Positions 1 to 64,000 of a stretch of DNA of 64,000 nucleotides are shown here, in pieces. A program made the translations under genes and the position numbers. The stretch comes from Nocardioides daedukensis (lineage in GTDB: Bacteria > Actinomycetota > Actinomycetes > Propionibacteriales > Nocardioidaceae). Numbering within the stretch: the stretch's first letter is position 1; the number at the start of each line of letters is the position of its first letter. A model generated the notes under the pieces. The model saw only the letters and a program-made list of their open reading frames with translations, ran no database searches and was not told the origin of the DNA. The stretch spans positions 2,108,001 to 2,172,000 of the forward strand of contig NZ_JACCAA010000001.1 of assembly GCF_013408415.1 (NCBI RefSeq). The letters run 5' to 3'.

Positions 1-61
1 GCACACCTACTCGCTGGCCGACTACGGCCTGACCGAGGACCAGGTGCGCGCGGCCTTCTGA
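1..61 (+). CDS. 3' end of an unidentified coding sequence
   Basis: Reading from base 2, the frame encodes a short tail ending ...LTEDQVRAAF followed by TGA at 59-61. High GC3 agrees with a real gene end. Too little is present to name a family. Confidence 0.5.
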   Translation, partial: HTYSLADYGLTEDQVRAAF

Positions 62-133
62 TCCGTCTGGCCGGGCGCGTACAACAAGGAACACCGATTC
101 CACGCTCCCGTCCACAGGCAGCACGTGATCCCG

Positions 134-162
134 TTGGCAGGGGGTTGCCGGATTCCTAGCGT
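134..162 (+). promoter_or_regulatory. Probable leaderless promoter of the WxG cluster
   Basis: TTGGCA at 134-139 and TAGCGT at 157-162 are separated by 17 bp. The ATG of the next gene begins 7 nt after the -10 hexamer, so transcription would start at or next to the start codon. No Shine-Dalgarno sequence precedes that ATG, which fits a leaderless mRNA. Confidence 0.5.
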
Positions 163-168
163 CTTGCC

Positions 169-453
169 ATGAGTCATTTCGCGATCGAACCCGACACCGT
201 GGCCCCCGTGGCCGACTCGCTGCACACCGTGCGTGCCGACATCGAGGCGGCGTGCACCCTTTCGGCACCCGACACCGGACCGACCACAGAGCTCACCGCC
301 GAAGCCATCGCCAACCTTGCGGTCGCATGTGCCGCGATGGCTGGGGGCCTGGACGGTCTGGGCGACCGGGTCACCGCCGCCATGGCCGCCTATCGCGAGA
401 GCGACGGCGACGTCACCTGGATCGTCGACCAGACCCTGGTCGGACTGTCATGA
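169..453 (+). CDS. Small EsxA/PE-like helical protein, putative type VII secretion substrate or partner
   Basis: A 94-residue protein, about the size of WXG100/ESX proteins. It is Ala-rich and predicted helical, with no cysteine, signal peptide or membrane segment. It lacks a clear central WxG. It overlaps the next gene by 4 bp (ATGA), and that gene does have a WSG motif, so the two may form a secreted pair. Placement in the ESX-like group rests on size, composition and context, not on a diagnostic motif. The ATG sits directly behind a leaderless-type promoter. Confidence 0.6.
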   Translation: MSHFAIEPDTVAPVADSLHTVRADIEAACTLSAPDTGPTTELTAEAIANLAVACAAMAGGLDGLGDRVTAAMAAYRESDGDVTWIVDQTLVGLS

Positions 454-1382
454 GCATCAACACCCGGCTCGACGGCAGCGCCGCGATGTGCCGGGCGGTG
501 GCCGTCGAGCTGCGAGTTCTGCGCGACGAGGTGTCCCACGGGTGCAACGTGCTGGCGCACGCGCGCACCGTTGCGGCGGGGGCGTGGAGCGGTCTTGCCG
601 CGGAGGCCTTCGACACGGAGGCGCGGACCACGGCCGAGCGTGCCGACCAGCTGTTCGGACTCATCGGTGGCCTGGCTGCAGATCTTGATGGCCTCGGCGA
701 TGTGTTCGAGGCGATCGAGGCCGAGATGGCACGCGCTCGCGCGGTGGCCTCGGCAGCCGGGATTCCGATCAACGGGTTCCTGATCGCAGACCACGGCGAG
801 TTCACCGTGTCCGCGGAACAGGAGGCGCCCCTCGACAACGCGCGCGGCATCGTCGAGCGCGCTCGCGCACGGACGGCCGAGGTGCACAGGCAGTGGGAGT
901 CGACGCTGGCACCCGCGATCGCCTACGAATGGGAGCCCGACATCCGCGGCATGCTGCAGGGGATGCCCCAAGTGGCGTCGGGACCCTCCACGCTGCTTCG
1001 CGAAGTGGGGGGCCTGAAGGACGTGCTGACACCGTCGCGCGAACAGGCGGTCTCGCTGGCCCTCCTTCCCGCCAGGCTCCCGAAGCTCCCCGGGGGCATC
1101 CGTTATGCCGGCTTTGTCGGCAATGCGAACATCATTGCCGACGCCGTCGTGAGGCAGTCGGGTCTCGACGCCGGACGCACCGACCTCAATCGCCACGAAC
1201 GGGGGCTGCGAGGTGTGCTGCGCGGCGTGACCAACATCGCCGGTGGCGCCCATGGGGCCGTGAAGGCGGCCAGAAAGACGCCCCTGGATCTGAAGGCCAT
1301 CCTGAAGGGCGAGGTCAGCGGCCGCAAGCAGGGCGACAAGGTGGCCGACAAGGTCATGGAGGTGCTCGATGCCGTCATGTGA
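450..1382 (+). CDS. WXG100/LXG-like protein, putative type VII secretion substrate
   Basis: A 310-residue protein starting in the ATGA overlap with the preceding gene. The first ~110 residues are helical with a W-S-G motif near residue 49 (GAWSGLAAEAF), the hallmark turn of WXG100 hairpins. A long amphipathic helix follows, then a less regular C-terminal region rich in Lys and Gly (around residues 250-310). No transmembrane segment or nuclease/toxin signature was recognised in the C-terminus. It could be a secreted effector with an unknown C-terminal domain or a structural ESX-associated protein. A small DcrB/LpqN-like gene follows immediately. Confidence 0.6.
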   Translation: MSINTRLDGSAAMCRAVAVELRVLRDEVSHGCNVLAHARTVAAGAWSGLAAEAFDTEARTTAERADQLFGLIGGLAADLDGLGDVFEAIEAEMARARAVASAAGIPINGFLIADHGEFTVSAEQEAPLDNARGIVERARARTAEVHRQWESTLAPAIAYEWEPDIRGMLQGMPQVASGPSTLLREVGGLKDVLTPSREQAVSLALLPARLPKLPGGIRYAGFVGNANIIADAVVRQSGLDAGRTDLNRHERGLRGVLRGVTNIAGGAHGAVKAARKTPLDLKAILKGEVSGRKQGDKVADKVMEVLDAVM

Positions 1383-1839
1383 GCCAACCTCGGGCGCGGG
1401 TCGGATGAGGATCACCCTCCCCGAGGGGTGGCTCTATGTGGAGGAGCCGGAGCCCGACGTCATCCTGCGGGCGCAGGCCGCCCACCCCGCAGCGAGTGGG
1501 TTCTCCGCGACCCTGTGCATCCCGGTCGGCGAGGCCACCGCCCAGGACCTCATCGACGAGCAACGCGAGGTCGGTGAGGCGCTGCTGGATTCCTTGGTCC
1601 GCCCGGACCTGGAGGACCTCGACATCCACGACGTGTCCGGTCGTGACGCCGGCTATCTGCGCGTGGCCCACCAGGCCGAGGGGCGTGAGCTGATCACCGA
1701 GTCCTGGTGCTGGGTGATCGACGGCGCGCGGTGGGTGGTCCTCGCAACGGTCGACTGCTCCGACTACGCCGACTATTGCGACCTGATCGAGGACATCGTG
1801 CACTCCTTCGAGCCGCCCGGGCTCGCCATGGCTCGATGA
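1369..1839 (+). CDS. Small DcrB/LpqN-like protein (hypothetical)
   Basis: A protein of 156 residues if started at the ATG at 1369, which has GGAGG at 1358-1362 and overlaps the upstream gene by 14 bp. An alternative ATG at 1405 (MRITLPEGW) gives 144 residues but lacks a good ribosome site. The pattern LPEGW...FSATLCIPVG...W.VIDG.RWVVLATVDCSDY...IVHSFE resembles the DcrB/DUF1795/LpqN fold. Such proteins act as small adaptors or secreted-protein partners in several systems. Next to a WxG gene it may be a chaperone or immunity partner, but this is inference. No signal peptide. Confidence 0.55.
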   Translation: MPSCEPTSGAGRMRITLPEGWLYVEEPEPDVILRAQAAHPAASGFSATLCIPVGEATAQDLIDEQREVGEALLDSLVRPDLEDLDIHDVSGRDAGYLRVAHQAEGRELITESWCWVIDGARWVVLATVDCSDYADYCDLIEDIVHSFEPPGLAMAR

Positions 1840-1863
1840 CCACGGCCGGATGACCGGTGCCGG

Positions 1864-2871
1864 TCAGCGGCTGTCGGGATCTTGGGGTGCGACCAGCACC
1901 GCCCGGTAGGTCGTCGTCGCCTTGGCGGCCTGATCCGTGCAGCTGGCGCGGAGCGACGTGCCCGGTTCGACGAAGACATCGACCGTGGTGGTCGTCGAGC
2001 CGTGGCGGAAGATCACCCGGGTGGCGCCGGTCTCGACGCCGGCATCGGCGTTGGGCACGACCTCCACCAGCGACAGCGCATCCACCTCTTCGACACCACG
2101 GGCGGTCAGCACCGCGATCTCCGCGGCCTGGACGGCAGCGGGATAGGCCGATCGTCCGCGCAGGTGCTCGGCGGCGAGCCGTCCGGAAACGCTCAGCTTG
2201 CCGATCCGGACCGCGGATGCGGGGTCGAGGCGTCCGTAGGAGAGAGCCTCGGGCAGGGTCAGCATGGCTGCGGCGAAGCGGTGACCGCCCAGGTGCGACG
2301 TCTCCCAGGTCTCCTCGGGGTACGCAGCCGCCAGGGCGGCGGCGACCGGCCGGCCGAACTCGGCACAGCACGCGTCGCGACGCCCGTTCGTGCAGACCAG
2401 GAGCAGCCGCCCGGAGTGCTGCTCCAGGCCGGGGCGACGCCCCTCGGCCAGGCCGTCGAGGTCGAGGTCGAGCAGGTCGTCGGCCACGTCGAGCAGGGTG
2501 GTCTCCAGCCACGGCCCGCCCTCCACCCGGGGATCCGCGTTGCCCAGGAAGACGCGGAACGAGGACGGCTGGGGAGCGGTGGCCCGTCCGTGGCGACGGA
2601 TCAGCTGGATGCGTACGCCGGCCTCGGCCGCGGCGTCGGCGAGTCCGCTCCGCACGTGCTCGGGCAGCCGCGACTCGGCCAGGGCCTTGTGCCCCCAGGA
2701 GCCGGGGTGCTCGATCAGGAGGTAGGCGGTGTCGTGGGCAGCGGTCCCGGCCAGCGGCTCGTCGAGGGCTCCGCGGGCACACCGGAACCGCGCGCCGGCC
2801 AGCTCGGCCGGTGTCAGCTCGGCCGGTGTCAGCTCGGCCGGTGTCAGCTCGGCCGGTGTCAGCTCACTCAT
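1864..2871 (-). CDS. Sucrase/ferredoxin-like (Apd1-type) thioredoxin-fold [2Fe-2S] protein
   Basis: A 335-residue protein of the Suc_Fer-like/Apd1 family. The C-T-N-G-R-R-D-A-C-C motif near residue 160 and the HLGGHRF motif near residue 200 match the Cys and His positions that bind a [2Fe-2S] cluster in Apd1-type proteins. The cellular role is probably redox or metal homeostasis, not sucrose cleavage. The N-terminus has four tandem ELTPA pentapeptides encoded by a perfect 15-bp repeat and is probably flexible. The ATG at 2871 overlaps the stop of the upstream SGNH gene by 8 bp, so translation is coupled. Confidence 0.85.
   Translation of the reverse strand: MSELTPAELTPAELTPAELTPAELAGARFRCARGALDEPLAGTAAHDTAYLLIEHPGSWGHKALAESRLPEHVRSGLADAAAEAGVRIQLIRRHGRATAPQPSSFRVFLGNADPRVEGGPWLETTLLDVADDLLDLDLDGLAEGRRPGLEQHSGRLLLVCTNGRRDACCAEFGRPVAAALAAAYPEETWETSHLGGHRFAAAMLTLPEALSYGRLDPASAVRIGKLSVSGRLAAEHLRGRSAYPAAVQAAEIAVLTARGVEEVDALSLVEVVPNADAGVETGATRVIFRHGSTTTTVDVFVEPGTSLRASCTDQAAKATTTYRAVLVAPQDPDSR
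2801..2860 (-). repeat. Four perfect 15-bp tandem repeats in the 5' end of the Apd1-like gene
   Basis: The unit AGCTCGGCCGGTGTC (plus strand) occurs four times without mismatch and encodes ELTPA repeats. The unit is a multiple of three, so copy-number changes would keep the frame. Confidence 0.9.
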
Positions 2872-3517
2872 GGACGCCCTCGACACCGACCACACTCAGC
2901 CACTGCTTGGCGATCAGGTCGTGCCCGGCCGTGGCGGGGTGCACGCCGTCGATGACCAGCTCGGCGGGGTCCCGTTCTTGTGCAGCAGTCGTGAAGGCAT
3001 CGTGCAGCGGCACGAACAGCGCGTCGTACTCATCAGCCAGCCGGCGGACGATGCGCATCTTCTCCTCGAGGTCCGCAAGCATCCGCACCTGGCCGTCGTC
3101 GACCGGGACCAGGAACGGCTCGAGCAGGACCAGGCGGTTGATCCCAGCTGCGCGCGTCCGGTCGAGGATCTCGCGATATCCCGCCTCATAGGCCTCGTGG
3201 GTGGTGCCAGCGGTGCCCCCTCCCGAGAGTCGGGCGAGTCCGTTGACCAGCCGGCGACCGAGCCCGCCGAAATGGGCATGCCAGGTGTCGTTGATGCCGA
3301 TCATCACCGAGAGCAGGTCGGGGCGGTGCGCGAGCACGTCGCGCTGCCACCGCTCCTGGAGGTCAGGCACCTTGTGACCGTTGAGGCCGGTGTTGAGCAC
3401 CTCATGACCGGGCAGGGCCTCGGCGACGCGGGCGACGTACCCGTCCCCGAGGTCGCTCGGGTCACCCGGGTCGCGGAGAGCGGCGGTGATCGAGTCGCCG
3501 GTGAGCAGGATCTTCAC
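2864..3517 (-). CDS. SGNH/GDSL-family lipase/esterase
   Basis: A 217-residue hydrolase. Block I is KILLTGDSIT (nucleophile Ser near residue 8), block III is GINDTW, and the Asp-x-x-His of block V is DGVHPATAGH. No signal peptide, so it is probably cytoplasmic; the ester substrate is unknown. The GTG at 3517 places the GDS block at the very N-terminus as usual for the family; a GTG at 3538 would add seven residues. Its stop overlaps the start of the Apd1-like gene. Confidence 0.85.
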   Translation of the reverse strand: MKILLTGDSITAALRDPGDPSDLGDGYVARVAEALPGHEVLNTGLNGHKVPDLQERWQRDVLAHRPDLLSVMIGINDTWHAHFGGLGRRLVNGLARLSGGGTAGTTHEAYEAGYREILDRTRAAGINRLVLLEPFLVPVDDGQVRMLADLEEKMRIVRRLADEYDALFVPLHDAFTTAAQERDPAELVIDGVHPATAGHDLIAKQWLSVVGVEGVHE

Positions 3518-3555
3518 CCCGCCGACCCTACGCGGCACCGCACGACGCCGTCCGG

Positions 3556-6552
3556 TCAGTCGACCAACCCGTCACGCCGGGCAATTGCCGCAGCCTCGGT
3601 CCTGCTCGATGCGTCCAACTTTCCCAGCATGTTGGAGACATGGACACTGACCGTCTTCGTCGAGATGAAGAGCTGCTTGCCGATGGCGCCGTTGGTCCGG
3701 CCCTGCGCGACCAGGGCAAGCACCTCGAGCTCGCGTGGGGTGAGCGCGGCGGCAGCGGATGTCTCGACGCGGACGGGCGCGTTGCCCAAGGAGCCGAGCA
3801 CGTCGAGCAGCGGCGCGGCGCCCAGCTCCTCGGCGGCGCGCCGGGCCAGGTCCCCGACCGGGCGGGCCTCCTGCAGCTGGCCGGCTGCCCGGAGCACCGC
3901 GGCCAGGTGGGCCCGGCACCAGGCCAGCTCATGGACATGACCGAACTCCTCGAAGAGGGTGACTGTCTCGGTCCAGGCGGTGATCAGGCTGGACAGGTCA
4001 GGGGCCTCGACGCCGGCCAGCCAGCGCAGGCGCAGCATCTCGGCGTCCAACCGCGCCGCCCAGGCCCATCCCTCGGGACCCCAATAGACACCGGACTCGA
4101 CCTGACCGTGGTGGATCCGGTGCCCGACCTCGACGAGTCGCTCGGCCGCGGCGACCAGACGGATCCGCTCCTCCTGGCTCGCTGAACCGGCGGCGTTGGC
4201 GAACGCCGAGACGGTGACCGCACTGAGCCGCAACCGCGCCTGGAAGTTGTCGGGCCAGCTCGGGGTGAGCGTGTCGATCACCAGGTCATGGACAGCGAGC
4301 GCCTGGTCGGGCTTGGCGCTGCGGCCGAACGCCTCGATCTCCACCGGTGCCGACAAGATGGCCAGCACGCCGTCGTCGGACCAGTGCTTGCGCAGTCGCT
4401 TCAGCTGGCGACCGACGGAGTTTCCCCGACCGGACTCGACGGCGAGCCGCAACGAGAGCAGCACCGCCTCGGCCAGCGGCGGCGGTGACTGGCCGCCCAT
4501 CTCGGTCAGGGACAGGACCGTCTCCCACTTCCCGGCCCAATAGGCGATCTGGGCGTGGTGCAGCCGCGCGTCGAAGGCATAGGGCGCCCACTGCATGCCC
4601 ACCGCGCGCGCCCGCTCGGTGGCTCGGGCGAACGCCTCGCAGGCCTGGGTGAACTCGGCGCGGTCCTGATAGGCGCGTCCCAGGAAGTAGAGCGCACGCA
4701 GCTCTGCGCCGACGGCACCGGTCTGGGCGGCGCGGGCCACCGCCTCCTCCAGGGCTGCGGAGAACTCCTCGATCGGGCGGCCCTTGTCCAGCCCGACCAG
4801 CGTGGTGGTCACCTCGGAGGCGGTCTTGGGCAGGCCGTGGGTCTCGGTCAGGGCCAGGGCCTCCATCGCCGCCTCACGGGCGCGTTCCTTGTCGCTGTGC
4901 GCCACCACGCGGGCATAGAGGGCGAGCATCTTGGCCCGCTCCCGGGTCGGTTCGGACGGGATCAACCCGAAACCGGTCTCGGCATGCCCCTGCGGGTCGG
5001 AGTCGATGTCGAAGAGGCTCCCGACGTAGGCCGCGACCAGGTGGAGCATCGCGGCGGCTCCGGGGTCCTCGTCCGCCGGAAGTGTGGCCAGGTGCCGTTC
5101 GAGCAGGGCCAGCGAGCGCAGCGGCTCGCCGCGCGCCAGGAGGGCATCGCTGGTCTTGATCACGAGGTCGGTCACCGCGACGCCCTCGGCCAGCTTGGGC
5201 TCGGCGACCAGCTCGAGGGCGTGCTCGTAGTGGATGGCGGCCTCGTCCGGGCCGCCCACGGCCATTGCCTCGTCACCCGCGTCGATGCTGGCCCTCAGCG
5301 CCGTCGGCAGGTCCATCGCGGCGCGGGCATGGCGAGCGAGCTCGGCCGCGGTGCCGCGCGCTCGGCCTTCACGAAGGGCGGCGGCATAGGCGGCGTGGAG
5401 CCGCACCCGCTCGCCGGGCAACAGGTCGTCGTGGACCGCCTCGGCGAGCAGCGCGTGCCGGAAGGCATAGGAGTCGCCGCTCTCGGTGATCAACACGTGG
5501 TTGTCGACGGCCGAGCGGAGTGCCGCGTCGAGCTCGCTCTCGGGCACCCCGCTGGCCTCGGCGAGCAGCTCGTGGGAGACGCGGCGGCCGGCGGCGGAGA
5601 TCGCGCGTACGACTTGGCGGGCGGCCTCGTCGAGCCCGTCAAGGCGGACCAGGAGCAGGTCGGCCAGGTCCTCGGGGACCTGCGAGGCCCAGGTGGCCCC
5701 GACCAGCTCCTCCACGAAGAAGGCGTTGCCCTCGGCCCGGTCGATGATGTCGGCGAGCCCGGCCTCGGTGATCTCGTCGGGGTGGAGGGCGCGGATCATC
5801 TCCCGGACCGCGGCGGGCGCGAGTGGCGGCAGCTGGAGGCGTTCGACTCCGCGGACGCGGGACCACTCGGCGACCTGGCGGCGCAACGGGTGCCGGCGGT
5901 GCAGGTCCTCGCCGCGATAGCTGAGCACGCCTGCCACGCGATTGGTGAATGGCCTCGAGATCAGGAAGCTGATCAAGTCACGGGTGGACTGGTCGGCCCA
6001 GTGCACGTCCTCGATGACGAGCAGGAGCGGCGCCTTCACGGCGGCCGACTCGAGGAGTGCGACGACAGCCTCGAAGATGTGCTGGCGATCCACCGTGCCC
6101 TCACCGGAGTCGCCGCTGATCATCCGGCGGCCGGGCTGGAGTCGCGCCAGGCCGGGATGCACCGCGGCGACGTCGTCCACGACACCGGGTAGGTCGGCGG
6201 CCAGGCGCCCCATCACTTCGGAGAACGGCAGATAGGGAAGCGCACTGTCCCCGAAGTCGAGGCAGTGCCCGGCGACCACCTGCCAGCCCTCGGCGAAGGC
6301 GATGTCGCGCAACTCGGTCAGCAGACGGGTCTTGCCGACCCCGGCGTCACCGGAGAGGAGCACGACGTCCGGCTGTCCCACGGGTCGGGACAGGTCGGCG
6401 CCGCGGATGGCCAGGAGCTCGGCGAGTTCGGCGAGCTCCGCCTCGCGCCCGACGAGCCTGTGTTGGAGTCCGGATGTCGCCACGTCACCCATGATGCCGG
6501 GTGGAGGGAGGTTGACGCTCGTGGATATCTCCTGGATTGCCGTTGCGTTCAC
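3556..6552 (-). CDS. LAL-type LuxR-family transcriptional regulator with AAA/STAND ATPase
   Basis: A 998-residue protein with the LAL layout. An N-terminal STAND/AAA ATPase carries Walker A GDAGVGKT at about 68-75 and Walker B LLLVIEDVHWAD at about 176-187. A long helical TPR-like middle follows, and a LuxR/GerE helix-turn-helix occupies the last ~65 residues (LTPRELEVLALVAQGRTNGAIG...VSVHVSNMLGKL). Such proteins are ligand-gated activators of secondary-metabolism or sugar genes; the ligand and target here are unknown. The GTG start at 6552 lies 15 bp behind the stop of a small basic-protein gene, so the two probably share a transcript. No biosynthetic cluster is nearby. Confidence 0.9.
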   Translation of the reverse strand: MNATAIQEISTSVNLPPPGIMGDVATSGLQHRLVGREAELAELAELLAIRGADLSRPVGQPDVVLLSGDAGVGKTRLLTELRDIAFAEGWQVVAGHCLDFGDSALPYLPFSEVMGRLAADLPGVVDDVAAVHPGLARLQPGRRMISGDSGEGTVDRQHIFEAVVALLESAAVKAPLLLVIEDVHWADQSTRDLISFLISRPFTNRVAGVLSYRGEDLHRRHPLRRQVAEWSRVRGVERLQLPPLAPAAVREMIRALHPDEITEAGLADIIDRAEGNAFFVEELVGATWASQVPEDLADLLLVRLDGLDEAARQVVRAISAAGRRVSHELLAEASGVPESELDAALRSAVDNHVLITESGDSYAFRHALLAEAVHDDLLPGERVRLHAAYAAALREGRARGTAAELARHARAAMDLPTALRASIDAGDEAMAVGGPDEAAIHYEHALELVAEPKLAEGVAVTDLVIKTSDALLARGEPLRSLALLERHLATLPADEDPGAAAMLHLVAAYVGSLFDIDSDPQGHAETGFGLIPSEPTRERAKMLALYARVVAHSDKERAREAAMEALALTETHGLPKTASEVTTTLVGLDKGRPIEEFSAALEEAVARAAQTGAVGAELRALYFLGRAYQDRAEFTQACEAFARATERARAVGMQWAPYAFDARLHHAQIAYWAGKWETVLSLTEMGGQSPPPLAEAVLLSLRLAVESGRGNSVGRQLKRLRKHWSDDGVLAILSAPVEIEAFGRSAKPDQALAVHDLVIDTLTPSWPDNFQARLRLSAVTVSAFANAAGSASQEERIRLVAAAERLVEVGHRIHHGQVESGVYWGPEGWAWAARLDAEMLRLRWLAGVEAPDLSSLITAWTETVTLFEEFGHVHELAWCRAHLAAVLRAAGQLQEARPVGDLARRAAEELGAAPLLDVLGSLGNAPVRVETSAAAALTPRELEVLALVAQGRTNGAIGKQLFISTKTVSVHVSNMLGKLDASSRTEAAAIARRDGLVD

Positions 6553-6567
6553 TCGTCCTGTCCGGTC

Positions 6568-6717
6568 TCAGGCGACGTCGTCGTCGTGGAGCGGACGACG
6601 TACGGACGGGAGGTCCGGAAGCCTGTGCCGCTTGCGGCGGACCGGCTTCCACTCGTCCCTGACCCGGGACTGGCGGTAGGCGAGCTCCGCGTCGGTGAAG
6701 TAGTTTCCGCTGTTCAT
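6568..6717 (-). CDS. Small basic protein of unknown function (49 aa)
   Basis: A 49-residue protein beginning MNSGNYFTDAELAYRQSRVRD, with an Arg/Lys-rich middle and an acidic DDD near the C-terminus. AGGAG (within TGAGGAG) lies 6-7 nt before the ATG, a strong ribosome site, and the frame runs into the start of the LuxR-type gene with a 15-bp gap. No domain is recognised. A second protein of similar size and composition is at 40.5 kb. Confidence 0.6.
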   Translation of the reverse strand: MNSGNYFTDAELAYRQSRVRDEWKPVRRKRHRLPDLPSVRRPLHDDDVA

Positions 6718-6871
6718 GGTGGTGCTCCTCAGGATTCGATTCGATGACCCGACAGTGCGCCCCTGAGGTAGTCGCGCACATGGGGAGAGTGACCTAGGTC
6801 GAGGTCTGAGTGCCTCAGATTGAGTACGTCGACTCATGACCGCGCGTGCGGTGCTGGGAGAGTCTGGGGTC

Positions 6872-7804
6872 ATGAAGCCCACCGCCTTCCTCGTCTCGCT
6901 TGCCGCGCTGTCCGTCCCGTTGCTTGCGGCGTGCGCCAACCCCAGCCACAAGGACGACGCCGAGGACCTGCGCGACACGTTGTCCCGGCTGCCGGGCGTC
7001 TCGGAGGTGACTCTCGACTACACCGAACCGTTGACCCTGGACTCCGGCAAGCTCGCACTCCGGGTCACCATGACCGCCGATGCCGAGCCGGATGCGATCG
7101 CCGACGTCGTCCTCACGACGTACGACGCCTTCGCCGACGTGCACCACGGCGAGGAGGGCGACCTGGACGTCCTGGTCGGCGACGACACCATCCACCTGCG
7201 CAGCTTCGAGCCGGACGCGAAGGGGGAGGCTGTCCGGAACGCCACCGCGAATGCGATTCCCGTCCTCGGCAGCGGGGCGGTGCTCGCTGACATCAACACC
7301 CAGGACGTCTCCAAGAAGCCGCACGTGTTCACCGCCTACACCGTCGAGGTCGAGGAGCCCGGTCGGGACAGCGTGCTGCAGAAGCTGGCCGATCTCGAAG
7401 AGGCCCACGTGGACATCCCCGACGCCAGCTGGCGGGTGCAGGCCGGCGGCGAGACCGGTTGGCTGATCAGCGCCGAGGAGGGTTTCCCCGGCCCCGCTGA
7501 GCTCGCTCTGTTCGACGAGCTCAGCGAAGACCTGCCCGAGGGCAGCGCGATCGGTCTGTACGACGACTACGCGACGGTTCAGCTGCCCACCGGCATCCCG
7601 AGCGACCAGGTGTCGGCGATGGTCGATCGACACCTGCAACTGCTCGGCGGAGCCGAGGAGGCGTTCTACATGGTCCAGGACGACGACACGCTGTTCGCGT
7701 CGATCACCGACGGGGAGTGCCTCTTCGACACCGGCATCGTGGGTGCGCGACTGGAACGGGAGCACGAGGCGAGTTGCTCGAAGATCGCCCATCCCGAGGA
7801 GTGA
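6872..7804 (+). CDS. Lipoprotein of unknown function
   Basis: A 310-residue protein with a lipoprotein signal (MKPTAFLVSLAALSVPLLAAC); the lipobox is LAAC with Cys at residue 21, so it should be anchored outside the membrane. The mature part is acidic, with alternating strand/helix segments and repeated phrases such as GVSEVTLDYTEPLTL and LADLEEAHVDIPDASW, suggesting duplicated BON- or ferredoxin-like folds. No family is firmly recognised. GGGAG lies about 10 nt before the ATG. Confidence 0.75.
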   Translation: MKPTAFLVSLAALSVPLLAACANPSHKDDAEDLRDTLSRLPGVSEVTLDYTEPLTLDSGKLALRVTMTADAEPDAIADVVLTTYDAFADVHHGEEGDLDVLVGDDTIHLRSFEPDAKGEAVRNATANAIPVLGSGAVLADINTQDVSKKPHVFTAYTVEVEEPGRDSVLQKLADLEEAHVDIPDASWRVQAGGETGWLISAEEGFPGPAELALFDELSEDLPEGSAIGLYDDYATVQLPTGIPSDQVSAMVDRHLQLLGGAEEAFYMVQDDDTLFASITDGECLFDTGIVGARLEREHEASCSKIAHPEE

Positions 7805-7880
7805 CGGGCCTGGTCATTCCCTCAGGTCCGCGGTTGCGAGCCCAGGGAGGTTCCCGGCGAATTTGCGAATTTTTTTGGTT

Positions 7881-7894
7881 CCGCTGCGCAGCGG
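7881..7894. promoter_or_regulatory. 14-bp perfect palindrome upstream of the camelysin-like gene
   Basis: CCGCTGCGCAGCGG is perfectly self-complementary and follows an unusual AT-rich patch with a run of seven or more T near 7870. It lies about 60 bp before the ATG at 7955. Either an operator or an mRNA hairpin is possible; no binding protein is identified. Confidence 0.3.
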
Positions 7895-7954
7895 TCCCAC
7901 GGCACCTACCTTTGGTGACGCAAATCATAAGAACCATTCGGGAGCACACACATC

Positions 7955-8572
7955 ATGGAGAAGCCCTCCAAGCGCACGCAGAAGTTCCTGGCGGCCGCGA
8001 CCACACCCATTGCCATCGTCGCCGCGGGCGCCCTCGTCTATCAGGCGTCGTACGCCGCATTCACAGGCCAGACCCGAAACTCGGGCAACGAATGGTCCAC
8101 CGGATCGGTCAACCTCACCGACGACGACTCGGGAGCAGCTCGGTTCCAGGTTGCCAACATGCTGCCCGCCCAGACCGACACGAAGTGCATCAAGGTGACC
8201 GCGGACGCCTCGGTGCCGAGCACCGTCAAGGGGTATGCCGTCAACCCGGTCACCTCCGTACAGGGTCTCGAGAACCGGGTCAAGATCAGCATCTCTTCCG
8301 GCGACGGCGGCTCTTTCGCCAACTGTGCGGGTTTCGTCGCTGACGGTCCTGCCCTGGTCACCAACGCCTCCCTGGCCCAACTCGCCCTGGCGAACACCTA
8401 TGAGGCCGGGATCGGCGGCTGGAAGGTCAGCGGTGGCGGAGCGGAGTCCAAGACCTACCAGATCACCTGGAAGTTCGACACCACCGGAATGACGCAGCAG
8501 CAGATCGACCAGCTGCAGGGCGCCAAGACCGGCATCGACATCCAATGGGAGATGCGCACCGACGAGTCATGA
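7955..8572 (+). CDS. TasA/CalY (camelysin)-like secreted protein with SipW-type signal peptide
   Basis: A 205-residue protein. A basic N-terminus (MEKPSKRTQKF) precedes a hydrophobic stretch (residues ~12-30) and the pattern SYAAFTGQTRNSGNEWSTGSVNL, typical of SipW-dependent signal peptides in camelysin/TasA-like surface proteins. Cleavage is expected before or near AAF. The mature domain is Gly/Ser/Thr-rich with two Cys (KCIKV and FANCAGF) that may pair. The next gene is a SipW-type peptidase overlapping by 4 bp, which supports an enzyme-substrate pair. The mature protein may form surface fibres, by analogy only. Confidence 0.8.
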   Translation: MEKPSKRTQKFLAAATTPIAIVAAGALVYQASYAAFTGQTRNSGNEWSTGSVNLTDDDSGAARFQVANMLPAQTDTKCIKVTADASVPSTVKGYAVNPVTSVQGLENRVKISISSGDGGSFANCAGFVADGPALVTNASLAQLALANTYEAGIGGWKVSGGGAESKTYQITWKFDTTGMTQQQIDQLQGAKTGIDIQWEMRTDES

Positions 8573-9987
8573 GTGGCCAACCGGACAAGTTGCCGGTCGT
8601 GGCTGCGTGGTCCCGCGTCCTGGTCGTCCTGGGCGCACGCACCTATCGCTCACTCCTGCTCGCCCTCGTCGTGATCGCGGTGGCCCCGCTCGCGGTGGGG
8701 TGGGGCGCCTATGTGGTCAAGTCGGGTTCCATGGAGCCCTCGATCGCCGTGGGCGACGTGACTCTGGCACGCCCGCTGGAAGCTGGTGACAAGGTGCGCG
8801 TGGGGCGAGTGTTCGTCTTCGACGACCCTTCCTCGCGCACCGAGCGGACGCTCGTGCACCGGATCGTGGAGCTGCGCGACGACGGCGACTACACGACTGC
8901 GGGTGACGCCAACAACCTCACCGACGTGACGCCGTTGCCGCGTGGGGCCGTCGACTCCCAAGCGGTTCTTCTGGTCCCGTGGGTCGGGCTGCCCGTGGTC
9001 TGGATGCAGACCGACCAGTGGCTCAAGCTGCTGCTGGCGCTGCTGTTCACCATTGCGGCCTTCGTGGTGGCCACACGCAACCTCGACGGCGAGCCACCGA
9101 AGTGGACGATGCTCCGTGTGGTCCGTGACCCCGGGGACCGGCAGAGTCAACGCCGCCGGCCTCGGCGCAGGGCGAGCGGCGTTGGTCGATCTGTCATCCC
9201 CGCTGTGGCGGCGACGACCGCGCTGATCTTCGTCGGGGCCTCCGCCACCACGGCCGGGGCAGCGTTCACCGATCGGACTCTCAACGGGGCAAGCAACTGG
9301 CGTGCCGGGCAGGGCCACCAGCCCTACGTCGCAGCGGTGTTGGCCGACTCGCCCTTCGGGTTCTGGCTGCTGGACGAACCCGGCGGCACGTGGGCAGACG
9401 ACCGGTCCGTTCATGACCGGACGGGTCGCTACTACGATCCCGCGTCCTACCAGCGTCCTGGAGGGCTGCCGAACAATCCCGGGAGTGCGATCGCGACCGA
9501 TGGTGGCCGGGTGATCCTGGGGCCGGACCAGGTGACCTCTCCGTCGTCGTACTCGATAGAACTCTGGTTCCGGACCACCTCCCGCTCGATGGGCTACCTT
9601 GCCGGCTTCGAGTCCAGCACCTTCTCGTTATCCGGACGCGCGGACCGGACCCTGCTCATGGAGGACGGCCGGCTGGTCTTCGGGAGCTGGCCCTCGTGGA
9701 TCACGCGTTCGATCACCTCTCCGAAGGCCTACAACGACGGGCGGTGGCACCATGTCGTCCTCACCAGCACCAATCAGCAGAGCACTCTCTATGTCGACGG
9801 GGCCCAGGTCACGGCCGGTTCCACCACGGCTGTCGACTCCTACTTCGGCTACTGGCGCATCGGGTCCGGCAGCATCGGATTCTTCTCCGGGCTGATCGGC
9901 TCCTTCAACGGCGAGCTGGACAATGTCGCCATCTACACAACAGCCCTCAGCGCACAGCGGGTAGCTGCCCACTGGGCCGCACGCTGA
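8569..9987 (+). CDS. sipW: SipW-type signal peptidase I fused to a camelysin-like segment and a LamG domain
   Basis: A 472-residue fusion. Residues ~1-170 are an S26B signal peptidase: a membrane anchor, catalytic-Ser motif SGSMEPSI, LVHRIV with His in place of the bacterial Lys, and a second membrane segment (LLLALLFTIAAFVVA). A basic patch and a third hydrophobic segment follow, ending TTAGAAFTDRTLNGASNW, which resembles the signal/cleavage region of SipW substrates. The C-terminal ~220 residues are a LamG/concanavalin-like jellyroll (SPSSYSIELWFRT...DGRWHHVVLTSTN...LYVDG). Start ATG overlaps the camelysin-like gene stop. The fused region could be a substrate of its own or a neighbouring peptidase domain. 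Confidence 0.85.
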   Translation: MSGQPDKLPVVAAWSRVLVVLGARTYRSLLLALVVIAVAPLAVGWGAYVVKSGSMEPSIAVGDVTLARPLEAGDKVRVGRVFVFDDPSSRTERTLVHRIVELRDDGDYTTAGDANNLTDVTPLPRGAVDSQAVLLVPWVGLPVVWMQTDQWLKLLLALLFTIAAFVVATRNLDGEPPKWTMLRVVRDPGDRQSQRRRPRRRASGVGRSVIPAVAATTALIFVGASATTAGAAFTDRTLNGASNWRAGQGHQPYVAAVLADSPFGFWLLDEPGGTWADDRSVHDRTGRYYDPASYQRPGGLPNNPGSAIATDGGRVILGPDQVTSPSSYSIELWFRTTSRSMGYLAGFESSTFSLSGRADRTLLMEDGRLVFGSWPSWITRSITSPKAYNDGRWHHVVLTSTNQQSTLYVDGAQVTAGSTTAVDSYFGYWRIGSGSIGFFSGLIGSFNGELDNVAIYTTALSAQRVAAHWAAR

Positions 9988-10018
9988 GCCGGGCGCTGTC
10001 GACCCCGCTGGACTGATG

Positions 10019-11182
10019 TCAGATCCTTCGGCCTCCGACCCAGATCTCGCTCACCAGCGGCACGCCCGGCCGATAGGCCAGGTGCAGGTGACTCGGGGCG
10101 TCGAGCACCGCGAAGTCCGCACGGGAACCGACGGTGAGCCGCCCGATGTCATCGCGCCGCAGGGCCGCCGCACCGGTCTCGGTCACGGCACGGAGCGCCT
10201 GGGTCGGCGTCATCCCCATCTCGCGGACCGCCAGCGCGATGCAGAACGGGATCGATGAGGTGAAGCAGGAGCCGGGGTTGCAGTCCGAGGCCAGCGCCAC
10301 CCGCACGCCGGCGTCCAGCAGCCGTCGGGCATCCGGATAGGGCTGCTTGGTGGAGAACTCCACCCCGGGCAGGAGGGTGGCGATGGTGCCGGCGTCCCGG
10401 AGGGCATCTACGTCGGCATCGCTCAGATAGGTGCAGTGGTCGACCGCGACCAGGCCGAGCTCGGCCGCCAGCTGCACTCCCGGGCCGTGACCGAGCTGGT
10501 TGGCGTGCATCCGCGGCTCGAGGCCGTGGGCCCTGCCTGCATTGAGGATCGTCCGTGCCTGGTCGACGTCGAAGGCGCCGGTCTCGCAGAAGACGTCGAT
10601 CCAACGGGCGTGCTCGGCGGCCCGCACGAGCATGGGGCCGGTGACCAGGTCGACGTACTCCTCGGGCGTGCTGGACTCGGGGACGACGTGGGCGCCGAGG
10701 AACGTGGTCTCCTCGGTGAACTGGCGCGCGACGGCCAGGGAGCGGACCTCGTCGAGCGTGGTCAAGCCATAGCCGCTCTTGATCTCGACTGTCGTCGTTC
10801 CCTGGCGCTGCATCTCACGGACCAGGTGCCCCACGTGCGCGGTGAGCTGCTCATCCGTGGCGGCCCGGGTGGCGCGCACCGTGGTCCGGATCCCGCCCGC
10901 GGCATACGGCTCGCCCGCCATCCTCGCCGTGAACTCCTCGGCCCGGTCGCCGGCGAAGACGAGGTGGGAGTGGCTGTCGACGAAGCCGGGGATGACGGCG
11001 CGCCCGCCCACGTCGTACGCCGTGTCCGCGGCAGGCGCCTCTGTTGCGGGCCCGACCCACGCGACGCGGCCCCGGTCGACGACCATGGCGGCCGCCTCGA
11101 GGATCGGCTGGCCGCTCTGGTCACCCTGGTCGTCGTCGGTCCAGGTGACGAGTTCGGCGATGTTGGTGATCAGTGTGCTCAC
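10019..11182 (-). CDS. hutI: Imidazolonepropionase (HutI)
   Basis: A 387-residue amidohydrolase-superfamily enzyme that opens 4-imidazolone-5-propionate to N-formimidoyl-L-glutamate, the third step of histidine breakdown. The metal-binding HxH is in [16 protein letters not shown] (residues ~75). Substrate-site features include [29 protein letters not shown] and the late DCNPGS block. Length is normal for the family. The GTG at 11182 overlaps the hutF stop as GTGA, so the two are translationally coupled. Confidence 0.95.
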
Positions 11183-12588
11183 AGGCGCTCGATCGCCTTC
11201 CGTAGTCGGTGACCGAGACCGTCGCGGCGCTCGGTGATGTTGTGCAGGGTGCCGTCGACCATCACGTGGGTGACGTCGGCGCCCGTGGCTGCGAAGACGA
11301 CGCTCTCCGCGCCGTCGCCGGTGCCCGCCGTACGCGAAGAGCCCAGGTCGATGACGACGAGGTCGGCACGCTGACCGGCCTCGATGCGGCCCGCGTCGTC
11401 GAAGCCGATGCTGGCCTGCCCGTGGGCGGTGGCGGCGGTGAGCAGCTCGGTCGCCGACCAGTGCCCCCGGATCTGGCTGGCCAGGCGCTCGTTGAGCTCG
11501 ATCGCGCGCATCTCCTCGAACGGGTCGATGATCGCGTGGCTGTCGCTGCCCAGGGTGAGCGGGGAGCCGTGGTCGTGCAGCGCGCGCGAGGGCCCGATGC
11601 CGTCGGCCAGGTCGCGCTCGGTGGTCGGGCAGAAGCAGGAGTGGGTGCGGCTGGCACCGAGCAGCGCGATGTCGTGATCGCTCAGATGAGTTGCATGGAC
11701 GGCGCTGGTTTCCGGGCCTAGTGCGCCGAGCTCGTCGAGCAGCTCGGTGGGGGTGCGGCCGTGCGCGGCCAGGCACTGCTCGTTCTCGGCGACCTGCTCG
11801 GAGAGGTGGACGTGGAGCGGCTTGCCCTTGTTGGCCTGGACGACGGTAGAGATCTGGTTGCGCGGAACCGCCCGGACCGAGTGGATCGCGGCGCCCAGCA
11901 CCAACGATCCATCCCGGCCACCGCGAGTCGGCAGTTGTTGACCGAGCGTCGCCACCCGTTCCGCCCAGGCGTCGGCCGTCCCGTCGGAGAACCTGGCCTG
12001 GACACCTTCGGGTGGCCGGTGCGTGCCATCGGGGTTGATCCCGGCGCTGAGGTAGCAGGTGTCCAGGAGCGCGATCCGGATCCCGGCGTCCTGGGCCGCG
12101 CGGATCAGCGCCTCGCCCATCTCGTTCGGGTTCGCATAGGGGGTGCCGTCGGCCTGGTGGTGCAGGTAGTGGAACTCGCCCACGCTGGTGATCCCGGCAC
12201 AGAGCATCTCGGTGTACGTCGCCAACGCCAGGTCGTAGTAGGTCTCCGGGGTGAGCCGCTGCGCCACGGCATACATCCGCTCGCGCCAGCTCCAGAAGCT
12301 GCCTCGCTCGGCCTGGGTGTGCCCGCGCAGGGCCCGGTGGAAGGCGTGCGAGTGGCAGTTCGCGATGCCGGGGATCGCCAGCCCGCGAATCCGGGTCGGC
12401 GCCTCGACGGAGTCACCGGGTACCGGGTGACTCTGGTGCTTCCCGGGCAAGATCTTGCCCGGGAAGCGCCAGTCTTGCCGGGTACCCGGTGACTTTGCCC
12501 GGGCGAAACGGCCGTTCACGACGGAGATCAGCACGTCGCGCTCGACCCGATCACCGATCAGGGCATGCTCCAGCAGGTACGTCGTCAT
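11179..12588 (-). CDS. hutF: Formimidoylglutamate deiminase (HutF) with a palindromic-element insertion
   Basis: A 469-residue amidohydrolase that deiminates N-formimidoyl-L-glutamate to N-formyl-L-glutamate and ammonia. Family motifs are [23 protein letters not shown] and [15 protein letters not shown]. Between the N-terminal strand (VVNGRFA) and the HxH region lies an extra segment of about 33 residues (near positions 30-63) encoded by a nested palindrome. It falls in a surface linker, so the enzyme is probably still active. It overlaps the M20 amidohydrolase gene upstream by 4 bp and hutI downstream by 4 bp. Confidence 0.93.
12410..12505. repeat. Nested palindromic element inserted in frame in hutF
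   Basis: A perfect 30-bp palindrome at 12438-12467 (half GCTTCCCGGGCAAGA) is flanked by an outer inverted repeat: GTCACCGGGTACC at 12412-12424 pairs with its complement at 12481-12493. The left arm itself is a near-palindrome (12410-12433). A further TTGCCCGGGC copy ends at about 12505. The whole ~96-bp block reads through in frame. Structure and position resemble mobile palindromic elements found inside coding regions of other bacteria. Confidence 0.75.
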
Positions 12589-13799
12589 CGCGGCGCGCCG
12601 GGACCGGCGAGGCGTTCCAGGGAGTCGGCCAATGCATCGACGCCGACCAGGCAGTCGGCGGTCTCGGCGAACTCTGCCGGGGAGTGCGAGACGCCGGTCG
12701 GGTTGCGCACGAAGAGCATCGCGGTGAGGATCCCGGCGGCGGAGAGAATGCCGGCGTCGTGGCCGGCCTGGGTCGCCAGGACCGGCCAGTCGGCGCCGGC
12801 ATGGTCAGCGGCGAGTCGCTGCGCCAGCGCGGGGTCGAAGGCAACCGAGCCGGAGACCGACTCGGCGGACACGGCCAGCGACGTGCCGTCGCGCTCGGCG
12901 CGCTGGCTGCCCTGGCGTTCGATCTCGGCGACCAACGCGGCCAGGGTCGCCTCGTCAGAGCAGCGGGCGTCGAGCCAGGCGCTGACCTTGGCCGGAACGG
13001 CGTTGGTGCCGTTCGGCTCGACCTGCACCCGCCCGAAGGTGGCCCGCTGTCCCCCGAGACGAGCCTGCTTGTTCGCCGCCAGTGCGGTCATCGCGAAGGT
13101 CAGCATCGGGTCGTGCCGGTCCTCCATCCGGGTGGTGCCGGCGTGGTTCGCCTGCCCGGTGAAGTCGAACCGATAGCGACCGTGTGGCCAGATCCCGCTG
13201 GCCACGCCGACTGCTGCGCCGCGGTCAACCAGGTCGCGGCCCTGCTCGACGTGCAGTTCGACGAAGCATCCGACGCCGTCGAGGAGTGCGGAGTCGCCGA
13301 GGTCGGGCTCGAGCCCGACGGCGTTCATCGCGTCGAGGAGTGGCGTGCCGTCGCGGTCGCGCAACTCCTTCGCGCGCTCCGAACTCACGGCGCCGGTCAT
13401 CAGCTGGGAGCCGAGGCAGGCCAGCCCGAAGCGGGAGCCCTCCTCCTCGACAAAGGCCCCGACACCGATCGGCCGGTCCGGGACGAAGCCTCGCTCGCGC
13501 AGCCGGTCGATCGCCGCCAGGGACGAGACCACGCCGAGCGGGCCGTCGTACGCCCCGCCGTCGAGCACCGAGTCCAGGTGCGACCCGGTCAGGACTGATG
13601 GACCCGAGCCCGAGCGCCACCAGCCCACCGTGTTGCCGTTGCCGTCGGTCTCGACGTCCAGGCCACGCGCCGCGCACTGCTCGAGGAACCAGGCGTGGCA
13701 CTCCCGCTCGGCCGAGCCGAAGGGCTGGCGGAAGTAGCCGCCGCTCGAGGCCGCGCGACCGATCGGCGCCAGGTCTGACCACATCTGCTCGAAGCTCAC
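12585..13799 (-). CDS. M20-family amidohydrolase (allantoate amidohydrolase/N-carbamoylase-like), candidate formylglutamate deformylase
   Basis: A 404-residue M20 metallohydrolase of the allantoate amidohydrolase/N-carbamoyl-amino-acid hydrolase type: GSHLDSVLDGGAYDG, EEEGSRFG, ELHVEQG, NHAGTTRMEDRHD and GHDAG carry the expected metal ligands. It is first in an operon with hutF and hutI (4-bp overlap). HutF yields N-formylglutamate and no hutG is in view, so this enzyme may remove the formyl group; that is inference. The GTG at 13799 (SFEQMWSDLAPIGR) matches the family N-terminus; a TTG at 13835 would add 12 residues. Confidence 0.85.
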   Translation of the reverse strand: MSFEQMWSDLAPIGRAASSGGYFRQPFGSAERECHAWFLEQCAARGLDVETDGNGNTVGWWRSGSGPSVLTGSHLDSVLDGGAYDGPLGVVSSLAAIDRLRERGFVPDRPIGVGAFVEEEGSRFGLACLGSQLMTGAVSSERAKELRDRDGTPLLDAMNAVGLEPDLGDSALLDGVGCFVELHVEQGRDLVDRGAAVGVASGIWPHGRYRFDFTGQANHAGTTRMEDRHDPMLTFAMTALAANKQARLGGQRATFGRVQVEPNGTNAVPAKVSAWLDARCSDEATLAALVAEIERQGSQRAERDGTSLAVSAESVSGSVAFDPALAQRLAADHAGADWPVLATQAGHDAGILSAAGILTAMLFVRNPTGVSHSPAEFAETADCLVGVDALADSLERLAGPGAPR

Positions 13800-13854
13800 C
13801 CGAGACAGTCCACCGGTCCGGACGAGCGGGGTCAACGTCGCCCCGCCGCGAGAC

Positions 13855-13870
13855 GTCTCGGATGCGAGAC
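13855..13870. promoter_or_regulatory. Putative hut operator 1 (GTCTCGGATGCGAGAC)
   Basis: A 16-bp interrupted palindrome with 6-bp arms in the divergent region between the hutI-F operon and the nitroreductase gene. It differs at two central positions from a site before hutH (23852-23867). A second overlapping palindrome, CGAGACGTCTCG, lies at its left edge. Confidence 0.55.
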
Positions 13871-13921
13871 ATCACGAATGGGGCGCCACGACGAACCGCG
13901 ACCGAATGGCAGGATCACGGC

Positions 13922-14515
13922 ATGGAGTTCGCAGAGGTCGTACGCCGTCGCCGCATGGTCCGCCGCTATGCCGAGACCCCGGTGGCACCGGAGATCATCG
14001 ACCGGATGCTCGAGCACGCCACCCGCGCCCCGAGCGCCGGCTTCAGCCAGGGCTGGGCCTTCCTGCGTCTCGACACCGACGAGGCGGTGGCGCGGTTCTG
14101 GCGCTCGACCAGCCCCGACCCCGAGGCCAGCAACACCTGGCTCGACGGGATGCGCACCGCACCGGTGGTGCTGGTCCCGCTCTCCAACAAGGACGCCTAT
14201 CTCGAGCGCTACGCCGAGCAGGACAAGACCGCCTCCGACCAACGCTGGCCGGTCCCCTACTGGCACATCGACACCGGCATGGCGGCGTTGTTGATCCTGC
14301 AAACAGCCGTCGACGAAGGCCTCGGCGCCTGCTTCTTCGGCATCCCCGGCCAGCAGCACGATGCGTTCCGGGCCGAGTTCGACATCCCGGACGACTACAA
14401 GCCGATCGGCGCGATCACCGTCGGTCACCGCCTGCCCGACACCGGGTCCGCCGGGTCCAGCACGCGCCGCGAGCGCAAACCGATCGAGGATGTGGTGCAT
14501 CACAACGGCTGGTGA
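13922..14515 (+). CDS. Nitroreductase-family FMN oxidoreductase
   Basis: A 197-residue protein of the nitroreductase fold. The N-terminal FMN-binding pattern is VVRRRRMVRRYAETPV...ATRAPSAGFSQGWAF, and the later LGACFFGIPG matches the flavin/phosphate region. It would reduce a nitro, quinone or similar substrate with NAD(P)H; the substrate is unknown. It is divergent from the hutI-F operon and shares the 86-bp intergenic region with the palindromic operator, so it may be co-regulated. Confidence 0.85.
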   Translation: MEFAEVVRRRRMVRRYAETPVAPEIIDRMLEHATRAPSAGFSQGWAFLRLDTDEAVARFWRSTSPDPEASNTWLDGMRTAPVVLVPLSNKDAYLERYAEQDKTASDQRWPVPYWHIDTGMAALLILQTAVDEGLGACFFGIPGQQHDAFRAEFDIPDDYKPIGAITVGHRLPDTGSAGSSTRRERKPIEDVVHHNGW

Positions 14516-14561
14516 GCCGAAACCACGCCCAACGCCGCGCATCGGGCATAGGGTCGCGGCC

Positions 14562-15911
14562 ATGGGAGGGCCCACCACACACGCGAGCGCCATCGAGCGC
14601 CTCCAAGCACTGATCCGCATCCCGACGGTGTCCTACGCCGATCGCGACCTGATCGATCCGAAGCCGTTCGAGGAGTTCGCCGAGCAGCTCGAGCGCAACT
14701 ATCCGCTCCTGCACCAGCACCTCGAGAAGACCATCGTCCGTGACCACGGGATGCTGTTCCACTGGAAGGGAACCGCAGCGACCAGGCCCGTCGTACTGAT
14801 GGCGCACATCGACGTCGTCCCGGTCGAGGAGACCGACACCTGGCAGCACCCCGCCTTTGGCGCCGAGATCCACGACGGAGTCCTCTGGGGCCGCGGCACC
14901 CTCGACGACAAGGGCTGCCTGGCCGGCATCTGCGAAGCCGTCGAACGCCTGCTCGGCCAGGGCTTCACCCCCGAGCAGGACATCTGGCTCAGCTTCGGCT
15001 GCGACGAGGAAGTGATGGGCCAGGCCGCCCCAGCCGCCGTCGAGATCCTCCGCGAGCGCGGCGTCAGCCCATGGTTCGTCCTCGACGAGGGCGGAGCGGT
15101 GGCGTACGACGCCTTCCCCGGCGTGAAGCCTCCGCTCGCGGTCATCGGGGTCACCGAGAAGGGCATCACCAACGTCCAGCTCAGCGTCGAGGGACGCGGC
15201 GGGCACGCCAGCATGCCGACCAGGATGGACACCACGGCCCGCCTGGCGCGAGCGATCCTGCGCCTGGACTCCAACCCCTTCCCGAGCAGCGTTCCGCCGC
15301 CGACGATCGAGATGTTCCGCCGGATCGCGGACCATCTGCCCGGCCCGCTGCGCCCCATCCTCGGCCCCGTTCTGAAGAACACCGACAAGCTCAAGCCCGT
15401 GCTGGCCAGGGCGCTCGTCGCCGCCGGCAACGAGTCCGCGGCGATGACCCGCACCACCACCGTCGTCACCACGCTGAGCGGCTCGCCGGCCAACAACGTG
15501 ATCGCCTCCAAGGCAACCGCGGGCGTCAACGTCCGGATCATGACCGGGGACACCGTGGCCGGCGTGGTCGAGCGGATCGCCTCGGTGATCAACGACGACC
15601 AGGTCCACGTCGACGTGGTCGAGAGCAACGAGCCCAGCCCGCTCTCACCCACCGACGACGACGCGTTCCGGCTGATCGAGGCCACCATCAACCAGACACA
15701 TCCCGACGCCGTCCCCACGCCCTACGTGATGATGGGCGCCACCGACTCGCGGTTCTTCACCGCGATCTGCGCCCGCGTCTATCGCTTCGCGCCGTTCCGG
15801 ATGTCCAAGGCACAGCGCGAGTCGATCCACAGCTTCGACGAGCGGATCGGCGTCGATGACTGGCTCGAGGGTGTCGACTTCTACCAGCGCCTGATCGAGG
15901 GGATCGCATGA
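14562..15911 (+). CDS. M20-family metallopeptidase (carboxypeptidase/dipeptidase-like)
   Basis: A 449-residue zinc peptidase of the M20 CPS1/PM20D1-like group. Zinc-site motifs are AHIDVVPVE and WGRGTLDDKG, the catalytic Glu pair is in FGCDEEVMG, and the dimerisation lid has GRGGHASMP. No signal peptide, so it should cleave peptides or N-acyl amino acids in the cytoplasm. TAGGGT at 14549-14554 lies 7 nt before the ATG, suggesting a leaderless mRNA. It overlaps the MFS gene by 4 bp. Confidence 0.88.
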   Translation: MGGPTTHASAIERLQALIRIPTVSYADRDLIDPKPFEEFAEQLERNYPLLHQHLEKTIVRDHGMLFHWKGTAATRPVVLMAHIDVVPVEETDTWQHPAFGAEIHDGVLWGRGTLDDKGCLAGICEAVERLLGQGFTPEQDIWLSFGCDEEVMGQAAPAAVEILRERGVSPWFVLDEGGAVAYDAFPGVKPPLAVIGVTEKGITNVQLSVEGRGGHASMPTRMDTTARLARAILRLDSNPFPSSVPPPTIEMFRRIADHLPGPLRPILGPVLKNTDKLKPVLARALVAAGNESAAMTRTTTVVTTLSGSPANNVIASKATAGVNVRIMTGDTVAGVVERIASVINDDQVHVDVVESNEPSPLSPTDDDAFRLIEATINQTHPDAVPTPYVMMGATDSRFFTAICARVYRFAPFRMSKAQRESIHSFDERIGVDDWLEGVDFYQRLIEGIA

Positions 15912-17410
15912 GCAGCACCGCACAGAAGCCGGCTCCGCTCGTCCCCGGGCTCTGGGCGATCGTCGGCTTCCTGGTCTGTGTCGAGCTGGCCAGCGGGGTG
16001 CTGCAGGGCTACTACACGCCGATCTTCACCGACATCGCCGACCACCTCGGGATCCAGGACGCGGACGTCAACTGGTTCGAGGCGGCACAGCTGATCGTCT
16101 CTGCACTGGTGGTGCCGCTGTTGGCCCGGCTCGGCGACATCATCGGGCACCGCAACGTGCTGCTGATCTCCACCGCCGTCACCGCCTTCGGCTCCTGGAT
16201 CCTCGCCTTCTCCCCGTCGTTCACGACCTTCCTGATCGGCTGGGCGCTGCAGGGCGCGTACGTCGTGTGGCTGCCGCTCGAGGTCGCGATCATCCATCGC
16301 CGTACCGCCGACTCCGGCGCCCAGACCCGGCTCACCCGCAAGGCCGCGGCGTTCTTGGTCGCCGCCCTCGAGCTCGGGGTCATCGTCGGCGCGCTGACCA
16401 GTGGCGCGCTCGTCGAGAGCACCTCGATGACCTTCCTCCTGGCGCTGCCCGCGATCGTGGTCACCGCCTGCTTCTTCGTGATCTGGTTCGGCATCGAGGA
16501 CGTCCGCGGCGAGTCCACCGGCGGCATCGACTATGCCGGCCTGGCTGCGATCACGGCGGTCCTGGGCCTGGTGATGGGTGGCCTGATCGCCATCCGGCTC
16601 CAAGGCGCCGACAGCCTGCTGGCCTGGGGCCTGATCATCGCCGGCCTGGTCGCACTCGTCCCGTTCGGGCGCCTCGAGGCAGCCCAGGCCGAGCCGCTGG
16701 TCGACGTACGTCTCCTCGGACAACCCGCGCAGTGGCCGATCCAGTTCACTGCCTTCCTGTTCGGCATGTCCGTGCTCGGCGCGCAGATCCCGCTGTCCAC
16801 CTTCGCGCGCACCGACCCGGAGGTCGGCTATGGCCTCGGCGCGGACGCCGGCTTCGTCTCCACCCTGATCGGGCTGTACGTCGTCTCGCTCGTCGTCGGC
16901 GCGCTCACCCTGCCGCTGCTCGCCAGACTCGCCGGAGCGCGTGGGGCCTTGATCATCGGGTGCCTATTCGTCGCCCTGGGCTATGCGCTGTGGCTGCCGC
17001 TGCACGACACCACTGGGCAGGCACTGATCAACATGGCCGTCGCCGGTCTCGGCTCCGGCGTGCTGGTCGCGGCACTCCCCGCCGCCGCCGCGGCCGCCGC
17101 TCCGTCGGACCGGACCGGTTTCGCCACCGGGATGACGAACGCCACCAAGACGGTGGGCGGAGCGATCGCCAGCGCGGTCTTCGCGATCGCCCTGGCCGCC
17201 ACCGGCTCGATCGACGGACCGGCCGAGGGACACGCACCGCTCTCGGGCTATCTCACCGTCTGGGGCGTGTGTGCGGGTGCCGCACTGGTGGCAGCAATCG
17301 CGCTGCTGCTGCTCCCGAAGGACGCCCTCGACGACACCGCTGTGTCCGATGACCCGGTCGCCGACGGGCTCGTGCCGGAGGACGGGACCCAAGGAGTGCT
17401 CCCCCGGTAA
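15908..17410 (+). CDS. MFS transporter, DHA2-like (14 membrane segments)
   Basis: A 500-residue permease with about 14 hydrophobic segments. The loop between segments 2 and 3 has LLARLGDIIGHRN, the usual MFS motif A region. Long periplasmic and cytoplasmic spacing fits DHA2 drug/proton exporters. The C-terminal ~25 residues are acidic and cytoplasmic. The ATG overlaps the M20 peptidase stop, so the pair is one operon; export of a peptide product or uptake of a substrate are both possible. The stop codon lies inside a large hairpin. Confidence 0.85.
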   Translation: MSSTAQKPAPLVPGLWAIVGFLVCVELASGVLQGYYTPIFTDIADHLGIQDADVNWFEAAQLIVSALVVPLLARLGDIIGHRNVLLISTAVTAFGSWILAFSPSFTTFLIGWALQGAYVVWLPLEVAIIHRRTADSGAQTRLTRKAAAFLVAALELGVIVGALTSGALVESTSMTFLLALPAIVVTACFFVIWFGIEDVRGESTGGIDYAGLAAITAVLGLVMGGLIAIRLQGADSLLAWGLIIAGLVALVPFGRLEAAQAEPLVDVRLLGQPAQWPIQFTAFLFGMSVLGAQIPLSTFARTDPEVGYGLGADAGFVSTLIGLYVVSLVVGALTLPLLARLAGARGALIIGCLFVALGYALWLPLHDTTGQALINMAVAGLGSGVLVAALPAAAAAAAPSDRTGFATGMTNATKTVGGAIASAVFAIALAATGSIDGPAEGHAPLSGYLTVWGVCAGAALVAAIALLLLPKDALDDTAVSDDPVADGLVPEDGTQGVLPR

Positions 17411-17442
17411 CTCCCGGGATGCCACCGGGGGTCGAGCACTCC
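17393..17442. terminator. Large two-stage hairpin over the MFS stop codon
   Basis: GGAGTGCTC (17393-17401) pairs with GAGCACTCC (17434-17442), and an inner CCCCGGT/ACCGGGG stem (17402-17408 with 17424-17430) encloses a 15-nt loop. The TAA stop is in the inner arm. There is no U-run, so it may be a GC-rich terminator or an mRNA 3'-end stabiliser. Confidence 0.55.
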
Positions 17443-17585
17443 GAGAGAGTCTCTGCCCAGCCCGCAGAGGGTTGAAACATCGAATTTCCGTGACGTCCTC
17501 GCCCGGCTGCCATCGCAAGGCCCGCTCGGCCAACCCCTCCCCGAATAGACTCGTCGCACCTGGCACTATCCGAGGGGAGCGACTC

Positions 17586-18152
17586 ATGCCGGAGCGCGAG
17601 AACTGGTCCGAGGACCAGCCGAAGCGCGGGATCGAACCGGTCCCGAAGGGCAAGGACGGCGCAGCGGCCGCGCGGATCAGGCAGCAGCACCTGTGGGTCG
17701 ACCTCCAGGTCCAGGAGGCGATGGCCCGCGGCGAGTTCGACGACCTGCCCGGTGCGGGCAAGCCGATCAAGGACCTCGGTGAGCACCACGATCCCGACTG
17801 GTGGCTCAAGAAGCTCGTGGAACGCGAGAAGATCAGCGTCCTGCCGTCGGCACTGGCGTTGCGCAAGGAGGATCTCGAGCTCGACGCCCAGCTGGACAAG
17901 GAGAACATCGAGGGCCGGGTGGTGAAGGCCCTCGAGGACTTCAACCGCCGAATCATCAACGCCCGCAGGCAGCTCGAGGGCGGCCCGCCGGTGATCACCC
18001 CGCTGCGCGACATCGATGCGGAGGTCGCCGCGTGGCGCGAGCGGCGCGCGGCGCGGCGAGCTGCGGGAGAGGCTGCCGGACGGGCTGGAAATCAGGCCCG
18101 GAAAGACGTGTCCGAAAAGAGATCTTTGCGAAGGCTGTGGCGAAGGCGCTGA
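17586..18152 (+). CDS. DUF1992 (DnaJ-homologue subfamily C member 28-like) protein
   Basis: A 188-residue protein of the DUF1992 family: ...VQEAMARGEFDDLPGAGKPIKDLGEHHDPDWWLKKLVEREKISVLPSALALRKE is the conserved core (residues ~38-100). Function is unknown; the family is related to a DnaJ-like eukaryotic Golgi protein but has no J domain here. The C-terminal 30 residues are very basic. GAGGGGAG lies 7-14 nt before the ATG, and TAGACT near 17547 is a possible -10. Confidence 0.85.
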   Translation: MPERENWSEDQPKRGIEPVPKGKDGAAAARIRQQHLWVDLQVQEAMARGEFDDLPGAGKPIKDLGEHHDPDWWLKKLVEREKISVLPSALALRKEDLELDAQLDKENIEGRVVKALEDFNRRIINARRQLEGGPPVITPLRDIDAEVAAWRERRAARRAAGEAAGRAGNQARKDVSEKRSLRRLWRRR

Positions 18153-18204
18153 GGGCCACTCTCGTGGTAGACAACACTGTCCATCACAGAGGGAGGAAAC
18201 GAAA

Positions 18205-18348
18205 ATGATTGTCCTTGGTTTGATCTTGTTGATCATTGGCCTTGTGGCCAGCATTCCCGTGCTCACCACGATCGGCGCGATTCTTCTCGTCGTCGGGTTG
18301 ATCCTCAACATCGTGCCGATCGGGGGAACTCGACGGCGCGTGTTCTGA
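18205..18348 (+). CDS. DUF6131-type small membrane protein (47 aa)
   Basis: A 47-residue protein made almost entirely of two hydrophobic segments (MIVLGLILLIIGLVASIPVL and TTIGAILLVVGLILNIVP) followed by a basic tail GGTRRRVF. This is the pattern of the DUF6131 family common in actinobacteria. GGGAGGAA at 18191-18198 is a strong ribosome site. A terminator follows directly. Function is unknown. Confidence 0.85.
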   Translation: MIVLGLILLIIGLVASIPVLTTIGAILLVVGLILNIVPIGGTRRRVF

Positions 18349-18362
18349 CTGGGCAAAACCAG

Positions 18363-18392
18363 CGACCCCGGAACCCTTGGGTTCCGGGGTCG
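18363..18392. terminator. Rho-independent-type terminator after the DUF6131 gene
   Basis: A 14-bp perfect stem (CGACCCCGGAACCC and its complement) with a TT loop, followed by TTGTGCTT. Confidence 0.85.
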
Positions 18393-18424
18393 TTGTGCTT
18401 CACGTGGCCCCTAGACTCGCTGCC

Positions 18425-19426
18425 ATGCGTCGCCTCCGCCCTGCCGTAGCCGCTCTCTGCCTCGCGACGATGGGGCTCACCGCCTGCGGCCAGGAGACCC
18501 CCGAGGCCACACCCGAGCCGACGATCACCTCCGCCACACCCTCGGCCACGCCGACGGCGAAGAAGTCCCGGGACCCGCTCGCGGACGCCGTCGAGGACCT
18601 GGCCAAGGACATGACGCCCTCGGCCGAGTCGACCACGGACGCGCCGGATCCCGAGGTGAGCACCAAGGACGTCGAGACGAACTACGGCCTCAAGGACCCG
18701 ACGTACGGCTCGGACATCAGCTGGCCGCAGTGCCCCAAGGGCGCCGGGTCGGTGAAGGGCCGCGAGGGGCTCGGCATGCCGATGCCGAAGAAGGAGTGGA
18801 AGTTCGTCGTGATCGGCCTGACCAACGGCCCCGCGATGACCCAGAACCCCTGCCTGGCCGATCAGCTGGCCTGGGCGAAGAAGAACAAGGTGCTGGTCTC
18901 GGCCTATGCGGTCGCGACCTACCCCTCCGACGACCAGCTCGCGCAGTTCGGCACCACCGGCCCTTATGACGCCTCGACGACCGAGGGCAAGCTGTCGAAC
19001 TGGGGTTATGCGCAGGGCGTGTTCAACATCAAGACGCTCCAGGACGTCAACCTGCCGGTGCCCGCGCTGTGGATCGACGTGGAGCCGGTCCCCTCCCCGC
19101 CGCTGGTGGCGTGGAGCAAGGACACGGCGGCCAATGCGCTCGTGGTGCAGGGGATCTCGCGCGCCTACCGCGAGGCCGACTACCGCATCGGGATCTATTC
19201 CACGCCCAACCTGTGGCGCACCGTGGTGGGCAAGCTGCGGCTGGGCTACCCGGAGTGGCGCGCTGCCGGCCCGACGTCGGAGAAGGAAGCCGTACGTCGT
19301 TGCCGCGGCGAGTCCATCCAGGGTGGGCAGGCGGTGCTCGGCCAGTGGGTCGAGGACCGGCGCGACCGCAACGTGACCTGCCCCTACCAGGTGGGTCAGC
19401 TGGCGAACTGGTTCATCCTGCTCTAG
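18425..19426 (+). CDS. GH25-like lipoprotein
   Basis: A 333-residue lipoprotein with signal MRRLRPAVAALCLATMGLTAC (lipobox LTAC, Cys 21), then a Thr/Pro/Ser-rich linker (~25-65) for spanning the wall. The rest looks like a GH25/DUF1906 TIM barrel: YGSDISWPQCPKG at the first strand, then LWIDVEPV, where D and E sit like GH25 acids, and GIYSTPNLWRTVVG. A role in cell-wall glycan cleavage is plausible but unproven. TAGACT at 18412-18417 is 7 nt before the ATG (leaderless pattern). Its stop overlaps the stop of the convergent kinase gene by 4 bp. Confidence 0.75.
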   Translation: MRRLRPAVAALCLATMGLTACGQETPEATPEPTITSATPSATPTAKKSRDPLADAVEDLAKDMTPSAESTTDAPDPEVSTKDVETNYGLKDPTYGSDISWPQCPKGAGSVKGREGLGMPMPKKEWKFVVIGLTNGPAMTQNPCLADQLAWAKKNKVLVSAYAVATYPSDDQLAQFGTTGPYDASTTEGKLSNWGYAQGVFNIKTLQDVNLPVPALWIDVEPVPSPPLVAWSKDTAANALVVQGISRAYREADYRIGIYSTPNLWRTVVGKLRLGYPEWRAAGPTSEKEAVRRCRGESIQGGQAVLGQWVEDRRDRNVTCPYQVGQLANWFILL

Positions 19427-20160
19427 TCGACCAGGCGGTCGATCGCCGCTGCCCGATCGGTCGCGTCGGCGGGCAGACGCACCGTGCGGACGATCTCGTC
19501 GCCCTGCCGGCGCCACGCTCCGCCGTGTGGGAGCGGCCTGATCGCCGGCTGCTGCCAGTCCGCGTTGTCGACCACGACATCTGCGGCACCGAGGGGATCA
19601 CAGGTCGTGCGGTAGTGCTCCTGGGCCAGCAGATAGCGCCGCTGGTCCGGGTGCGCCGGGTCCTCCGGTGTCCCGTCCCGCCTGGCCATCCTGGCCACCG
19701 TCACCTCGGGCGGAACGTCGAGATAGACCGTCAGGTCCCACCGATCGATCAGCTCTGGGCGCTGCAGGAAGACCCCGTCCACGACCAGGATCCCGCGCTC
19801 GGGAACGGTCTGAGCGGCGGTGAGGGGTTGGTCGCTGTCGAGGTCGTGCCAGGTCGGGGAGTACGGCGTACCGCTACCGCGTCGCCAGGGATCCAGGAGC
19901 TCGCGACAGATCGCGCGATAGTCATAGCTCCGTGTCCAGACCGTCTCGGGGGTCCGGCCCAGTGCGTGCCGGTGCGCCCGCGGATGGTGGAAGTCATCGA
20001 CGCTCGCATCCTGCACCGCGCGGCCGCGGCCGGCCAGCTCATGGGCCAGGGCCCGCGCGAAATGCGACTTGCCCGCACCGTCGGGCCCGTCGACGCCGAC
20101 CAGCAGCGGACGGCCCACTTCGACGAGGAGGTCCGCGATGGCCAGGACGACGCTGCTCAC
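19423..20160 (-). CDS. Uridine kinase-like P-loop NTPase
   Basis: A 245-residue P-loop kinase. Walker A is GPDGAGKS at about residues 24-31, followed by VDDFHHPRAHR (substrate region as in uridine kinase/phosphoribulokinase-like proteins), and ILVVDGVFLQRPEL resembles the base/switch segment. RRDGTPEDP and RYLLAQEHY fit a lid. A nucleoside or nucleoside-like substrate is likely, not proven. It lies 26 bp downstream of hutU on the same strand, so it may be the last gene of that operon. Confidence 0.75.
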   Translation of the reverse strand: MSSVVLAIADLLVEVGRPLLVGVDGPDGAGKSHFARALAHELAGRGRAVQDASVDDFHHPRAHRHALGRTPETVWTRSYDYRAICRELLDPWRRGSGTPYSPTWHDLDSDQPLTAAQTVPERGILVVDGVFLQRPELIDRWDLTVYLDVPPEVTVARMARRDGTPEDPAHPDQRRYLLAQEHYRTTCDPLGAADVVVDNADWQQPAIRPLPHGGAWRRQGDEIVRTVRLPADATDRAAAIDRLVD

Positions 20161-20186
20161 CTGACCATCCTGTCAGCCCGGTGGGC

Positions 20187-21887
20187 TCACCCCTCCTGCA
20201 TCGGGACGCGTACGCCGCGCTCGGCAGCCACGTCGGCGGCCAGCTCATAGCCCGCGTCCACGTGCCTGATCACGCCCATCGCCGGGTCGTTGGTGAGCAC
20301 CCGCTCGATCTTGGCCGCCGCCAGCTCGGTGCCGTCGGCGACGCAGACCTGGCCGGCGTGGATCGAGCGGCCCATGCCGACGCCGCCGCCGTGGTGGATG
20401 CTCACCCAGCTGGCGCCGGAGGCGGTGTTGACCAGGGCGTTGAGCAGGGCCCAGTCGGCGATCGCATCCGAGCCATCCAGCATGCTCTCGGTCTCGCGGT
20501 AGGGCGAGGCGACCGATCCGCAGTCGAGGTGGTCGCGACCGATCACGACCGGGGCGCTGAGCTCGCCGGTGGCCACCATCTCGTTGAACTTCAGACCGGC
20601 CCGGTGGCGCTCGCCGTACCCGAGCCAGCAGATCCGTGCCGGGAGACCCTGGAACGCGACCCGTTCGCCGGCCATGTCGATCCACTTGTGCAGCCGGGCA
20701 TATTCGGCCTTCTCCTCGGCCGGGAAGAGCTCCTTGATCGCCCGGTCGGTGGCCACGATGTCGGCCGGGTCGCCGGAGAGCGCGGCCCACCGGAACGGCC
20801 CCTTGCCCTCGCAGAACAGCGGGCGGATGTAGGCCGGCACGAACCCGGGGAACTCGAACGCCCGGTCATAGCCACCCTTGCGGGCCTCGTCGCGAATCGA
20901 GTTGCCATAGTCGAAGACCTCGGCGCCGGCATCCCGGAACCCGACCATGGCCCGCACGTGCGCTGCCATCGAGGCCTGCGCCTTCTTGGTGAAACCGGCA
21001 GGGTCGGCCTCGCGGCGGGCCTGCCACTCCTCGAACGGAGCGTCCGCCGGGAGGTAGAAGAGCGGGTCGTGTGCCGAGGTCTGGTCGGTGACGATGTCGA
21101 TCGGCGCCTTCTGCTCCAGCAGCGCCGGCACCATCTCGGCGGCGTTTCCAAGCACGCCGATGGAAAGTGGCCTCTTGGCGTCACGCGCGGCGATCGCGAG
21201 CTCCAGGGCGTGCTCGAGGCTGTCGGCCCGGACGTCGAGGTAGCGGTGCTCGATGCGGCGGGCGATCCGGGACTCGTCGCACTCGATGCAGATCACGACG
21301 CCGTCGTTCATCGTGACCGCGAGTGGCTGCGCACCGCCCATCCCGCCGAGGCCGGCGGTCAGGGTGATGGTGCCCGCCAGGGTCCCACCGCTGTGCTCAT
21401 AGCGGCCGGAGGCCGCGAGTTTGTCGGCCACCGCCGCGAACGTCTCGAACGTCCCCTGCAGGATCCCCTGGGTGCCGATGTAGATCCACGATCCGGCCGT
21501 CATCTGGCCATACATGGTGAGACCGAGGTCCTCGAGTCGGCGGAACTCCTCCCAGTTGGCCCAGTCCCCGACCAGGTTGGAGTTGGCGATCAGCACGCGC
21601 GGGGCCCACTCGTGGGTGCGCATCACACCGACCGGCTTCCCGGACTGGACCAGCATGGTCTCGTCGTCCTCGAGGGTGCGCAGGGTGCGAACCAGGGCGT
21701 CGTACGCCTCCCAGTTGCGTGCCGCCTTCCCGGTGCCGCCATAGACGACGAGGTCCTCGGGGCGTTCGGCGTTGGCTGGGTCGAGGTTGTTCATCAGCAT
21801 CCGCAGGGGCGCCTCGGTCTGCCAGCTCTTGGCGCTCAGCTCGGTGCCTGTCGCGGCGTGGATGGGCAGGCGCGGGTTGCTGGTCAT
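20187..21887 (-). CDS. hutU: Urocanate hydratase (HutU)
   Basis: A 566-residue enzyme that converts urocanate to 4-imidazolone-5-propionate using tightly bound NAD+. The N-terminal block ([28 protein letters not shown]), the NAD-site [14 protein letters not shown] and the C-terminal [15 protein letters not shown] are canonical. Length is normal. The ATG at 21887 overlaps the SnoaL-like gene stop by 4 bp (ATGA); a longer frame would run into that gene. Confidence 0.96.
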
Positions 21888-22231
21888 CGTTCCTCCGAGG
21901 GGTTGGGGAGACCGTCGGTCCACACCTCGACGATCTCGCTGACGAGGCCATCGGTGACGGTCAGGAAGCTGGCGACGTGGAAGGTCATGCTGGAGTCCTG
22001 GGTGCGGGCGCGCACGACCACGCGCCCGGCGTCAGCCACGAGGTCGTCCAGGGTGAAGGTCCAGACCCCGGGGTAGTCGGCGTTGAACGCGACCCATGCG
22101 TCGGGGCCGAACACCTTGCCGTCGTGGCAGTACTCCACCCGGCAGTCGTCCGCGAGCAACGAGCGCAGTGCCGCCCAGTCGCGGGCGTCGATCGCCGAGC
22201 AGAGTTGGCGACCCACGTCGGCCGGGTTCAC
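21884..22231 (-). CDS. SnoaL/NTF2-like protein embedded between hutH and hutU
   Basis: A 115-residue protein with the SnoaL/NTF2 cone pattern: an N-terminal helix pair ([25 protein letters not shown]), then [54 protein letters not shown]. It overlaps both neighbours by 4 bp (GTGA with hutH, ATGA with hutU), so it is co-translated with the histidine pathway. No catalytic role is known for it in this pathway. It could bind or protect an unstable intermediate; that is speculation. Confidence 0.85.
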
Positions 22232-23805
22232 GCCAGCTCCCCGATCACGGACACGGCCGCGTCGAGCACCGCGCCGGACGCGACGAGCTGGACGGCGGTC
22301 TCGATCTCGGGCGAGAGGTGACGATCGGGACCGGGTCCTTCGATACCGGCCTCGCGCAGACGGCGTACGACGGCACTCGTCGCCGGTGACGGCTCGAGAG
22401 GCCGGCGCATGTCGAGGGCGCGGGCAGCGGTGAGGACCTCGATCGCGACCACGCGGGTCAGGCCGTCGACGGACTTCCTGAGCTTGCGCGCAGCCGACCA
22501 ACCCATCGAGACGTGGTCCTCCTGCATCGCGCTCGACGGGATCGAGTCCACGGAGGCCGGGTTGGCCAGTCGCTTGAGCTCGGAGACGATCGCGGCCTGG
22601 GTGTACTGCGCGATCATGTGCCCGGAGTCGACGCCGGGGTCGTGGGCGAGGAACGGGTTGAGGCCGTGGCTGCGGGCCTTGTCCAGGAAGCGGTCGGTAC
22701 GGCGCTCGCTGATGCTGGCGACGTCCGCGGCGACGATGGCGAGGAAGTCGAGCACGTAGGCGACCGGGGCGCCGTGGAAGTTGCCGTTGGACTCAACGCG
22801 TCCCTCCTCGGCGAGCACCACCGGGTTGTCGACGGCGCTGGCGAGCTCGCGGCCCGCAACGCTCGCGGCGTACTCGACGGTGTCCCTGGCGCCGCCGTGC
22901 ACCTGGGGCGAGCAGCGCAGCGAGTAGGCGTCCTGGACCCGGTTGCAGTCGTCGCCCCGGTGGGAGGCGACGACGCCGGAGTCGTGGAGCAGCGCGGTGA
23001 GGTTGGCGGCGGAGGCGGCCTGGCCCGGATGCGGCCGGATCGCCTGGAGCTCGGCGGCGAAGACGCGGTCGGTGCCGAGCTGGCCCTCCACCGACATCGC
23101 CGCGGCGATGTCAGCGGTCTTGAGCAGCATCCGCAGGTCGCTGATCGCCATCACCAGCATCGAGAGCATGCCATCGGTGCCGTTGATCAGCGCGAGGCCC
23201 TCCTTCGCCTCGAACTCGACGGGGGTGAGTCCGGCGTCGGCAAGTGCCTCGGCGGCGGGCATCAGGGTGCCGGACTTGTCGCGTACATCGCCCTCCCCCA
23301 TCAGCGCGAGCGCGCAGTGGCTCAGTGGTGCCAGGTCGCCGGAGCAACCGAGCGAGCCGAACTCGTGCACCACGGGGGTGATCTGGTGGGTGAGCAGGTC
23401 GGCCAGCAGCTGTGCGGTCTCGAGGCGGATGCCGGTGTGGCCGGTGGCCAGGGTGGAGAGCCGCAGCAGCATCAGCCCGCGGGTGACCTCTCGCTCGACC
23501 TCCGGCCCGGAACCCGCGGCGTGCGAGCGGACCAGCGACTTCTGCAGCTGGGCGCGCATGTCGGTGGGGATGTGCCGGGTGGCCAGGGCGCCGAACCCGG
23601 TGGAGATGCCATAGGCCGGGGTGGGGGCGAGGGCCAGCTGCTCGACGACCGCGCGGGCCTTGTCGATCGCGGTGCGGGCTTCGTCGGTGAGGGTGACGCC
23701 GGCGCCGTGGCGGGTGACTGCGATCAGCTCGTCGAACGAGACCGGGCCGGTGCCGATCGCGACCGTGCTGGCGGGCGCGGGGGTGGGGTGCTCCATGGCG
23801 TCCAT
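22228..23805 (-). CDS. hutH: Histidine ammonia-lyase (HutH)
   Basis: A 525-residue enzyme that removes ammonia from L-histidine to give urocanate. The cofactor-forming site is GSLGCSGDLAPLSH: Cys-Ser-Gly in place of the usual Ala-Ser-Gly that cyclises to MIO. FGALATRHI and NGTDGMLS are family motifs. The ATG at 23805 has GGGAG 4 nt upstream; a second ATG at 23796 is possible. First gene of the hutH-SnoaL-hutU unit, with a palindromic operator 47 bp upstream. Confidence 0.95.
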   Translation of the reverse strand: MDAMEHPTPAPASTVAIGTGPVSFDELIAVTRHGAGVTLTDEARTAIDKARAVVEQLALAPTPAYGISTGFGALATRHIPTDMRAQLQKSLVRSHAAGSGPEVEREVTRGLMLLRLSTLATGHTGIRLETAQLLADLLTHQITPVVHEFGSLGCSGDLAPLSHCALALMGEGDVRDKSGTLMPAAEALADAGLTPVEFEAKEGLALINGTDGMLSMLVMAISDLRMLLKTADIAAAMSVEGQLGTDRVFAAELQAIRPHPGQAASAANLTALLHDSGVVASHRGDDCNRVQDAYSLRCSPQVHGGARDTVEYAASVAGRELASAVDNPVVLAEEGRVESNGNFHGAPVAYVLDFLAIVAADVASISERRTDRFLDKARSHGLNPFLAHDPGVDSGHMIAQYTQAAIVSELKRLANPASVDSIPSSAMQEDHVSMGWSAARKLRKSVDGLTRVVAIEVLTAARALDMRRPLEPSPATSAVVRRLREAGIEGPGPDRHLSPEIETAVQLVASGAVLDAAVSVIGELA

Positions 23806-23851
23806 ACAACTCCCAGGCCCGGCCGGTGAACAGGTGCTCGGCGCGTTTGAA

Positions 23852-23867
23852 GTCTCGGATATGAGAC
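23852..23867. promoter_or_regulatory. Putative hut operator 2 (GTCTCGGATATGAGAC)
   Basis: A 16-bp palindrome in the hutH leader, 14/16 identical to the site at 13855-13870 before the hutI-F operon. On the other strand its core reads TCTCATATCCGAGA, close in layout to the IclR-type HutR motif described for Corynebacterium. Confidence 0.6.
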
Positions 23868-23993
23868 TCGCTCTCGGTTTTCGGGACCGGATTTGGCATT
23901 GTGGCAAGAAGGCGGACCACCGTCCGCCCGGCTCCACAACCCCGCACAACCACAGACATAGGGCCGACCGACCCGCGAAAGAGGTTGATCCAC

Positions 23994-24659
23994 GTGGAAA
24001 CCAAAACAATCGTGTTGATCGTCGTCATTGCCGTCGTAGTCCTGTTGGTGCTGGCCCTGCTGGGCTGGCTCGCCAGCCGCAAGAAGGCCGAGAATCGACG
24101 CGCCGAGGCGGCCGGGATGCGCTCCGAGGCCGCTGGCCGCGCGCAGTCGGTCCAGAGCAGCGACCAGGAGGCTCGCGCCGCGCAGGCCGAGGCCGAGCGC
24201 AAGCGCGTCGAGGCCGAGCGAGCCGAGGCCGAAGCCGAGGAGAAGCGCCGCGCCCTGGCCCAGGAGAACGCGGCCGTCGAGGACCAGGTCCGCGAGGCCG
24301 ACCGTCTCGATCCCGACGTGAAGCACCGGGCCAAGGACTACGAGCCGCAGGTGCCGCAGGCCGGATCACATGCTGCTACTGGGTCGGCCACGCCGAATCA
24401 GCCGGCCTCCGGAGGCGAATACGGGGCGATGCCCGCCGCCGGACATGAGGCGACGCCCGCCGCCGGACACGAGGCGATGCCCGCCGCCGGACACGAGCCG
24501 AACCCGGCTGCTGGCGGGGCGGGTACGCACGCTGCTCCCCGTGCGATCCAGCACCCCGAGGGCACGGTGGTCAACGCGGACGGGACGCTGACCTATCCCG
24601 ACGGCAGCCTGCGTAGCGCCGACGGCAGCCCGATCAACGTCAGTGGCCCCCACCCCTGA
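23994..24659 (+). CDS. Single-pass membrane protein with coiled coil and repetitive tail
   Basis: A 221-residue protein. The N-terminus is one membrane segment (KTIVLIVVIAVVVLLVLALLGWL). A highly charged coiled coil follows (residues ~30-105, rich in AEAERKRVEAE), and then three 8-residue repeats (MPAAGHEA, TPAAGHEA, MPAAGHEP). It ends in a motif-like VNADGTLTYPDGSLRSADGSPI. Function unknown; the tail may face the cytoplasm or wall. The GTG at 23994 is preceded by AAAGAGG. Divergent from hutH. Confidence 0.75.
   Translation: METKTIVLIVVIAVVVLLVLALLGWLASRKKAENRRAEAAGMRSEAAGRAQSVQSSDQEARAAQAEAERKRVEAERAEAEAEEKRRALAQENAAVEDQVREADRLDPDVKHRAKDYEPQVPQAGSHAATGSATPNQPASGGEYGAMPAAGHEATPAAGHEAMPAAGHEPNPAAGGAGTHAAPRAIQHPEGTVVNADGTLTYPDGSLRSADGSPINVSGPHP
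24429..24500 (+). repeat. Three 24-bp tandem repeats in the membrane-protein gene
   Basis: Units at 24429-24452, 24453-24476 and 24477-24500 differ at a few bases and encode (M/T)PAAGHE(A/P). Confidence 0.85.
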
Positions 24660-24670
24660 TCCACCCCCGC

Positions 24671-24829
24671 TGACCCGTCGCGAATTCACATCCTGACCCT
24701 CGCCGGCCCGTCGTGAATTCACATTCTGATCCGCTTGGAATGTGAACAAGCGACGGGTCGGCGCATGTTCAAACGTCAACAAGCGACGGGTCGGCGCAGG
24801 GTGAAACGTCAACAAGTGACAGCTCGGCG
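24671..24829. repeat. Intergenic array of 33-bp repeats in two opposing orientations
   Basis: Two copies with CCCGTCG(C/T)GAATTCACAT (from 24674 and 24707) lie in one orientation. Three copies with ACAAG(C/T)GACGGGTCGGCG (from 24746, 24779, 24812; the last degenerate) lie in the opposite orientation. Period is 33 bp on both sides. The array fills the gap between two convergent genes. Confidence 0.75.
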
Positions 24830-24835
24830 AAGGGG

Positions 24836-25735
24836 TCAGACGGGGGCGAGTACGTCGGACCCGGCGGCCTCGGCGGCGGCTGCGGCGCGCTCCTGGCGTA
24901 CGGCCCAGGTGATGCCGGCGATCCAGGCGACGAAGAGCGCCCCGACGATCCACCAGGTCAGCGACGAGGGGGAACCGGCGGCCTCGAGGATGGTGCGCGC
25001 ATTGGTGACCACGATCAGTCCGCCGGCCGCGACACCCAGGACGCGGGCGGGGAGGATGCGGACCAGCCACGCGGCGATCGGTGCGGCGACAACGCCTCCG
25101 GCGAGCAGGGCGAGGGCATAGCCCCACTCGATGCCGGACGATCCCAGGGCGAGGATGAAGCCGAGGGATCCGCCGACGGCGACGACGAACTCCGAGGTGT
25201 CGATCGAGCCGACCACCTTGCGCGGCTCGAGTCGCCCCGAGGAGAGCAGTGAGGTGGTGCCGACGGGGCCCCAGCCTCCGCCACCGATCGCGTCGAGGGC
25301 GCCCCCGAAGAGGCCCATCGGCGCGAGGAACCGGACCGACGGCCGCTCCTTGAAGGTCGGTCGCTGCCCACCCAGGACCAGGAACCGATAGATCACGTAG
25401 ACACCGAGGCCGAGCAGCAACGCACCGACCCACGGCTTGGCGGTGTCACCGTCGATGCTGACCAGGAAGGTCGCGCCGACGAAGGCGCCGACGAAGCCCG
25501 GGATCGCGAGGATCCCCACGGTGCGCCAGTCGACGTTGCCGAACTTAGCGTGCGAGAAACCGGAGACCAACGAGGTCCCGATCTCGGAGAAGTGCACCGC
25601 GGCCGACGCAGCGGCGGGCGCGAGACCGGCAGCCAGCAGCAGGGTCGAGGAGGTCACTCCATAGGCCATGCCCAGGGAGCCGTCGATGAGCTGGGCGAGG
25701 AGGCCGACGAAGCCCAGCACGAGCAGTTTCCGCAT
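24836..25735 (-). CDS. TauE/SafE-family sulfite/anion exporter
   Basis: A 299-residue permease with about 8 hydrophobic segments. The family signatures LVGFVGLLAQLIDGSLGMAYG-like N-terminus and the duplicated half-motif GLFGGALDAIGGGGWGPVGTTSLL are visible. Members move sulfite, sulfonates or related organic anions. The AT-rich region upstream (25736-25870) probably holds its promoter. Gene order gives no clear substrate. Confidence 0.85.
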   Translation of the reverse strand: MRKLLVLGFVGLLAQLIDGSLGMAYGVTSSTLLLAAGLAPAAASAAVHFSEIGTSLVSGFSHAKFGNVDWRTVGILAIPGFVGAFVGATFLVSIDGDTAKPWVGALLLGLGVYVIYRFLVLGGQRPTFKERPSVRFLAPMGLFGGALDAIGGGGWGPVGTTSLLSSGRLEPRKVVGSIDTSEFVVAVGGSLGFILALGSSGIEWGYALALLAGGVVAAPIAAWLVRILPARVLGVAAGGLIVVTNARTILEAAGSPSSLTWWIVGALFVAWIAGITWAVRQERAAAAAEAAGSDVLAPV

Positions 25736-25870
25736 GGTGGCCCCATTCCGGTGGACATCGACAAAGTCGATAGGAGTGATAGGAATTGTTTGAATAGTAA
25801 GTTGGTAGGACTAATCACTCCAGCGGTCGTCCACGAAATGGACGCCGATTCCCCCACAATTGGGGACGGT
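25736..25870. promoter_or_regulatory. AT-rich leader/promoter region of the TauE/SafE gene
   Basis: This 135-bp stretch is far more AT-rich than its surroundings (for example GGAATTGTTTGAATAGTAAG near 25780). It contains a small inverted repeat ATCGACAAAGTCGAT at 25757-25771 close to the start codon. No known riboswitch or binding-site class is recognised. Confidence 0.4.
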
Positions 25871-26734
25871 TCAGAGTTGCAGCCGCCCGCTGATCACCGT
25901 CCGCGACGTACCGCCGACCCACAGCTCACCCTCGGCATTGCTGGAGATCCGTACGTCGCCCCGCCGGCCCAGCGCGGTCCCCTGCCGCACCGAGTAGGAG
26001 GCCGGGAGGACGCCCGCGCCCACCAGCCACACCGCTAGCCCCGCGTTGAGGCTTCCGGTCACCGGGTCCTCGGCCACCGAGAGCGACGGCACGAACGCCC
26101 GCACCTCGTAGTCCGCAGGCCCGCCCGGTCCGTGCGGCCCGATCACGCCGACCCGCAGGTCGCCCATCACCCCGAGATCCGGGTCGATCGCGAGCACGTC
26201 GTCAGCACTGCGGAGCAGCACGCCCAGCCAGCCGGGACCATTGTCGACCCAGTTGGCATCCACCACCCGATCGGGCGCGACACCCAGGGCGTCGACGGCC
26301 TGGGCGAGGGTCGCGTCGTCCACCGGCCCCGAGCGGAGCAGGTCGGGCGCCCGGAACGCCAGCCCCGACGGCGTACGCCGCAGGGTCACCAGCCCCAGGC
26401 CGCACTCCTGCACGATCACGTCCTCGGACGCCGGCACGCCACCCTGCTCGAGCCAGGCATGCGCACTGCCCAGCGTCGGGTGCCCGGCGAAGGGCAGCTC
26501 ACGCGCGGGCGTGAAGATCCGCAGTCGATAGTCGGCGCGCGGATCGCTCGCCGGGAGCAGGAACGTCGTCTCGGACAGGTTGGTCCAGTTGGCGAAGGCG
26601 GCCATCTGCTCCTCGCTCATCCCGGTCGCGTCGTGGACCACGGCAACCGGGTTTCCGGTCAGCGGCTCGGGAGCGAACACATCGACCTGGGAGAAGGCGC
26701 GAGAGGGGCCCTGCGAGGAGGCATCGGCAGTCAT
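25871..26734 (-). CDS. PhzF-family isomerase/epimerase-like protein
   Basis: A 287-residue PhzF-fold protein: VDVFAPEPLTGNPVAVV at the N-terminus, NLSETTF with the conserved catalytic Glu, RIFTPARELPFAGHPTLGSAHAW, and the second-domain SVAEDPVTGSLNAGLAVWL. It resembles diaminopimelate epimerase fold enzymes; the substrate is unknown. On the minus strand TAGGCT sits 6 nt before the ATG (plus 26741-26746), a leaderless pattern. Divergent from the MFS gene. Confidence 0.9.
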   Translation of the reverse strand: MTADASSQGPSRAFSQVDVFAPEPLTGNPVAVVHDATGMSEEQMAAFANWTNLSETTFLLPASDPRADYRLRIFTPARELPFAGHPTLGSAHAWLEQGGVPASEDVIVQECGLGLVTLRRTPSGLAFRAPDLLRSGPVDDATLAQAVDALGVAPDRVVDANWVDNGPGWLGVLLRSADDVLAIDPDLGVMGDLRVGVIGPHGPGGPADYEVRAFVPSLSVAEDPVTGSLNAGLAVWLVGAGVLPASYSVRQGTALGRRGDVRISSNAEGELWVGGTSRTVISGRLQL

Positions 26735-26740
26735 CAGACC

Positions 26741-26784
26741 AGCCTAGAGGTCACCGCGAGACATCAAGCGCCGCTTTATGAGAC
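26741..26784. promoter_or_regulatory. Divergent promoter with half-sites like the hut operator
   Basis: It contains GCGAGACATCA at 26756-26766, identical to 13864-13874 in the hutI-F promoter, and ATGAGAC at 26778-26784, as in the hutH site. They are spaced as direct half-sites 22 bp apart, not as a palindrome. AGCCTA at 26741-26746 is the likely -10 for the PhzF gene on the minus strand. Confidence 0.4.
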
Positions 26785-26796
26785 GATTGAGTCCAG

Positions 26797-27996
26797 ATGA
26801 CGAACACCGCCACCAGCGAGATCACCGTCTCCAGCGCCCGACGCTGGGCGATGCTGGCTGCCAGCACGCTCGCCCAAGCCGCCGCGGCGGTGACGATCCA
26901 CGGTCCTGCCTTCCTGATCCCTGTGCTCCACGAGCGGCGCGGCCTGAGCCTGGCCGAATCCGGCACCGTCGCCGCGGCCCCGACCCTGGGCGTGATGCTC
27001 ACCCTGGTCGTCTGGGGTGCGGTCGTCGACCGGCGCGGGGAGCGGTTCGTCCTGATCGTCGGCCTGGCCGCAACTGCCGTGGCCGGCGTCCTCAGCGCGA
27101 TGGCCGACAGCACCGCACTCCTGGCCCTCACCCTCTTCCTCGCCGGCGCGGCCGCAGCCAGCACCGCCTCTGCCAGCGGCCGCGTCGTGGTCGGCTGGTT
27201 CCCGCCCGAGCGACGCGGCCTGGCGATGGGCATCCGGCAGATGGCACAACCGGTCGGCGTGGGCGTGGGCGCCATCTCCATCGCCGTGATCGCAGACCGG
27301 CACGGCATCTCGACCGCCCTGTGGGTGCCGACGCTGGCAGCCCTTGTGGCCTTGGCCATCACCGCAGCGGTGGTCCTCGACCCGCCTCGGCCTGCCCGCA
27401 CCGATGCCGAGCACGTCGCCAATCCCTACCGCACCGACGGATTCCTGGCCCGGATCCACGGCGTCTCGGTGCTCCTGGTCGTCCCCCAGTTCCTGGTCTG
27501 GACCTTCGCGCTGGTCTGGCTCACCGACGACCGCGACTGGTCCCCGGCTGCCGCCGGGGCGCTGGTCGGGGCCTCACAGGTCGTCGGCGCCCTCGGCCGG
27601 ATCGCGGCCGGTCAGCTCTCCGACATGGTCCGGAGCCGCCTGCGCCCACTGCGCTGGGTCGCCATCGCGGCCGCACTCAGCATGGGTGCGCTCGGCCTGA
27701 CCGCCCACCTGGACTGGGGCATCGCCGTCGCGCTGATGGTGCTGGCCACCACCGTCACGGTCGCCGACAACGGCCTCGCCTTCACCGCGGTCGCAGAGCG
27801 AGCCGGCCCGTTCTGGTCCGGCCGCGCGCTCGGCGCCCAGAACACCGCGCAATATCTCGCGGCCTCGGCCGTTCCGCCGATCGCCGGTCTGGTCGTGACC
27901 CAGTGGGGCTATGCCGCCACCTTCGCCGTCGCGGCACTCTTCCCTCTGATCGCCGTGGCGCTGGTGCCGGTCCGCGATGAGCGCGCCCTGACCTGA
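26797..27996 (+). CDS. MFS transporter (12 membrane segments)
   Basis: A 399-residue permease with 12 predicted segments. VVWGAVVDRRGERFVLIVGL matches motif A, and GWFPPERRGLAMGIRQMAQPVG resembles the loop seen in organic-acid/nitrate-type carriers. It lies 12 bp before the IclR regulator gene, so the two probably form one transcript and share a regulatory theme. Substrate unknown; a hut-related compound is one possibility because of the half-sites upstream. Confidence 0.85.
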   Translation: MTNTATSEITVSSARRWAMLAASTLAQAAAAVTIHGPAFLIPVLHERRGLSLAESGTVAAAPTLGVMLTLVVWGAVVDRRGERFVLIVGLAATAVAGVLSAMADSTALLALTLFLAGAAAASTASASGRVVVGWFPPERRGLAMGIRQMAQPVGVGVGAISIAVIADRHGISTALWVPTLAALVALAITAAVVLDPPRPARTDAEHVANPYRTDGFLARIHGVSVLLVVPQFLVWTFALVWLTDDRDWSPAAAGALVGASQVVGALGRIAAGQLSDMVRSRLRPLRWVAIAAALSMGALGLTAHLDWGIAVALMVLATTVTVADNGLAFTAVAERAGPFWSGRALGAQNTAQYLAASAVPPIAGLVVTQWGYAATFAVAALFPLIAVALVPVRDERALT

Positions 27997-28008
27997 CACG
28001 ATCAGGCC

Positions 28009-28761
28009 ATGAGCCAGGTCCCGGCAGCCTCCCGCGCGCTGCGCGTGCTGCGCTTCCTGGCCGAGCAACCGGGCCCGGTGCCGCTGGACCGGATCCAGCA
28101 GGCGCTCGGCCTGCCGCGCAGCACGGCGTACCACCTGATCAACACGATGATCGACGAGGGCTTCGTGACCCACCTGGTCGACGAGAAGCGCTACGGCCTG
28201 GGCGTCGCGGCGTTCGAGGTCGGCAGCGGCTACACGCGCCAGGCACCGTTGCAGCGGATCTCGCGCCGACCCCTCGCCGAGCTTGTCGACCGCACCGGCC
28301 AGAGCGCCCACCTCGCCGTCCTGCACGGCCGCGACGTGCTCTACGTGATCGAGGAACGCGCCCCCGGCCGGCCGCCGCTGGTCACCGACGTCGGCGTCCG
28401 CCTCCCCGCACACCTGACCGCCAGCGGTCGGGCGATCCTCGCTGCGCTGCCGGCGGCCCAGGTCCGGGCGACCTACCCGGACAAGTCGGCCTTCGTCGAC
28501 CGGCACGGCAAGGGCCCCAGCGGTCCGCGCGAGCTCGCCACCCTGCTCCAGGAGACCCGCCAACGCGGTCACGCCACCGAGGACGGCGAGGTCACCCCCG
28601 GCTTCGCGAGCGTCGCCGCCGCGGTCCTCGACCACAACGGCTACCCCGCTGCCGGGGTAGCGATCACGCACGCCAGCGAGACTCCCGATCCCAGCCACGC
28701 CGAGGCGGTACGTCGTACCGCGGCCGAGCTGACCCGGCGCCTGGGCGGGCGACCACGATGA
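28009..28761 (+). CDS. IclR-family transcriptional regulator (HutR candidate)
   Basis: A 250-residue regulator. The N-terminal winged helix (SRALRVLRFLAEQPGPVPLDRIQQALGLPRSTAYHLINTMIDEGFV, ~9-55) is followed by the GAF-like IclR effector domain (GRDVLYVIEER...LPAHLTASGRAILAALP...GFASVAAAVLDHNG). Overlaps the next gene by 4 bp. A HutR-type IclR regulator of histidine use is known in corynebacteria, and a similar palindrome precedes both hut operons here. This makes it a candidate for that role; the link is inferred. Confidence 0.85.
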   Translation: MSQVPAASRALRVLRFLAEQPGPVPLDRIQQALGLPRSTAYHLINTMIDEGFVTHLVDEKRYGLGVAAFEVGSGYTRQAPLQRISRRPLAELVDRTGQSAHLAVLHGRDVLYVIEERAPGRPPLVTDVGVRLPAHLTASGRAILAALPAAQVRATYPDKSAFVDRHGKGPSGPRELATLLQETRQRGHATEDGEVTPGFASVAAAVLDHNGYPAAGVAITHASETPDPSHAEAVRRTAAELTRRLGGRPR

Positions 28762-29813
28762 TGCGCAGCCTGTGGCTCGAGGACACCGGCTTCGTCGCCG
28801 TGCACCCGCGGTTCGGGCTGCGGCCCAAGGATTACCAGGAAGCGGTGCACGCGCGCAGACTGAGTCTTCAGGGCCCGGGGCCGGAACCTTCCCCACCTCT
28901 GCGCCTGTCACTGGGGGCAAGGCCCCTGACCGCGATCACGATCGGGGCTGCGGCGGGAGCCGTGGCCAGCTCGGGGACGTTCGCGGTCGGGCTCCCGACG
29001 TGGACCATGCCCTTCTGGGTGGCCGGCACCTGGATGGCTGCCAGGGCGACGCAGATCGCGTCGAGGGAGAGCGACGGACAACCGGTGACCCGTGACGACG
29101 TCGTGCAGGGTGACCGAGCGCGCGCCGCGCTGGGCGACCTGACCATGTCGGACGTGATCAGCATGCGGCAGATCCCTGACGAGTGCGTCAACGAGTTCAA
29201 GCGGCTGATCACCCTGGCCAACTTCGCGACACCCGAGGAGCTCGATGAGGCCCTGGCTCGGCTCCACCGCGAAGCCACTCGGATGGTCGCCGGCACCTGG
29301 CGCGACCCGGTGGCCGGGGTGATCGAGCCCGAACCCCCGCGGCGCCCGGCGCTCCCCCGCGACACCCGGCAGCGCAACGACTGGGCCAAGGCACTGATCG
29401 ACCACGACGCGGTCGAGCAGGAGTGGGCGGCGATCGTGCTCGACCGGTTCGCCGTGCTCGAGGTCCCGCTCCTGCTCGACGTGAAGCAGCCGGAGACCGC
29501 CGCGTTCATCGATGCCTATGCCCGGGCCCAGGACTTCCGAGCCGTGCACGGCCGGTTCTTCGACCCCGCTCTCGAGCCGGAGTACGTCGACCTCGTGCGC
29601 GCCGCTGTCGAGACCTGGACGACCGCGCAGCGCACCGCACGCGAGGTCGGGCTGCAGTTCCTGCCCAAGGCCGAGCAGAGCCTGGTTCGCAAGGCGATCA
29701 AGATGCTGGCCCAGGCCGAGGACCCGACGCGACCCGTCGCGGCGCGAGTCCACGCTGCCCGCCGGGCGGCACGCCTATTGGCAAAGGTGCACACAGTCGT
29801 CCTGCCCAAATGA
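28758..29813 (+). CDS. Membrane-associated protein of unknown function
   Basis: A 351-residue protein not assigned to a family. Two adjacent hydrophobic segments lie at residues ~56-77 and ~80-100. Downstream are charged helical segments, a Pro/Arg-rich linker (EPEPPRRPALPRDTRQRND) and a final long helical domain ending in a basic stretch (RRAARLLAKVHTVVLPK). Start ATG overlaps the IclR stop (ATGA), so it is translated with that gene. Confidence 0.7.
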   Translation: MMRSLWLEDTGFVAVHPRFGLRPKDYQEAVHARRLSLQGPGPEPSPPLRLSLGARPLTAITIGAAAGAVASSGTFAVGLPTWTMPFWVAGTWMAARATQIASRESDGQPVTRDDVVQGDRARAALGDLTMSDVISMRQIPDECVNEFKRLITLANFATPEELDEALARLHREATRMVAGTWRDPVAGVIEPEPPRRPALPRDTRQRNDWAKALIDHDAVEQEWAAIVLDRFAVLEVPLLLDVKQPETAAFIDAYARAQDFRAVHGRFFDPALEPEYVDLVRAAVETWTTAQRTAREVGLQFLPKAEQSLVRKAIKMLAQAEDPTRPVAARVHAARRAARLLAKVHTVVLPK

Positions 29814-29870
29814 CTCCTCGGCCTTGGTGGTCACGGGTGACCTGGGCCACGCTGGGTCGTTGGTGCATTC

Positions 29871-32372
29871 ATGAAGTCGACGCACACTCCCGAGAAGCTG
29901 AGGCTGTTGATCGCCTCGGCTCTGGGCACGGTCCTCGTTGCGACGGTCGCCGTCGTGCCCTCCTTCCGGTTCGAGGACACCACCTCGCTGGCCGACACCT
30001 ATGAGGCGTCGCGCCCGGTCCAGGCCGACGACGGGCACTGGCACGAGCACGACCCGGCGCGCAAGAACGACCTGAGCCAGTCCGACGAGATGCAGGCCGA
30101 CGTTCAGGCCGACGTTCAGGCCGGGGCGACCAGTGCCTCCACCACGGACCCGACGACGGCGTCCGAGGCGCGGGAGAACGCGGCGTACGTCGCCAGGAGT
30201 CGCACCAGCAAGGACCCCGAGCTGCTCCCGGCTTCCTTCACGTCCCCGCGTCGCACCGTGCCCGAGAGCCGCTATGCCGTCGCAGGTGGCTGCTATGCGC
30301 TGAACGGCCAGAAGATCACCTTCCGGGCCACCGACCTGGGCGTGCACCTGCTCTACACGACCAGGCGCACATTCGTGACCGGCAACCTCGGCACCCAGGT
30401 CATCCTCGCCAAGAAGCCCACGCGCCTTGCCGAGTGGACCACCCAGCGCACCAGCAAGGGCTTCACCTTCCGCCTCCACGACGGCCGCTACCTGGCGACT
30501 CGTGGCAAGACCCTGGTCGCGACGAAGGCTCCGGGCTACTTCCAGCTCCGCAGGACGACCGGCTGTACGTCGTACCCCGAGGTCCAGGTCAACGTGCAGG
30601 GCGCCCCGCACAAGGGCACGACGTCCTACCAGGAGGTGCGCGGCTATGTGGACGCGCACGTGCACGGGATGGCCTTCGAGTTCCTCGGCGGCAGCGTGCA
30701 CTGCGGTCGGCCGTGGCACAAGTATGGTCCCGAGTTCGCGCTCAAGGACTGCCTCGACCACGAGATGACCGGCGGCAAGGGCGCGCTGCTGGAGAGCGTC
30801 CTGTCCGGCGAGCCGGCCCACGACCCGGTCGGCTGGCCGACGTTCAAGGACTGGCCGGCGCCCAAGTCGCTGACCCACGAGGGCACCTACTACAAGTGGA
30901 CCGAGCGTTCCTGGCGTGGTGGCCAGCGCCTGCTGGTCAACCTGCTCGTGGAGAACGGCAAGCTGTGCCAGATCTATCCGCTGAAGCGGAACTCCTGCGA
31001 CGACATGAAGTCCGCCAAGCTGCAGGCCAAGGACATGCGCCTGCTCGAGCGCTACATCGACGCGCAGTACGGCGGCCCCGGCAAGGGTTGGTACCGCATC
31101 GTCACCAGCCCCTGGCAGGCCCGCAAGGTGATCAACGAGGGCAAACTCGCCGTGGTGATGGGGGTCGAGGTCTCCATCCCGTTCGGCTGCACGATGAAGC
31201 TCGACGTCGCGCAGTGCGACAAGGCATCGATCACCCGACAGCTCGACGAGCTCTATGACCTCGGCGTGCGGCAGATGGAGCTGGTCAACAAGTTCGACAA
31301 CGCCCTGGCCGGCGTGGCCGGCGACGAGGGCGCGATCGGCCCGCTGGTGAACGCCGCCAACTTCCTCGAGACCGGCACCTTCTGGAACATGGCGCACTGC
31401 GAGCCGGAGGACGGCGAGTCGGCCGACAAGGCCCAGCTCGCCCTGCCCGATCTCAGCGGCGGGGCGCAGGACGCCCTGTTCGGGGCGTTGGTCAAGGTCG
31501 CCGGTCTCGGGCTGCCCGCGCTGCCCCTGTATGGCACACCCCTGCACTGCAACCAGCGCGGCCTGACCGACCTGGGCAGCTATGCCGTCGACCTGATGAT
31601 GTCGAGGAAGATGCTGATCGACCCCGACCACATGAGCGTGAAGGCCCGCCAGGCGACGTTGACCCAGCTGGAGCAGGCGAACTACTCCGGCGTCGTCTCC
31701 AGCCACTCCTGGTCCACGCCGGACGCCTACCCGCGGATCTACAAGCTGGGTGGCTTCGTGGCCCCGATGGCCGGCGACTCGACCGGGTTCTACGAGAAGT
31801 GGCAGCGCCACCTCGGCTGGGCCGATTCGCGCTACTACTTCGGCTTCGGGTTCGGTGCCGACATCAACGGCCTCGCCGAGCAGGCGGAGCCGCGTGGCGC
31901 CGCGGTGAAGAACAAGGTCAACTACCCCTTCACCGGGATCAACGGGATCAGGATCGACAAGCAGGTCAGCGGCAAGAGGACCTATGACATCAACGTCGAC
32001 GGCGTCTCGCACTACGGGCTCTACCCGGACTGGGTCGAGGACCTGCGCAGGATCGGCGGCTCCGAGAACGGTGCCGCGATCGTCGAGGACATGAGCCGCG
32101 GCGCCGAGGCCTACCTGCAGACCTGGGAGCGCGCGCAGGGCGTCAAGGCCGACTCGTGCCGCAACCCCGACCTGCGTCGGGCGACCAGCACCTGGAAGAG
32201 GTCGGTGACCAGGGGGATGACCAGCACCCAGCTGATCAAGGCCCTGGGCCAGCCCTACACCCGCCTCGGTACGACGTACACCTTCTGCGCCAAGACCTCG
32301 ACGCGCAGCAGGGTGCCGGTGAGCGTCTCGCTGAGCCCGGGAGGACGTGTGCTGAGCACCCGGTTCGGTTGA
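29871..32372 (+). CDS. Secreted metal-dependent hydrolase (M19/amidohydrolase-like)
   Basis: An 833-residue protein with a signal/anchor (LRLLIASALGTVLVATVAVVPSF). Residues ~135-245 look like a beta-rich, fascin/trefoil-like domain. The catalytic part starts at YVDAHVHGMAFEFLGG (HxH near 260) and has VMGVEVSIPFGC, MSRKMLIDPDHMS (~580) and GVVSSHSW (~610), placed like the metal ligands of M19 dipeptidases. Substrate unknown. Residues around 75-85 carry a 12-bp tandem duplication encoding ADVQ twice. A -10-like element was not found. Confidence 0.7.
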   Translation: MKSTHTPEKLRLLIASALGTVLVATVAVVPSFRFEDTTSLADTYEASRPVQADDGHWHEHDPARKNDLSQSDEMQADVQADVQAGATSASTTDPTTASEARENAAYVARSRTSKDPELLPASFTSPRRTVPESRYAVAGGCYALNGQKITFRATDLGVHLLYTTRRTFVTGNLGTQVILAKKPTRLAEWTTQRTSKGFTFRLHDGRYLATRGKTLVATKAPGYFQLRRTTGCTSYPEVQVNVQGAPHKGTTSYQEVRGYVDAHVHGMAFEFLGGSVHCGRPWHKYGPEFALKDCLDHEMTGGKGALLESVLSGEPAHDPVGWPTFKDWPAPKSLTHEGTYYKWTERSWRGGQRLLVNLLVENGKLCQIYPLKRNSCDDMKSAKLQAKDMRLLERYIDAQYGGPGKGWYRIVTSPWQARKVINEGKLAVVMGVEVSIPFGCTMKLDVAQCDKASITRQLDELYDLGVRQMELVNKFDNALAGVAGDEGAIGPLVNAANFLETGTFWNMAHCEPEDGESADKAQLALPDLSGGAQDALFGALVKVAGLGLPALPLYGTPLHCNQRGLTDLGSYAVDLMMSRKMLIDPDHMSVKARQATLTQLEQANYSGVVSSHSWSTPDAYPRIYKLGGFVAPMAGDSTGFYEKWQRHLGWADSRYYFGFGFGADINGLAEQAEPRGAAVKNKVNYPFTGINGIRIDKQVSGKRTYDINVDGVSHYGLYPDWVEDLRRIGGSENGAAIVEDMSRGAEAYLQTWERAQGVKADSCRNPDLRRATSTWKRSVTRGMTSTQLIKALGQPYTRLGTTYTFCAKTSTRSRVPVSVSLSPGGRVLSTRFG

Positions 32373-32529
32373 GACACGGGTGAGGCTCGGCCCAGAACTC
32401 ATCAGTGACTACCCCGCAGTAGGATTCGGCTCACACACCTGAGCCACTGACAGTTCCGCCACACCGCAATAGGCTCAGGCCTTGCGTCCTGGACACAGGA
32501 CGCGTTTGACGACGAGGAGCCGTTCTTCC

Positions 32530-35500
32530 ATGCAGATCTTCGCCATTGTGGTGTCGCTGGCCGTGTCGGTCGTGGCCGTCGTGATGACCGTCCGGGCGGT
32601 GCGCTCGATGCTGGCCACCATCAGGATCGGCCAACCGGCCCTGAACCGCAGCGACCAGCCACTGAGCCGCACCCTGACCATGCTCAAGGAGACGGTCCTC
32701 CACACGAGGATGCTCCAGTGGACGTGGGTGGGCATCCTGCACTGGTTCGCCTTCGCCGCCTTCATCGTCCTCTCGACCGCGGTGGCCCAGGCGTTCTTCC
32801 AGCTCTTCGACGCCGAGTTCGCATGGCCGCTCATCGGTCACTGGATCGTCTATGAGTGGATCAGCGAGATCATCGGTCTCCTCGGCGCGCTCGCGATCCT
32901 CCCGCTCTTCGTCTACCGCGTGATCAAGCGCCCCTCGACCAACGGTCGCCAGAGCCGCTTCTTCGGCTCGACGATGTGGCAGGCCTACTTCGTCGAGGCG
33001 ATGGTCTTCCTGGAGAGTTCGGCGATCATCTTCATCCGCGCCGCGGAGTACAAGCACGTCGACGGTGCAGAAGCCTCGCACTTCCCGATCAGCCACCTGA
33101 TCAGCGGTCTCTACCCCGACTCGCACTCCTCGCTCGAGAACATCATCTACTTCATCGCGATGGTCAAGATCGTCTCCGCGATGGCCTGGCTGATGGTGAT
33201 CGCCTCCAACCTGACGATGGGTGTCGCCTGGCACCGCTTCACCGCGTGGTTCAACATCTGGTTCAAGCGGGAGTCCTCGGGTGGCACCGCGCTGGGCGCC
33301 CTGAAGCCGCTGACCAGCAACGGCAAGGCGATCACGCTCGACGACATCGACGACCTCGACGAGGACTCCACCCTCGGCGTCGGCTCCATCGAGGACTTCT
33401 CCTGGAAGGGCATCCTCGACTTCACCACCTGCACCGAGTGTGGCCGCTGCCAGTCGCAGTGCCCGGCCTGGAACACCGAGAAGCCGCTGTCGCCCAAGCT
33501 GTTGATGATGGGCCTGCGCGAGCACGCCTATGCCAAGGCTGGTGCGCCGGCTGCCGACTCCGAGGGTCAGTCCGAGGCCGAGCAGCGCACGCTGATCGGC
33601 AAGACCGACCACGACAGCGACGGCAGCGGCACCGACGTCACGGACTGGTTCTACAACCCCGAGGGTGGCGACTTCGTCATCGACGAGGACGTGCTCTGGA
33701 GCTGTACGTCGTGTGGTGCCTGTGTCCAGCAGTGCCCGGTGGACATCGAGCACGTCGACCACATCGTCGACATGCGTCGCTACCAGGTGCTGGTGGAGTC
33801 CAACTTCCCCGCCGAGCTCAACCAGCTCTTCAAGGGCCTGGAGAACAAGGGCAACCCGTGGAACATGTCCGCCTCTGCGCGGATGGACTGGGCCAGGGAC
33901 CTGCCGTTCGACGTCAAGGAGGTCGGCAAGGACATCGAGGACCTCGAGTCCGTCGACTGGCTGTTCTGGGTCGGCTGCGCCGGCGCCTACGAGGACCGCG
34001 CCAAGAAGACCACCCGCGCTGTCGCGGAGCTGCTCGACATGGCCGGCGTGAGCTTCGGTGTGCTCGGCAACGGTGAGACCTGCACCGGCGACCCGGCCCG
34101 TCGTGCCGGCAACGAGTTCGTCTTCCAGGGCCTTGCCGCCCAGAACGTCGAGACGTTCAAGGAGTTCAAGGTCAAGAAGGTCGTCTCGACCTGTGCGCAC
34201 TGCTTCAACACCTTGAAGAACGAGTACAAGGACTTCGGCATCGAGCTCGAGGTCGTGCACCACACCCAGCTGCTCAACCGCCTCGTGCGCGAGGGCAAGT
34301 TGACTCCGGTCAAGGAGGGTGCCGGCGCCGAGAAGCGCTCGATCACCTACCACGACCCGTGCTTCCTGGGCCGTCACAACCAAGTCTACTCGCCGCCGCG
34401 CGAGCTGCTGCAGATCCTGCCCGGCGCAGAGGTCAAGGAGATGCCCCGCAACTCCGAGAAGTCCTTCTGCTGTGGTGCCGGTGGTGCCCGCATGTGGATG
34501 GAAGAGACCATCGGCGAGCGGATCAACGTCAACCGGACCAAGGAAGCCGTCGCCACCGGCGCCGACCAGATCGCGGTCGGCTGCCCGTTCTGCCGCGTGA
34601 TGCTGTCCGACGGCCTGACCTCCGAGCAGGCCAACGGTGGCGCTCGCGAAGAGGTCGAGGTCCTCGACGTCGCACAGATGCTGCTGGCATCGGTGAAGGG
34701 CGAGGTCGCCACGCGCGTCCGCAAGCCCGAGGCGAAGAAATCGGTCGCGACCAAGGCCGAGCCCGCGGCCGGTGACGTCACCCAGAGCGAGTCGACGGTG
34801 ACCAAGACCGAGGACGTCGGCGCAGCAGCCGAGGCTTCGGGTGGCTCGTCGCTCTTCGACGCTCCTGCCGACTCGGCTCCGGCCAAGTCCTCGGGTGGCT
34901 CGCTCTTCGACACCCCGGCAGACTCCGCCCCCGCGGAGAAGCCCGCCGAGGAACCGGCCCAGAAGCCTGCCGCCTCCGGTGGCTCGCTGTTCGACCTCGA
35001 GGCGGACGCCCCGGCGGAGAAGCCTGAAGCGAAGGCTGAGGCGAAGCCTGCCTCCGAGTCTGCTCCGAAGTCCGAGTCGAAGCCTGCTGCAGGTGGCACC
35101 GACCTGGGTGGCGGCGGATCGCTCTTCGACATTGCCGAGGAGAAGCCCGCGGCCAAGGCCGAGCCGAAGACCGAAGCCGCGGCGAAGCCTGCAGCGGAGG
35201 AGGCGAAGGCCCCGGCCCCCGCCCCTGCCCAGGACGTGGACCTCGGCTCGGGTGGCTCGCTCTTCGACATCGAGGCGAGCGAGCCGGCACCGGCAGCGAA
35301 GTCGGAGCCCGCAGCTGCGGAGGACGCGCCCGCAGAGGCAGAGGTTGCCGACGCAGATGTCGCGCAGGCCCCGGCCGAAGAAGCACCCGTCAAGGAAGCA
35401 CCGGCCCAGACTGCTGGCGCCACCGGCTCTGCCTCCACTCCGAAGACCGATGTCGACCTGAACTCGGGTGGTTCGCTCTTCGACATCGAGGCGCCTGCTG

Positions 35501-36147
35501 AGACGCCCGCGGCCAAGGCAGCTCCTGCCCCCGCCCCGGACGCTGAGAAGTCGGACGCCGGAACCCCGGCCGCAGCGGAGAGCCCGAAGGCTGATGCGCC
35601 GCAGTCGAGCGGAGCGAGCTCCACTCCGGCCACGGACGTGGACATCTCCAGCATGGGCTCGCTCTTCGACATCGAGGCGCCCGCGGCCACCGCCGCACCT
35701 GCTCCGGCTGCTGCTGCACCTGCCGCAGCGCCCGAGCCGGCTGCTGCGGAGGCTGAGGAGACGACCGAGGCCAAGGCCGAGGTTGCGCCAGAGCCCGAAG
35801 CAGAGGCAGCGCCCGCAGCAGAGGCTGAGACTGAGTCCGAAGCTGGGTCCGAAGAGGCTGGGTCCGAAGAGGCCGCAGCACCCGCCCCGACCGGTGCCGA
35901 GGTCTCGCAGGCCGCCAGCCAGGCGTCCCCCGAGCCCGAGTCGGCGCCCAAGGACCAGGAAGAGCCCGAGCCCGCCACGCCTGAAGCACAAGCCGACGCA
36001 GACACCGAGTCGGAGCCTGAGCCCGAAGCCGAGTCCGAAGCAGGGCCGGCAGCCGAGGAGGTCCCCGCGGCTCCCAAGGCCTCTGGCGAGGCCAACACGC
36101 CCAAGCAGGCGAACATCAACGAGGCCGGATCACTCTTCGACCTCTGA
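32530..36147 (+). CDS. etfD: EtfD-like membrane iron-sulfur oxidoreductase with repetitive C-terminal tail
   Basis: A 1205-residue protein. The N-terminal ~270 residues hold several membrane segments. Two [4Fe-4S] motifs follow (C301xxC304xxC307xxxC311 and C392xxC395xxC398xxxC402) and two CCG-type domains (CAHCFNTLKNEY, CCGAGGARMW, GCPFCRVML). This is the layout of mycobacterial EtfD (Rv0338c), which takes electrons from EtfBA in fatty-acid oxidation to the quinone pool. From about 730 an Ala/Glu/Pro-rich tail contains SLFD at residues 774, 791, 819, 864, 910, 982, 1044 and 1201. The tail's role is unknown. The ATG at 32530 avoids an unlikely 16-residue extension. Confidence 0.85.
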   Translation: MQIFAIVVSLAVSVVAVVMTVRAVRSMLATIRIGQPALNRSDQPLSRTLTMLKETVLHTRMLQWTWVGILHWFAFAAFIVLSTAVAQAFFQLFDAEFAWPLIGHWIVYEWISEIIGLLGALAILPLFVYRVIKRPSTNGRQSRFFGSTMWQAYFVEAMVFLESSAIIFIRAAEYKHVDGAEASHFPISHLISGLYPDSHSSLENIIYFIAMVKIVSAMAWLMVIASNLTMGVAWHRFTAWFNIWFKRESSGGTALGALKPLTSNGKAITLDDIDDLDEDSTLGVGSIEDFSWKGILDFTTCTECGRCQSQCPAWNTEKPLSPKLLMMGLREHAYAKAGAPAADSEGQSEAEQRTLIGKTDHDSDGSGTDVTDWFYNPEGGDFVIDEDVLWSCTSCGACVQQCPVDIEHVDHIVDMRRYQVLVESNFPAELNQLFKGLENKGNPWNMSASARMDWARDLPFDVKEVGKDIEDLESVDWLFWVGCAGAYEDRAKKTTRAVAELLDMAGVSFGVLGNGETCTGDPARRAGNEFVFQGLAAQNVETFKEFKVKKVVSTCAHCFNTLKNEYKDFGIELEVVHHTQLLNRLVREGKLTPVKEGAGAEKRSITYHDPCFLGRHNQVYSPPRELLQILPGAEVKEMPRNSEKSFCCGAGGARMWMEETIGERINVNRTKEAVATGADQIAVGCPFCRVMLSDGLTSEQANGGAREEVEVLDVAQMLLASVKGEVATRVRKPEAKKSVATKAEPAAGDVTQSESTVTKTEDVGAAAEASGGSSLFDAPADSAPAKSSGGSLFDTPADSAPAEKPAEEPAQKPAASGGSLFDLEADAPAEKPEAKAEAKPASESAPKSESKPAAGGTDLGGGGSLFDIAEEKPAAKAEPKTEAAAKPAAEEAKAPAPAPAQDVDLGSGGSLFDIEASEPAPAAKSEPAAAEDAPAEAEVADADVAQAPAEEAPVKEAPAQTAGATGSASTPKTDVDLNSGGSLFDIEAPAETPAAKAAPAPAPDAEKSDAGTPAAAESPKADAPQSSGASSTPATDVDISSMGSLFDIEAPAATAAPAPAAAAPAAAPEPAAAEAEETTEAKAEVAPEPEAEAAPAAEAETESEAGSEEAGSEEAAAPAPTGAEVSQAASQASPEPESAPKDQEEPEPATPEAQADADTESEPEPEAESEAGPAAEEVPAAPKASGEANTPKQANINEAGSLFDL

Positions 36148-36164
36148 GACACCCGCACAGCGCA

Positions 36165-36202
36165 AGAACGCCCGGCCCCGGAACTTCGGGGCCGGGCGTT
36201 CT
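36165..36202. terminator. Terminator hairpin after the EtfD-like gene
   Basis: AGAACGCCCGGCCCC (36165-36179, with one flanking base) pairs perfectly with 36188-36202 across an 8-nt loop, followed by GCTTCCT. A 15-bp GC-rich stem. Confidence 0.85.
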
Positions 36203-36319
36203 GCTTCCTCCGCCGATGCCTCCGGACAGTGACGCAAGTCGCTGCTGCCGAACCCGTGACGCAACCCCGCCCGCCTCGTTGACTCATCGAATCCAACTAC
36301 GGGGCAAAGGGGAACTGGC

Positions 36320-36688
36320 ATGGAGCTGATCGCGATCGAGATGGCCGAACTGACCCGGCGCTCACGCTCGATCCTCCTCAACCACTCCGACCTCGCCCTC
36401 GACCGCGGCCTCGACCCGGACGAGCGCGTGGTGCTGTGGGACTCGATCTCGGGTGACTACCACTCCGGACAGGTCCTCGACGTCGACTTCACCCTGAACG
36501 ACACGACGTACCGCTTCGACATCGGCATCCGGCTCCCCGACGAGCTCGCCCTGGCCCGGCTGACCGGCGTCACCTCGGCGGGTCACCAGATCACCACCCA
36601 GCAGGTCATCGAGCTCCTCGACAGCCTCCGTGCCGACACTCCCGTCGCGTCCTCCTCGGGTGCCCTGCGAGGGCTTGCCCAGAACTGA
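36320..36688 (+). CDS. Conserved-looking small protein of unknown function
   Basis: A 122-residue acidic soluble protein. Visible elements: an N-terminal helix (AELTRRSRSILLNHSDLALDRG), a strand-rich middle (DERVVLWDSISGDYHSGQVLDVDFTLNDTTYRFDIGIRLP) and a C-terminal helix. No family recognised. AAAGGGGAA lies 5-13 nt before the ATG, a strong ribosome site. It ends 19 bp before the secreted hydrolase gene, probably as its operon partner. Confidence 0.65.
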   Translation: MELIAIEMAELTRRSRSILLNHSDLALDRGLDPDERVVLWDSISGDYHSGQVLDVDFTLNDTTYRFDIGIRLPDELALARLTGVTSAGHQITTQQVIELLDSLRADTPVASSSGALRGLAQN

Positions 36689-36707
36689 ATCCGGAGCTCA
36701 GCCCGAC

Positions 36708-38924
36708 ATGCTCATCCGGCGTACGACGTCCTCGCTCATTGCTGCTCTCTCGGCCTGTGCCCTGCTCGTTGCCGGGACGCTGACACCGGCCGAAGCCGGC
36801 CCCATCACCAGCACAACCGGTCAAACAACCGGCAACTGGGTGGCTGCCGCCGTGCCGACCAAGGAGCCGGGCGGCAACACCTCCTGGGCGCCTCGCGGCG
36901 AGGACTACCCGAGCACCAAGACGTTGACCGACCTGGCGATCCCGATGTCGGACGGCACCGTCCTGCGCGGCGACCTGGTCGTTCCTGCGGATGCGGACGG
37001 CAACGCGATCGACGAGAAGTTCCCCGTCATCGTCACCATCACCGCCTACAACAAGAGCGCCCAGCAGTACGCCGGCGGCCTGGCTGGTGGCGACTCGTCC
37101 TACCTGGTCAAGCGGGGTTATCTCCAGCTGACCGTCGACGCCCGCGGCACCGGCAGCTCCGAGGGCACCTGGGAGGCGTTCGCTGCTCGCGAGAACCAGG
37201 ACGCCGGCGAGATCATGACCTGGGCCCACGAGCAGGAGTGGTCCAACGGCAACACGGCCATGGCCGGTCCTTCCTACATGGGCATCAGCCAGCTGTGGGC
37301 GGCATCGGCACAGCCCCCGGGCCTCAAGGCGCTCTTCCCGCAGGTTCCCGGTGCGGACGTCTATCGCGATGTCGTGATGTCCGGTGGCCAGATCGACGTC
37401 GGCTTCATCCCGCTGTGGATGGGCCTGGTCACCACGACCGGCCTCATCCCTCCGGCGGTGACCGCGAGCGACCCGTCGTCCGGCCTGACTGCGCTGCTCT
37501 CCCACATCGGCGGCGCCCTGACCTTCACCGCCCCGACCTTGGTCGAGGCGCTGCTCGGCGGCGACCTCACCTATGACGAGGAGTTCTACGACGAGCGCAG
37601 CGTGATCGACGTGATCGACAAGGTGAAGGCGCCGACGTTCTTCATCGCCGGCGAATATGACCTGTTCCAGCGCGGCACCCCACTGCTCTTCGAGAACCTG
37701 AACAAGCGCGGCATCCCGACCAAGATGATCGTTGGGCCGTGGGACCACCTCGAGGGATCCTCCGGCGAGCACGTCGGCGACGCCGGCGAGGGCACGCTGG
37801 CCGAGCTCCAGCTGCGGTGGTTCGACCACTACGTCAAGGGTGTCGAGGACCCAGCCCTCGACACGGACATCGCGCCCCTGACCTACTACGAACAGGGCAC
37901 CGGCAAGTGGCGCACCAGCGACAAGTGGATCGGCGACCAGCTCAAGGCAACGACGTACCGTCTCTCCGGCTCTGCCACCACCGGCAACAAGAAGGGCGGC
38001 CTGACCACCGGCACCCCCGCCGATGGCACCGCCGATGTGCTGCCGATCCCGGTCGCCGGACTCTGCTCGCGCTCGATGAGCCAGTGGACGGCCGGGCTGC
38101 CCAACGCCACCGGGCTGTTCAGCGCCTGCCTGGAGAACAACAAGGTCAACGATTCCGCTGGGGTGGTCTTCGAGACCGCTCCGGTCACCACGCCCGTCGA
38201 GATGCAGGGCCCGATCAACGCCCGGCTCTACGTCGAGTCCACCAGCGGTGACGGCATGCTCGCGGTGGCCGTCGAGGACGTGGCTCCCGACGGCAAGGTC
38301 AGCCGGCTGACCGGAGGCTGGCAGGTGATCTCGTTCCGCGAGCTCGACAAGGCGAAGTCGCGTTATCTCAACGGCCAGTTGATCCAGGCCCATCACCCGT
38401 TCACGCGGGCCTCGAAGAAGAAGCTCGCCAGGGGCGAGATCGCCCCGGTCGACGTGGAGGTCTTCCCGACCGGTGCGGCGATCCAGAAGGGCCACCGGTT
38501 GCGACTCTCGGTCCAGGCCTTCGACGTGCCGCACCTGCTGGCTCCGATCGGGGACCTGCTGAGCACGCTGACGGTGATCAAGATCCACAACTCCGCCACG
38601 CACCCCTCCGCGCTGACCCTGCCGACGCTGCGCACCAAGGTCTCCTCGAGGACGACCATCTCGCTGACGAAGTCGACCACCACGCGGAGCCAGTCCAACC
38701 AGGTCCGGGTGTCGGTCAGCGCGACCGGCGAGAAGCCGACGGGCAAGGTCCAGGTGCGTCTCGACGGCAAGTTGATCCGCACCGCGTCACTCGTCTGGGG
38801 CAGGACCACGATCACCCTGCCGAAGCAGAAGAGGACCGGCAGGCACACGGTCAAGGTGACCTACACCGGGTCGACGTACACCGGCTCTTCCAGTTCTTCC
38901 AAGACTTGGACCGTACGACGCTGA
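36708..38924 (+). CDS. Secreted CocE/NonD-family hydrolase with C-terminal Ig-like domain
   Basis: A 738-residue protein with a signal peptide (MLIRRTTSSLIAALSACALLVAGTLTPAEA). The alpha/beta hydrolase of the S15/CocE type has nucleophile motif GPSYMGIS (Ser near 188), the Asp region GEYDLFQRG and the His region GPWDHLEGSS. An X-Pro-dipeptidyl-peptidase C-terminal jellyroll follows. The last ~95 residues are an Ig-like repeat domain (VRVSVSATGEKPTGKVQVRLDGK...VTYTGS). The substrate could be an acyl-ester or peptide; it is not clear. Confidence 0.85.
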   Translation: MLIRRTTSSLIAALSACALLVAGTLTPAEAGPITSTTGQTTGNWVAAAVPTKEPGGNTSWAPRGEDYPSTKTLTDLAIPMSDGTVLRGDLVVPADADGNAIDEKFPVIVTITAYNKSAQQYAGGLAGGDSSYLVKRGYLQLTVDARGTGSSEGTWEAFAARENQDAGEIMTWAHEQEWSNGNTAMAGPSYMGISQLWAASAQPPGLKALFPQVPGADVYRDVVMSGGQIDVGFIPLWMGLVTTTGLIPPAVTASDPSSGLTALLSHIGGALTFTAPTLVEALLGGDLTYDEEFYDERSVIDVIDKVKAPTFFIAGEYDLFQRGTPLLFENLNKRGIPTKMIVGPWDHLEGSSGEHVGDAGEGTLAELQLRWFDHYVKGVEDPALDTDIAPLTYYEQGTGKWRTSDKWIGDQLKATTYRLSGSATTGNKKGGLTTGTPADGTADVLPIPVAGLCSRSMSQWTAGLPNATGLFSACLENNKVNDSAGVVFETAPVTTPVEMQGPINARLYVESTSGDGMLAVAVEDVAPDGKVSRLTGGWQVISFRELDKAKSRYLNGQLIQAHHPFTRASKKKLARGEIAPVDVEVFPTGAAIQKGHRLRLSVQAFDVPHLLAPIGDLLSTLTVIKIHNSATHPSALTLPTLRTKVSSRTTISLTKSTTTRSQSNQVRVSVSATGEKPTGKVQVRLDGKLIRTASLVWGRTTITLPKQKRTGRHTVKVTYTGSTYTGSSSSSKTWTVRR

Positions 38925-38942
38925 CACCACCCCACGTGCATG

Positions 38943-38987
38943 TGACATCACAATAGGGTTGTCATGACGTCACAGTGATGTCATAGT
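38943..38987. promoter_or_regulatory. Promoter and operator of the ribbon-helix-helix/DUF4097 operon
   Basis: TTGTCA (38959-38964) and CATAGT (38982-38987) are 17 bp apart, putting the start of transcription at about 38995, the ATG. TGACATCA (38943-38950), the perfect palindrome TGACGTCA (38965-38972) and TGATGTCA (38976-38983) overlap the promoter. They look like an operator for the encoded ribbon-helix-helix protein. Confidence 0.6.
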
Positions 38988-38994
38988 GGTGCAC

Positions 38995-39552
38995 ATGGAC
39001 ATCACGCCGTACGTCGACAGCCTCCGCCGGGACCTCGTGGCCGCGGCCGAGGCCGGCGACGCCGACATCAAGGCCGCCGCGGAGCGGTTGGTCATGGCGC
39101 TCGACCCGTCAGCCCGACTGGCGCTGATGGAGGCCATCTCCCACGCCGCCAGCGAGATCACCGCCGAGATGCCGACCGGCTCGGTCGACGTCCGGCTCAA
39201 CGGACGCGAGCTGGACTTCGTCGTGCAGGGCGCGATCCCCGTGCCGCCGGCCGCACCGGCCCCACCTCCGGCACCCGCGCTCGACGAGGACGCCGGGGAC
39301 GGCGCGCTGGCCCGGGTCACGCTCCGCATCCCCGAGTCGGTCAAGACCCGCGCAGAGGAGCGCGCCGCCAAGGCCGGCATCTCGCTCAACACCTGGCTGG
39401 TCAACGTGGTCCGCTCCGCCACCACGAGCGAAGACGCGATCAACGTCAACATCGACCTCTCGAGCCTGCCGTTCCTCGGCAGGGACCAGTTCGACGACCC
39501 CTTCGGCCGCGGCCCCAACCGGGGCAACCGCCGGATGTCCGGCTGGGTCTGA
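38995..39552 (+). CDS. HicB-like ribbon-helix-helix regulator
   Basis: A 185-residue protein. An N-terminal helical domain (~1-60) is followed by a short strand domain (GSVDVRLNGRELDFVVQGAI), a Pro/Ala linker and a ribbon-helix-helix (ARVTLRIPESVKTRAEERAAKAGISLNTWLVNVV, ~98-133), annotated in related genomes as HicB-family. No HicA toxin gene is adjacent. It probably represses its own operon through the TGACGTCA-type sites. The ATG at 38995 fits the predicted +1; GTG codons at 38986 and 38989 are alternatives. Confidence 0.8.
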   Translation: MDITPYVDSLRRDLVAAAEAGDADIKAAAERLVMALDPSARLALMEAISHAASEITAEMPTGSVDVRLNGRELDFVVQGAIPVPPAAPAPPPAPALDEDAGDGALARVTLRIPESVKTRAEERAAKAGISLNTWLVNVVRSATTSEDAINVNIDLSSLPFLGRDQFDDPFGRGPNRGNRRMSGWV

Positions 39553-39670
39553 CCAGCAGCTGACCCCCACCCACACACCATGGACCGGCCACGAGCCGGC
39601 CCAGTCCTCGAGCACACCCAAAAACACACCCACAACACACCCAAACGCACCGCACCAGAGGGAGACCCCC

Positions 39671-40492
39671 ATGGAACGCACCTTCGACACCCCAGAGCCC
39701 GTGCACCTCTACGTCGAGATCGCCAGCGGCACCTTGACCATCGAGGCCACCGACACCACCACCACGCACGTACAGGTCACCGGCGAGGAGGCCGACGACG
39801 TCACCGTGGCCCAGGACGGTGGCCAGATCAGCATCATCGCCCAGCGGCGCAGCGGCTTCCTGGGCCGCCGTGACGGCCACCTCCACGTGAGCGTGGCCCT
39901 GCCCACCAGCTCGGCGCTGGCCACCAAGACCGGGTCGGCCGACCAGACCGCGACCGGCATCTTCGGCGTGGTCCGGGCCAAGTCGGGCTCGGGCGAGATC
40001 CGGATCGACGTGGCCGGGGGCACCACCGCCATCGACACCGGCTCGGGTGACGTCACCGTCGCCGAAGCGCGCGGCGACCTGCGGTGCAAGTGCGGGTCGG
40101 GCGACGTCAGGATCGGCCTCGCGCAGGGGATGACAGCGATCTCCACCGGCAGCGGCGACATCGAGGTCGCCCGGGCCGAAGCCAACCTGGCCACCAAGAC
40201 CGGCTCCGGCAACATCCGGGTCGGCCGCACGGGCGCCGACCTGGCCACCAGCACGGCCAGTGGCGACGTCGCGATCGACCTGTTCGAGGCCGGCGGCCTG
40301 GTCACGCGCACCGCCAGCGGTGACGTGCGGGTCGGCGTACCCTCCGGAATCCCGGTGTGGACGGACGTCTCGACCGTCAGCGGTCGCGTGCGCTCGAATC
40401 TCGAGGGCGCCGGCCAGCCCAAGGACGGGGAGCCCTATCTGGAGCTCCGCGTCACCACCGTCTCCGGGGACATCGTCCTCGACCAACGTTGA
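39671..40492 (+). CDS. DUF4097-family beta-strand repeat protein
   Basis: A 273-residue protein of repeating short strands (KSGSGEIRIDVAGG, TGSGDVTVAEA, CGSGDVRIGLA, TGSGDIEVARA, TGSGNIRVGRT, TASGDVAIDLF, TASGDVRVGVP), the DUF4097 beta-helix pattern with about eight turns. No signal peptide or membrane segment, so it is cytoplasmic, unlike many DUF4097 proteins that are anchored. It follows the ribbon-helix-helix gene after 118 bp and precedes a small protein gene, forming a three-gene unit. Confidence 0.85.
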   Translation: MERTFDTPEPVHLYVEIASGTLTIEATDTTTTHVQVTGEEADDVTVAQDGGQISIIAQRRSGFLGRRDGHLHVSVALPTSSALATKTGSADQTATGIFGVVRAKSGSGEIRIDVAGGTTAIDTGSGDVTVAEARGDLRCKCGSGDVRIGLAQGMTAISTGSGDIEVARAEANLATKTGSGNIRVGRTGADLATSTASGDVAIDLFEAGGLVTRTASGDVRVGVPSGIPVWTDVSTVSGRVRSNLEGAGQPKDGEPYLELRVTTVSGDIVLDQR

Positions 40493-40509
40493 GCAGAGAG
40501 GAGATCGTC

Positions 40510-40656
40510 ATGGAGAACTTCGACAACGCCTCCGCCGCACTCGCCCGCGCCCAGCGAGCGGAGCGGCTGCGGATCGCACGACAGCCGCGACTCCCGCGCC
40601 CGCGTCGGCGGGGCATGGGGCATCGCTCGCGCTACAACGACCAGCTGGAGAACTGA
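40510..40656 (+). CDS. Small Arg-rich protein (48 aa)
   Basis: A 48-residue protein beginning MENFDNASAALARAQRAERLR, with a strongly basic middle (RQPRLPRPRRRGMGHRSRYN). AGAGGAG 7 nt upstream of the ATG is a strong ribosome site, 17 bp behind the DUF4097 gene. It resembles in size and layout the 49-residue protein before the LuxR-type gene; homology is not certain. Function unknown. Confidence 0.6.
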   Translation: MENFDNASAALARAQRAERLRIARQPRLPRPRRRGMGHRSRYNDQLEN

Positions 40657-40657
40657 C

Positions 40658-41605
40658 TCAGGAGCGCATCGCGACGCCATGGCGCCAGTAGCCCATGAAG
40701 CAGACCTGGCTGCGGTCCACCTCGAGCTCCTTGACCAGGGCCCGCCGCAGCGTGGTGACCACGCGTGACTCACCGGCGATCCAGGCATAAATGCCGGCCA
40801 GGTCGTGGCCGACGACCTGGGTCGATGCGATCTGCTCACCCGAGGAGGAGTGGGTCGGGGTCTCCCACAGGTCCGGGTCCACGGCGTCCTCGGGGGCCAG
40901 CTCGACGGTGGCCTCGAGGCCGAAGTGCTCACGCACCGCGACAATCGTGGGTACGCCGTGCGCCTGGCCGTTGCGCGGCAGCCAGACGACCCTGACACCC
41001 TCGGGGCCCTTGAGGTCCTGGATGTCGGCGGTCACGGGGACCTCGAGGAAGACCGTTCCTCGCATCGAGGGCGCCAGGTGCTCGAGGATGCTGGCCACGG
41101 CCGGGACCGCGGTCTCGTCGCCGACCAGGAGCAGGTTGGTGCAGGTGCCGGGGTCGAACTCGATCCCACCGAAGAACTGGCCGCGGCGCGGGGCCAGGAT
41201 GACCAGCCGGTCGCCGACCTTCGCCTGCGAGGCCCACGTCGAGCCCGGGCCGGTGGCACCCTCGGCGAGGTGCAGCACGAAGTCGACCACCAGGCGGGTG
41301 TCGGCGCCGGTGCCGCGCAGCTCGCGGATCGTGTAGGTGCGCATGGTGCCGCGCTCGTCCTCGGGGATGTCCATCCAGGTGGTGAACCAGGACTCGTCGG
41401 CGCCCTCGAACGAGGCCAGCTCGCCGGCAGCGTTCGGGAAGATCACCTTGATCCGCTGGTCATAGAGCTTGCCGTCCACGCCCAGGTCCGCCAGCTCGTC
41501 GGCGGCGAAGACGACGCGGACGAAGTTCGGGCTGAGCCGCTGCGCCTCGACGACCTCGATCTCGGTGAGGATCATCGGGAGCTTGTGGGTGGCAGTGCTG
41601 GTCAC
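40658..41605 (-). CDS. Siderophore-interacting FAD/NAD(P)H reductase (SIP family)
   Basis: A 315-residue ferric-siderophore reductase. FAD_binding_9 domain: RTYTIRELRG-like signature (GTMRTYTIREL) near 88-98 and the SIP C-terminal domain (VAGDE-like LLVGDETAVPAVASILE; GYWRHG near the end). It releases iron from siderophores by reducing Fe(III). An iron box and a hairpin covering its ribosome site lie upstream. The GTG at 41605 has GAAAGG 9 nt before it. Convergent with the small Arg-rich gene (1 bp gap). Confidence 0.9.
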   Translation of the reverse strand: MTSTATHKLPMILTEIEVVEAQRLSPNFVRVVFAADELADLGVDGKLYDQRIKVIFPNAAGELASFEGADESWFTTWMDIPEDERGTMRTYTIRELRGTGADTRLVVDFVLHLAEGATGPGSTWASQAKVGDRLVILAPRRGQFFGGIEFDPGTCTNLLLVGDETAVPAVASILEHLAPSMRGTVFLEVPVTADIQDLKGPEGVRVVWLPRNGQAHGVPTIVAVREHFGLEATVELAPEDAVDPDLWETPTHSSSGEQIASTQVVGHDLAGIYAWIAGESRVVTTLRRALVKELEVDRSQVCFMGYWRHGVAMRS

Positions 41606-41614
41606 GGCGGCGCG

Positions 41615-41635
41615 CCTTTCGTTGGTAACGAAAGG
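41615..41635 (-). promoter_or_regulatory. Hairpin in the 5' leader of the siderophore-interacting gene
   Basis: Nine-bp arms (CCTTTCGTT and AACGAAAGG) with a 3-nt loop. On the minus strand the 3' arm contains the GAAAGG ribosome-binding sequence, so folding would hide it. Confidence 0.55.
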
Positions 41636-41649
41636 TAAGGCTAGCCTAA
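41631..41649. promoter_or_regulatory. IdeR/DtxR-type iron box for the siderophore-interacting gene
   Basis: AAAGGTAAGGCTAGCCTAA matches the 19-bp DtxR/IdeR consensus TTAGGTTAGGCTAACCTAA at 15 positions. It lies 26-44 nt upstream of the GTG, as expected for iron repression. Confidence 0.8.
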
Positions 41650-41675
41650 CTGTGAGTCACGGCCAAGCGCGAGGC

Positions 41676-42251
41676 TCAGATCTGGGTGCGGTGGAAGTTC
41701 GCATAGGACTTCGACGGCGTCGGCCCGCGCTGGCCCTGGTAGCGGGAGCCGTACTTCGCCGAGCCGTAGGGGTGCAGCGCGGCCGAGGTCAGCCGGAAGA
41801 AGCAGAGCTGGCCGATCTTCATCCCCGGGTAGAGCTTGATCGGCAGCGTCGCCACGTTGGCCAGCTCGAGCGTGACGTGCCCGCTGAAACCGGGGTCGAC
41901 GAAGCCGGCGGTGGCGTGGGTGAGCAGCCCCAGGCGACCCAGCGACGACTTGCCCTCGACGCGCGCGGCGATGTCGTCGGGGAGGGTGACGACCTCATAG
42001 GTGGAGCCGAGCACGAACTCACCCGGGTGCAGGATGAACGGCTCGTCGCCCTCGGGCTCGACCGTCCGGGTCAGGTCGCTCTGGTCCGCCGCCGGGTCGA
42101 TGTGCGGATAGCGGTGGTTCTCGAAGACGCGGAAGAAGCGGTCGAGCCGGAAGTCGATGCTCGACGGCTGGACCATGTCGGGGTCGTAGGGCTCGAGGGC
42201 GATCCGCTCGGCGTCGATCTCGGCAAGGATGTCGCGGTCTGAAAGCAGCAC
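41676..42251 (-). CDS. dcd: dCTP deaminase
   Basis: A 191-residue enzyme that makes dUTP (or dUMP if bifunctional) from dCTP for thymidylate synthesis. [12 protein letters not shown] at the N-terminus, the active-site region [33 protein letters not shown] and C-terminal [11 protein letters not shown] are canonical. The GTG at 42251 gives the standard length; an upstream TTG would add three residues. Divergent from the SGNH gene. Confidence 0.95.
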
Positions 42252-42308
42252 GGGGGCCAACCTACAGCCAGTGGGCGGGGGCGTGGAACGCTCTCATAAC
42301 CTGTGTCC

Positions 42309-43070
42309 ATGGCCTTCTCGCGATATGTGGCACTCGGCGACTCCTTCACCGAAGGTGTCGGTGATCCCGACCCGACCCGTCCCAACGGCCTGCGCGGCTG
42401 GGCGGACCTGGTCGCCGAGCAGCTGGCCAGGCACAGCGACGACTTCGGCTATGCCAACCTGGCGATCCGCGGGCGCAAGCTCGACCCGATCCTGGCCGAG
42501 CAGCTGGAGCCCGCCATGGCGATGCGGCCCGACCTGGTCACCATCTATGCCGGCGGCAACGACCTGCTCCGCCCCAAGGTCAACATCGACGCCCTGATGG
42601 AGCGATACGACGCCGCGCTCGGCAAGTTGGTCGCGAGCGGAGCCCATCTGGTGATCTGGACGGCCCACGACCCCAAGGCCTCGCGGATGTACCAGCCGCT
42701 GCGGGGACGCTTCGCGATCTACAACGAGCTGGCTCGCGAGCTGGCCGAGAAGCACGACGCGACGCTGATCGACTTCTGGCGACTGCGCGACTATCACGGT
42801 TGGGCACTGTGGGCCGATGACCGGCTGCACATGAATTCGTTCGGCCACCAACGGATGGCGATCGAGGTGCTGGATCGCCTCGGCGTCGAGCACGACCTGG
42901 CCAAGCCGGTGGTCACCGAGAAGCCCGCGGCGCCGCGCAACGAGGCGATCCGCACCAATCTGTTCTGGATCCGCACCGAGGCCGCTCCGTGGGTGCACCG
43001 ACGAGTCACCGGACGCTCGTCCGGCGACACGGTGAGCCCTCGTCGCCCGCACCTCGCCCCGGTCGAGTAA
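42309..43070 (+). CDS. SGNH/GDSL-family hydrolase
   Basis: A 253-residue esterase-like protein: YVALGDSFTEGVGD (nucleophile Ser ~12), GNDLLRP (block III) and DRLHMNSFGHQRMA (Asp/His block V). No signal peptide. The C-terminal ~50 residues are basic and Pro-rich and look disordered. The ATG at 42309 starts right at the family N-terminus; a GTG at 42303 would add two residues. Confidence 0.88.
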   Translation: MAFSRYVALGDSFTEGVGDPDPTRPNGLRGWADLVAEQLARHSDDFGYANLAIRGRKLDPILAEQLEPAMAMRPDLVTIYAGGNDLLRPKVNIDALMERYDAALGKLVASGAHLVIWTAHDPKASRMYQPLRGRFAIYNELARELAEKHDATLIDFWRLRDYHGWALWADDRLHMNSFGHQRMAIEVLDRLGVEHDLAKPVVTEKPAAPRNEAIRTNLFWIRTEAAPWVHRRVTGRSSGDTVSPRRPHLAPVE

Positions 43071-43101
43071 CATCGCCTCATCCGACCGCTTGGCCGGACA
43101 T

Positions 43102-43177
43102 GCGGACGTAGCTCAGTTGGTAGAGCGCGACCTTCCCAAGGTCGATGTCGCGAGTTCGAATCTCGTCGTCCGCTCCA
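43102..43177 (+). tRNA. tRNA-Gly (CCC anticodon)
   Basis: Acceptor GCGGACG pairs with CGTCCGC; the D arm is TAGCTCAGTTGGTAGAGC; the anticodon stem CGACC/GGTCG closes the 7-nt loop TTCCCAA with anticodon CCC; the T arm has GTTCGAATC. A genomically encoded CCA ends at 43177. It decodes GGG. Confidence 0.95.
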
Positions 43178-43248
43178 CGAAGTGCCCCTCGTTGCGTCCC
43201 ATCGCGACGCGCGAGATGCCGTTCGATGCCGCCACCTAGACTTGGCTG

Positions 43249-43887
43249 GTGACTTTCGAAGGCTTCCCCGTCGCCGCACTGGACTTCTACGACGACCTCG
43301 AGGTCGACAACACGAAGTCCTTCTGGGAAGCGCACAAGCACATCCACGCCGAGTCGGTGAAGGCGCCGATGACGGCGCTCACCACGGCACTGGCCGACGA
43401 GTTCGGGGCCGCGAAGGTCTTCCGGCCCTATCGCGACGTGCGCTTCGCGAAGGACAAGACTCCCTACAAGACGCACCAGGGCGCGTTCGTCGGCGTGGCG
43501 CCCGCGACGGGCTGGTACGTCGAGATCTCGGCGCGCGGCATCCGGACCGGCGGCGGCTTCTATGAGGCAAGCACGGCCAGACTGGCCGCCGTACGAGCAG
43601 CGATCGACGACGAGCGCACCGGGCGCGAGCTGGAGAAGATCTTGGCCACGCTGCGCAAGAAGGGGTGGTCGGTGGGCGGCAACCGGCTGAAGACCAAGCC
43701 GCGCGGGTACGTCGTGGACCACCCGCGCATCGACCTGTTGCGGCACCGCTCGATCATCCTGGGCAGGGACCACGGTTTCGAACCGGTGATCCACACGGCG
43801 GAGTTCGCCGACGTCGTGCGTGCCGACTGGCGTCAGCTGCGACCCCTGGTCGAGTGGGTCGCGGAGCGCACCGACACTCTGGAGTGA
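43249..43887 (+). CDS. DUF2461 family protein
   Basis: A 212-residue protein matching DUF2461: FEGFPVAALDFYDDLEVDNTKSFWEAHK at the start, then FRPYRDVRFAKDKTPYKTHQGAFVG and GFYEAS. Function unknown. TAGACT at 43237-43242 lies 6 nt before the GTG start, a leaderless pattern. Confidence 0.9.
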   Translation: MTFEGFPVAALDFYDDLEVDNTKSFWEAHKHIHAESVKAPMTALTTALADEFGAAKVFRPYRDVRFAKDKTPYKTHQGAFVGVAPATGWYVEISARGIRTGGGFYEASTARLAAVRAAIDDERTGRELEKILATLRKKGWSVGGNRLKTKPRGYVVDHPRIDLLRHRSIILGRDHGFEPVIHTAEFADVVRADWRQLRPLVEWVAERTDTLE

Positions 43888-43891
43888 GCTG

Positions 43892-44338
43892 CTACTCCTT
43901 GCGCAGGGTGGCCATCGTCCGGTCGACCTCCCAGTGCGCGTTCATCGACACGATCAGGCCCTCGTCGTTGGCCCGGTAGACGGCGATCAGGTCGGTGTCG
44001 GCCAGGGTGCCGTCGGCCATCCGGGTGGAGAAGGTGCCGATGTTGGCGCAGGCGTTGCCGTTGGCGAACGAGTCGCGGATGGTGAACTGGAAGCGCTCCA
44101 CCGGCGCGATCGCCATCTCCCAGAACGCGGAGATCGCCTCCTTGCCCTGGTGGCCGTTGCCGGTCTCGTCGAAGAACGAGGGCCCGACCGGGTCGGACAG
44201 GACGGCGTCGTCGGCGAAGAGCGCGAGCCACTCCTCCTTCGCCTTGCGGGACACGGCGTCATAGGAACGCTGGGAGAGGAGACGGACGGGGTGGTCGCCG
44301 TCGGGCGCCTCCCAGGTGATGAACTCGGACTCGATCAT
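43892..44338 (-). CDS. NTF2/SnoaL-like (ketosteroid-isomerase-fold) protein
   Basis: A 148-residue cone-fold protein: LFADDAVLSDPVGPSFFDETGNGHQGKEAISAFWE...FANGNACANIGTFSTRMADG...YRANDEGLIVSMNAHWEVDR. Such folds include delta-5-3-ketosteroid isomerase and polyketide cyclases. A KstR-like operator lies 20-37 bp upstream, which would put it in a sterol-catabolism regulon. GGGGAA precedes the ATG by 2-3 nt, an odd close spacing. No other sterol gene was recognised here. Confidence 0.8.
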   Translation of the reverse strand: MIESEFITWEAPDGDHPVRLLSQRSYDAVSRKAKEEWLALFADDAVLSDPVGPSFFDETGNGHQGKEAISAFWEMAIAPVERFQFTIRDSFANGNACANIGTFSTRMADGTLADTDLIAVYRANDEGLIVSMNAHWEVDRTMATLRKE

Positions 44339-44357
44339 TTCCCCATGCTAGACCGAA

Positions 44358-44375
44358 ACTGGAACACGTTCTAGT
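44358..44375. promoter_or_regulatory. KstR-like operator upstream of the NTF2-like gene
   Basis: The minus strand reads ACTAGAACGTGTTCCAGT; its core differs from the KstR palindrome TAGAACGTGTTCTA (sterol-catabolism repressor of mycobacteria and rhodococci) at one base. It is positioned over the expected promoter. Confidence 0.6.
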
Positions 44376-44472
44376 GGTAGCGCAGGTCATGTCGCCGCAG
44401 GTGCATCCATCCGGAAGGCGTCGTTCGCACTGAGTTCATCGCCCGGACCGGGAGCGATGTGAGCCTGGAGCC

Positions 44473-45105
44473 ATGGCACGCAAGAACCGCGCTTTCCTGC
44501 ACATCGGACCGAACCCCTCCCACCTCGAGGCGCTGCACGACGAGCTGGCTGCCCACGCCGACCTGCTGGACACGGTCGGCCTGGCACTGCCGCCGGTCGA
44601 CGCCGCCCTGATCGAGCTCGCCGGCCACGAGATGCTGCGCGACCACAAGGCCGCCGGCCTCAAGCGCAAGGACGTCGAGGGAGCCTGGGCGAAGGTTGCC
44701 CGCAAGGCCGCCAAGACCGGCTCCGACGTGGTCATCTCACAGCCCCGTTTCCACACGGCGAGCGACGAGCAGGCCGAGCTGATCCTGCACGCGCTGGGCG
44801 GGTTCGACGTACACGTCGTGATCACGCCCGACGACGCCGAGCTGGATGACGGGGCGAACGATTGGGCGAACGATTGGGCGAACGATTGGGCCGCCACCCT
44901 CGCCCCCGCCTGGAACCGAGACCTCAAGGCTGGTCGACTGCTGGTCTCGCCGCTCAGCGACGACGCGTCCGGCGTGGACCTGGCCGAGAACCTGATCGGG
45001 CTGGCACTCTGCGCGCAGAAGCGGCACCTGGACAACCGGATCGCCACGCTGAAACGGCGTCGCAAGGACGTACGCCGGCGGCTCGAGCTGCTCGACGCGT
45101 CCTGA
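44473..45105 (+). CDS. Sulfotransferase-like protein lacking a clear PAPS loop (hypothetical)
   Basis: A 210-residue protein. AFLHIGPNPSHLEALHDELAAHADLLDTVGLALPPVD is laid out like the first strand and loop of sulfotransferases (FLHIGxxKTGTT) but the K-T-G-T-T loop is replaced. Later segments (GSDVVISQPRFHTASDEQAELILHALGGFDVHVVITPDD) and a terminal basic helix are unremarkable. Function uncertain. A 12-bp tandem repeat encodes ANDW three times near residues 128-139. Confidence 0.6.
   Translation: MARKNRAFLHIGPNPSHLEALHDELAAHADLLDTVGLALPPVDAALIELAGHEMLRDHKAAGLKRKDVEGAWAKVARKAAKTGSDVVISQPRFHTASDEQAELILHALGGFDVHVVITPDDAELDDGANDWANDWANDWAATLAPAWNRDLKAGRLLVSPLSDDASGVDLAENLIGLALCAQKRHLDNRIATLKRRRKDVRRRLELLDAS
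44854..44889 (+). repeat. Three perfect 12-bp tandem repeats (coding)
   Basis: GCGAACGATTGG occurs three times in a row and encodes the ANDW triplicate. In frame, so copy-number changes would not disrupt the protein. Confidence 0.9.
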
Positions 45106-45150
45106 GCCGCCCCGAGATCCAGGACCGGGATCCAGGACCGAGTCCCGGCG

Positions 45151-45609
45151 TCAGTGCGAGCGCCAGGCGTCCTCGTCCGCGGTCCGCGAGGTGACCGCTT
45201 CCGGCAGGGTGCCGGAGGCCAGCTGGGCGATGGTGACCGTCTCGAAGACGTCGCGCAGCGAGTGCCTCGCCGCGATCCAGACGTGCTGGAGCACGTCGGC
45301 GCGCTCGTTGTAGGTCACCGACTCGGGCCGCAGGCCATAGACCGAGACCAGGGGGCCGTCCACGGCCCTGATCACGTCGGCGACGGTGATCTCGCTGGCC
45401 TCGCCGCTCAGTCGCCAACCGCCGGACTGGCCACGCTGGGAGACCACGATGCTGGAGCGTCGCAGGTCCGCCAGGATCGCCTGCAGGAAGCCGTGCGGGA
45501 TCTCCTGGAGCCGTCCGAGCTCCTCCGCACTGACCGGCGTGTGGTCGGTTCGGATCGCCATTTCGATGAGTGCTCGCAAGGCGTAGTCGGACTTGGCGGA
45601 GACGCGCAT
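45151..45609 (-). CDS. Rrf2-family transcriptional regulator without an Fe-S cluster site
   Basis: A 152-residue Rrf2 protein: MRVSAKSDYALRALIEMA...LGRLQEIPHGFLQAILADLRRSSIVVSQRGQSGGWRLSG is the winged helix. The loop where cluster-binding members have three Cys has none, so it more likely senses a metabolite, as CymR-type sulfur regulators do. The ATG at 45609 matches family N-termini; upstream codons are unlikely. Divergent from the acyl-CoA dehydrogenase gene. Confidence 0.85.
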   Translation of the reverse strand: MRVSAKSDYALRALIEMAIRTDHTPVSAEELGRLQEIPHGFLQAILADLRRSSIVVSQRGQSGGWRLSGEASEITVADVIRAVDGPLVSVYGLRPESVTYNERADVLQHVWIAARHSLRDVFETVTIAQLASGTLPEAVTSRTADEDAWRSH

Positions 45610-45722
45610 GAGCACATCTTGACAGATGACCTGCCCCACTTCGGCAGCGAGCACTCGGGTCGCGGGCGGGGGTAGTGGGCACCGTCATCTTGCGTGGACG
45701 GTAAAAGCGATTCATAATTAAG

Positions 45723-45736
45723 TTACTGACGAGTAG
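45723..45736. promoter_or_regulatory. Possible TetR-type operator upstream of the acyl-CoA dehydrogenase
   Basis: TTACTGACGAGTAG is an imperfect palindrome (TTACT/AGTAR arms) in an AT-richer region, about 75-85 bp before the GTG. Fatty-acid regulators of the TetR type often bind such sites. Weak evidence. Confidence 0.3.
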
Positions 45737-45809
45737 CACGCAGGGTCCGGCAGTGGGCTCGTGCAGTCCGATCACACGGACATCAATTCTCAAGGAAAAG
45801 GGTGGGTCA

Positions 45810-47708
45810 GTGAGCCACTACAAGAGCAACCTCCGCGACATCGAGTTCAACCTCTTCGAGGTCCTCGGCCGTGACGAGATCCTGGGCCAGGGCCCGTTCG
45901 CCGATGTCGACACCGACACCGCGAAGACGATCCTTGCCGAGGTGGACCGCCTCGCCCGCGAGGAGCTGGCCGAGTCCTACGTCGACTCCGACCGCAACCC
46001 GCCGGTCTTCGACCCCGCGACGAACTCCGCGCCGCTGCCCGAGTCGTTCAAGAAGTCCTACAAGGCCTGGATGGACGCCGAGTACTGGCGTCTCCAGATC
46101 CGCGAGGAGCTCGGTGGCACCCCCGCCCCGTCCAGCCTGAACTGGGCGATCGGCGAGATGGTGCTCGGCTCCAACGCACCCCTGCACATGTACGCCGCGG
46201 GCGCGCCGTTCGCCGGAGTCGTCTACAACAACGGCAACGAGCGTGACCGCAAGGTCGCCCAGTTCATGGTCGAGCGCCAGTGGGGCTGCACTATGGTCCT
46301 CACCGAGCCCGACGCCGGTTCCGACGTCGGCGCCGGCCGCGCCAAGGCAGTCCCCAACGAGGACGGCTCCTGGAACATCACCGGCGTGAAGCGCTTCATC
46401 ACCTCGGCCACCAACGACATGACCGAGAACGTCATGCACCTGGTCCTCGCCCGCCCCGAGGGCGTCGAGGGTGCCGGCGGTCCGGGCACCAAGGGCCTCT
46501 CGCTCTTCTGGATGCCCGAGCACCACTTCGACCACGAGACCGGTGAGCTGACCGGCGAGCGCAACGGCGTCTACGTCACCAACGTCGAGCACAAGATGGG
46601 CATCAAGGTCTCCAACACCTGCGAGGTCACCTTCGGCGACCCGCAGGTCGGCGGCGGCGAGGCTGCCCAGGGTTGGCTGCTCGGCGAGGTGCACAACGGC
46701 ATCGCCCAGATGTTCGACGTCATCGAGAACGCCCGGATGATGGTCGGCACCAAGGCCATCGCAACCCTCTCGACCGGCTACCTCAACGCCCTCGAATATG
46801 CCAAGGAGCGCGTCCAGGGCGCCGACCTCACCCAGTCGGCCGACAAGACCGCCCCGCGCGTCACGATCACGCACCACCCCGACGTACGCCGCTCGCTGAT
46901 GACCCAGAAGGCGTTCGCCGAGGGCATGCGCGCGCTGGTCCTCTACACCGCCTCCTGGCAGGACAAGGTGATGATCGCCGAGGCCAACGGCGAGAGCGAC
47001 ACCAAGGACGCCAAGCTGGCCGCCGCGGTCAACGACCTGCTGCTCCCGATCGTCAAGGGCTACGGCTCGGAGCGCTCGTGGGTGCTGCTTGGCACCGAGT
47101 CGCTGCAGACCTTCGGCGGTTCGGGCTTCCTGCAGGAATACCCGATCGAGCAGTACGTCCGCGACGCCAAGATCGACACCCTCTACGAGGGCACCACCGC
47201 GATCCAGGGCCAGGACTTCTTCTTCCGCAAGATCGTCAAGGACCAGGGCCGCGCCCTGGGCCACCTGGCCGCCGAGATCGAGTCCTTCATCGCCGGTGAC
47301 GACTCCGCCGACAACGGCGGTTGTCTCAAGGTCGAGCGCGAGCTGCTCGCCAAGGGCCTCGAGGACGCGAACGCGATGGTCGGCACGATGATCAACGACC
47401 TGATGTCCGCGGATGCCTCCTCCGAGGGCGGCGACCTGCGCAACATCTACAAGGTCGGCCTGAACACCAGCCGCCTGCTGATGGCGCTGGGCGACGTGGT
47501 CTGCGGTTGGCTGCTCCTCAAGGGTGCCGAGGTTGCCCTGGGCAAGCTGGCCGGCGAGGTCAGCGAGAAGGACCGCAACTTCTACGAGGGCAAGGTCGCC
47601 GCGGCCCAGTTCTTCGCGCAGAACAACCTGCCGAAGCTCTCCGCCGAGCGCGTCCTGACCGAGAACGTCGACCTGTCCATCATGGACCTCGACGAGGCCG
47701 CGTTCTGA
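45810..47708 (+). CDS. Acyl-CoA dehydrogenase (FadE5-like, long form)
   Basis: A 632-residue flavoprotein, longer than the ~380-residue classic type and like actinobacterial FadE5/C-terminally extended forms. FAD/substrate signatures: [52 protein letters not shown] and the catalytic-base region [30 protein letters not shown]. It introduces a double bond in acyl-CoA and passes electrons to Etf, hence to the EtfD-like reductase. The GTG at 45810 is chosen because [22 protein letters not shown] is the usual beginning. Confidence 0.93.
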
Positions 47709-47733
47709 TCGGCTGATCCACCAGCTCCACACA

Positions 47734-47770
47734 CGAGGGGCCGCAGCGGTTGATCCGCTGCGGCCCCTCG
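47734..47770. terminator. Terminator after the acyl-CoA dehydrogenase gene
   Basis: A 16-bp perfect stem (CGAGGGGCCGCAGCGG with its complement) and a 5-nt loop. There is no U-run. It lies between the dehydrogenase and the convergent siderophore transporter operon, so it may act in both directions. Confidence 0.8.
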
Positions 47771-47844
47771 TGGCGTCTGTGCCCGCCTCAGAAGACAGGC
47801 CCCAGAAGACAGGCCTCAGAAGTCGGGCCTGGAACTGCGGGAAC

Positions 47845-48645
47845 TCAGGAGTGGTGCCGGCCCATCGGCACCACCAGCGGCGTGTGCGAGACAGGGTCGG
47901 GGATCACCCGACACTCGAGGCCGAACACGTCGTGGATGGTCTCCTCGGTGATCACCTCCACCGGCTTGCCCTGGGCCAGGATCTTGCCGTCAGACATCGC
48001 GATCAGGTGGTCGGCATAGCGCGCCGCCAGGTTCAGCTCGTGCAGCACCATCACGATCGTCGTACCCGAACGGCGGTTGAGGTCGGTGAGCAGGTCGAGC
48101 ATCTCGATCTGGTGGGCGACGTCGAGATAGGTCGTCGGTTCGTCGAGCAGAAGCAGGTCCGTGCCCTGGGCCAGCGCCATCGCGACCCACACCCGCTGCC
48201 GCTGTCCCCCCGAGAGCTCGTCGACGCCGCGCTCGGCCAGCTCCGTGGTCCCGGTGACGGCCAGGGCCTCGGCGACGACGCGCTCATCCTCGGCGCTCCA
48301 CCGCCGGAGCATGCCCTGGTGCGGGTGGCGACCCCGACCGACCAGGTCCACGACCGTCACGCCGTCCGGTGCGACCGGGCTCTGCGGCAGCAACCCGAGC
48401 GTCCTGGCCACCTGACGGGTGGACTGCCGGTGGATCGCCTCCCCGTCGAGGAGCACCGCGCCGGAGCGCGGGCGCAACAACCTGCCCATGCCTCGCAGCA
48501 GGGTCGACTTGCCACAGGCGTTGGGTCCCACGATCACGGTCACCTGCGCGTCGGGGATCCGCACGCTCAGGTCGTCGACGACCACGCGGTCGCCATAGGC
48601 CAGCGTCACTTGGTCGGCGACGAGTCGTTCGGTGCCTTCGGTCAT
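47845..48645 (-). CDS. Iron-siderophore ABC transporter, ATP-binding protein
   Basis: A 266-residue FecE/FepC-type ATPase: Walker A GPNACGKST near 40-48, Q-loop PQSPVAPDGVT, ABC signature ELSGGQRQRVW, Walker B LLLLDEPTTYLD and switch H (VLHELN). It powers the two upstream permeases. Last gene in a four-gene operon, overlapping the permease gene by 4 bp. Confidence 0.95.
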   Translation of the reverse strand: MTEGTERLVADQVTLAYGDRVVVDDLSVRIPDAQVTVIVGPNACGKSTLLRGMGRLLRPRSGAVLLDGEAIHRQSTRQVARTLGLLPQSPVAPDGVTVVDLVGRGRHPHQGMLRRWSAEDERVVAEALAVTGTTELAERGVDELSGGQRQRVWVAMALAQGTDLLLLDEPTTYLDVAHQIEMLDLLTDLNRRSGTTIVMVLHELNLAARYADHLIAMSDGKILAQGKPVEVITEETIHDVFGLECRVIPDPVSHTPLVVPMGRHHS

Positions 48646-49697
48646 CCCGGTCTCCCCCCGGTTGCGCCCCTGGCCAGCAGCCAGAGGAGGAAGGGCGCCC
48701 CGAGGGCGCCGGTGATGACACCCACGGGCATGTGGACGTCACCGATCAGATTGTTCCCGGCGAAGTCGGCCGAGAGCACGAGCAGGGCCCCGACCAGAGC
48801 GGCACCGAGGATCGTGCTGCGTCCGCCGTTGAGGGCTCGCGCGGTGGGCCCGGCCATGAACGCGACGAAGGCGACCGGTCCTGCCGCGGCCGTGGCGAAG
48901 GCGACCAGGAGCACCGCGATCACCAGCAGCTGGTCGACGCGGCGACCGGACTCTCCCAGGCCGACGGCGGTGTCGTCGCCGAGCTCGGTGGCGCGCAGGC
49001 CCTTGGTGCCGATGATCAGCAACGGCATCAGCACGAGCATCGCCAGGGCCAGCATCCGCACGGTCGGCCAGTCGGTGTTGCTGACGCTGCCCGAGAGCCA
49101 TTGCAGGGCGACCTGGGCCTGGTGGATCGCGGCCCGGGCCAGGACATGTTGTACGACGGACATCAGTGCCGCGGCCACGCCGACCCCGACCAGGATCAGC
49201 CTGAAGCCTCCGGCCCGGCCGCCGACCAGGCGCACGAGTGCCGAGGTGGCGAGCGCGCCGACCACGGCGCACGCGGCCACGGCGGGCCCCTGGAGGCCGA
49301 GGACCAGGACCCCGATCACGCCGAACGCACTGGCCCCCGCGGTCACGCCGATCACGTCCGGGCTGGCCAGCGGGTTGCGCAAGGTGGTCTGGAAGATCGC
49401 GCCGGCCGAGCCGAGGCTGAGCCCGATCAGCAGGGCGAGCAGGGCCCGCGGCAGCTTGGACTCCATGAGCAGGAAGGTCGCCACCGGCACCTGCTTGCCG
49501 AACAGGATCGCGAAGAAGTCGGGGACGGTGTAGGTGTAGTCGCCCAGCAGCAGGTTCACCGCGAGCGCGACGAGAGTCAGGACGCCGAGGCCGAGCACCA
49601 CGAGGCGGTGGCGGCGACGCGGACCGCGGCGGGCACGTCGTACGGCGTCGACGTCCGCGTGGACTGCGCCGACGACGTGGTCGAGGGGTGCCGTCAT
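48642..49697 (-). CDS. Iron-siderophore ABC transporter permease (FecCD type)
   Basis: A 351-residue FecCD permease with about nine membrane segments: PRALLALLIGLSLGSAGAIFQTTLRNPLASPDVIGVTAGASAFG and GPVAFVAFMAGPTARAL...GADFAGNN-like SADFAGNNLIGDVHMPVGVITGALGAPFLLWLL are the family signatures. ATG at 49697 in the TGATG overlap with the upstream permease stop. Confidence 0.95.
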   Translation of the reverse strand: MTAPLDHVVGAVHADVDAVRRARRGPRRRHRLVVLGLGVLTLVALAVNLLLGDYTYTVPDFFAILFGKQVPVATFLLMESKLPRALLALLIGLSLGSAGAIFQTTLRNPLASPDVIGVTAGASAFGVIGVLVLGLQGPAVAACAVVGALATSALVRLVGGRAGGFRLILVGVGVAAALMSVVQHVLARAAIHQAQVALQWLSGSVSNTDWPTVRMLALAMLVLMPLLIIGTKGLRATELGDDTAVGLGESGRRVDQLLVIAVLLVAFATAAAGPVAFVAFMAGPTARALNGGRSTILGAALVGALLVLSADFAGNNLIGDVHMPVGVITGALGAPFLLWLLARGATGGRPG

Positions 49698-50758
49698 CAC
49701 AGGCCACCCATCCGGCGACGTGCGACCAGCCAGAGGAAGACGGGAACCCCGATCACCGTGGCCATCACGCCGACCGGGACCTCACCCGGGGGGAGCACGA
49801 CCCGACCGACGGTGTCCGAGGCCACCACCAGCACCGCGCCGTAGCCCAGGCTGAACGGCAGCACCCGCGAATAGTCAGGTCCGACCAGGGCCCGCACCAG
49901 GTGCGGGACGATCAGGCCGATGAAGGCGATCGGGCCGGCCACGGCCGTGCCGGCACCGGCGAGCAGCACGATGGCGGCGCCGACCAGGAGACGATCCCGG
50001 GCGGTACGTCGTCCCAGTCCGCGCGCCAGGTCCTCACCGAGCGCCAGGGCGTTGAGGATCCGGATCGAGGCCAGGGCGATCAGCCCGCCGACGGCCAGGA
50101 ACGGCAGGCACGTCATCAGCACCTCGTCCGGGCGCCCGGCCACCGAGCCGACCTGCCAGCGTCGGATCTGGTCGAAGGTGCCCTGGTCGGTGAGCAGGAC
50201 GGCGGTGGTCCAGCTGCCGACGCCGGCGCTGAGCGCGGCCCCGGCCACGGCCAGCTTGGCGGGTGTGGCGCCGAGGCGGCCGAAGCTCGCCACGAGGTGG
50301 ACCACGACGGTGGCCACGGCGGCACCGAGGAGGCCGAACCAGAGATAGGAGAGCGCGCTGGATGCACCGAGCCAGGCGATCGCCGTCACGATCCCGAAGC
50401 TGGCACCGGCGTTGACGCCGAGGAGGCCGGGATCTGCCAGGGGGTTGCGGGTGAGTCCCTGCATGCAGGCGCCGGCGAGCGCGAAGGCGGCGCCGACCAG
50501 GAGGCCGAGCAGGGTGCGGTCCCACCGCTTGATGATCACGGCCCGGTCAGCGTGGTCGGGATCCAGGAGTGCGGCGGGTGAGACCGACGTCGAGCCGATC
50601 AGCAGTGAGCCGATGCAGACGGTGACCAGGGCGAGGAGCAGGACCAGGACGCCGACCCCGAGATTGCGCGACGCACCGGCGTCCGCGGAGACTCGCTCCA
50701 CGGACGCCGGTGCTGGCACCTCAGCGTGAACCGTCACCGTCGGCCGCGGCCGCGACAC
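49697..50758 (-). CDS. Iron-siderophore ABC transporter permease (FecCD type)
   Basis: A 353-residue FecCD permease: RLLGLLVGAAFALAGACMQGLTRNPLADPGLLGVNAGASFGIV-like core and GPIAFIGLIVPHLVRALVGPDYSRVLPFS...EVPVGVMATVIGVPVFLWLV. Pairs with the second permease to form the channel. The GTG at 50758 overlaps the binding-protein gene by 38 bp; a GTG at 50737 is an alternative. Confidence 0.95.
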   Translation of the reverse strand: MSRPRPTVTVHAEVPAPASVERVSADAGASRNLGVGVLVLLLALVTVCIGSLLIGSTSVSPAALLDPDHADRAVIIKRWDRTLLGLLVGAAFALAGACMQGLTRNPLADPGLLGVNAGASFGIVTAIAWLGASSALSYLWFGLLGAAVATVVVHLVASFGRLGATPAKLAVAGAALSAGVGSWTTAVLLTDQGTFDQIRRWQVGSVAGRPDEVLMTCLPFLAVGGLIALASIRILNALALGEDLARGLGRRTARDRLLVGAAIVLLAGAGTAVAGPIAFIGLIVPHLVRALVGPDYSRVLPFSLGYGAVLVVASDTVGRVVLPPGEVPVGVMATVIGVPVFLWLVARRRMGGL

Positions 50759-51773
50759 TGGGGATGTAGTGCTTCATCGAGTAGGGCAGGGACAACGGCG
50801 AGGGCGAGGAGAGGCCCAGCGAGTCCATGTCCTTGGTGGAGGCGAACCACTGGTTGGCCTTGATCGCGGGCACCGAGCCCACCAGCGGGTCGGAGCCGAT
50901 CGTCTCGATGTCCTTCTCGCTGGTGGCATAGGTCAGGAACACGTCGGCGTCGACGTCAGCCGCACGCTCGGCGGAGATGTCGAAGTAGAACTCGCCCTTC
51001 TTGCTGTTCTTGGTCACGAACGCCGCGTCGACCATGCCCAGCTCGCGCAGGATGCGGGGGCGGTTGTCCTCGGGTGAGTAGAACGAGATCGTCGACAGGT
51101 CGGTCGGGTCGACCATCCCGAAGGTGAACGACTTGCCCTCGAGCTGGGGGAACTTCGCGGCGGTGTCCTCGAGGGTCTTCGTGGTCTCCGCGGCGACCTC
51201 CTTGGCCAGCGTCGGACGCCCCAGGGCCTTGCCGGCCAGCTCGAGCGACTCCTGCCAGGTGGTGGTCCACATGGCGTTCGGGTAGACCACGACGGGGATG
51301 CCCGCGTCGGTCAGCTTGTCGAAGTCGGCCTGATCGATACCTGAGTTGGTGCCCAGGACCAGGTCGGGCGAGAGCTTGATGATGTCGTTGACCGGGATGT
51401 CCTCGGTGGTGTCGAGGCGCTTCGGCTTCTCGGCACCCTCGATCTCTGCCAGGGCGTCGTCGAACCAGGGGGTCGAGCCCTCCGCGGTGCCGCCCCAGCT
51501 GATCTTCTCCGCTGCGACCGGCACGACGCCGAGCGAGATCGCGACGTCGGCGTCGGAATAGCCCATCGTGACCACGCGCTTCGGCTCGGACTCGATGGTG
51601 GCTTCACCGAGGGCGGTCTTGACCGTCACTGGGAACGCGCCCTTCTCGGCCTTGGTGCTCGTGCTTCCTGTCTTGGCCTCGCCGTCGGCGGAGCCGGTGC
51701 TGCATCCGGCGAGTGCGCCGAGGACCAGGAGGGCGGCCGCGGGCAGGGCTGCGAGCCGAGGGATGCGAATCAT
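50721..51773 (-). CDS. Iron-siderophore-binding lipoprotein
   Basis: A 350-residue periplasmic-binding-type lipoprotein (FepB/FecB): lipobox LAGC near residue 24 after IPRLAALPAAALLVLGA. RVVTMGYSDADVAISLGVVPVA and INDIIKLSPDLVLGTNSGI-like PVNDIIKLSPDLVLGTNSG are class III binding-protein features. First gene of the iron operon, with an iron box 37-55 bp upstream of the ATG. AGAAAGGA lies 9-16 nt before the ATG; a GTG at 51776 also fits. Confidence 0.93.
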   Translation of the reverse strand: MIRIPRLAALPAAALLVLGALAGCSTGSADGEAKTGSTSTKAEKGAFPVTVKTALGEATIESEPKRVVTMGYSDADVAISLGVVPVAAEKISWGGTAEGSTPWFDDALAEIEGAEKPKRLDTTEDIPVNDIIKLSPDLVLGTNSGIDQADFDKLTDAGIPVVVYPNAMWTTTWQESLELAGKALGRPTLAKEVAAETTKTLEDTAAKFPQLEGKSFTFGMVDPTDLSTISFYSPEDNRPRILRELGMVDAAFVTKNSKKGEFYFDISAERAADVDADVFLTYATSEKDIETIGSDPLVGSVPAIKANQWFASTKDMDSLGLSSPSPLSLPYSMKHYIPSVAAAADGDGSR

Positions 51774-51809
51774 CACGGGTGTCCTTTCTCGAAGACACTC
51801 GGACTCTAC

Positions 51810-51828
51810 TAAGGTAAGCCTGACCTAA
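51810..51828. promoter_or_regulatory. IdeR/DtxR-type iron box of the siderophore transporter operon
   Basis: The minus strand reads TTAGGTCAGGCTTACCTTA, matching the 19-bp DtxR/IdeR consensus at 16 positions. It sits upstream of the binding-protein gene, so the transporter is probably repressed by iron-bound IdeR. Confidence 0.85.
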
Positions 51829-51848
51829 GCAAAATCAAGTCCCACCGC

Positions 51849-53633
51849 TCACCCGGTGGGACGCCCCTTGAGGTATTCCGGTCGCCGCGTCCCACCGACC
51901 TTCTTGATGCCGTTGGATCGTGCGTCGGTGGAGCTCGCGTCGACCGAGACCGTCCACGGGAGCGCGGAGTACATCTTCACGTTTGTGTAGCGGACGTTGC
52001 CGCTTGCCTTCCGCCGGCCCATGAACCGCGAGCCCCTGGTGACGCCGTCGACCGTCCAGGCCTCGCGGTGGTAGTTGATGGTGATGTAGTTGCGGTAGTA
52101 GGAGACCGCCCGGTCCCGGTTGTGCCAACGGGCCACCGTGATGTGATTGGACTTGCCATAGGGGCACCGCCAGGCCTCGGCCGCGTTCCCGAACGAGACC
52201 TTGCGGCAGGTCATCCGGCCCAGGACCGGGAAGATCCAGGTCGCACCCTTCCTGCCGGTGGGTCGGGGGCAGTCCGCGATCCGATAGGCCTTCACGCCGT
52301 TCCAGCAGGTGATCGGCTTGGGGGGAGGCGCGGTCGTCGCAGGCGCGCGGCTGGCCGACGAGCTGGTGCGGGGCTTCGGCGCGGAGCTCCGCGTGGTCCC
52401 GGCACTCTTCTTCGTCCCCGGCCTGAGCGTGGTCGTCGGCTCGCCGGGAGCCCCGCCCTCACCGCCCTGCACGGTGTCCCCGACATCTCCGCCCGGCGCC
52501 GCACCCTCGTTGCGCGAGCCACCCGGCTCGTCCTGGGTCGGATCCTCGCGCAGCTTGACGTCGTCGGAGCCGAGCACATCGCCCCCGGTGCCGGAGGCAC
52601 CCGTCGGCAGGCTGAGCGCACCGGAGCGGGTGGGGTCCTCGCTCGGGCCACCGATGGCCCCACCGACGAGCAGGGTGCTGACCAGCACGCCCGCGGTGGC
52701 CAGGGCGGCGACCGCGGCAGGCAGGTAGCGGCGTCGACGGGAGACGCCCAGGTTGAGCTCTTGGCGCAGCGAGGTGTTGCCGGGCAGGGCCACGGCATCC
52801 GGGGCGAGGGCACCCACCTTGAGCAGGTCGGTCAGCATCGCCATGGCGCTGGGGTAGCGCTTGCGAGGGTCCTTGGCCATCGCGACCCGGAGCACCTCGT
52901 TCATCGCGGAGCTGAACTTGTCCTTGCCGGGCAGCTGCCGGATCGGGGCCTGCAGGTGGGCCATCGCCATCTCGACATCGGTGCCGGCATAGGGCGCCGC
53001 ACCGGTGAGCGCGAACCAGAGCAGGCAGCCGGCGGCATAGACGTCTCCGCCCGCGCCCGCCTCGACTCCCTGGTGTCGCTCCGGGGCCATGTAGGGAAGG
53101 CTGCCGGCCAGGGTGCCGGTGCGGGAGAGCTCCGCACCCGGAACCGTGGCGATGCCGAAGTCACACAGGAACGCCTCGAGGTCGGAGCCACTGCCACGGA
53201 GCAGGACGTTGGCGGGCTTCACGTCGCGGTGCACGACGTTGACCGCGTGCGCGTCCACCAGTCCCTCGAGGACCTGGACCACGACGCCGACGGCTTGGCC
53301 CGGCGAGAGCGGGCCGGTACGCCGGATCAGCGCGGACAGGTCTCCGCCCTCGACCAGCTGGGTGACCAGGAAGAGCACGCCGTCCTGCTCGCCGTAGTCA
53401 TAGATGCGAACGATGTGCGGGGACTCGAGCCTGGCCAGGGTCGCGGCCTCGTGGCTGAACCGGAGCCGGAAGCCCTCGTCGGAGGCGTGCTGCGGGGCGA
53501 CCAACTTCAACGCGACGTCACGGCCGAGCGAGGTGTCGCGAGCCGCATAGACGACTCCCATGCCACCCTGCCCGAGCTTGCTGACGAGCTGGTAGCGACC
53601 GAAGCGCTCGCCGGCGCCTGGCAGCCTGATCAC
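51849..53633 (-). CDS. Membrane Ser/Thr protein kinase with extracytoplasmic C-terminal domain
   Basis: A 594-residue PknB-type kinase. Glycine loop LGQGGMGVVY (~19-28), VAIK-type Lys in DVALKLV, catalytic loop HRDVKPANV, DFG. After ~300 residues of kinase comes a single membrane segment (LPAAVAALATAGVLVSTLLVGGAIGG), a long Pro/Ser/Thr/Gly linker and an extracellular ~125-residue domain with Cys in CWNGVKAYRIADCPRP, MTCRKV and WRCPYG, enough for disulfides. No PASTA repeats. The GTG at 53633 has GGGGGTGA ahead. Confidence 0.88.
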   Translation of the reverse strand: MIRLPGAGERFGRYQLVSKLGQGGMGVVYAARDTSLGRDVALKLVAPQHASDEGFRLRFSHEAATLARLESPHIVRIYDYGEQDGVLFLVTQLVEGGDLSALIRRTGPLSPGQAVGVVVQVLEGLVDAHAVNVVHRDVKPANVLLRGSGSDLEAFLCDFGIATVPGAELSRTGTLAGSLPYMAPERHQGVEAGAGGDVYAAGCLLWFALTGAAPYAGTDVEMAMAHLQAPIRQLPGKDKFSSAMNEVLRVAMAKDPRKRYPSAMAMLTDLLKVGALAPDAVALPGNTSLRQELNLGVSRRRRYLPAAVAALATAGVLVSTLLVGGAIGGPSEDPTRSGALSLPTGASGTGGDVLGSDDVKLREDPTQDEPGGSRNEGAAPGGDVGDTVQGGEGGAPGEPTTTLRPGTKKSAGTTRSSAPKPRTSSSASRAPATTAPPPKPITCWNGVKAYRIADCPRPTGRKGATWIFPVLGRMTCRKVSFGNAAEAWRCPYGKSNHITVARWHNRDRAVSYYRNYITINYHREAWTVDGVTRGSRFMGRRKASGNVRYTNVKMYSALPWTVSVDASSTDARSNGIKKVGGTRRPEYLKGRPTG

Positions 53634-53749
53634 AACGGTCACCCCCGATGCTGTTCCGAGAAGGGTCACATGCCCAACCGAGTGTAGGCGTCAGATGCTG
53701 CCCACTAGAATCTTGTTCAACCCGGACCCCACGCATTGAGGCCCTTCGC

Positions 53750-56650
53750 TTGATCGCCTTCGTCATTGCCCATTTCGCGATCGCAACGCTTTCGCCTGCC
53801 CTGACCCGGGTCCTGGGCCGCCGTGTCTTCCTGGCCCTGGCCACCGTCCCGTTGGCGACGCTGGTCTGGGCGCTGGCCCAGACCTCGAAGATCCGCGACG
53901 GCGGATCAGTGACCTCGGTGATCGAGTGGCTGCCCAGCCTGAAGTTCGAGATCGCCCTCCAGATGGACGTGCTGCAGTGGTTGATGGTGCTGATCGTCAG
54001 CGGCATCGGCGTGCTGGTGATGGCCTACTGCGCGTGGTACTTCACCGACGACGACCCCTCGCTGGCTCGGTTCAGCGGCGTCTTCGTCGCGTTCGCCGGT
54101 GCGATGCTCGGCCTGGTCCTCTCCGACGACCTGCTGCTGGTCTATGTCTTCTGGGAGCTGACCACCGTCTTCTCCTACCTGCTGATCGGGAACGACCCGG
54201 CCAAGCGGGCCAGCCGACTCGCCGCGACCCAGGCGCTGGTGGTCACCACACTGGGTGGACTGGCGATGCTGGTCGGCATCCTGATCCTCGGGGCCCTCAG
54301 CGGCACCCACCGGGCCAGCGAGCTGATCGCGGACCCGCCCTCGGGCACCGCCACCACGGTGGCGGTGATCCTGATCCTGGTCGGCGCACTGAGCAAGTCG
54401 GCACTGATCCCGTTCCACTTCTGGCTGCCCGGCGCGATGGCCGCCCCGACCCCGGTCAGCGCCTACCTCCACGCCGCATCGATGGTGAAGGCAGGCGTCT
54501 TCCTGGTCGCGCTGCTCGCACCCGGCTTCTCCGGCGTCGCCGGCTGGCACGAGACCATCCTCGTCCTCGGCGTGCTGACCATGCTGCTCGGCGGCTGGCG
54601 GGCCCTGCGGCAATATGACATCAAGCTCCTGCTCGCCTATGGCACCGTGAGCCAGCTCGGCTTCCTGCTGGTGGTGTTCAGCATCGGCACCCGGTCCGCC
54701 GCGCTGGCCGGCCTCGGGATGCTGCTGGCGCACGCTCTGTTCAAGGCGACCCTGTTCCTCTCGGTCGGCATCATCGACAAGTCCACCGGCACCCGCGACC
54801 TGCGTGAGCTGTCCGGCCTGGCCCGCAAGATGCCGGTCGTCTTCACCGCAGCCGCCATCGCGGCGGCCTCGATGGCCGGGCTCCCCCCGATGCTGGGCTT
54901 CATCGGCAAGGAGAGCGTCTTCGCGGCGCTGCTCGACGTCGCCCGCACCGAGGGCGGCGACGGGACCGGGCTCGCGCCGTACGCCGGCTGGCTCGTCGTG
55001 GTCGGCATCGTGCTCGGCTCGGTGCTCACCATGGCCTACACCCTGCGCTTCATCTGGGGAGGCTTCGGCAACAAGACCACCTGCGGACCGACCGCCGCTC
55101 GACCGGTGCCCGCCGGGTTCGCGGCCGCACCCGTGGTGCTCGCCGCGCTCACCCTGGTCCTCGGCTTCGCCGGGCCCTGGTTGACCCACCTCTTCGAACC
55201 GCACCTCGAGCAATATCCCGAGGGCGCCCACCACGCCGAGCTCTCCCTGTGGCACGGCCTGGGCCTGCCGCTCGCCTTCTCCGGCCTCATCGTGGCGCTG
55301 GGGCTGCTCCTGTTCGCCAAGCGCAGGGCCTTCGCCCTGGGACAGGCCAAGGTGGCGTGGACGTGGAGCGCCGAGCGGGTCTATCGGGGCGGGATGCGGG
55401 CGATCGACCGGGCCGCGGTCGAGGTCACCGGAATGACGCAGCGCGGCTCGGTCGCGGCATACCTGACCTTCATCCTGCTCGTGGTCCTCGCCCTGCCCGG
55501 CGCGGTGATGGTGGCTCACCTGTCCGGCTCGCCCGACGTCGTGCTGTGGGACAGCCCGGCGCAGGCCGTGGTCGGCGCCGTCGTGGTGGCCGCGGCATTC
55601 CTGACCACGCGGTCGCGTCGACGCCTCCGCGCGGTGCTGCTCGTGGGCGTCACCGGCTATGGCACCGCGATGCTCTTCCTGCTGCACGGCGCACCGGACC
55701 TGGCGCTGACCCAGGTGCTGGTCGAGACCACCAGCCTGGTCGTCTTCGTGCTGGTGATGCGCCGGCTGCCCGAATACTTCACCGACCGCCCCCTGAGCGG
55801 GCGGCGCTGGTTCCGGATGGCACTGGGCCTGGCCGTGGGACTGGCCGTGGCCGGGTTCATGCTGATGGCGACCAACGCTCGCACCAAGGAGCCGGTCTCC
55901 GCAGGCTTCCCCGAGCCGGCCCTGGAATATGGCGGTGGGCACAACATCGTCAGCGTGATCCTGCTCGACATCCGGGCCTGGGACACGATGGGCGAGATCT
56001 CGGTGCTGGTCGCCGCGGCGACCGGTGTGGCGAGCCTGATCTTCCTCGACACCCGGCTCTCGGGGATCAGGCGGGTGCGCGAGATCCCCTATCCCGAGAC
56101 CGTCGAGAAGCTCCCGACCTCTCCCGGTCGCCGGACCTGGCTGGCCGGTCCACGGACGCTGAGCCCGGACCGTCGCTCGATCATCTTCGAGGTGATCACC
56201 CGGATGATGTTCCACTCGATGGTGGTGCTGTCGATCTACCTGCTCTTCGCCGGCCACAACCACGTCGGCGGCGGGTTCGCCGCCGGCATGGTCACCGGCC
56301 TGGCACTGGTGGTGCGCTACCTGGCCGGTGGGCGCTACGAGCTCGACGAGGCTGCCCCGGTCGACGCCGGGGTCCTGATGGGAACCGGCCTGTTCGCCGC
56401 GACCGTCGCGGCGCTGGCACCGCTCGCCTTCGGCGGAACCGTCCTGCAGAGCGCCCAGATCGACTTCCACCTCGGCGTGCTGGGCGAGCCGCACCTGGTC
56501 ACCTCGATGTTCTTCGACCTCGGCGTCTACCTCGTGGTGGTCGGGCTGCTGCTCGATCTGCTCCGGACGTTCGGCACCCGGCTCGACCGACAGATCCTCC
56601 GCGAAGAGCGCGAGGCCAGCACCGCTGCCGCTGGAGGAGCCCGACTGTGA
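53750..56650 (+). CDS. mnhA: Na+/H+ antiporter subunit A, fused A/B form (MnhA/MrpA)
   Basis: A 966-residue membrane protein. The N-terminal ~650 residues are the proton-translocating MrpA/NuoL-like part (FWELTTVFSYLLIGND, PFHFWLPGAMAAPTPVSAYLHAASMVKAGVFL). The C-terminal part has the MnhB-like segment MMFHSMVVLSIYLLFAGHNHVGGGFAAGMVTGLALVVRYL. No separate mnhB gene exists here, so B is fused, as in other actinobacteria. The TTG at 53750 has GAGG 8 nt upstream, and TAGAAT at 53706-53711 is a good -10; no in-frame ATG or GTG is better placed. Confidence 0.9.
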   Translation: MIAFVIAHFAIATLSPALTRVLGRRVFLALATVPLATLVWALAQTSKIRDGGSVTSVIEWLPSLKFEIALQMDVLQWLMVLIVSGIGVLVMAYCAWYFTDDDPSLARFSGVFVAFAGAMLGLVLSDDLLLVYVFWELTTVFSYLLIGNDPAKRASRLAATQALVVTTLGGLAMLVGILILGALSGTHRASELIADPPSGTATTVAVILILVGALSKSALIPFHFWLPGAMAAPTPVSAYLHAASMVKAGVFLVALLAPGFSGVAGWHETILVLGVLTMLLGGWRALRQYDIKLLLAYGTVSQLGFLLVVFSIGTRSAALAGLGMLLAHALFKATLFLSVGIIDKSTGTRDLRELSGLARKMPVVFTAAAIAAASMAGLPPMLGFIGKESVFAALLDVARTEGGDGTGLAPYAGWLVVVGIVLGSVLTMAYTLRFIWGGFGNKTTCGPTAARPVPAGFAAAPVVLAALTLVLGFAGPWLTHLFEPHLEQYPEGAHHAELSLWHGLGLPLAFSGLIVALGLLLFAKRRAFALGQAKVAWTWSAERVYRGGMRAIDRAAVEVTGMTQRGSVAAYLTFILLVVLALPGAVMVAHLSGSPDVVLWDSPAQAVVGAVVVAAAFLTTRSRRRLRAVLLVGVTGYGTAMLFLLHGAPDLALTQVLVETTSLVVFVLVMRRLPEYFTDRPLSGRRWFRMALGLAVGLAVAGFMLMATNARTKEPVSAGFPEPALEYGGGHNIVSVILLDIRAWDTMGEISVLVAAATGVASLIFLDTRLSGIRRVREIPYPETVEKLPTSPGRRTWLAGPRTLSPDRRSIIFEVITRMMFHSMVVLSIYLLFAGHNHVGGGFAAGMVTGLALVVRYLAGGRYELDEAAPVDAGVLMGTGLFAATVAALAPLAFGGTVLQSAQIDFHLGVLGEPHLVTSMFFDLGVYLVVVGLLLDLLRTFGTRLDRQILREEREASTAAAGGARL

Positions 56651-57096
56651 ACGCCAATCTCACCCTCATCCTCGTCGCCTCGACGTTGATCGGTTGCGGG
56701 GTCTACCTGATCCTCGAACGCAGCCTGTCGCGAGTCCTGATCGGCCTGCTGATGATGGGCAACGGGGTCAACCTGCTCTTCATGGTCGCCGCCGGTCCTG
56801 CAGGGAAACCGCCGATCATCGGCTCGGTCCCGACCGAGGACATGGCCGACCCACTGCCCCAGGCGCTGGTCCTCACCGCGATCGTGATCGCGCTGGGCAC
56901 CACTGCCTTCCTGCTGGCGATGGCCCACCGGAGCTGGCAGCTCAACGGCAACGACGACGTGCAGGACGACGTCGAGGACGCCATGATCCGCCGGCTGGCC
57001 GCCACCGACGACGTCTCCGACAGCCACGAGCTGTCCGAGTCCGTCGTGGCCGACGTCGCCGAAGAGGTCTATGAGGAAGAGGGGTCCTCCTCGTGA
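56647..57096 (+). CDS. mnhC: Na+/H+ antiporter subunit C (MnhC)
   Basis: A 149-residue NuoK-like subunit: three membrane segments with GVYLILERSLSRVLIGLLMMGNGVNLLFM and DPLPQALVLTAIVIALGTTAFLLAMAHRSW. The C-terminal ~45 residues are acidic (DVQDDVEDAMIRRL...SESVVADVAEEVYEEEG) and extend beyond the core. Overlaps mnhA by 4 bp (GTGA) and mnhD by 4 bp. Confidence 0.93.
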   Translation: MNANLTLILVASTLIGCGVYLILERSLSRVLIGLLMMGNGVNLLFMVAAGPAGKPPIIGSVPTEDMADPLPQALVLTAIVIALGTTAFLLAMAHRSWQLNGNDDVQDDVEDAMIRRLAATDDVSDSHELSESVVADVAEEVYEEEGSSS

Positions 57097-58838
57097 ACAT
57101 GACCACCCTGGTCCCACTGCCGGTCGTGCTCCCCCTGTTGGGTGCCGGCGCGGCCCTGATGCTCTCGCGCCGCCCGCGCGCGCAGCGCTACGTCACCATC
57201 TCGATCCTCTCCGCCGTTGTCGTGATCGCCACGGTGCTGATGGTCGAGACGGACCGCAACGGTCCCCAGGTGCTGTGGGTCGGCGGCTGGGCCTCGCCGC
57301 TCGGGATCGCGCTGGTCGCCGACCGGCTCTCGGTGCTGATGCTGCTGGTCTCCGCAGTGGTCACCCTGCTGGTCCTGATCTACTCCCTCGGTCAGGGCAT
57401 GACCGGGGACTCGCGCGAGGCACCCGTCTCGATCTATCACCCGACCTTCCTGGTGCTCGTCGCCGGCGTCTCCAACGCCTTCCTTGCCGGCGACCTGTTC
57501 AACCTGTTCGTCAGCTTCGAGATGCTGCTCTTCGCCTCCTACGTCCTGCTGACCCTGGGCGGCACCGCGGCCCGGGTCCGCGCGGGAACGATCTATGTCG
57601 TGGTCAACATGCTCTCCTCGAGCCTGTTCCTGATCGCGCTGGCCGCGGTCTATGCCGCCACCGGCAGCCTGAACTTCGCACAGCTCGCGCTGCGGCTCGA
57701 CGACGTGGAGCCCGGGACCGCGCTGATGCTGCAGCTGCTGTTGCTGACCACCTTCGCGATCAAGGCGGCCGTGTTCCCGCTGTCGTTCTGGCTCCCGGAC
57801 AGCTATCCGACCGCGCCGGCACCGGTGACCGCGGTGTTCGCCGGCTTGCTGACCAAGGTCGGCGTCTACGCGATCCTGCGGGTGCAGGTGCTGCTCTTCC
57901 CCGACTCGCCGCTGTCCAACCTGTTGCTGTGGGCGGCACTGCTGACGATGGTGATCGGCATCCTCGGCGCGATCGCGCAGAGTGACATCAAGCGAATGCT
58001 CTCCTTCACCCTGGTCAGCCACATCGGCTACATGATCTTCGGGATCGGGTTGGCCAGCGAAGCCGGCGTCTCCGGTGCGATCTTCTACGTCGCACACCAC
58101 ATCACCATCCAGACCGCGCTCTTCCTGGTGGTGGGACTGATCGAACGCCGCACCGGGTCAACGGGCCTGATCCGGATCGGCGGCCTCGCGGCGCTCTCGC
58201 CGCTGCTGGCAGTGCTGTTCTTCGTGCCGGCGATGAACCTGGCCGGCATCCCGCCGATGTCCGGCTTCATCGGCAAGGTCGGACTGCTCCAGGCAGGCAT
58301 CGACGACGGCAGCGTGATGGCCTACGTGCTCGTCGCCGGCGGCGTCGTGACCAGCCTGCTCACCCTCTATGCGATCGCCAAGACCTGGAGCCTCGCGTTC
58401 TGGCGCACGCCCGAGCAGGCACACGAGATGATGCGCACCCTGCCCGGGCTCGAGGACGACCTCGAGGACCAGCACCACGCGCAGGGAATGGTGATCCACC
58501 GCCAGCACGTGCACGTCGGTGGCACCGCCTTCGGCACCCGCGAGCTCGAGGAGGCCAAACGGGTGATCGACACCGATGCGCCGGACCGCGACCTGTTCCA
58601 GCGCCTGGCGGACAACAGCCTGCCCTCGCGCCTGCCGATGTCGATGGTGCTGCCGACGGCGGCGCTGATCGTCTTCAGCCTGGCCCTCACCCTGGTGGCC
58701 GGGCCGCTGTACGGGTTCACCGATCGCGCAGCAGACGACCTGATGGAGCGTACGCCGTACCTCACCGCGGTCCTGGGCACCGACGGTGTGGCCGACGAGC
58801 TGGCGCCCGAGATGTCCACGCCGGAGAGTGTGCGATGA
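57093..58838 (+). CDS. mnhD: Na+/H+ antiporter subunit D (MnhD)
   Basis: A 581-residue NuoN/L-like proton-channel subunit with about 14 segments. FVSFEMLLFASYVLLTLGG, FPLSFWLPDSYPTAPAPVTAVFAGLLTKVGVYAILRV and SHIGYMIFGIGLA hold the expected charged residues. The GTG at 57093 overlaps the mnhC stop; an ATG at 57099 is an alternative. Confidence 0.95.
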   Translation: MNMTTLVPLPVVLPLLGAGAALMLSRRPRAQRYVTISILSAVVVIATVLMVETDRNGPQVLWVGGWASPLGIALVADRLSVLMLLVSAVVTLLVLIYSLGQGMTGDSREAPVSIYHPTFLVLVAGVSNAFLAGDLFNLFVSFEMLLFASYVLLTLGGTAARVRAGTIYVVVNMLSSSLFLIALAAVYAATGSLNFAQLALRLDDVEPGTALMLQLLLLTTFAIKAAVFPLSFWLPDSYPTAPAPVTAVFAGLLTKVGVYAILRVQVLLFPDSPLSNLLLWAALLTMVIGILGAIAQSDIKRMLSFTLVSHIGYMIFGIGLASEAGVSGAIFYVAHHITIQTALFLVVGLIERRTGSTGLIRIGGLAALSPLLAVLFFVPAMNLAGIPPMSGFIGKVGLLQAGIDDGSVMAYVLVAGGVVTSLLTLYAIAKTWSLAFWRTPEQAHEMMRTLPGLEDDLEDQHHAQGMVIHRQHVHVGGTAFGTRELEEAKRVIDTDAPDRDLFQRLADNSLPSRLPMSMVLPTAALIVFSLALTLVAGPLYGFTDRAADDLMERTPYLTAVLGTDGVADELAPEMSTPESVR

Positions 58839-59389
58839 GCCCGGTCCAGCCGCGCCACAAGCTGCTCCAGCTGCCGGTCCTGATCTGGCTGACGCTGGTC
58901 TGGCTGATGCTCTGGCGCGACTTCACCCTCGGCAACGCCGTCGTCGGGTTCCTGGTCGCGCTCGTGGTCTGCCTGGTCTTCCCGCTGCCGAGGCTGGGCA
59001 TGCAGCTGCGGATCCGCCCGATCCCGTTGCTGTGGCTGGTGGTGCGGTTCGTCGCCGACGTCGTGGTGTCCAGCGTCCAGGTCTCGATCGCCACCCTGCG
59101 GCCCACCCGGCACCTGCGCAACGCCGTGATCGAGGTGAACCTGCGCACGCCGTCCGACTTCGTGCTGACCGTGGTCGCGGAGATGATCTGCCTGATCCCC
59201 GGTTCCCTTGCCGTCGAGGCCCGACGCTCCACGCACACCCTGTTCTTCCATGCCTTCGACGTGAAGGACATGGCCGGCGTCGAGCAGTTCCGGCAGCGGG
59301 TGCTGGACCAGGAACGCCGCGTGGTCAGGGCGTTCGGCGCCGACCTGAGCCTGCTGGACGCCGGCGCCGCACCGACGAAGGGAGCCTGA
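58835..59389 (+). CDS. mnhE: Na+/H+ antiporter subunit E (MnhE)
   Basis: A 184-residue MnhE protein: N-terminal membrane segments (LIWLTLVWLMLWRDFTLGNAVVGFLVALVVCLVFPLP), LWLVVRFVADVVVSSVQVSIATLRP, and LRTPSDFVLTVVAEMICLIPGSLAVEA. ATGA overlap with mnhD. Standard place in the operon, normal length. Confidence 0.95.
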   Translation: MSPVQPRHKLLQLPVLIWLTLVWLMLWRDFTLGNAVVGFLVALVVCLVFPLPRLGMQLRIRPIPLLWLVVRFVADVVVSSVQVSIATLRPTRHLRNAVIEVNLRTPSDFVLTVVAEMICLIPGSLAVEARRSTHTLFFHAFDVKDMAGVEQFRQRVLDQERRVVRAFGADLSLLDAGAAPTKGA

Positions 59390-59390
59390 G

Positions 59391-59672
59391 ATGAACGTCG
59401 TGATCTGGATCTGTGCCGGGATGCTCGGCCTGGCCGCCCTGCTCCTTCTGGTGCGGATCACCATCGGCCCGACGATGCTGGACCGCACCGTCGCGGTCGA
59501 CGTCCTGATCGCAGTCGGCATCTCCTCGGTGGCCCTCGAGGCGGCGATCAACCAGCACACCTCGACCCTGCCGCTGCTGCTGGTGCTGACCCTGCTCGGG
59601 TTCGTCGGATCGGTCAGCATCGCCCGGTTCACCAAGGGCAGCGACGTGATCGACAACGGTGATCACCGATGA
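59391..59672 (+). CDS. mnhF: Na+/H+ antiporter subunit F (MnhF)
   Basis: A 93-residue subunit with three membrane segments: LLLVRITIGPTMLDRTVAVDVLIAVGISSVALEAAI and LLLVLTLLGFVGSVSIARF. It starts 1 nt after the mnhE stop and overlaps mnhG by 4 bp. Confidence 0.93.
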   Translation: MNVVIWICAGMLGLAALLLLVRITIGPTMLDRTVAVDVLIAVGISSVALEAAINQHTSTLPLLLVLTLLGFVGSVSIARFTKGSDVIDNGDHR

Positions 59673-60037
59673 GCTGGACCCTTGTCGCCGACGTGATCGC
59701 TGGCGTCTGCTTCCTCACCGGCGGGCTGCTCGCCCTCATCGCCGCGATCGGCGTGCTCCGCCTGCCCGACCTGCTCTCCCGGATGCACGCGGCCACCAAG
59801 CCACAGGTGCTCGGCCTGATGCTGGTGCTGATCGGCGTCGCGTTCCGGCTCCGCGAGCCCGAGGCGGTGGGCATCCTGGGCCTGGTCGTGCTCTTCCAGC
59901 TCACCACCTCCCCGGTCGCCAACCACATGGTCGGACGGGCCTCGTTCCGCGCCGGCCAGGTCGAGGCGGACCGGCTGATCGTGGACGAGCTGACCGAGGT
60001 GCTCTCCGAGAACGAGGAACCCCGCGGCGCTCCCTGA
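59669..60037 (+). CDS. mnhG: Na+/H+ antiporter subunit G (MnhG)
   Basis: A 122-residue subunit: GVCFLTGGLLALIAAIGVLRLPDLLSRMHAATKPQVLGLMLVLIGVAFRL is the MnhG signature (LPDxxSRMHAATK). Last gene of the mnhACDEFG operon. The antiporter exchanges Na+ for H+ and supports pH and salt tolerance. Confidence 0.95.
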   Translation: MSWTLVADVIAGVCFLTGGLLALIAAIGVLRLPDLLSRMHAATKPQVLGLMLVLIGVAFRLREPEAVGILGLVVLFQLTTSPVANHMVGRASFRAGQVEADRLIVDELTEVLSENEEPRGAP

Positions 60038-60070
60038 CCAGTTGTGTCCTGACCGGTTGTCGCGTCAGCG

Positions 60071-61825
60071 CTAGGTCGTCGGACCGGCCAGCGGCAGCAC
60101 CAGGCTGGCGGCACCGTCGGGGATGATCCGGATCGGGACGCCCCAGTCCTGCTGGTGCATCCGGCACGCGGCGCCCTCTCCCCCGTCGATGTCGCAGGAA
60201 GCGGCGCGGGCAGCGACGTGGAGCACGCCGTTCCCGACGGCCGGGTCCAGCTCGAGGGTGCGGGTGAGCTCGGTTGATCGCCCCTCGCCGCTGCGGATCA
60301 GCGACGGCGGAGTCGCCGTCACCACCAGCTGCGCGCTGGGGCCGAAGCGGTCGTCGACCTTCTGTCCCGGCGGCGGGCTGAACGGGGTCTCCAGCAGCAC
60401 CGTCGCACCCACCTCGGTGACCGGTCGCTGGGTCCGGGTCTCCATCCCCGAGTCGGCCGCGCTCGAGCTCAGGTCGAGTGGGGCGAGGACATGGGCGGCA
60501 GACTCCACGACGTACGCCGCCTCGCCCGCCAGCACCAGGCCGCTCGGCTCGGCCAGCCCGCTGGCAATGGTGGAGAGCAGACCGGTCGCCGGATCGAAGC
60601 GGCGTACGGCCCCGTTGTAGGTGTCGGCGATTCCGAGCGTGCCGTCGGGAAGGACACTCACGCCGAGCGGGTGCTGCAGGCGAGCCGTCGCGCGCTCACC
60701 GTCGACGAAGCCGAAGTCGAAGAGTCCCTCGCCGACCATCGTCTCCACGGCGCCGTTGCGGATCCGGCGCAGCGAGCTGGTCTCGGAGTCGGCCAGCCAC
60801 AACGTGTCCCCGTCGGCGGCGAGCCCGCTGGTCTGCGCGAACCAGGCCTCTTCGAGCGGACCGTCGAGCAGCCCCTCGTTGGTGGTGCCGGCGGCCACCT
60901 CCACCGATCCGGTGAGCGGATCGAAGGTCCAGAGCTGGTGGATGCCGGCCATCGCGATCCAGACCCGGTCCTGCCACCAGGCCACGTCCCACGGGCTGGA
61001 GAGGCGATCGGTCCCGTCACCCTGCATCCACTGGCGACCGTCACCGGCCAGCGCGCGCGTCGAGCCGTCCGCGAGGGTGAGCCCCACGAGCCGGTGCGCG
61101 ACGGTGTCGGCGGCCACGACGTCATACCCGACCTCCTCCGCGACCTCGGACGGCAGCAGGCACAGCCCGTTCGGCTCACGGAAGCCGTCGAAGCGGGCGG
61201 TCACCTCCATCGTCGCCGAGAGCCTGACCACGGCGTCGTGTCCGGCATCGGCGACCAGGAAGTCACCGTCCGGCAGGGCGACCGCCTTGGCCGGGAAGCG
61301 CAGGTCGGTCCCCTCCGGCTCCGGCGGGAGGTAGGGCGAGTCGCCCGGCTGGAGGGTGCCGCGAGAGCGGTGCTCCTGGACCAGCTCTCGAAGCAGCGCG
61401 CGGATCGCGTGCGCGTGGCCCTCACCGGCGTAGTGCGCGACGACGTACCCCTCCGGGTCGATCAGCACCAGGGTCGGCCAGGCGCGGGCGGCATAGGCCT
61501 GCCAGGTGATCAGCTCCGGGTCGTCGAGGACCGGGTGGTGCACCGAGTAGCGCTCGACCGCAGCCCGCAGCGCATCCGGATCGGCCTCGTGCACGAACTT
61601 CGGCGAGTGCGCCCCGATCACGACGAGCTCGTCGGCGAACTCCTCCTCCACCGGGCGCAGCTCGTCGAGGACGTGCAGGCAGTTGATGCAGCAGAACGTC
61701 CAGAAGTCGAGGAGCACGAAGCGACCGCGGAGCTCGCGCAGGGTCAGCGGTCCGGCGGTGTTGAGCCAGCCGCGACCGCGGAGCTCGGGAGCGCGCACGC
61801 GTGGAGTCGTCGTCACGAAAACCAT
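60071..61825 (-). CDS. NHLRC2-like protein: thioredoxin domain plus NHL beta-propeller
   Basis: A 584-residue protein. An N-terminal thioredoxin-like domain has WTFCCINCLHVLDEL (C-C-x-x-C at ~48-52) followed by six or so NHL repeats (LPDGDFLVADAGHDAVVRL, LPDGTLGIADTYNGAVRRFD). A C-terminal strand-rich region of ~100 residues has two Cys. This is the domain order of NHLRC2. No signal peptide, so it is cytoplasmic; the partner is unknown. The ATG at 61825 has AGGG close to it; a GTG at 61816 is an alternative. Confidence 0.88.
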   Translation of the reverse strand: MVFVTTTPRVRAPELRGRGWLNTAGPLTLRELRGRFVLLDFWTFCCINCLHVLDELRPVEEEFADELVVIGAHSPKFVHEADPDALRAAVERYSVHHPVLDDPELITWQAYAARAWPTLVLIDPEGYVVAHYAGEGHAHAIRALLRELVQEHRSRGTLQPGDSPYLPPEPEGTDLRFPAKAVALPDGDFLVADAGHDAVVRLSATMEVTARFDGFREPNGLCLLPSEVAEEVGYDVVAADTVAHRLVGLTLADGSTRALAGDGRQWMQGDGTDRLSSPWDVAWWQDRVWIAMAGIHQLWTFDPLTGSVEVAAGTTNEGLLDGPLEEAWFAQTSGLAADGDTLWLADSETSSLRRIRNGAVETMVGEGLFDFGFVDGERATARLQHPLGVSVLPDGTLGIADTYNGAVRRFDPATGLLSTIASGLAEPSGLVLAGEAAYVVESAAHVLAPLDLSSSAADSGMETRTQRPVTEVGATVLLETPFSPPPGQKVDDRFGPSAQLVVTATPPSLIRSGEGRSTELTRTLELDPAVGNGVLHVAARAASCDIDGGEGAACRMHQQDWGVPIRIIPDGAASLVLPLAGPTT

Positions 61826-61861
61826 TGTCCCTGTTGGTGAAAGCGCACCTAGGGTGGAGTG

Positions 61862-62356
61862 ATGGAACCGTTGACCGAGCCGGAGATCCGGGCGTCCTTC
61901 GTCAACTGCACCAAGGGGGAGGCGAAGCGGGCCGGCCTGCCCGATCTCGACGAGGTCCCGTGGCAGGACCTGGACTTCCTCGGCTGGCCCGACCCGTCCG
62001 GCTCGAACCGCGCCTATCTCGTGCTCCGACGGGCCGAGGGCCCGGTGGGCCTGTTGCTGCGGCAGTCCTCGCCGTCGGATCGGACCGTACGACGCACCAA
62101 GCTGTGCCAGGTCTGCGTCACCCAGCACAGTGGTGACGCGGTCTGCCTTGCCGTCGCCCCGAAGACCGGGCCAGCGGGCAAGAAGGGCGACACGACCGGT
62201 GTCTACATGTGCCGCGACCTGGCCTGCTCGCTCTATGCGCGAGGCAAGAGGGTGCCGTCGGCGGCGACGATCCGCGAGACCCTGACGCTGGAGGCACGGG
62301 TGGAGCGGGTGCGCGAGCAGCTCGACGTGTTCGTGAACCGGGTGCTGGCCGGCTGA
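61862..62356 (+). CDS. FBP/FusB-type zinc-finger protein
   Basis: A 164-residue protein with a C-terminal treble-clef zinc finger: LCQVC (C-x-x-C) and CRDLAC (C-x4-C) with YARGKR, as in the FBP_C domain of EF-G-binding FusB-type proteins. The N-terminal helical half (~60 residues) lacks a known fold. It may bind ribosomal or EF-G-like partners. TAGGGT at 61850-61855 is 6 nt before the ATG (leaderless). Divergent from the NHLRC2-like gene. Confidence 0.83.
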   Translation: MEPLTEPEIRASFVNCTKGEAKRAGLPDLDEVPWQDLDFLGWPDPSGSNRAYLVLRRAEGPVGLLLRQSSPSDRTVRRTKLCQVCVTQHSGDAVCLAVAPKTGPAGKKGDTTGVYMCRDLACSLYARGKRVPSAATIRETLTLEARVERVREQLDVFVNRVLAG

Positions 62357-62388
62357 CCCGGTGAGGCCCGGCCGCTAGGCTTTCCCGC

Positions 62389-63195
62389 ATGAGCGACGCG
62401 CAGCGATTGACCGGCTGGATCGAGACCTGGTGGGAGTCGATCAACGACTTCACGCTCCTGCTGGAGGACCTCGGTCCCGACGACTGGGCGCTGCCCACCG
62501 ACCTGCCCGGATGGACGGTCCACGACGTGGCGGCGCACACCGCGCACCTCGAGGCGGTCCTGGCTGGCGGCCCCGAGGAGACCGTCGAGGTCGGCGACGT
62601 CGCGCACGCAACCAGCGTCATGGGCCTCTACACCGAGCAGGGGGTGGCGGCCCGCCGTGACCGCACCCCCGACGAGCTGATCAACGAGATCCGCGAGTCG
62701 ACCACCAAGCGTCGCACCGAGCTCCTCGACGACCCGCCGAGCGACGGCTCCGCGAAGCCGGACCGGATCTTCGGCGGCGTCCCGTGGGACTGGAACACCT
62801 TGCTGCGCAACCGTCCGCTGGACGTGTGGATGCACGAGCAGGACATCCGCCGTGCCGTCGGCCGGCCGGGGAACCTCGACACCGCCGGCGCCAAGCACAC
62901 TGCCGACTACATGCTGGACGCACTTCCGGTGATCGTCGGCAAGCGGGTCGCGCCCGCCACCGGGACCACCGTCGTCGTGGCGGTCGCGGGCAGCGACGAG
63001 CGGGCCGTGGCCATCGGTGAGGACGGCCGGGCGGCACCGGTCGAGGTCCCGTGGAACCCCACGGTGCGGATCAGCATGGGCCGCGAGGCATTCACCGTGA
63101 TGGCCGGCGGACGCCGGGCACCCGAGGGCATCGAGTTCCAGGGCGACGCCACGCTCGGCCAGGCCGTGGTCGACGCGTTCCGGACCACTCCGTGA
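62389..63195 (+). CDS. Mycothiol-dependent maleylpyruvate isomerase-type (MDMPI/DinB) protein
   Basis: A 268-residue DinB-fold protein: WTVHDVAAHTAHLEAVLAG and DVWMHEQDIRRAVGRPG hold the His/Glu/His metal triad of MDMPI-family enzymes, which use mycothiol. A C-terminal SCP2-like domain follows (VAVAG...MAGGRR...DATLGQAVVDAF). The substrate is unknown. CTGACC and TAGGCT (62376-62381) 7 nt before the ATG suggest a leaderless transcript. It overlaps the SDR gene by 4 bp. Confidence 0.9.
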   Translation: MSDAQRLTGWIETWWESINDFTLLLEDLGPDDWALPTDLPGWTVHDVAAHTAHLEAVLAGGPEETVEVGDVAHATSVMGLYTEQGVAARRDRTPDELINEIRESTTKRRTELLDDPPSDGSAKPDRIFGGVPWDWNTLLRNRPLDVWMHEQDIRRAVGRPGNLDTAGAKHTADYMLDALPVIVGKRVAPATGTTVVVAVAGSDERAVAIGEDGRAAPVEVPWNPTVRISMGREAFTVMAGGRRAPEGIEFQGDATLGQAVVDAFRTTP

Positions 63196-64000
63196 GCGCC
63201 GCAGCATGGTCGCTGACTGACCTGGGCGACCAGAGCGGCAAGACCTTCCTGGTCACTGGCGTGACCAGCGGGCTGGGCCAGATCACCGCGACCGAGCTGG
63301 CCCGCAGGGGCGCACGCGTGGTGCTGGCCGCGCGGTCCGTCGACAAGCTCTCCACGCTCACATCCCAGCTGCGCAAGGAGATTCCGTCCGCAGACCTCGA
63401 AGAGCTCGTCGTCGACCTGTCGGATCTCTCCTCGGTTCGCGCCGCAGCGCAAGCCGCCGCAGGGCTCGGGCCCATCGACGTACTGATCAACAACGCTGGG
63501 GTGATGGCCACCCCGCAGCGGACCACGGTCGACGGTCTCGACCTGCAGATGGCCACCAACCACTTCGGACCGTTCCTTCTCACCGGCCTGTTGCTGCCCC
63601 AGCTCGTCGCCTCGGGGGACGGTCGCGTGGTCAGCGTGGCGTCGAGCGCCCACCGCTGGGCACCGTCGGCTCCCCTGCACGAGCCGAAGGTCCCGCTGAA
63701 GAAATATCGCCGTTGGCAGGTCTACGGCCAGTCCAAGCTGGCGAACCTGCTCTTCACCTATGAGCTCGACCGTCGCGCCCGGCAGGCCGGGTTGCCGCTC
63801 ACGGCACTGGCCGCACACCCGGGCTATTCGGCCACGCACCTGCTCGCACACGGCCAGACCCTCAAGGGCTCGGGACCGGTCAGCAGCATCCTCGACGCGG
63901 CGATGAAGTTCGGCGCCCAGCGTCCCGAGATGGGCGCTCTGCCGAGCCTGATGGCAGCGACAGCGGATCTTCCCGGCGGGACGTACGTCGGTCCCAACGG
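63192..64000 (+). CDS. Short-chain dehydrogenase/reductase (partial, runs off the window)
   Basis: The GTG at 63192 overlaps the preceding stop as GTGA, and the frame is open to the window edge (269 codons). Rossmann motif TGVTSGLG, NNAGV, YGQSKLANLLF (catalytic Tyr-xxx-Lys) and the HPGYSATHL segment place it in the classical SDR/retinol-dehydrogenase-like group. NAD(P)H-dependent; substrate unknown. The C-terminus lies beyond the window. Confidence 0.92.
   Translation, partial: MSAAAWSLTDLGDQSGKTFLVTGVTSGLGQITATELARRGARVVLAARSVDKLSTLTSQLRKEIPSADLEELVVDLSDLSSVRAAAQAAAGLGPIDVLINNAGVMATPQRTTVDGLDLQMATNHFGPFLLTGLLLPQLVASGDGRVVSVASSAHRWAPSAPLHEPKVPLKKYRRWQVYGQSKLANLLFTYELDRRARQAGLPLTALAAHPGYSATHLLAHGQTLKGSGPVSSILDAAMKFGAQRPEMGALPSLMAATADLPGGTYVGPN

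Follow-up and report, generated by a model that had tools for sequence, protein, structure and literature searches.

An array of SLFD motifs in the predicted disordered tail of a Nocardioides EtfD

EtfD is the point at which beta-oxidation is coupled to respiration; in mycobacteria the enzyme is under study as a drug target (PMC8593149, PMC13083937; both cited here from partial texts). In the stretch of the Nocardioides daedukensis genome that we analyzed (64,000 nucleotides of contig NZ_JACCAA010000001.1, positions 2,108,001 to 2,172,000; hereafter the window), an etfD gene encodes an enzyme that continues into a long tail in which the four residues SLFD recur eight times. Why should an electron-transfer enzyme carry such a tail, and what might its motifs bind?

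The EtfD core and its tail

The gene (32530 to 36147, + strand) opens with the ATG at 32530 and encodes a protein of 1205 aa of the electron-transfer-flavoprotein:menaquinone oxidoreductase type. Pfam detected CCG in two stretches (5.1e-36) and Fer4_8 (3.2e-11), giving the two CCG domains and the ferredoxin-type dicluster domain of an EtfD of the CCG/DUF224 type. With phmmer, residues 2-744 corresponded to chain residues 6-767 of Mycobacterium smegmatis EtfD (9ojn_A; E 4.3e-204); this match takes in the membrane part too, and the membrane domain is assigned by that homology. As judged from Pfam, 9ojn_A, the invariant ligands, and pLDDT, the folded part, residues 1-719 (32530 to 34686, + strand), comprises a putative N-terminal membrane domain, two [4Fe-4S] sites, and two CCG domains; in the modelled soluble part, pLDDT was 80 or above in 37 of 46 ten-residue blocks (AlphaFold2).

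The cysteines C30, C33, C36, and C40, together with C121, C124, C127, and C131 (fragment numbering), are invariant in alignments of 28 and of 69 sequences and are spaced as the M. smegmatis cubane [4Fe-4S] ligands Cys301/304/307/311 and 412/415/418/422 (PMC13083937, partial text). Invariant in both alignments, too, are C212, C247, C284, H286, C287, C340, C376, C377, C414, and C417 (fragment numbering). These follow the order of the M. smegmatis ligands of the linear [3Fe-4S] cluster (Cys503, 538, 581, 584) and of the noncubane cluster (His583, Cys637, 672, 673, 709, 712), as given in the available text of PMC13083937; the match was judged by spacing, which is equal within one residue except for one stretch that is 6 shorter. 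The window's genome holds one ETF_alpha match and one EtfD match at 1e-60.

Beyond this core lies an Ala/Glu/Pro-rich tail, residues 720-1205 (34687 to 36144, + strand), which pLDDT and composition mark as disordered. It is predicted to be unstructured by AlphaFold2: from residue 741 onward, pLDDT was about 34-50, and neither helix nor strand was predicted. A conserved stretch, TKAEPAAGDVTQSESTVTKTEDVGAAAEASGGS (34750 to 34848, + strand), directly precedes the first SLFD and is found also in relatives without SLFD (L183, L187, and partly L194). An earlier note on this DNA had placed SLFD at eight points in the tail, and all eight positions are confirmed. Copies 1 to 7, all on the + strand, are residues 774-777 (34849 to 34860), 791-794 (34900 to 34911), 819-822 (34984 to 34995), 864-867 (35119 to 35130), 910-913 (35257 to 35268), 982-985 (35473 to 35484), and 1044-1047 (35659 to 35670); copy 8 starts at residue 1201 and, with the single Leu after it, closes the protein (36130 to 36144, + strand).

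Most copies read GSLFD, and the next residue is often I, L, or T. The number of SLFD expected from composition in residues 741-1205 is 0.0013, versus the eight observed, and 100,000 shuffles of these residues produced one copy in 127 cases and two or more in none. The same residues include eight aromatics, all F with no W or Y, and each is the F of an SLFD. The GLG..KRPG repeats of the mycobacterial type are absent from the window tail, which is thus not a tail of that type. We also considered docking of the motif onto the protein's own EtfD core and set it aside: in two AlphaFold2 runs on the single chain, the first of which gave a poor core (28-row alignment), no motif was placed on the core with confidence.

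Across the window's genome, etfD was the only gene to match a pattern for C-terminal SLFD followed by L, I, M, or F, and 7 of the 10 matches to the GSLFD-like pattern GGNWSNYTNTTYGAY lay within it, implying that any receptor probably serves EtfD alone. Of the three GGNWSNYTNTTYGAY matches outside etfD, one alone reads GSLFD; it lies in a 988-codon open frame (L087) and was judged to be chance. The pattern AGCCTNTTCGAC gave five matches, none of them in etfD, whose serine codons there are TCG or TCA.

Conservation and spacing of the motifs

All 67 usable tails, from 66 Nocardioides-group loci and the window, contain 5-11 SLFD copies, and every one ends in SLFD plus one residue. The 66 come from 80 named loci, eight Streptomyces and six others having been dropped from the Nocardioides-group counts: L009, L023, and L077 for apparent frameshifts (the first two yet show 6 and 5 SLFD), L048 and L076 for runs of N, and L085, an Aeromicrobium locus with an open end and no SLFD. 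When 66 tails were pooled, they held 507 SLFD, against a shuffle mean of 0.1 (maximum 2; 200 shuffles) and against near-forms comprising 26 SMFD and a few others; these pooled counts are without L013, where the anchor was missed, and the spacing and terminal-copy counts use all 67. Aligning 28 Nocardioides-group proteins gives 23 columns that are invariant from residue 741 onward, of which 18 are SLFD letters: copies 3, 4, 5, and 8 complete and two letters of copy 1. A separate set of relatives included 14 complete SLFD-bearing tails, several from genomes already among the named loci (L189, open-ended, and L195, frameshifted, were excluded); 13 finish with SLFD plus one residue, and L186 finishes with DDLWDD.

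The tails thus show a short conserved motif in several copies amid variable, predicted disordered surroundings, as in a SLiM array, and we regard the motif array as well supported. That the repeat reflects selection for a short linear motif, as had been proposed from the single sequence, is strongly supported by the arrays and terminal copies in 67 of 67 tails, by the predicted disorder, and by the transfer into Streptomyces with the enzyme described below; among the homologues checked, SLFD proved neither absent from close relatives nor randomly placed. More widely in the phylum, 55 of 80 tails fetched by a search are shorter than 70 aa, implying that the tail is dispensable for the reaction itself, and the Aeromicrobium-like clade has retained EtfD and ETF and has no SLFD.

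The spacing of the motifs had been described as irregular, a description that does not hold. From the core to the C-terminus, the gaps in the window are 17, 28, 45, 46, 72, 62, and 157 (taking this tail by itself, gap-order rho 0.964, p 0.00045), and gaps widen outward in all 67 Nocardioides-group tails, with a mean rank correlation of 0.94. Gap variation was 0.60 on a linear scale, 0.37 on a root scale, and 0.24 on a log scale; even spacing on the square-root scale, which would mean equal radial steps, was therefore rejected in favor of the better-fitting log scale. Nor is recent duplication near the core a likely source of the grading, because the flanks of neighboring motifs are alike at about 4 of 12 positions near the core versus 5.9 of 12 distally. 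In a toy hopping model with arbitrary constants, a bound partner reached the core more often when the gaps stood in their observed order than when they were even or reversed, an advantage seen at all five off-rates tried.

Tails of other lineages

Eight Streptomyces genomes hold an SLFD EtfD. An EtfB-EtfA pair lies directly upstream in 8/8 loci, and all eight genomes contain a resident EtfD besides, with a tail of 25-31 aa and no SLFD. The four Streptomyces SLFD EtfDs placed in our tree, which omitted six rows that had no anchor, are nested inside Nocardioides (clade of 10 rows, 100/99). On this phylogenetic evidence, the Streptomyces SLFD EtfD is Nocardioides-derived, the array having been transferred together with the enzyme. 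The ETFs adjoining the Streptomyces SLFD EtfDs share only 33-34% identity with the one ETF encoded in the window's genome, so that a common SLFD pocket would need to have persisted across wide divergence.

Mycobacterial EtfD (Rv0338c/MSMEG_0690; PDB 9ojn) belongs to the same family and likewise has a long disordered tail with interspersed repeats, one of which stands at the C-terminus, as in the SLFD tails. The gaps of mycobacterial tails also grow outward (34, 35, 45, 51, 56 in M. smegmatis), and the median distance from core to first motif is 64 aa in 13 mycobacterial tails versus 70 in the 67 Nocardioides-group tails; 13 of the 14 listed mycobacterial tails were usable, L125 having failed the anchor. 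The motifs themselves are unrelated, the mycobacterial one being basic, GLG[IML]..GA(K/R)RPGAKK, and the Nocardioides-group one acidic-aromatic, and the measured mycobacterial tails carry 4-6 copies whereas SLFD tails carry 5-11. Alongside the mycobacterial EtfDs, each half of the tree has rows with short tails. The mycobacterial repeats and an AlphaFold3 contact with ETF via the disordered region are already published (PMC13083937), and the available text of that paper contains no mention of graded spacing; in the literature searched, we found no published account of the SLFD array, of motif turnover, or of graded spacing.

Two further lineages have tail motifs of their own, DPWDE and PSWE. 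Grading is absent or weak in these tails and mild in those of Streptomyces. The EtfD homologues Bacillus FadF and Pseudomonas DgcB have a shorter disordered region or none (under 3 kDa) and are without the cluster D1 cysteines (PMC13083937, partial text). Both are thought to accept electrons from ETF, and DgcB serves dimethylglycine breakdown, as the Streptomyces SLFD operon also appears to.

Comparable devices exist outside this family. In eukaryotes, FG nucleoporins and endocytic adaptors (DPF/DPW, NPF, clathrin-box) use many short aromatic motifs in a disordered chain to concentrate folded partners. The SLFD array would work similarly, with no homology claimed, but it belongs to a bacterial respiratory membrane enzyme, its gaps are graded, and its last copy is terminal. 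The C-terminal tip of bacterial SSB, an acidic, aromatic-ended peptide on a disordered linker, docks partners too; SSB has a single terminal tip, whereas the window EtfD has a whole array.

What the array may bind

The EtfD tail is probably a tether that holds an electron-delivering partner close. ETF is named as the interaction partner of EtfD in the available text of PMC8593149 and PMC13083937, and the structure of the tailed M. smegmatis EtfD contains no bound ETF, its authors suggesting weak binding (PMC13083937, partial text). The published AlphaFold3 contact through the mycobacterial tail and the EtfB-EtfA pair next to the SLFD EtfD in all eight Streptomyces loci also make ETF the best candidate. 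We give about even weight to the reading that the array is a multivalent tether docking ETF (EtfB-EtfA) near the electron-accepting clusters of EtfD. Each SLFD would then dock a folded partner with low affinity, most likely the soluble EtfB-EtfA that would shuttle between many dehydrogenases and the EtfD iron-sulfur clusters; the disordered tail would catch ETF and pass it from copy to copy, and the array would hold it close enough to meet the acceptor clusters.

We infer that SLFD binds a partner and that the grading aids delivery. Our more specific proposal is tentative: the tail may be a graded delivery ladder for a soluble electron carrier, with gaps that, in the SLFD form, increase by about one-third per step and with the outermost copy terminal. 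Such an architecture could have two or more origins, each with its own unrelated motif (SLFD among Nocardioidaceae, GLG...KRPG among Mycobacteriaceae), with PSWE/DPWDE arrays in a third family, and selection would act on the ladder and on the pairing of motif with receptor, not on one motif. If so, the ladder would be a substrate-channelling device built from disorder, and grading, should it prove functional, might be a principle by which disordered tethers are built more generally.

The array might instead dock something other than ETF. EtfD would then organize a larger beta-oxidation assembly, its tail binding acyl-CoA dehydrogenases or dehydrogenases of another kind, a respiratory complex, or an unknown hub. 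Five to 11 copies exceed the need of one ETF, no ETF signature follows SLFD, and the motif is identical in Nocardioides and Streptomyces despite their very different ETFs. We nevertheless consider this rather unlikely, given that the terminal-motif pattern matched etfD alone in the window's genome, that it is ETF which the literature names, and that the data indicate no particular alternative. A dedicated partner would be unnecessary if SLFD bound SLFD or the EtfD core, clustering EtfD into membrane patches or condensates. Such stickers and spacers would look much like the window tail, with its aromatics all within motifs and its remainder Ala/Glu/Pro-rich, and self-association would easily tolerate the change of motif from clade to clade (SLFD, PSWE, DPWDE, GLG-KRPG). 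The motif is rather strict for this, however, as the scarcity of near-forms in the 66 tails attests, and the exact C-terminal copy of 67/67 tails would be unneeded; the failure of AlphaFold2 to dock a motif on the core argues weakly in the same direction. We think self-association improbable.

C-degrons typically have fixed C-terminal residues, and the terminal SLFDL with the array could, instead of serving electron transfer, act on stability or turnover as a degron or a site recognized by a protease; this leaves the internal copies and the grading unexplained, and we hold it to be very improbable. Slippage could also have let a GC-rich repeat of low complexity grow neutrally, yielding copies without function; this would fit spacers that are low in complexity and vary freely, and in L069 and L190, for example, some adjacent units nearly repeat each other. 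Neutral growth is already contradicted by motif letters that stay invariant while spacers vary, by the same grading in all 67 tails across copy numbers of 5 to 11, by flanks more alike distally, the opposite of young core-side copies, and by retention of the terminal copy throughout, and we give it next to no credence.

Returning to ETF as the docked partner, we looked for co-variation of ETF with SLFD by comparing clade-specific positions. The SLFD clade has 3 such positions in EtfA and 7 in EtfB, and because other clades have more (10 and 15, respectively, in Aeromicrobium-like, 25 and 41 in Mycobacteriaceae-like, and 24 and 26 in Streptomyces housekeeping ETFs), this comparison gave no signal above background and we claim none. 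Among 11 Mycobacteriaceae-like loci, which have the basic motif, the net charge of EtfA is -14 to -18; among 13 SLFD loci it is -6 to -9. We did not retain charge as evidence, since betaine-type EtfAs beside SLFD EtfDs reach -15, EtfB shows no difference, and the pattern tracks the tree. One of the SLFD-clade positions, EtfB E154, is common to the Streptomyces betaine-type ETFs (8/8).

The SLFD array of the EtfD tail

The etfD gene (window 32530-36147, plus strand) encodes 1205 residues, of which residues 1-719 constitute EtfD. A Pfam domain search found CCG domains in two stretches (5.1e-36) together with ferredoxin-type clusters, and residues 2-744 align with the solved M. smegmatis EtfD structure, 9ojn_A. 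In alignments of 28 and of 69 sequences, the M. smegmatis cluster ligands, as listed in section 8 of PMC13083937, have invariant counterparts in identical order and at nearly identical spacing. Two open frames antisense to etfD, of 636 and 1186 amino acids (34386-36296 and 32431-35991, both minus strand), were interpreted as mere shadows that GC-rich coding casts on the opposite strand, not as genes.

The eight SLFD copies described in the earlier note were confirmed, at residues 774, 791, 819, 864, 910, 982, 1044 and 1201. In the last 465 residues only 0.0013 copies would be expected by chance, and none of 100,000 shuffles of these residues gave more than one; the same stretch contains eight phenylalanines, all within SLFD, and no other aromatic residue. 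AlphaFold2, run with a 69-row alignment, gave a soluble core with pLDDT of at least 80 in 37 of 46 ten-residue blocks and a tail at about 34-50, with no secondary structure; with only 28 rows the core was poorly modelled and the tail again disordered. Directly before the first SLFD (34750-34848) lies another conserved element of the tail, AEP..DVTQTEDTVT.TEDVGPAA.A, which is also present in three SLFD-less relatives (L183, L187 and, in part, L194).

To these data we added the best 80 loci from a scan of named genomes. Eight were from Streptomyces, and six were set aside for frameshifts (L009, L023, L077), for runs of N (L048, L076) or as Aeromicrobium without SLFD (L085), leaving 66 that are mainly Nocardioides, the others being Pimelobacter simplex and, in a few cases, metagenome assemblies. 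All 67 tails (these 66 and that of the window) carry 5-11 copies and end in SLFD plus one residue. In 66 of these 67 tails, the phenylalanine of SLFD accounts for 507 of the 583 aromatic residues and SMFD for 26 more; in 18 of the 66, every aromatic residue belongs to SLFD. From residue 741 on, an alignment of 28 proteins from the set has 23 invariant columns, 18 of them letters of SLFD.

The spacing, which the earlier note had called irregular, proved to be graded: in the window tail alone, the rank correlation between gap length and position (rho) is 0.964 (p 0.00045), the gaps growing from the core outward. The correlation is positive in 67/67 tails (mean 0.94, lowest 0.64), and still in all of them with the last gap omitted (mean 0.90), although the tails are related and so are not 67 independent cases. 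Each gap exceeds the previous one by a median factor of 1.32, and the median gaps from the C-terminus inward are 125, 77, 59, 44, 38, 27 and 21 residues. Thirteen further or divergent SLFD tails, from genomes partly shared with the main set, gave rho of 0.37 to 1.0; in the eight Streptomyces tails, whose rho ranges from -0.02 to 0.87, the gaps are about 18 residues, and the wider ones come mostly last. We conclude that the tail, a tether for which disorder is predicted, bears a selected multivalent motif whose gaps are graded and whose last copy is terminal.

Tails of other lineages and their history

In a draw across the phylum, an EtfD core was found at 1e-60 in 196 of 396 genomes. We surveyed tails in 80 stretches (79 genomes) chosen from the listed matches: 55 were shorter than 70 amino acids and 25 had at least 150, and SLFD occurred only in one locus from the same genus as the window (L096). 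Long tails of other lineages have different repeats, likewise with one copy at the end. The repeat of the Mycobacteriaceae-like genus g5 (family f4) is GLG[IML]..GA(K/R)RPGAKK, with related forms in other f4 genera, and in one g5 locus (L113) the match to M. smegmatis EtfD extends through the repeats. Two tails have aromatic-acidic repeats: NAAPSWE in L101 (final copy NAKPSWE) and ADPWDE or VADPWDE in L175 (final copy PDPWDE); both stand among short-tailed relatives within one family. The Aeromicrobium-like loci L190, L193 and L194 have long acidic tails without SLFD but with other repeats such as AWANVGPVNTDL, of which L190 has three copies at 76-residue steps. L124 (genome G285), grouped with Streptomyces-like genomes, has a 257-residue Ala/Glu/Lys-rich repeat tail, also without SLFD. 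The Aeromicrobium-, Mycobacteriaceae- and Streptomyces-like labels are inferred, partly from matches to named sequences.

Grading is not universal among EtfD tails. The g5 tails are graded (mean rho 0.93, n=13, versus at most 0.49 in 300 permutations), with gaps of 34, 35, 45, 51 and 56 in M. smegmatis and of 37, 46, 59, 63, 70 and 90 in the locus L143. Six other f4 tails, mixing short within-cluster gaps with long ones, gave rho of 0.35 to 0.84; grading is weak in L101 (0.56) and absent in L175 (0.2).

On a tree of 65 cores, where the closest named core is that of Nocardioides sp. Soil797 (93% identity to the window EtfD), the SLFD label requires two changes, which we read as a single gain in Nocardioidaceae and a single loss in the Aeromicrobium-like branch. 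Two loci of this branch, L183 and L187, still have TLF and RLF at the ends of their short tails; outside the branch but within the family, L186 retains two copies of SLFD amid DDLF forms and ends in DDLWDD. The DPWD and PSWE tails fall amid short-tailed relatives. Short-tailed rows adjoin the mycobacterial-type clade as well as the SLFD clade, as would fit an independent origin of each of these two tails. The Streptomyces SLFD enzymes (four of the eight were included) nest within Nocardioides with support 100/99; judged from this placement, they are a horizontal transfer from inside that genus.

According to PMC13083937, which cites Szekely 2020, the mycobacterial tail is disordered and has conserved repeats interspersed along it, and PMC11567552 describes the Mtb tail as proline-alanine-rich, repetitive and predicted to be disordered. 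A disordered repeat tail is already known in mycobacteria. The phrase 'SLFD motif' did not occur in the literature searched, and neither SLFD arrays nor graded EtfD motif spacing appeared in any title or abstract start, most subscription journals lying outside coverage; what we take to be new is therefore the grading of the gaps and the turnover of the motif.

ETF as a candidate partner

On the most likely reading, each SLFD motif would dock ETF weakly; many copies would then raise its local concentration at the acceptor clusters, and the shorter gaps near the core would favor its inward passage. In a toy random-chain hopping model, the observed gap order delivered more than an even or reversed order at all five off-rates (0.528, 0.453 and 0.389, respectively, at 0.01), but the constants are arbitrary and the model illustrates the idea rather than providing evidence for the partner. 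An ETF-EtfD link is reported in PMC8593149, and PMC13083937 reports an AlphaFold3 contact between ETF and mycobacterial EtfD through the tail. Against ETF, it was not seen bound to EtfD in the M. smegmatis structure (PMC13083937), the Aeromicrobium-like clade retains ETF and lacks SLFD, and the ETFs concerned (Streptomyces SLFD-locus and window-genome) are only 33-34% identical. A further point against it is that a signal of co-variation with the SLFD clade was looked for in ETF sequences and not found.

EtfB and EtfA lie immediately upstream of the SLFD EtfD in all eight Streptomyces loci (L068, L070, L071, L074, L078, L079, L082 and L083). In L070 they are preceded by a DAO/FAO_M/GCV_T protein of the dimethylglycine-dehydrogenase type, an oxidase found in all three loci checked (also L068 and L078); the L070 ORF list also has nearby genes resembling those for glycine-betaine transport. 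All eight genomes also have a resident EtfD, with a tail of 25-31 amino acids; Streptomyces acquired the SLFD enzyme beside a betaine-type ETF despite owning an EtfD already, and has a second, apparently dedicated ETF-EtfD line in one cell. A second ETF was present in 11 of the 22 Nocardioidaceae genomes searched, together with that oxidase and without EtfD, in 11/11 fetched 10-kb regions. Nine of these 11 genomes carry an SLFD EtfD, each as the single EtfD match, and so one enzyme apparently serves two widely different ETFs.

In EtfB, E154 is common to SLFD Nocardioidaceae and Streptomyces betaine-type ETFs and rare in the other groups compared, and S251/A255 replace the D/E and K/Q of most others (L178 numbering). 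These three positions possibly agree by chance; they may also mark a candidate place for a docking site.
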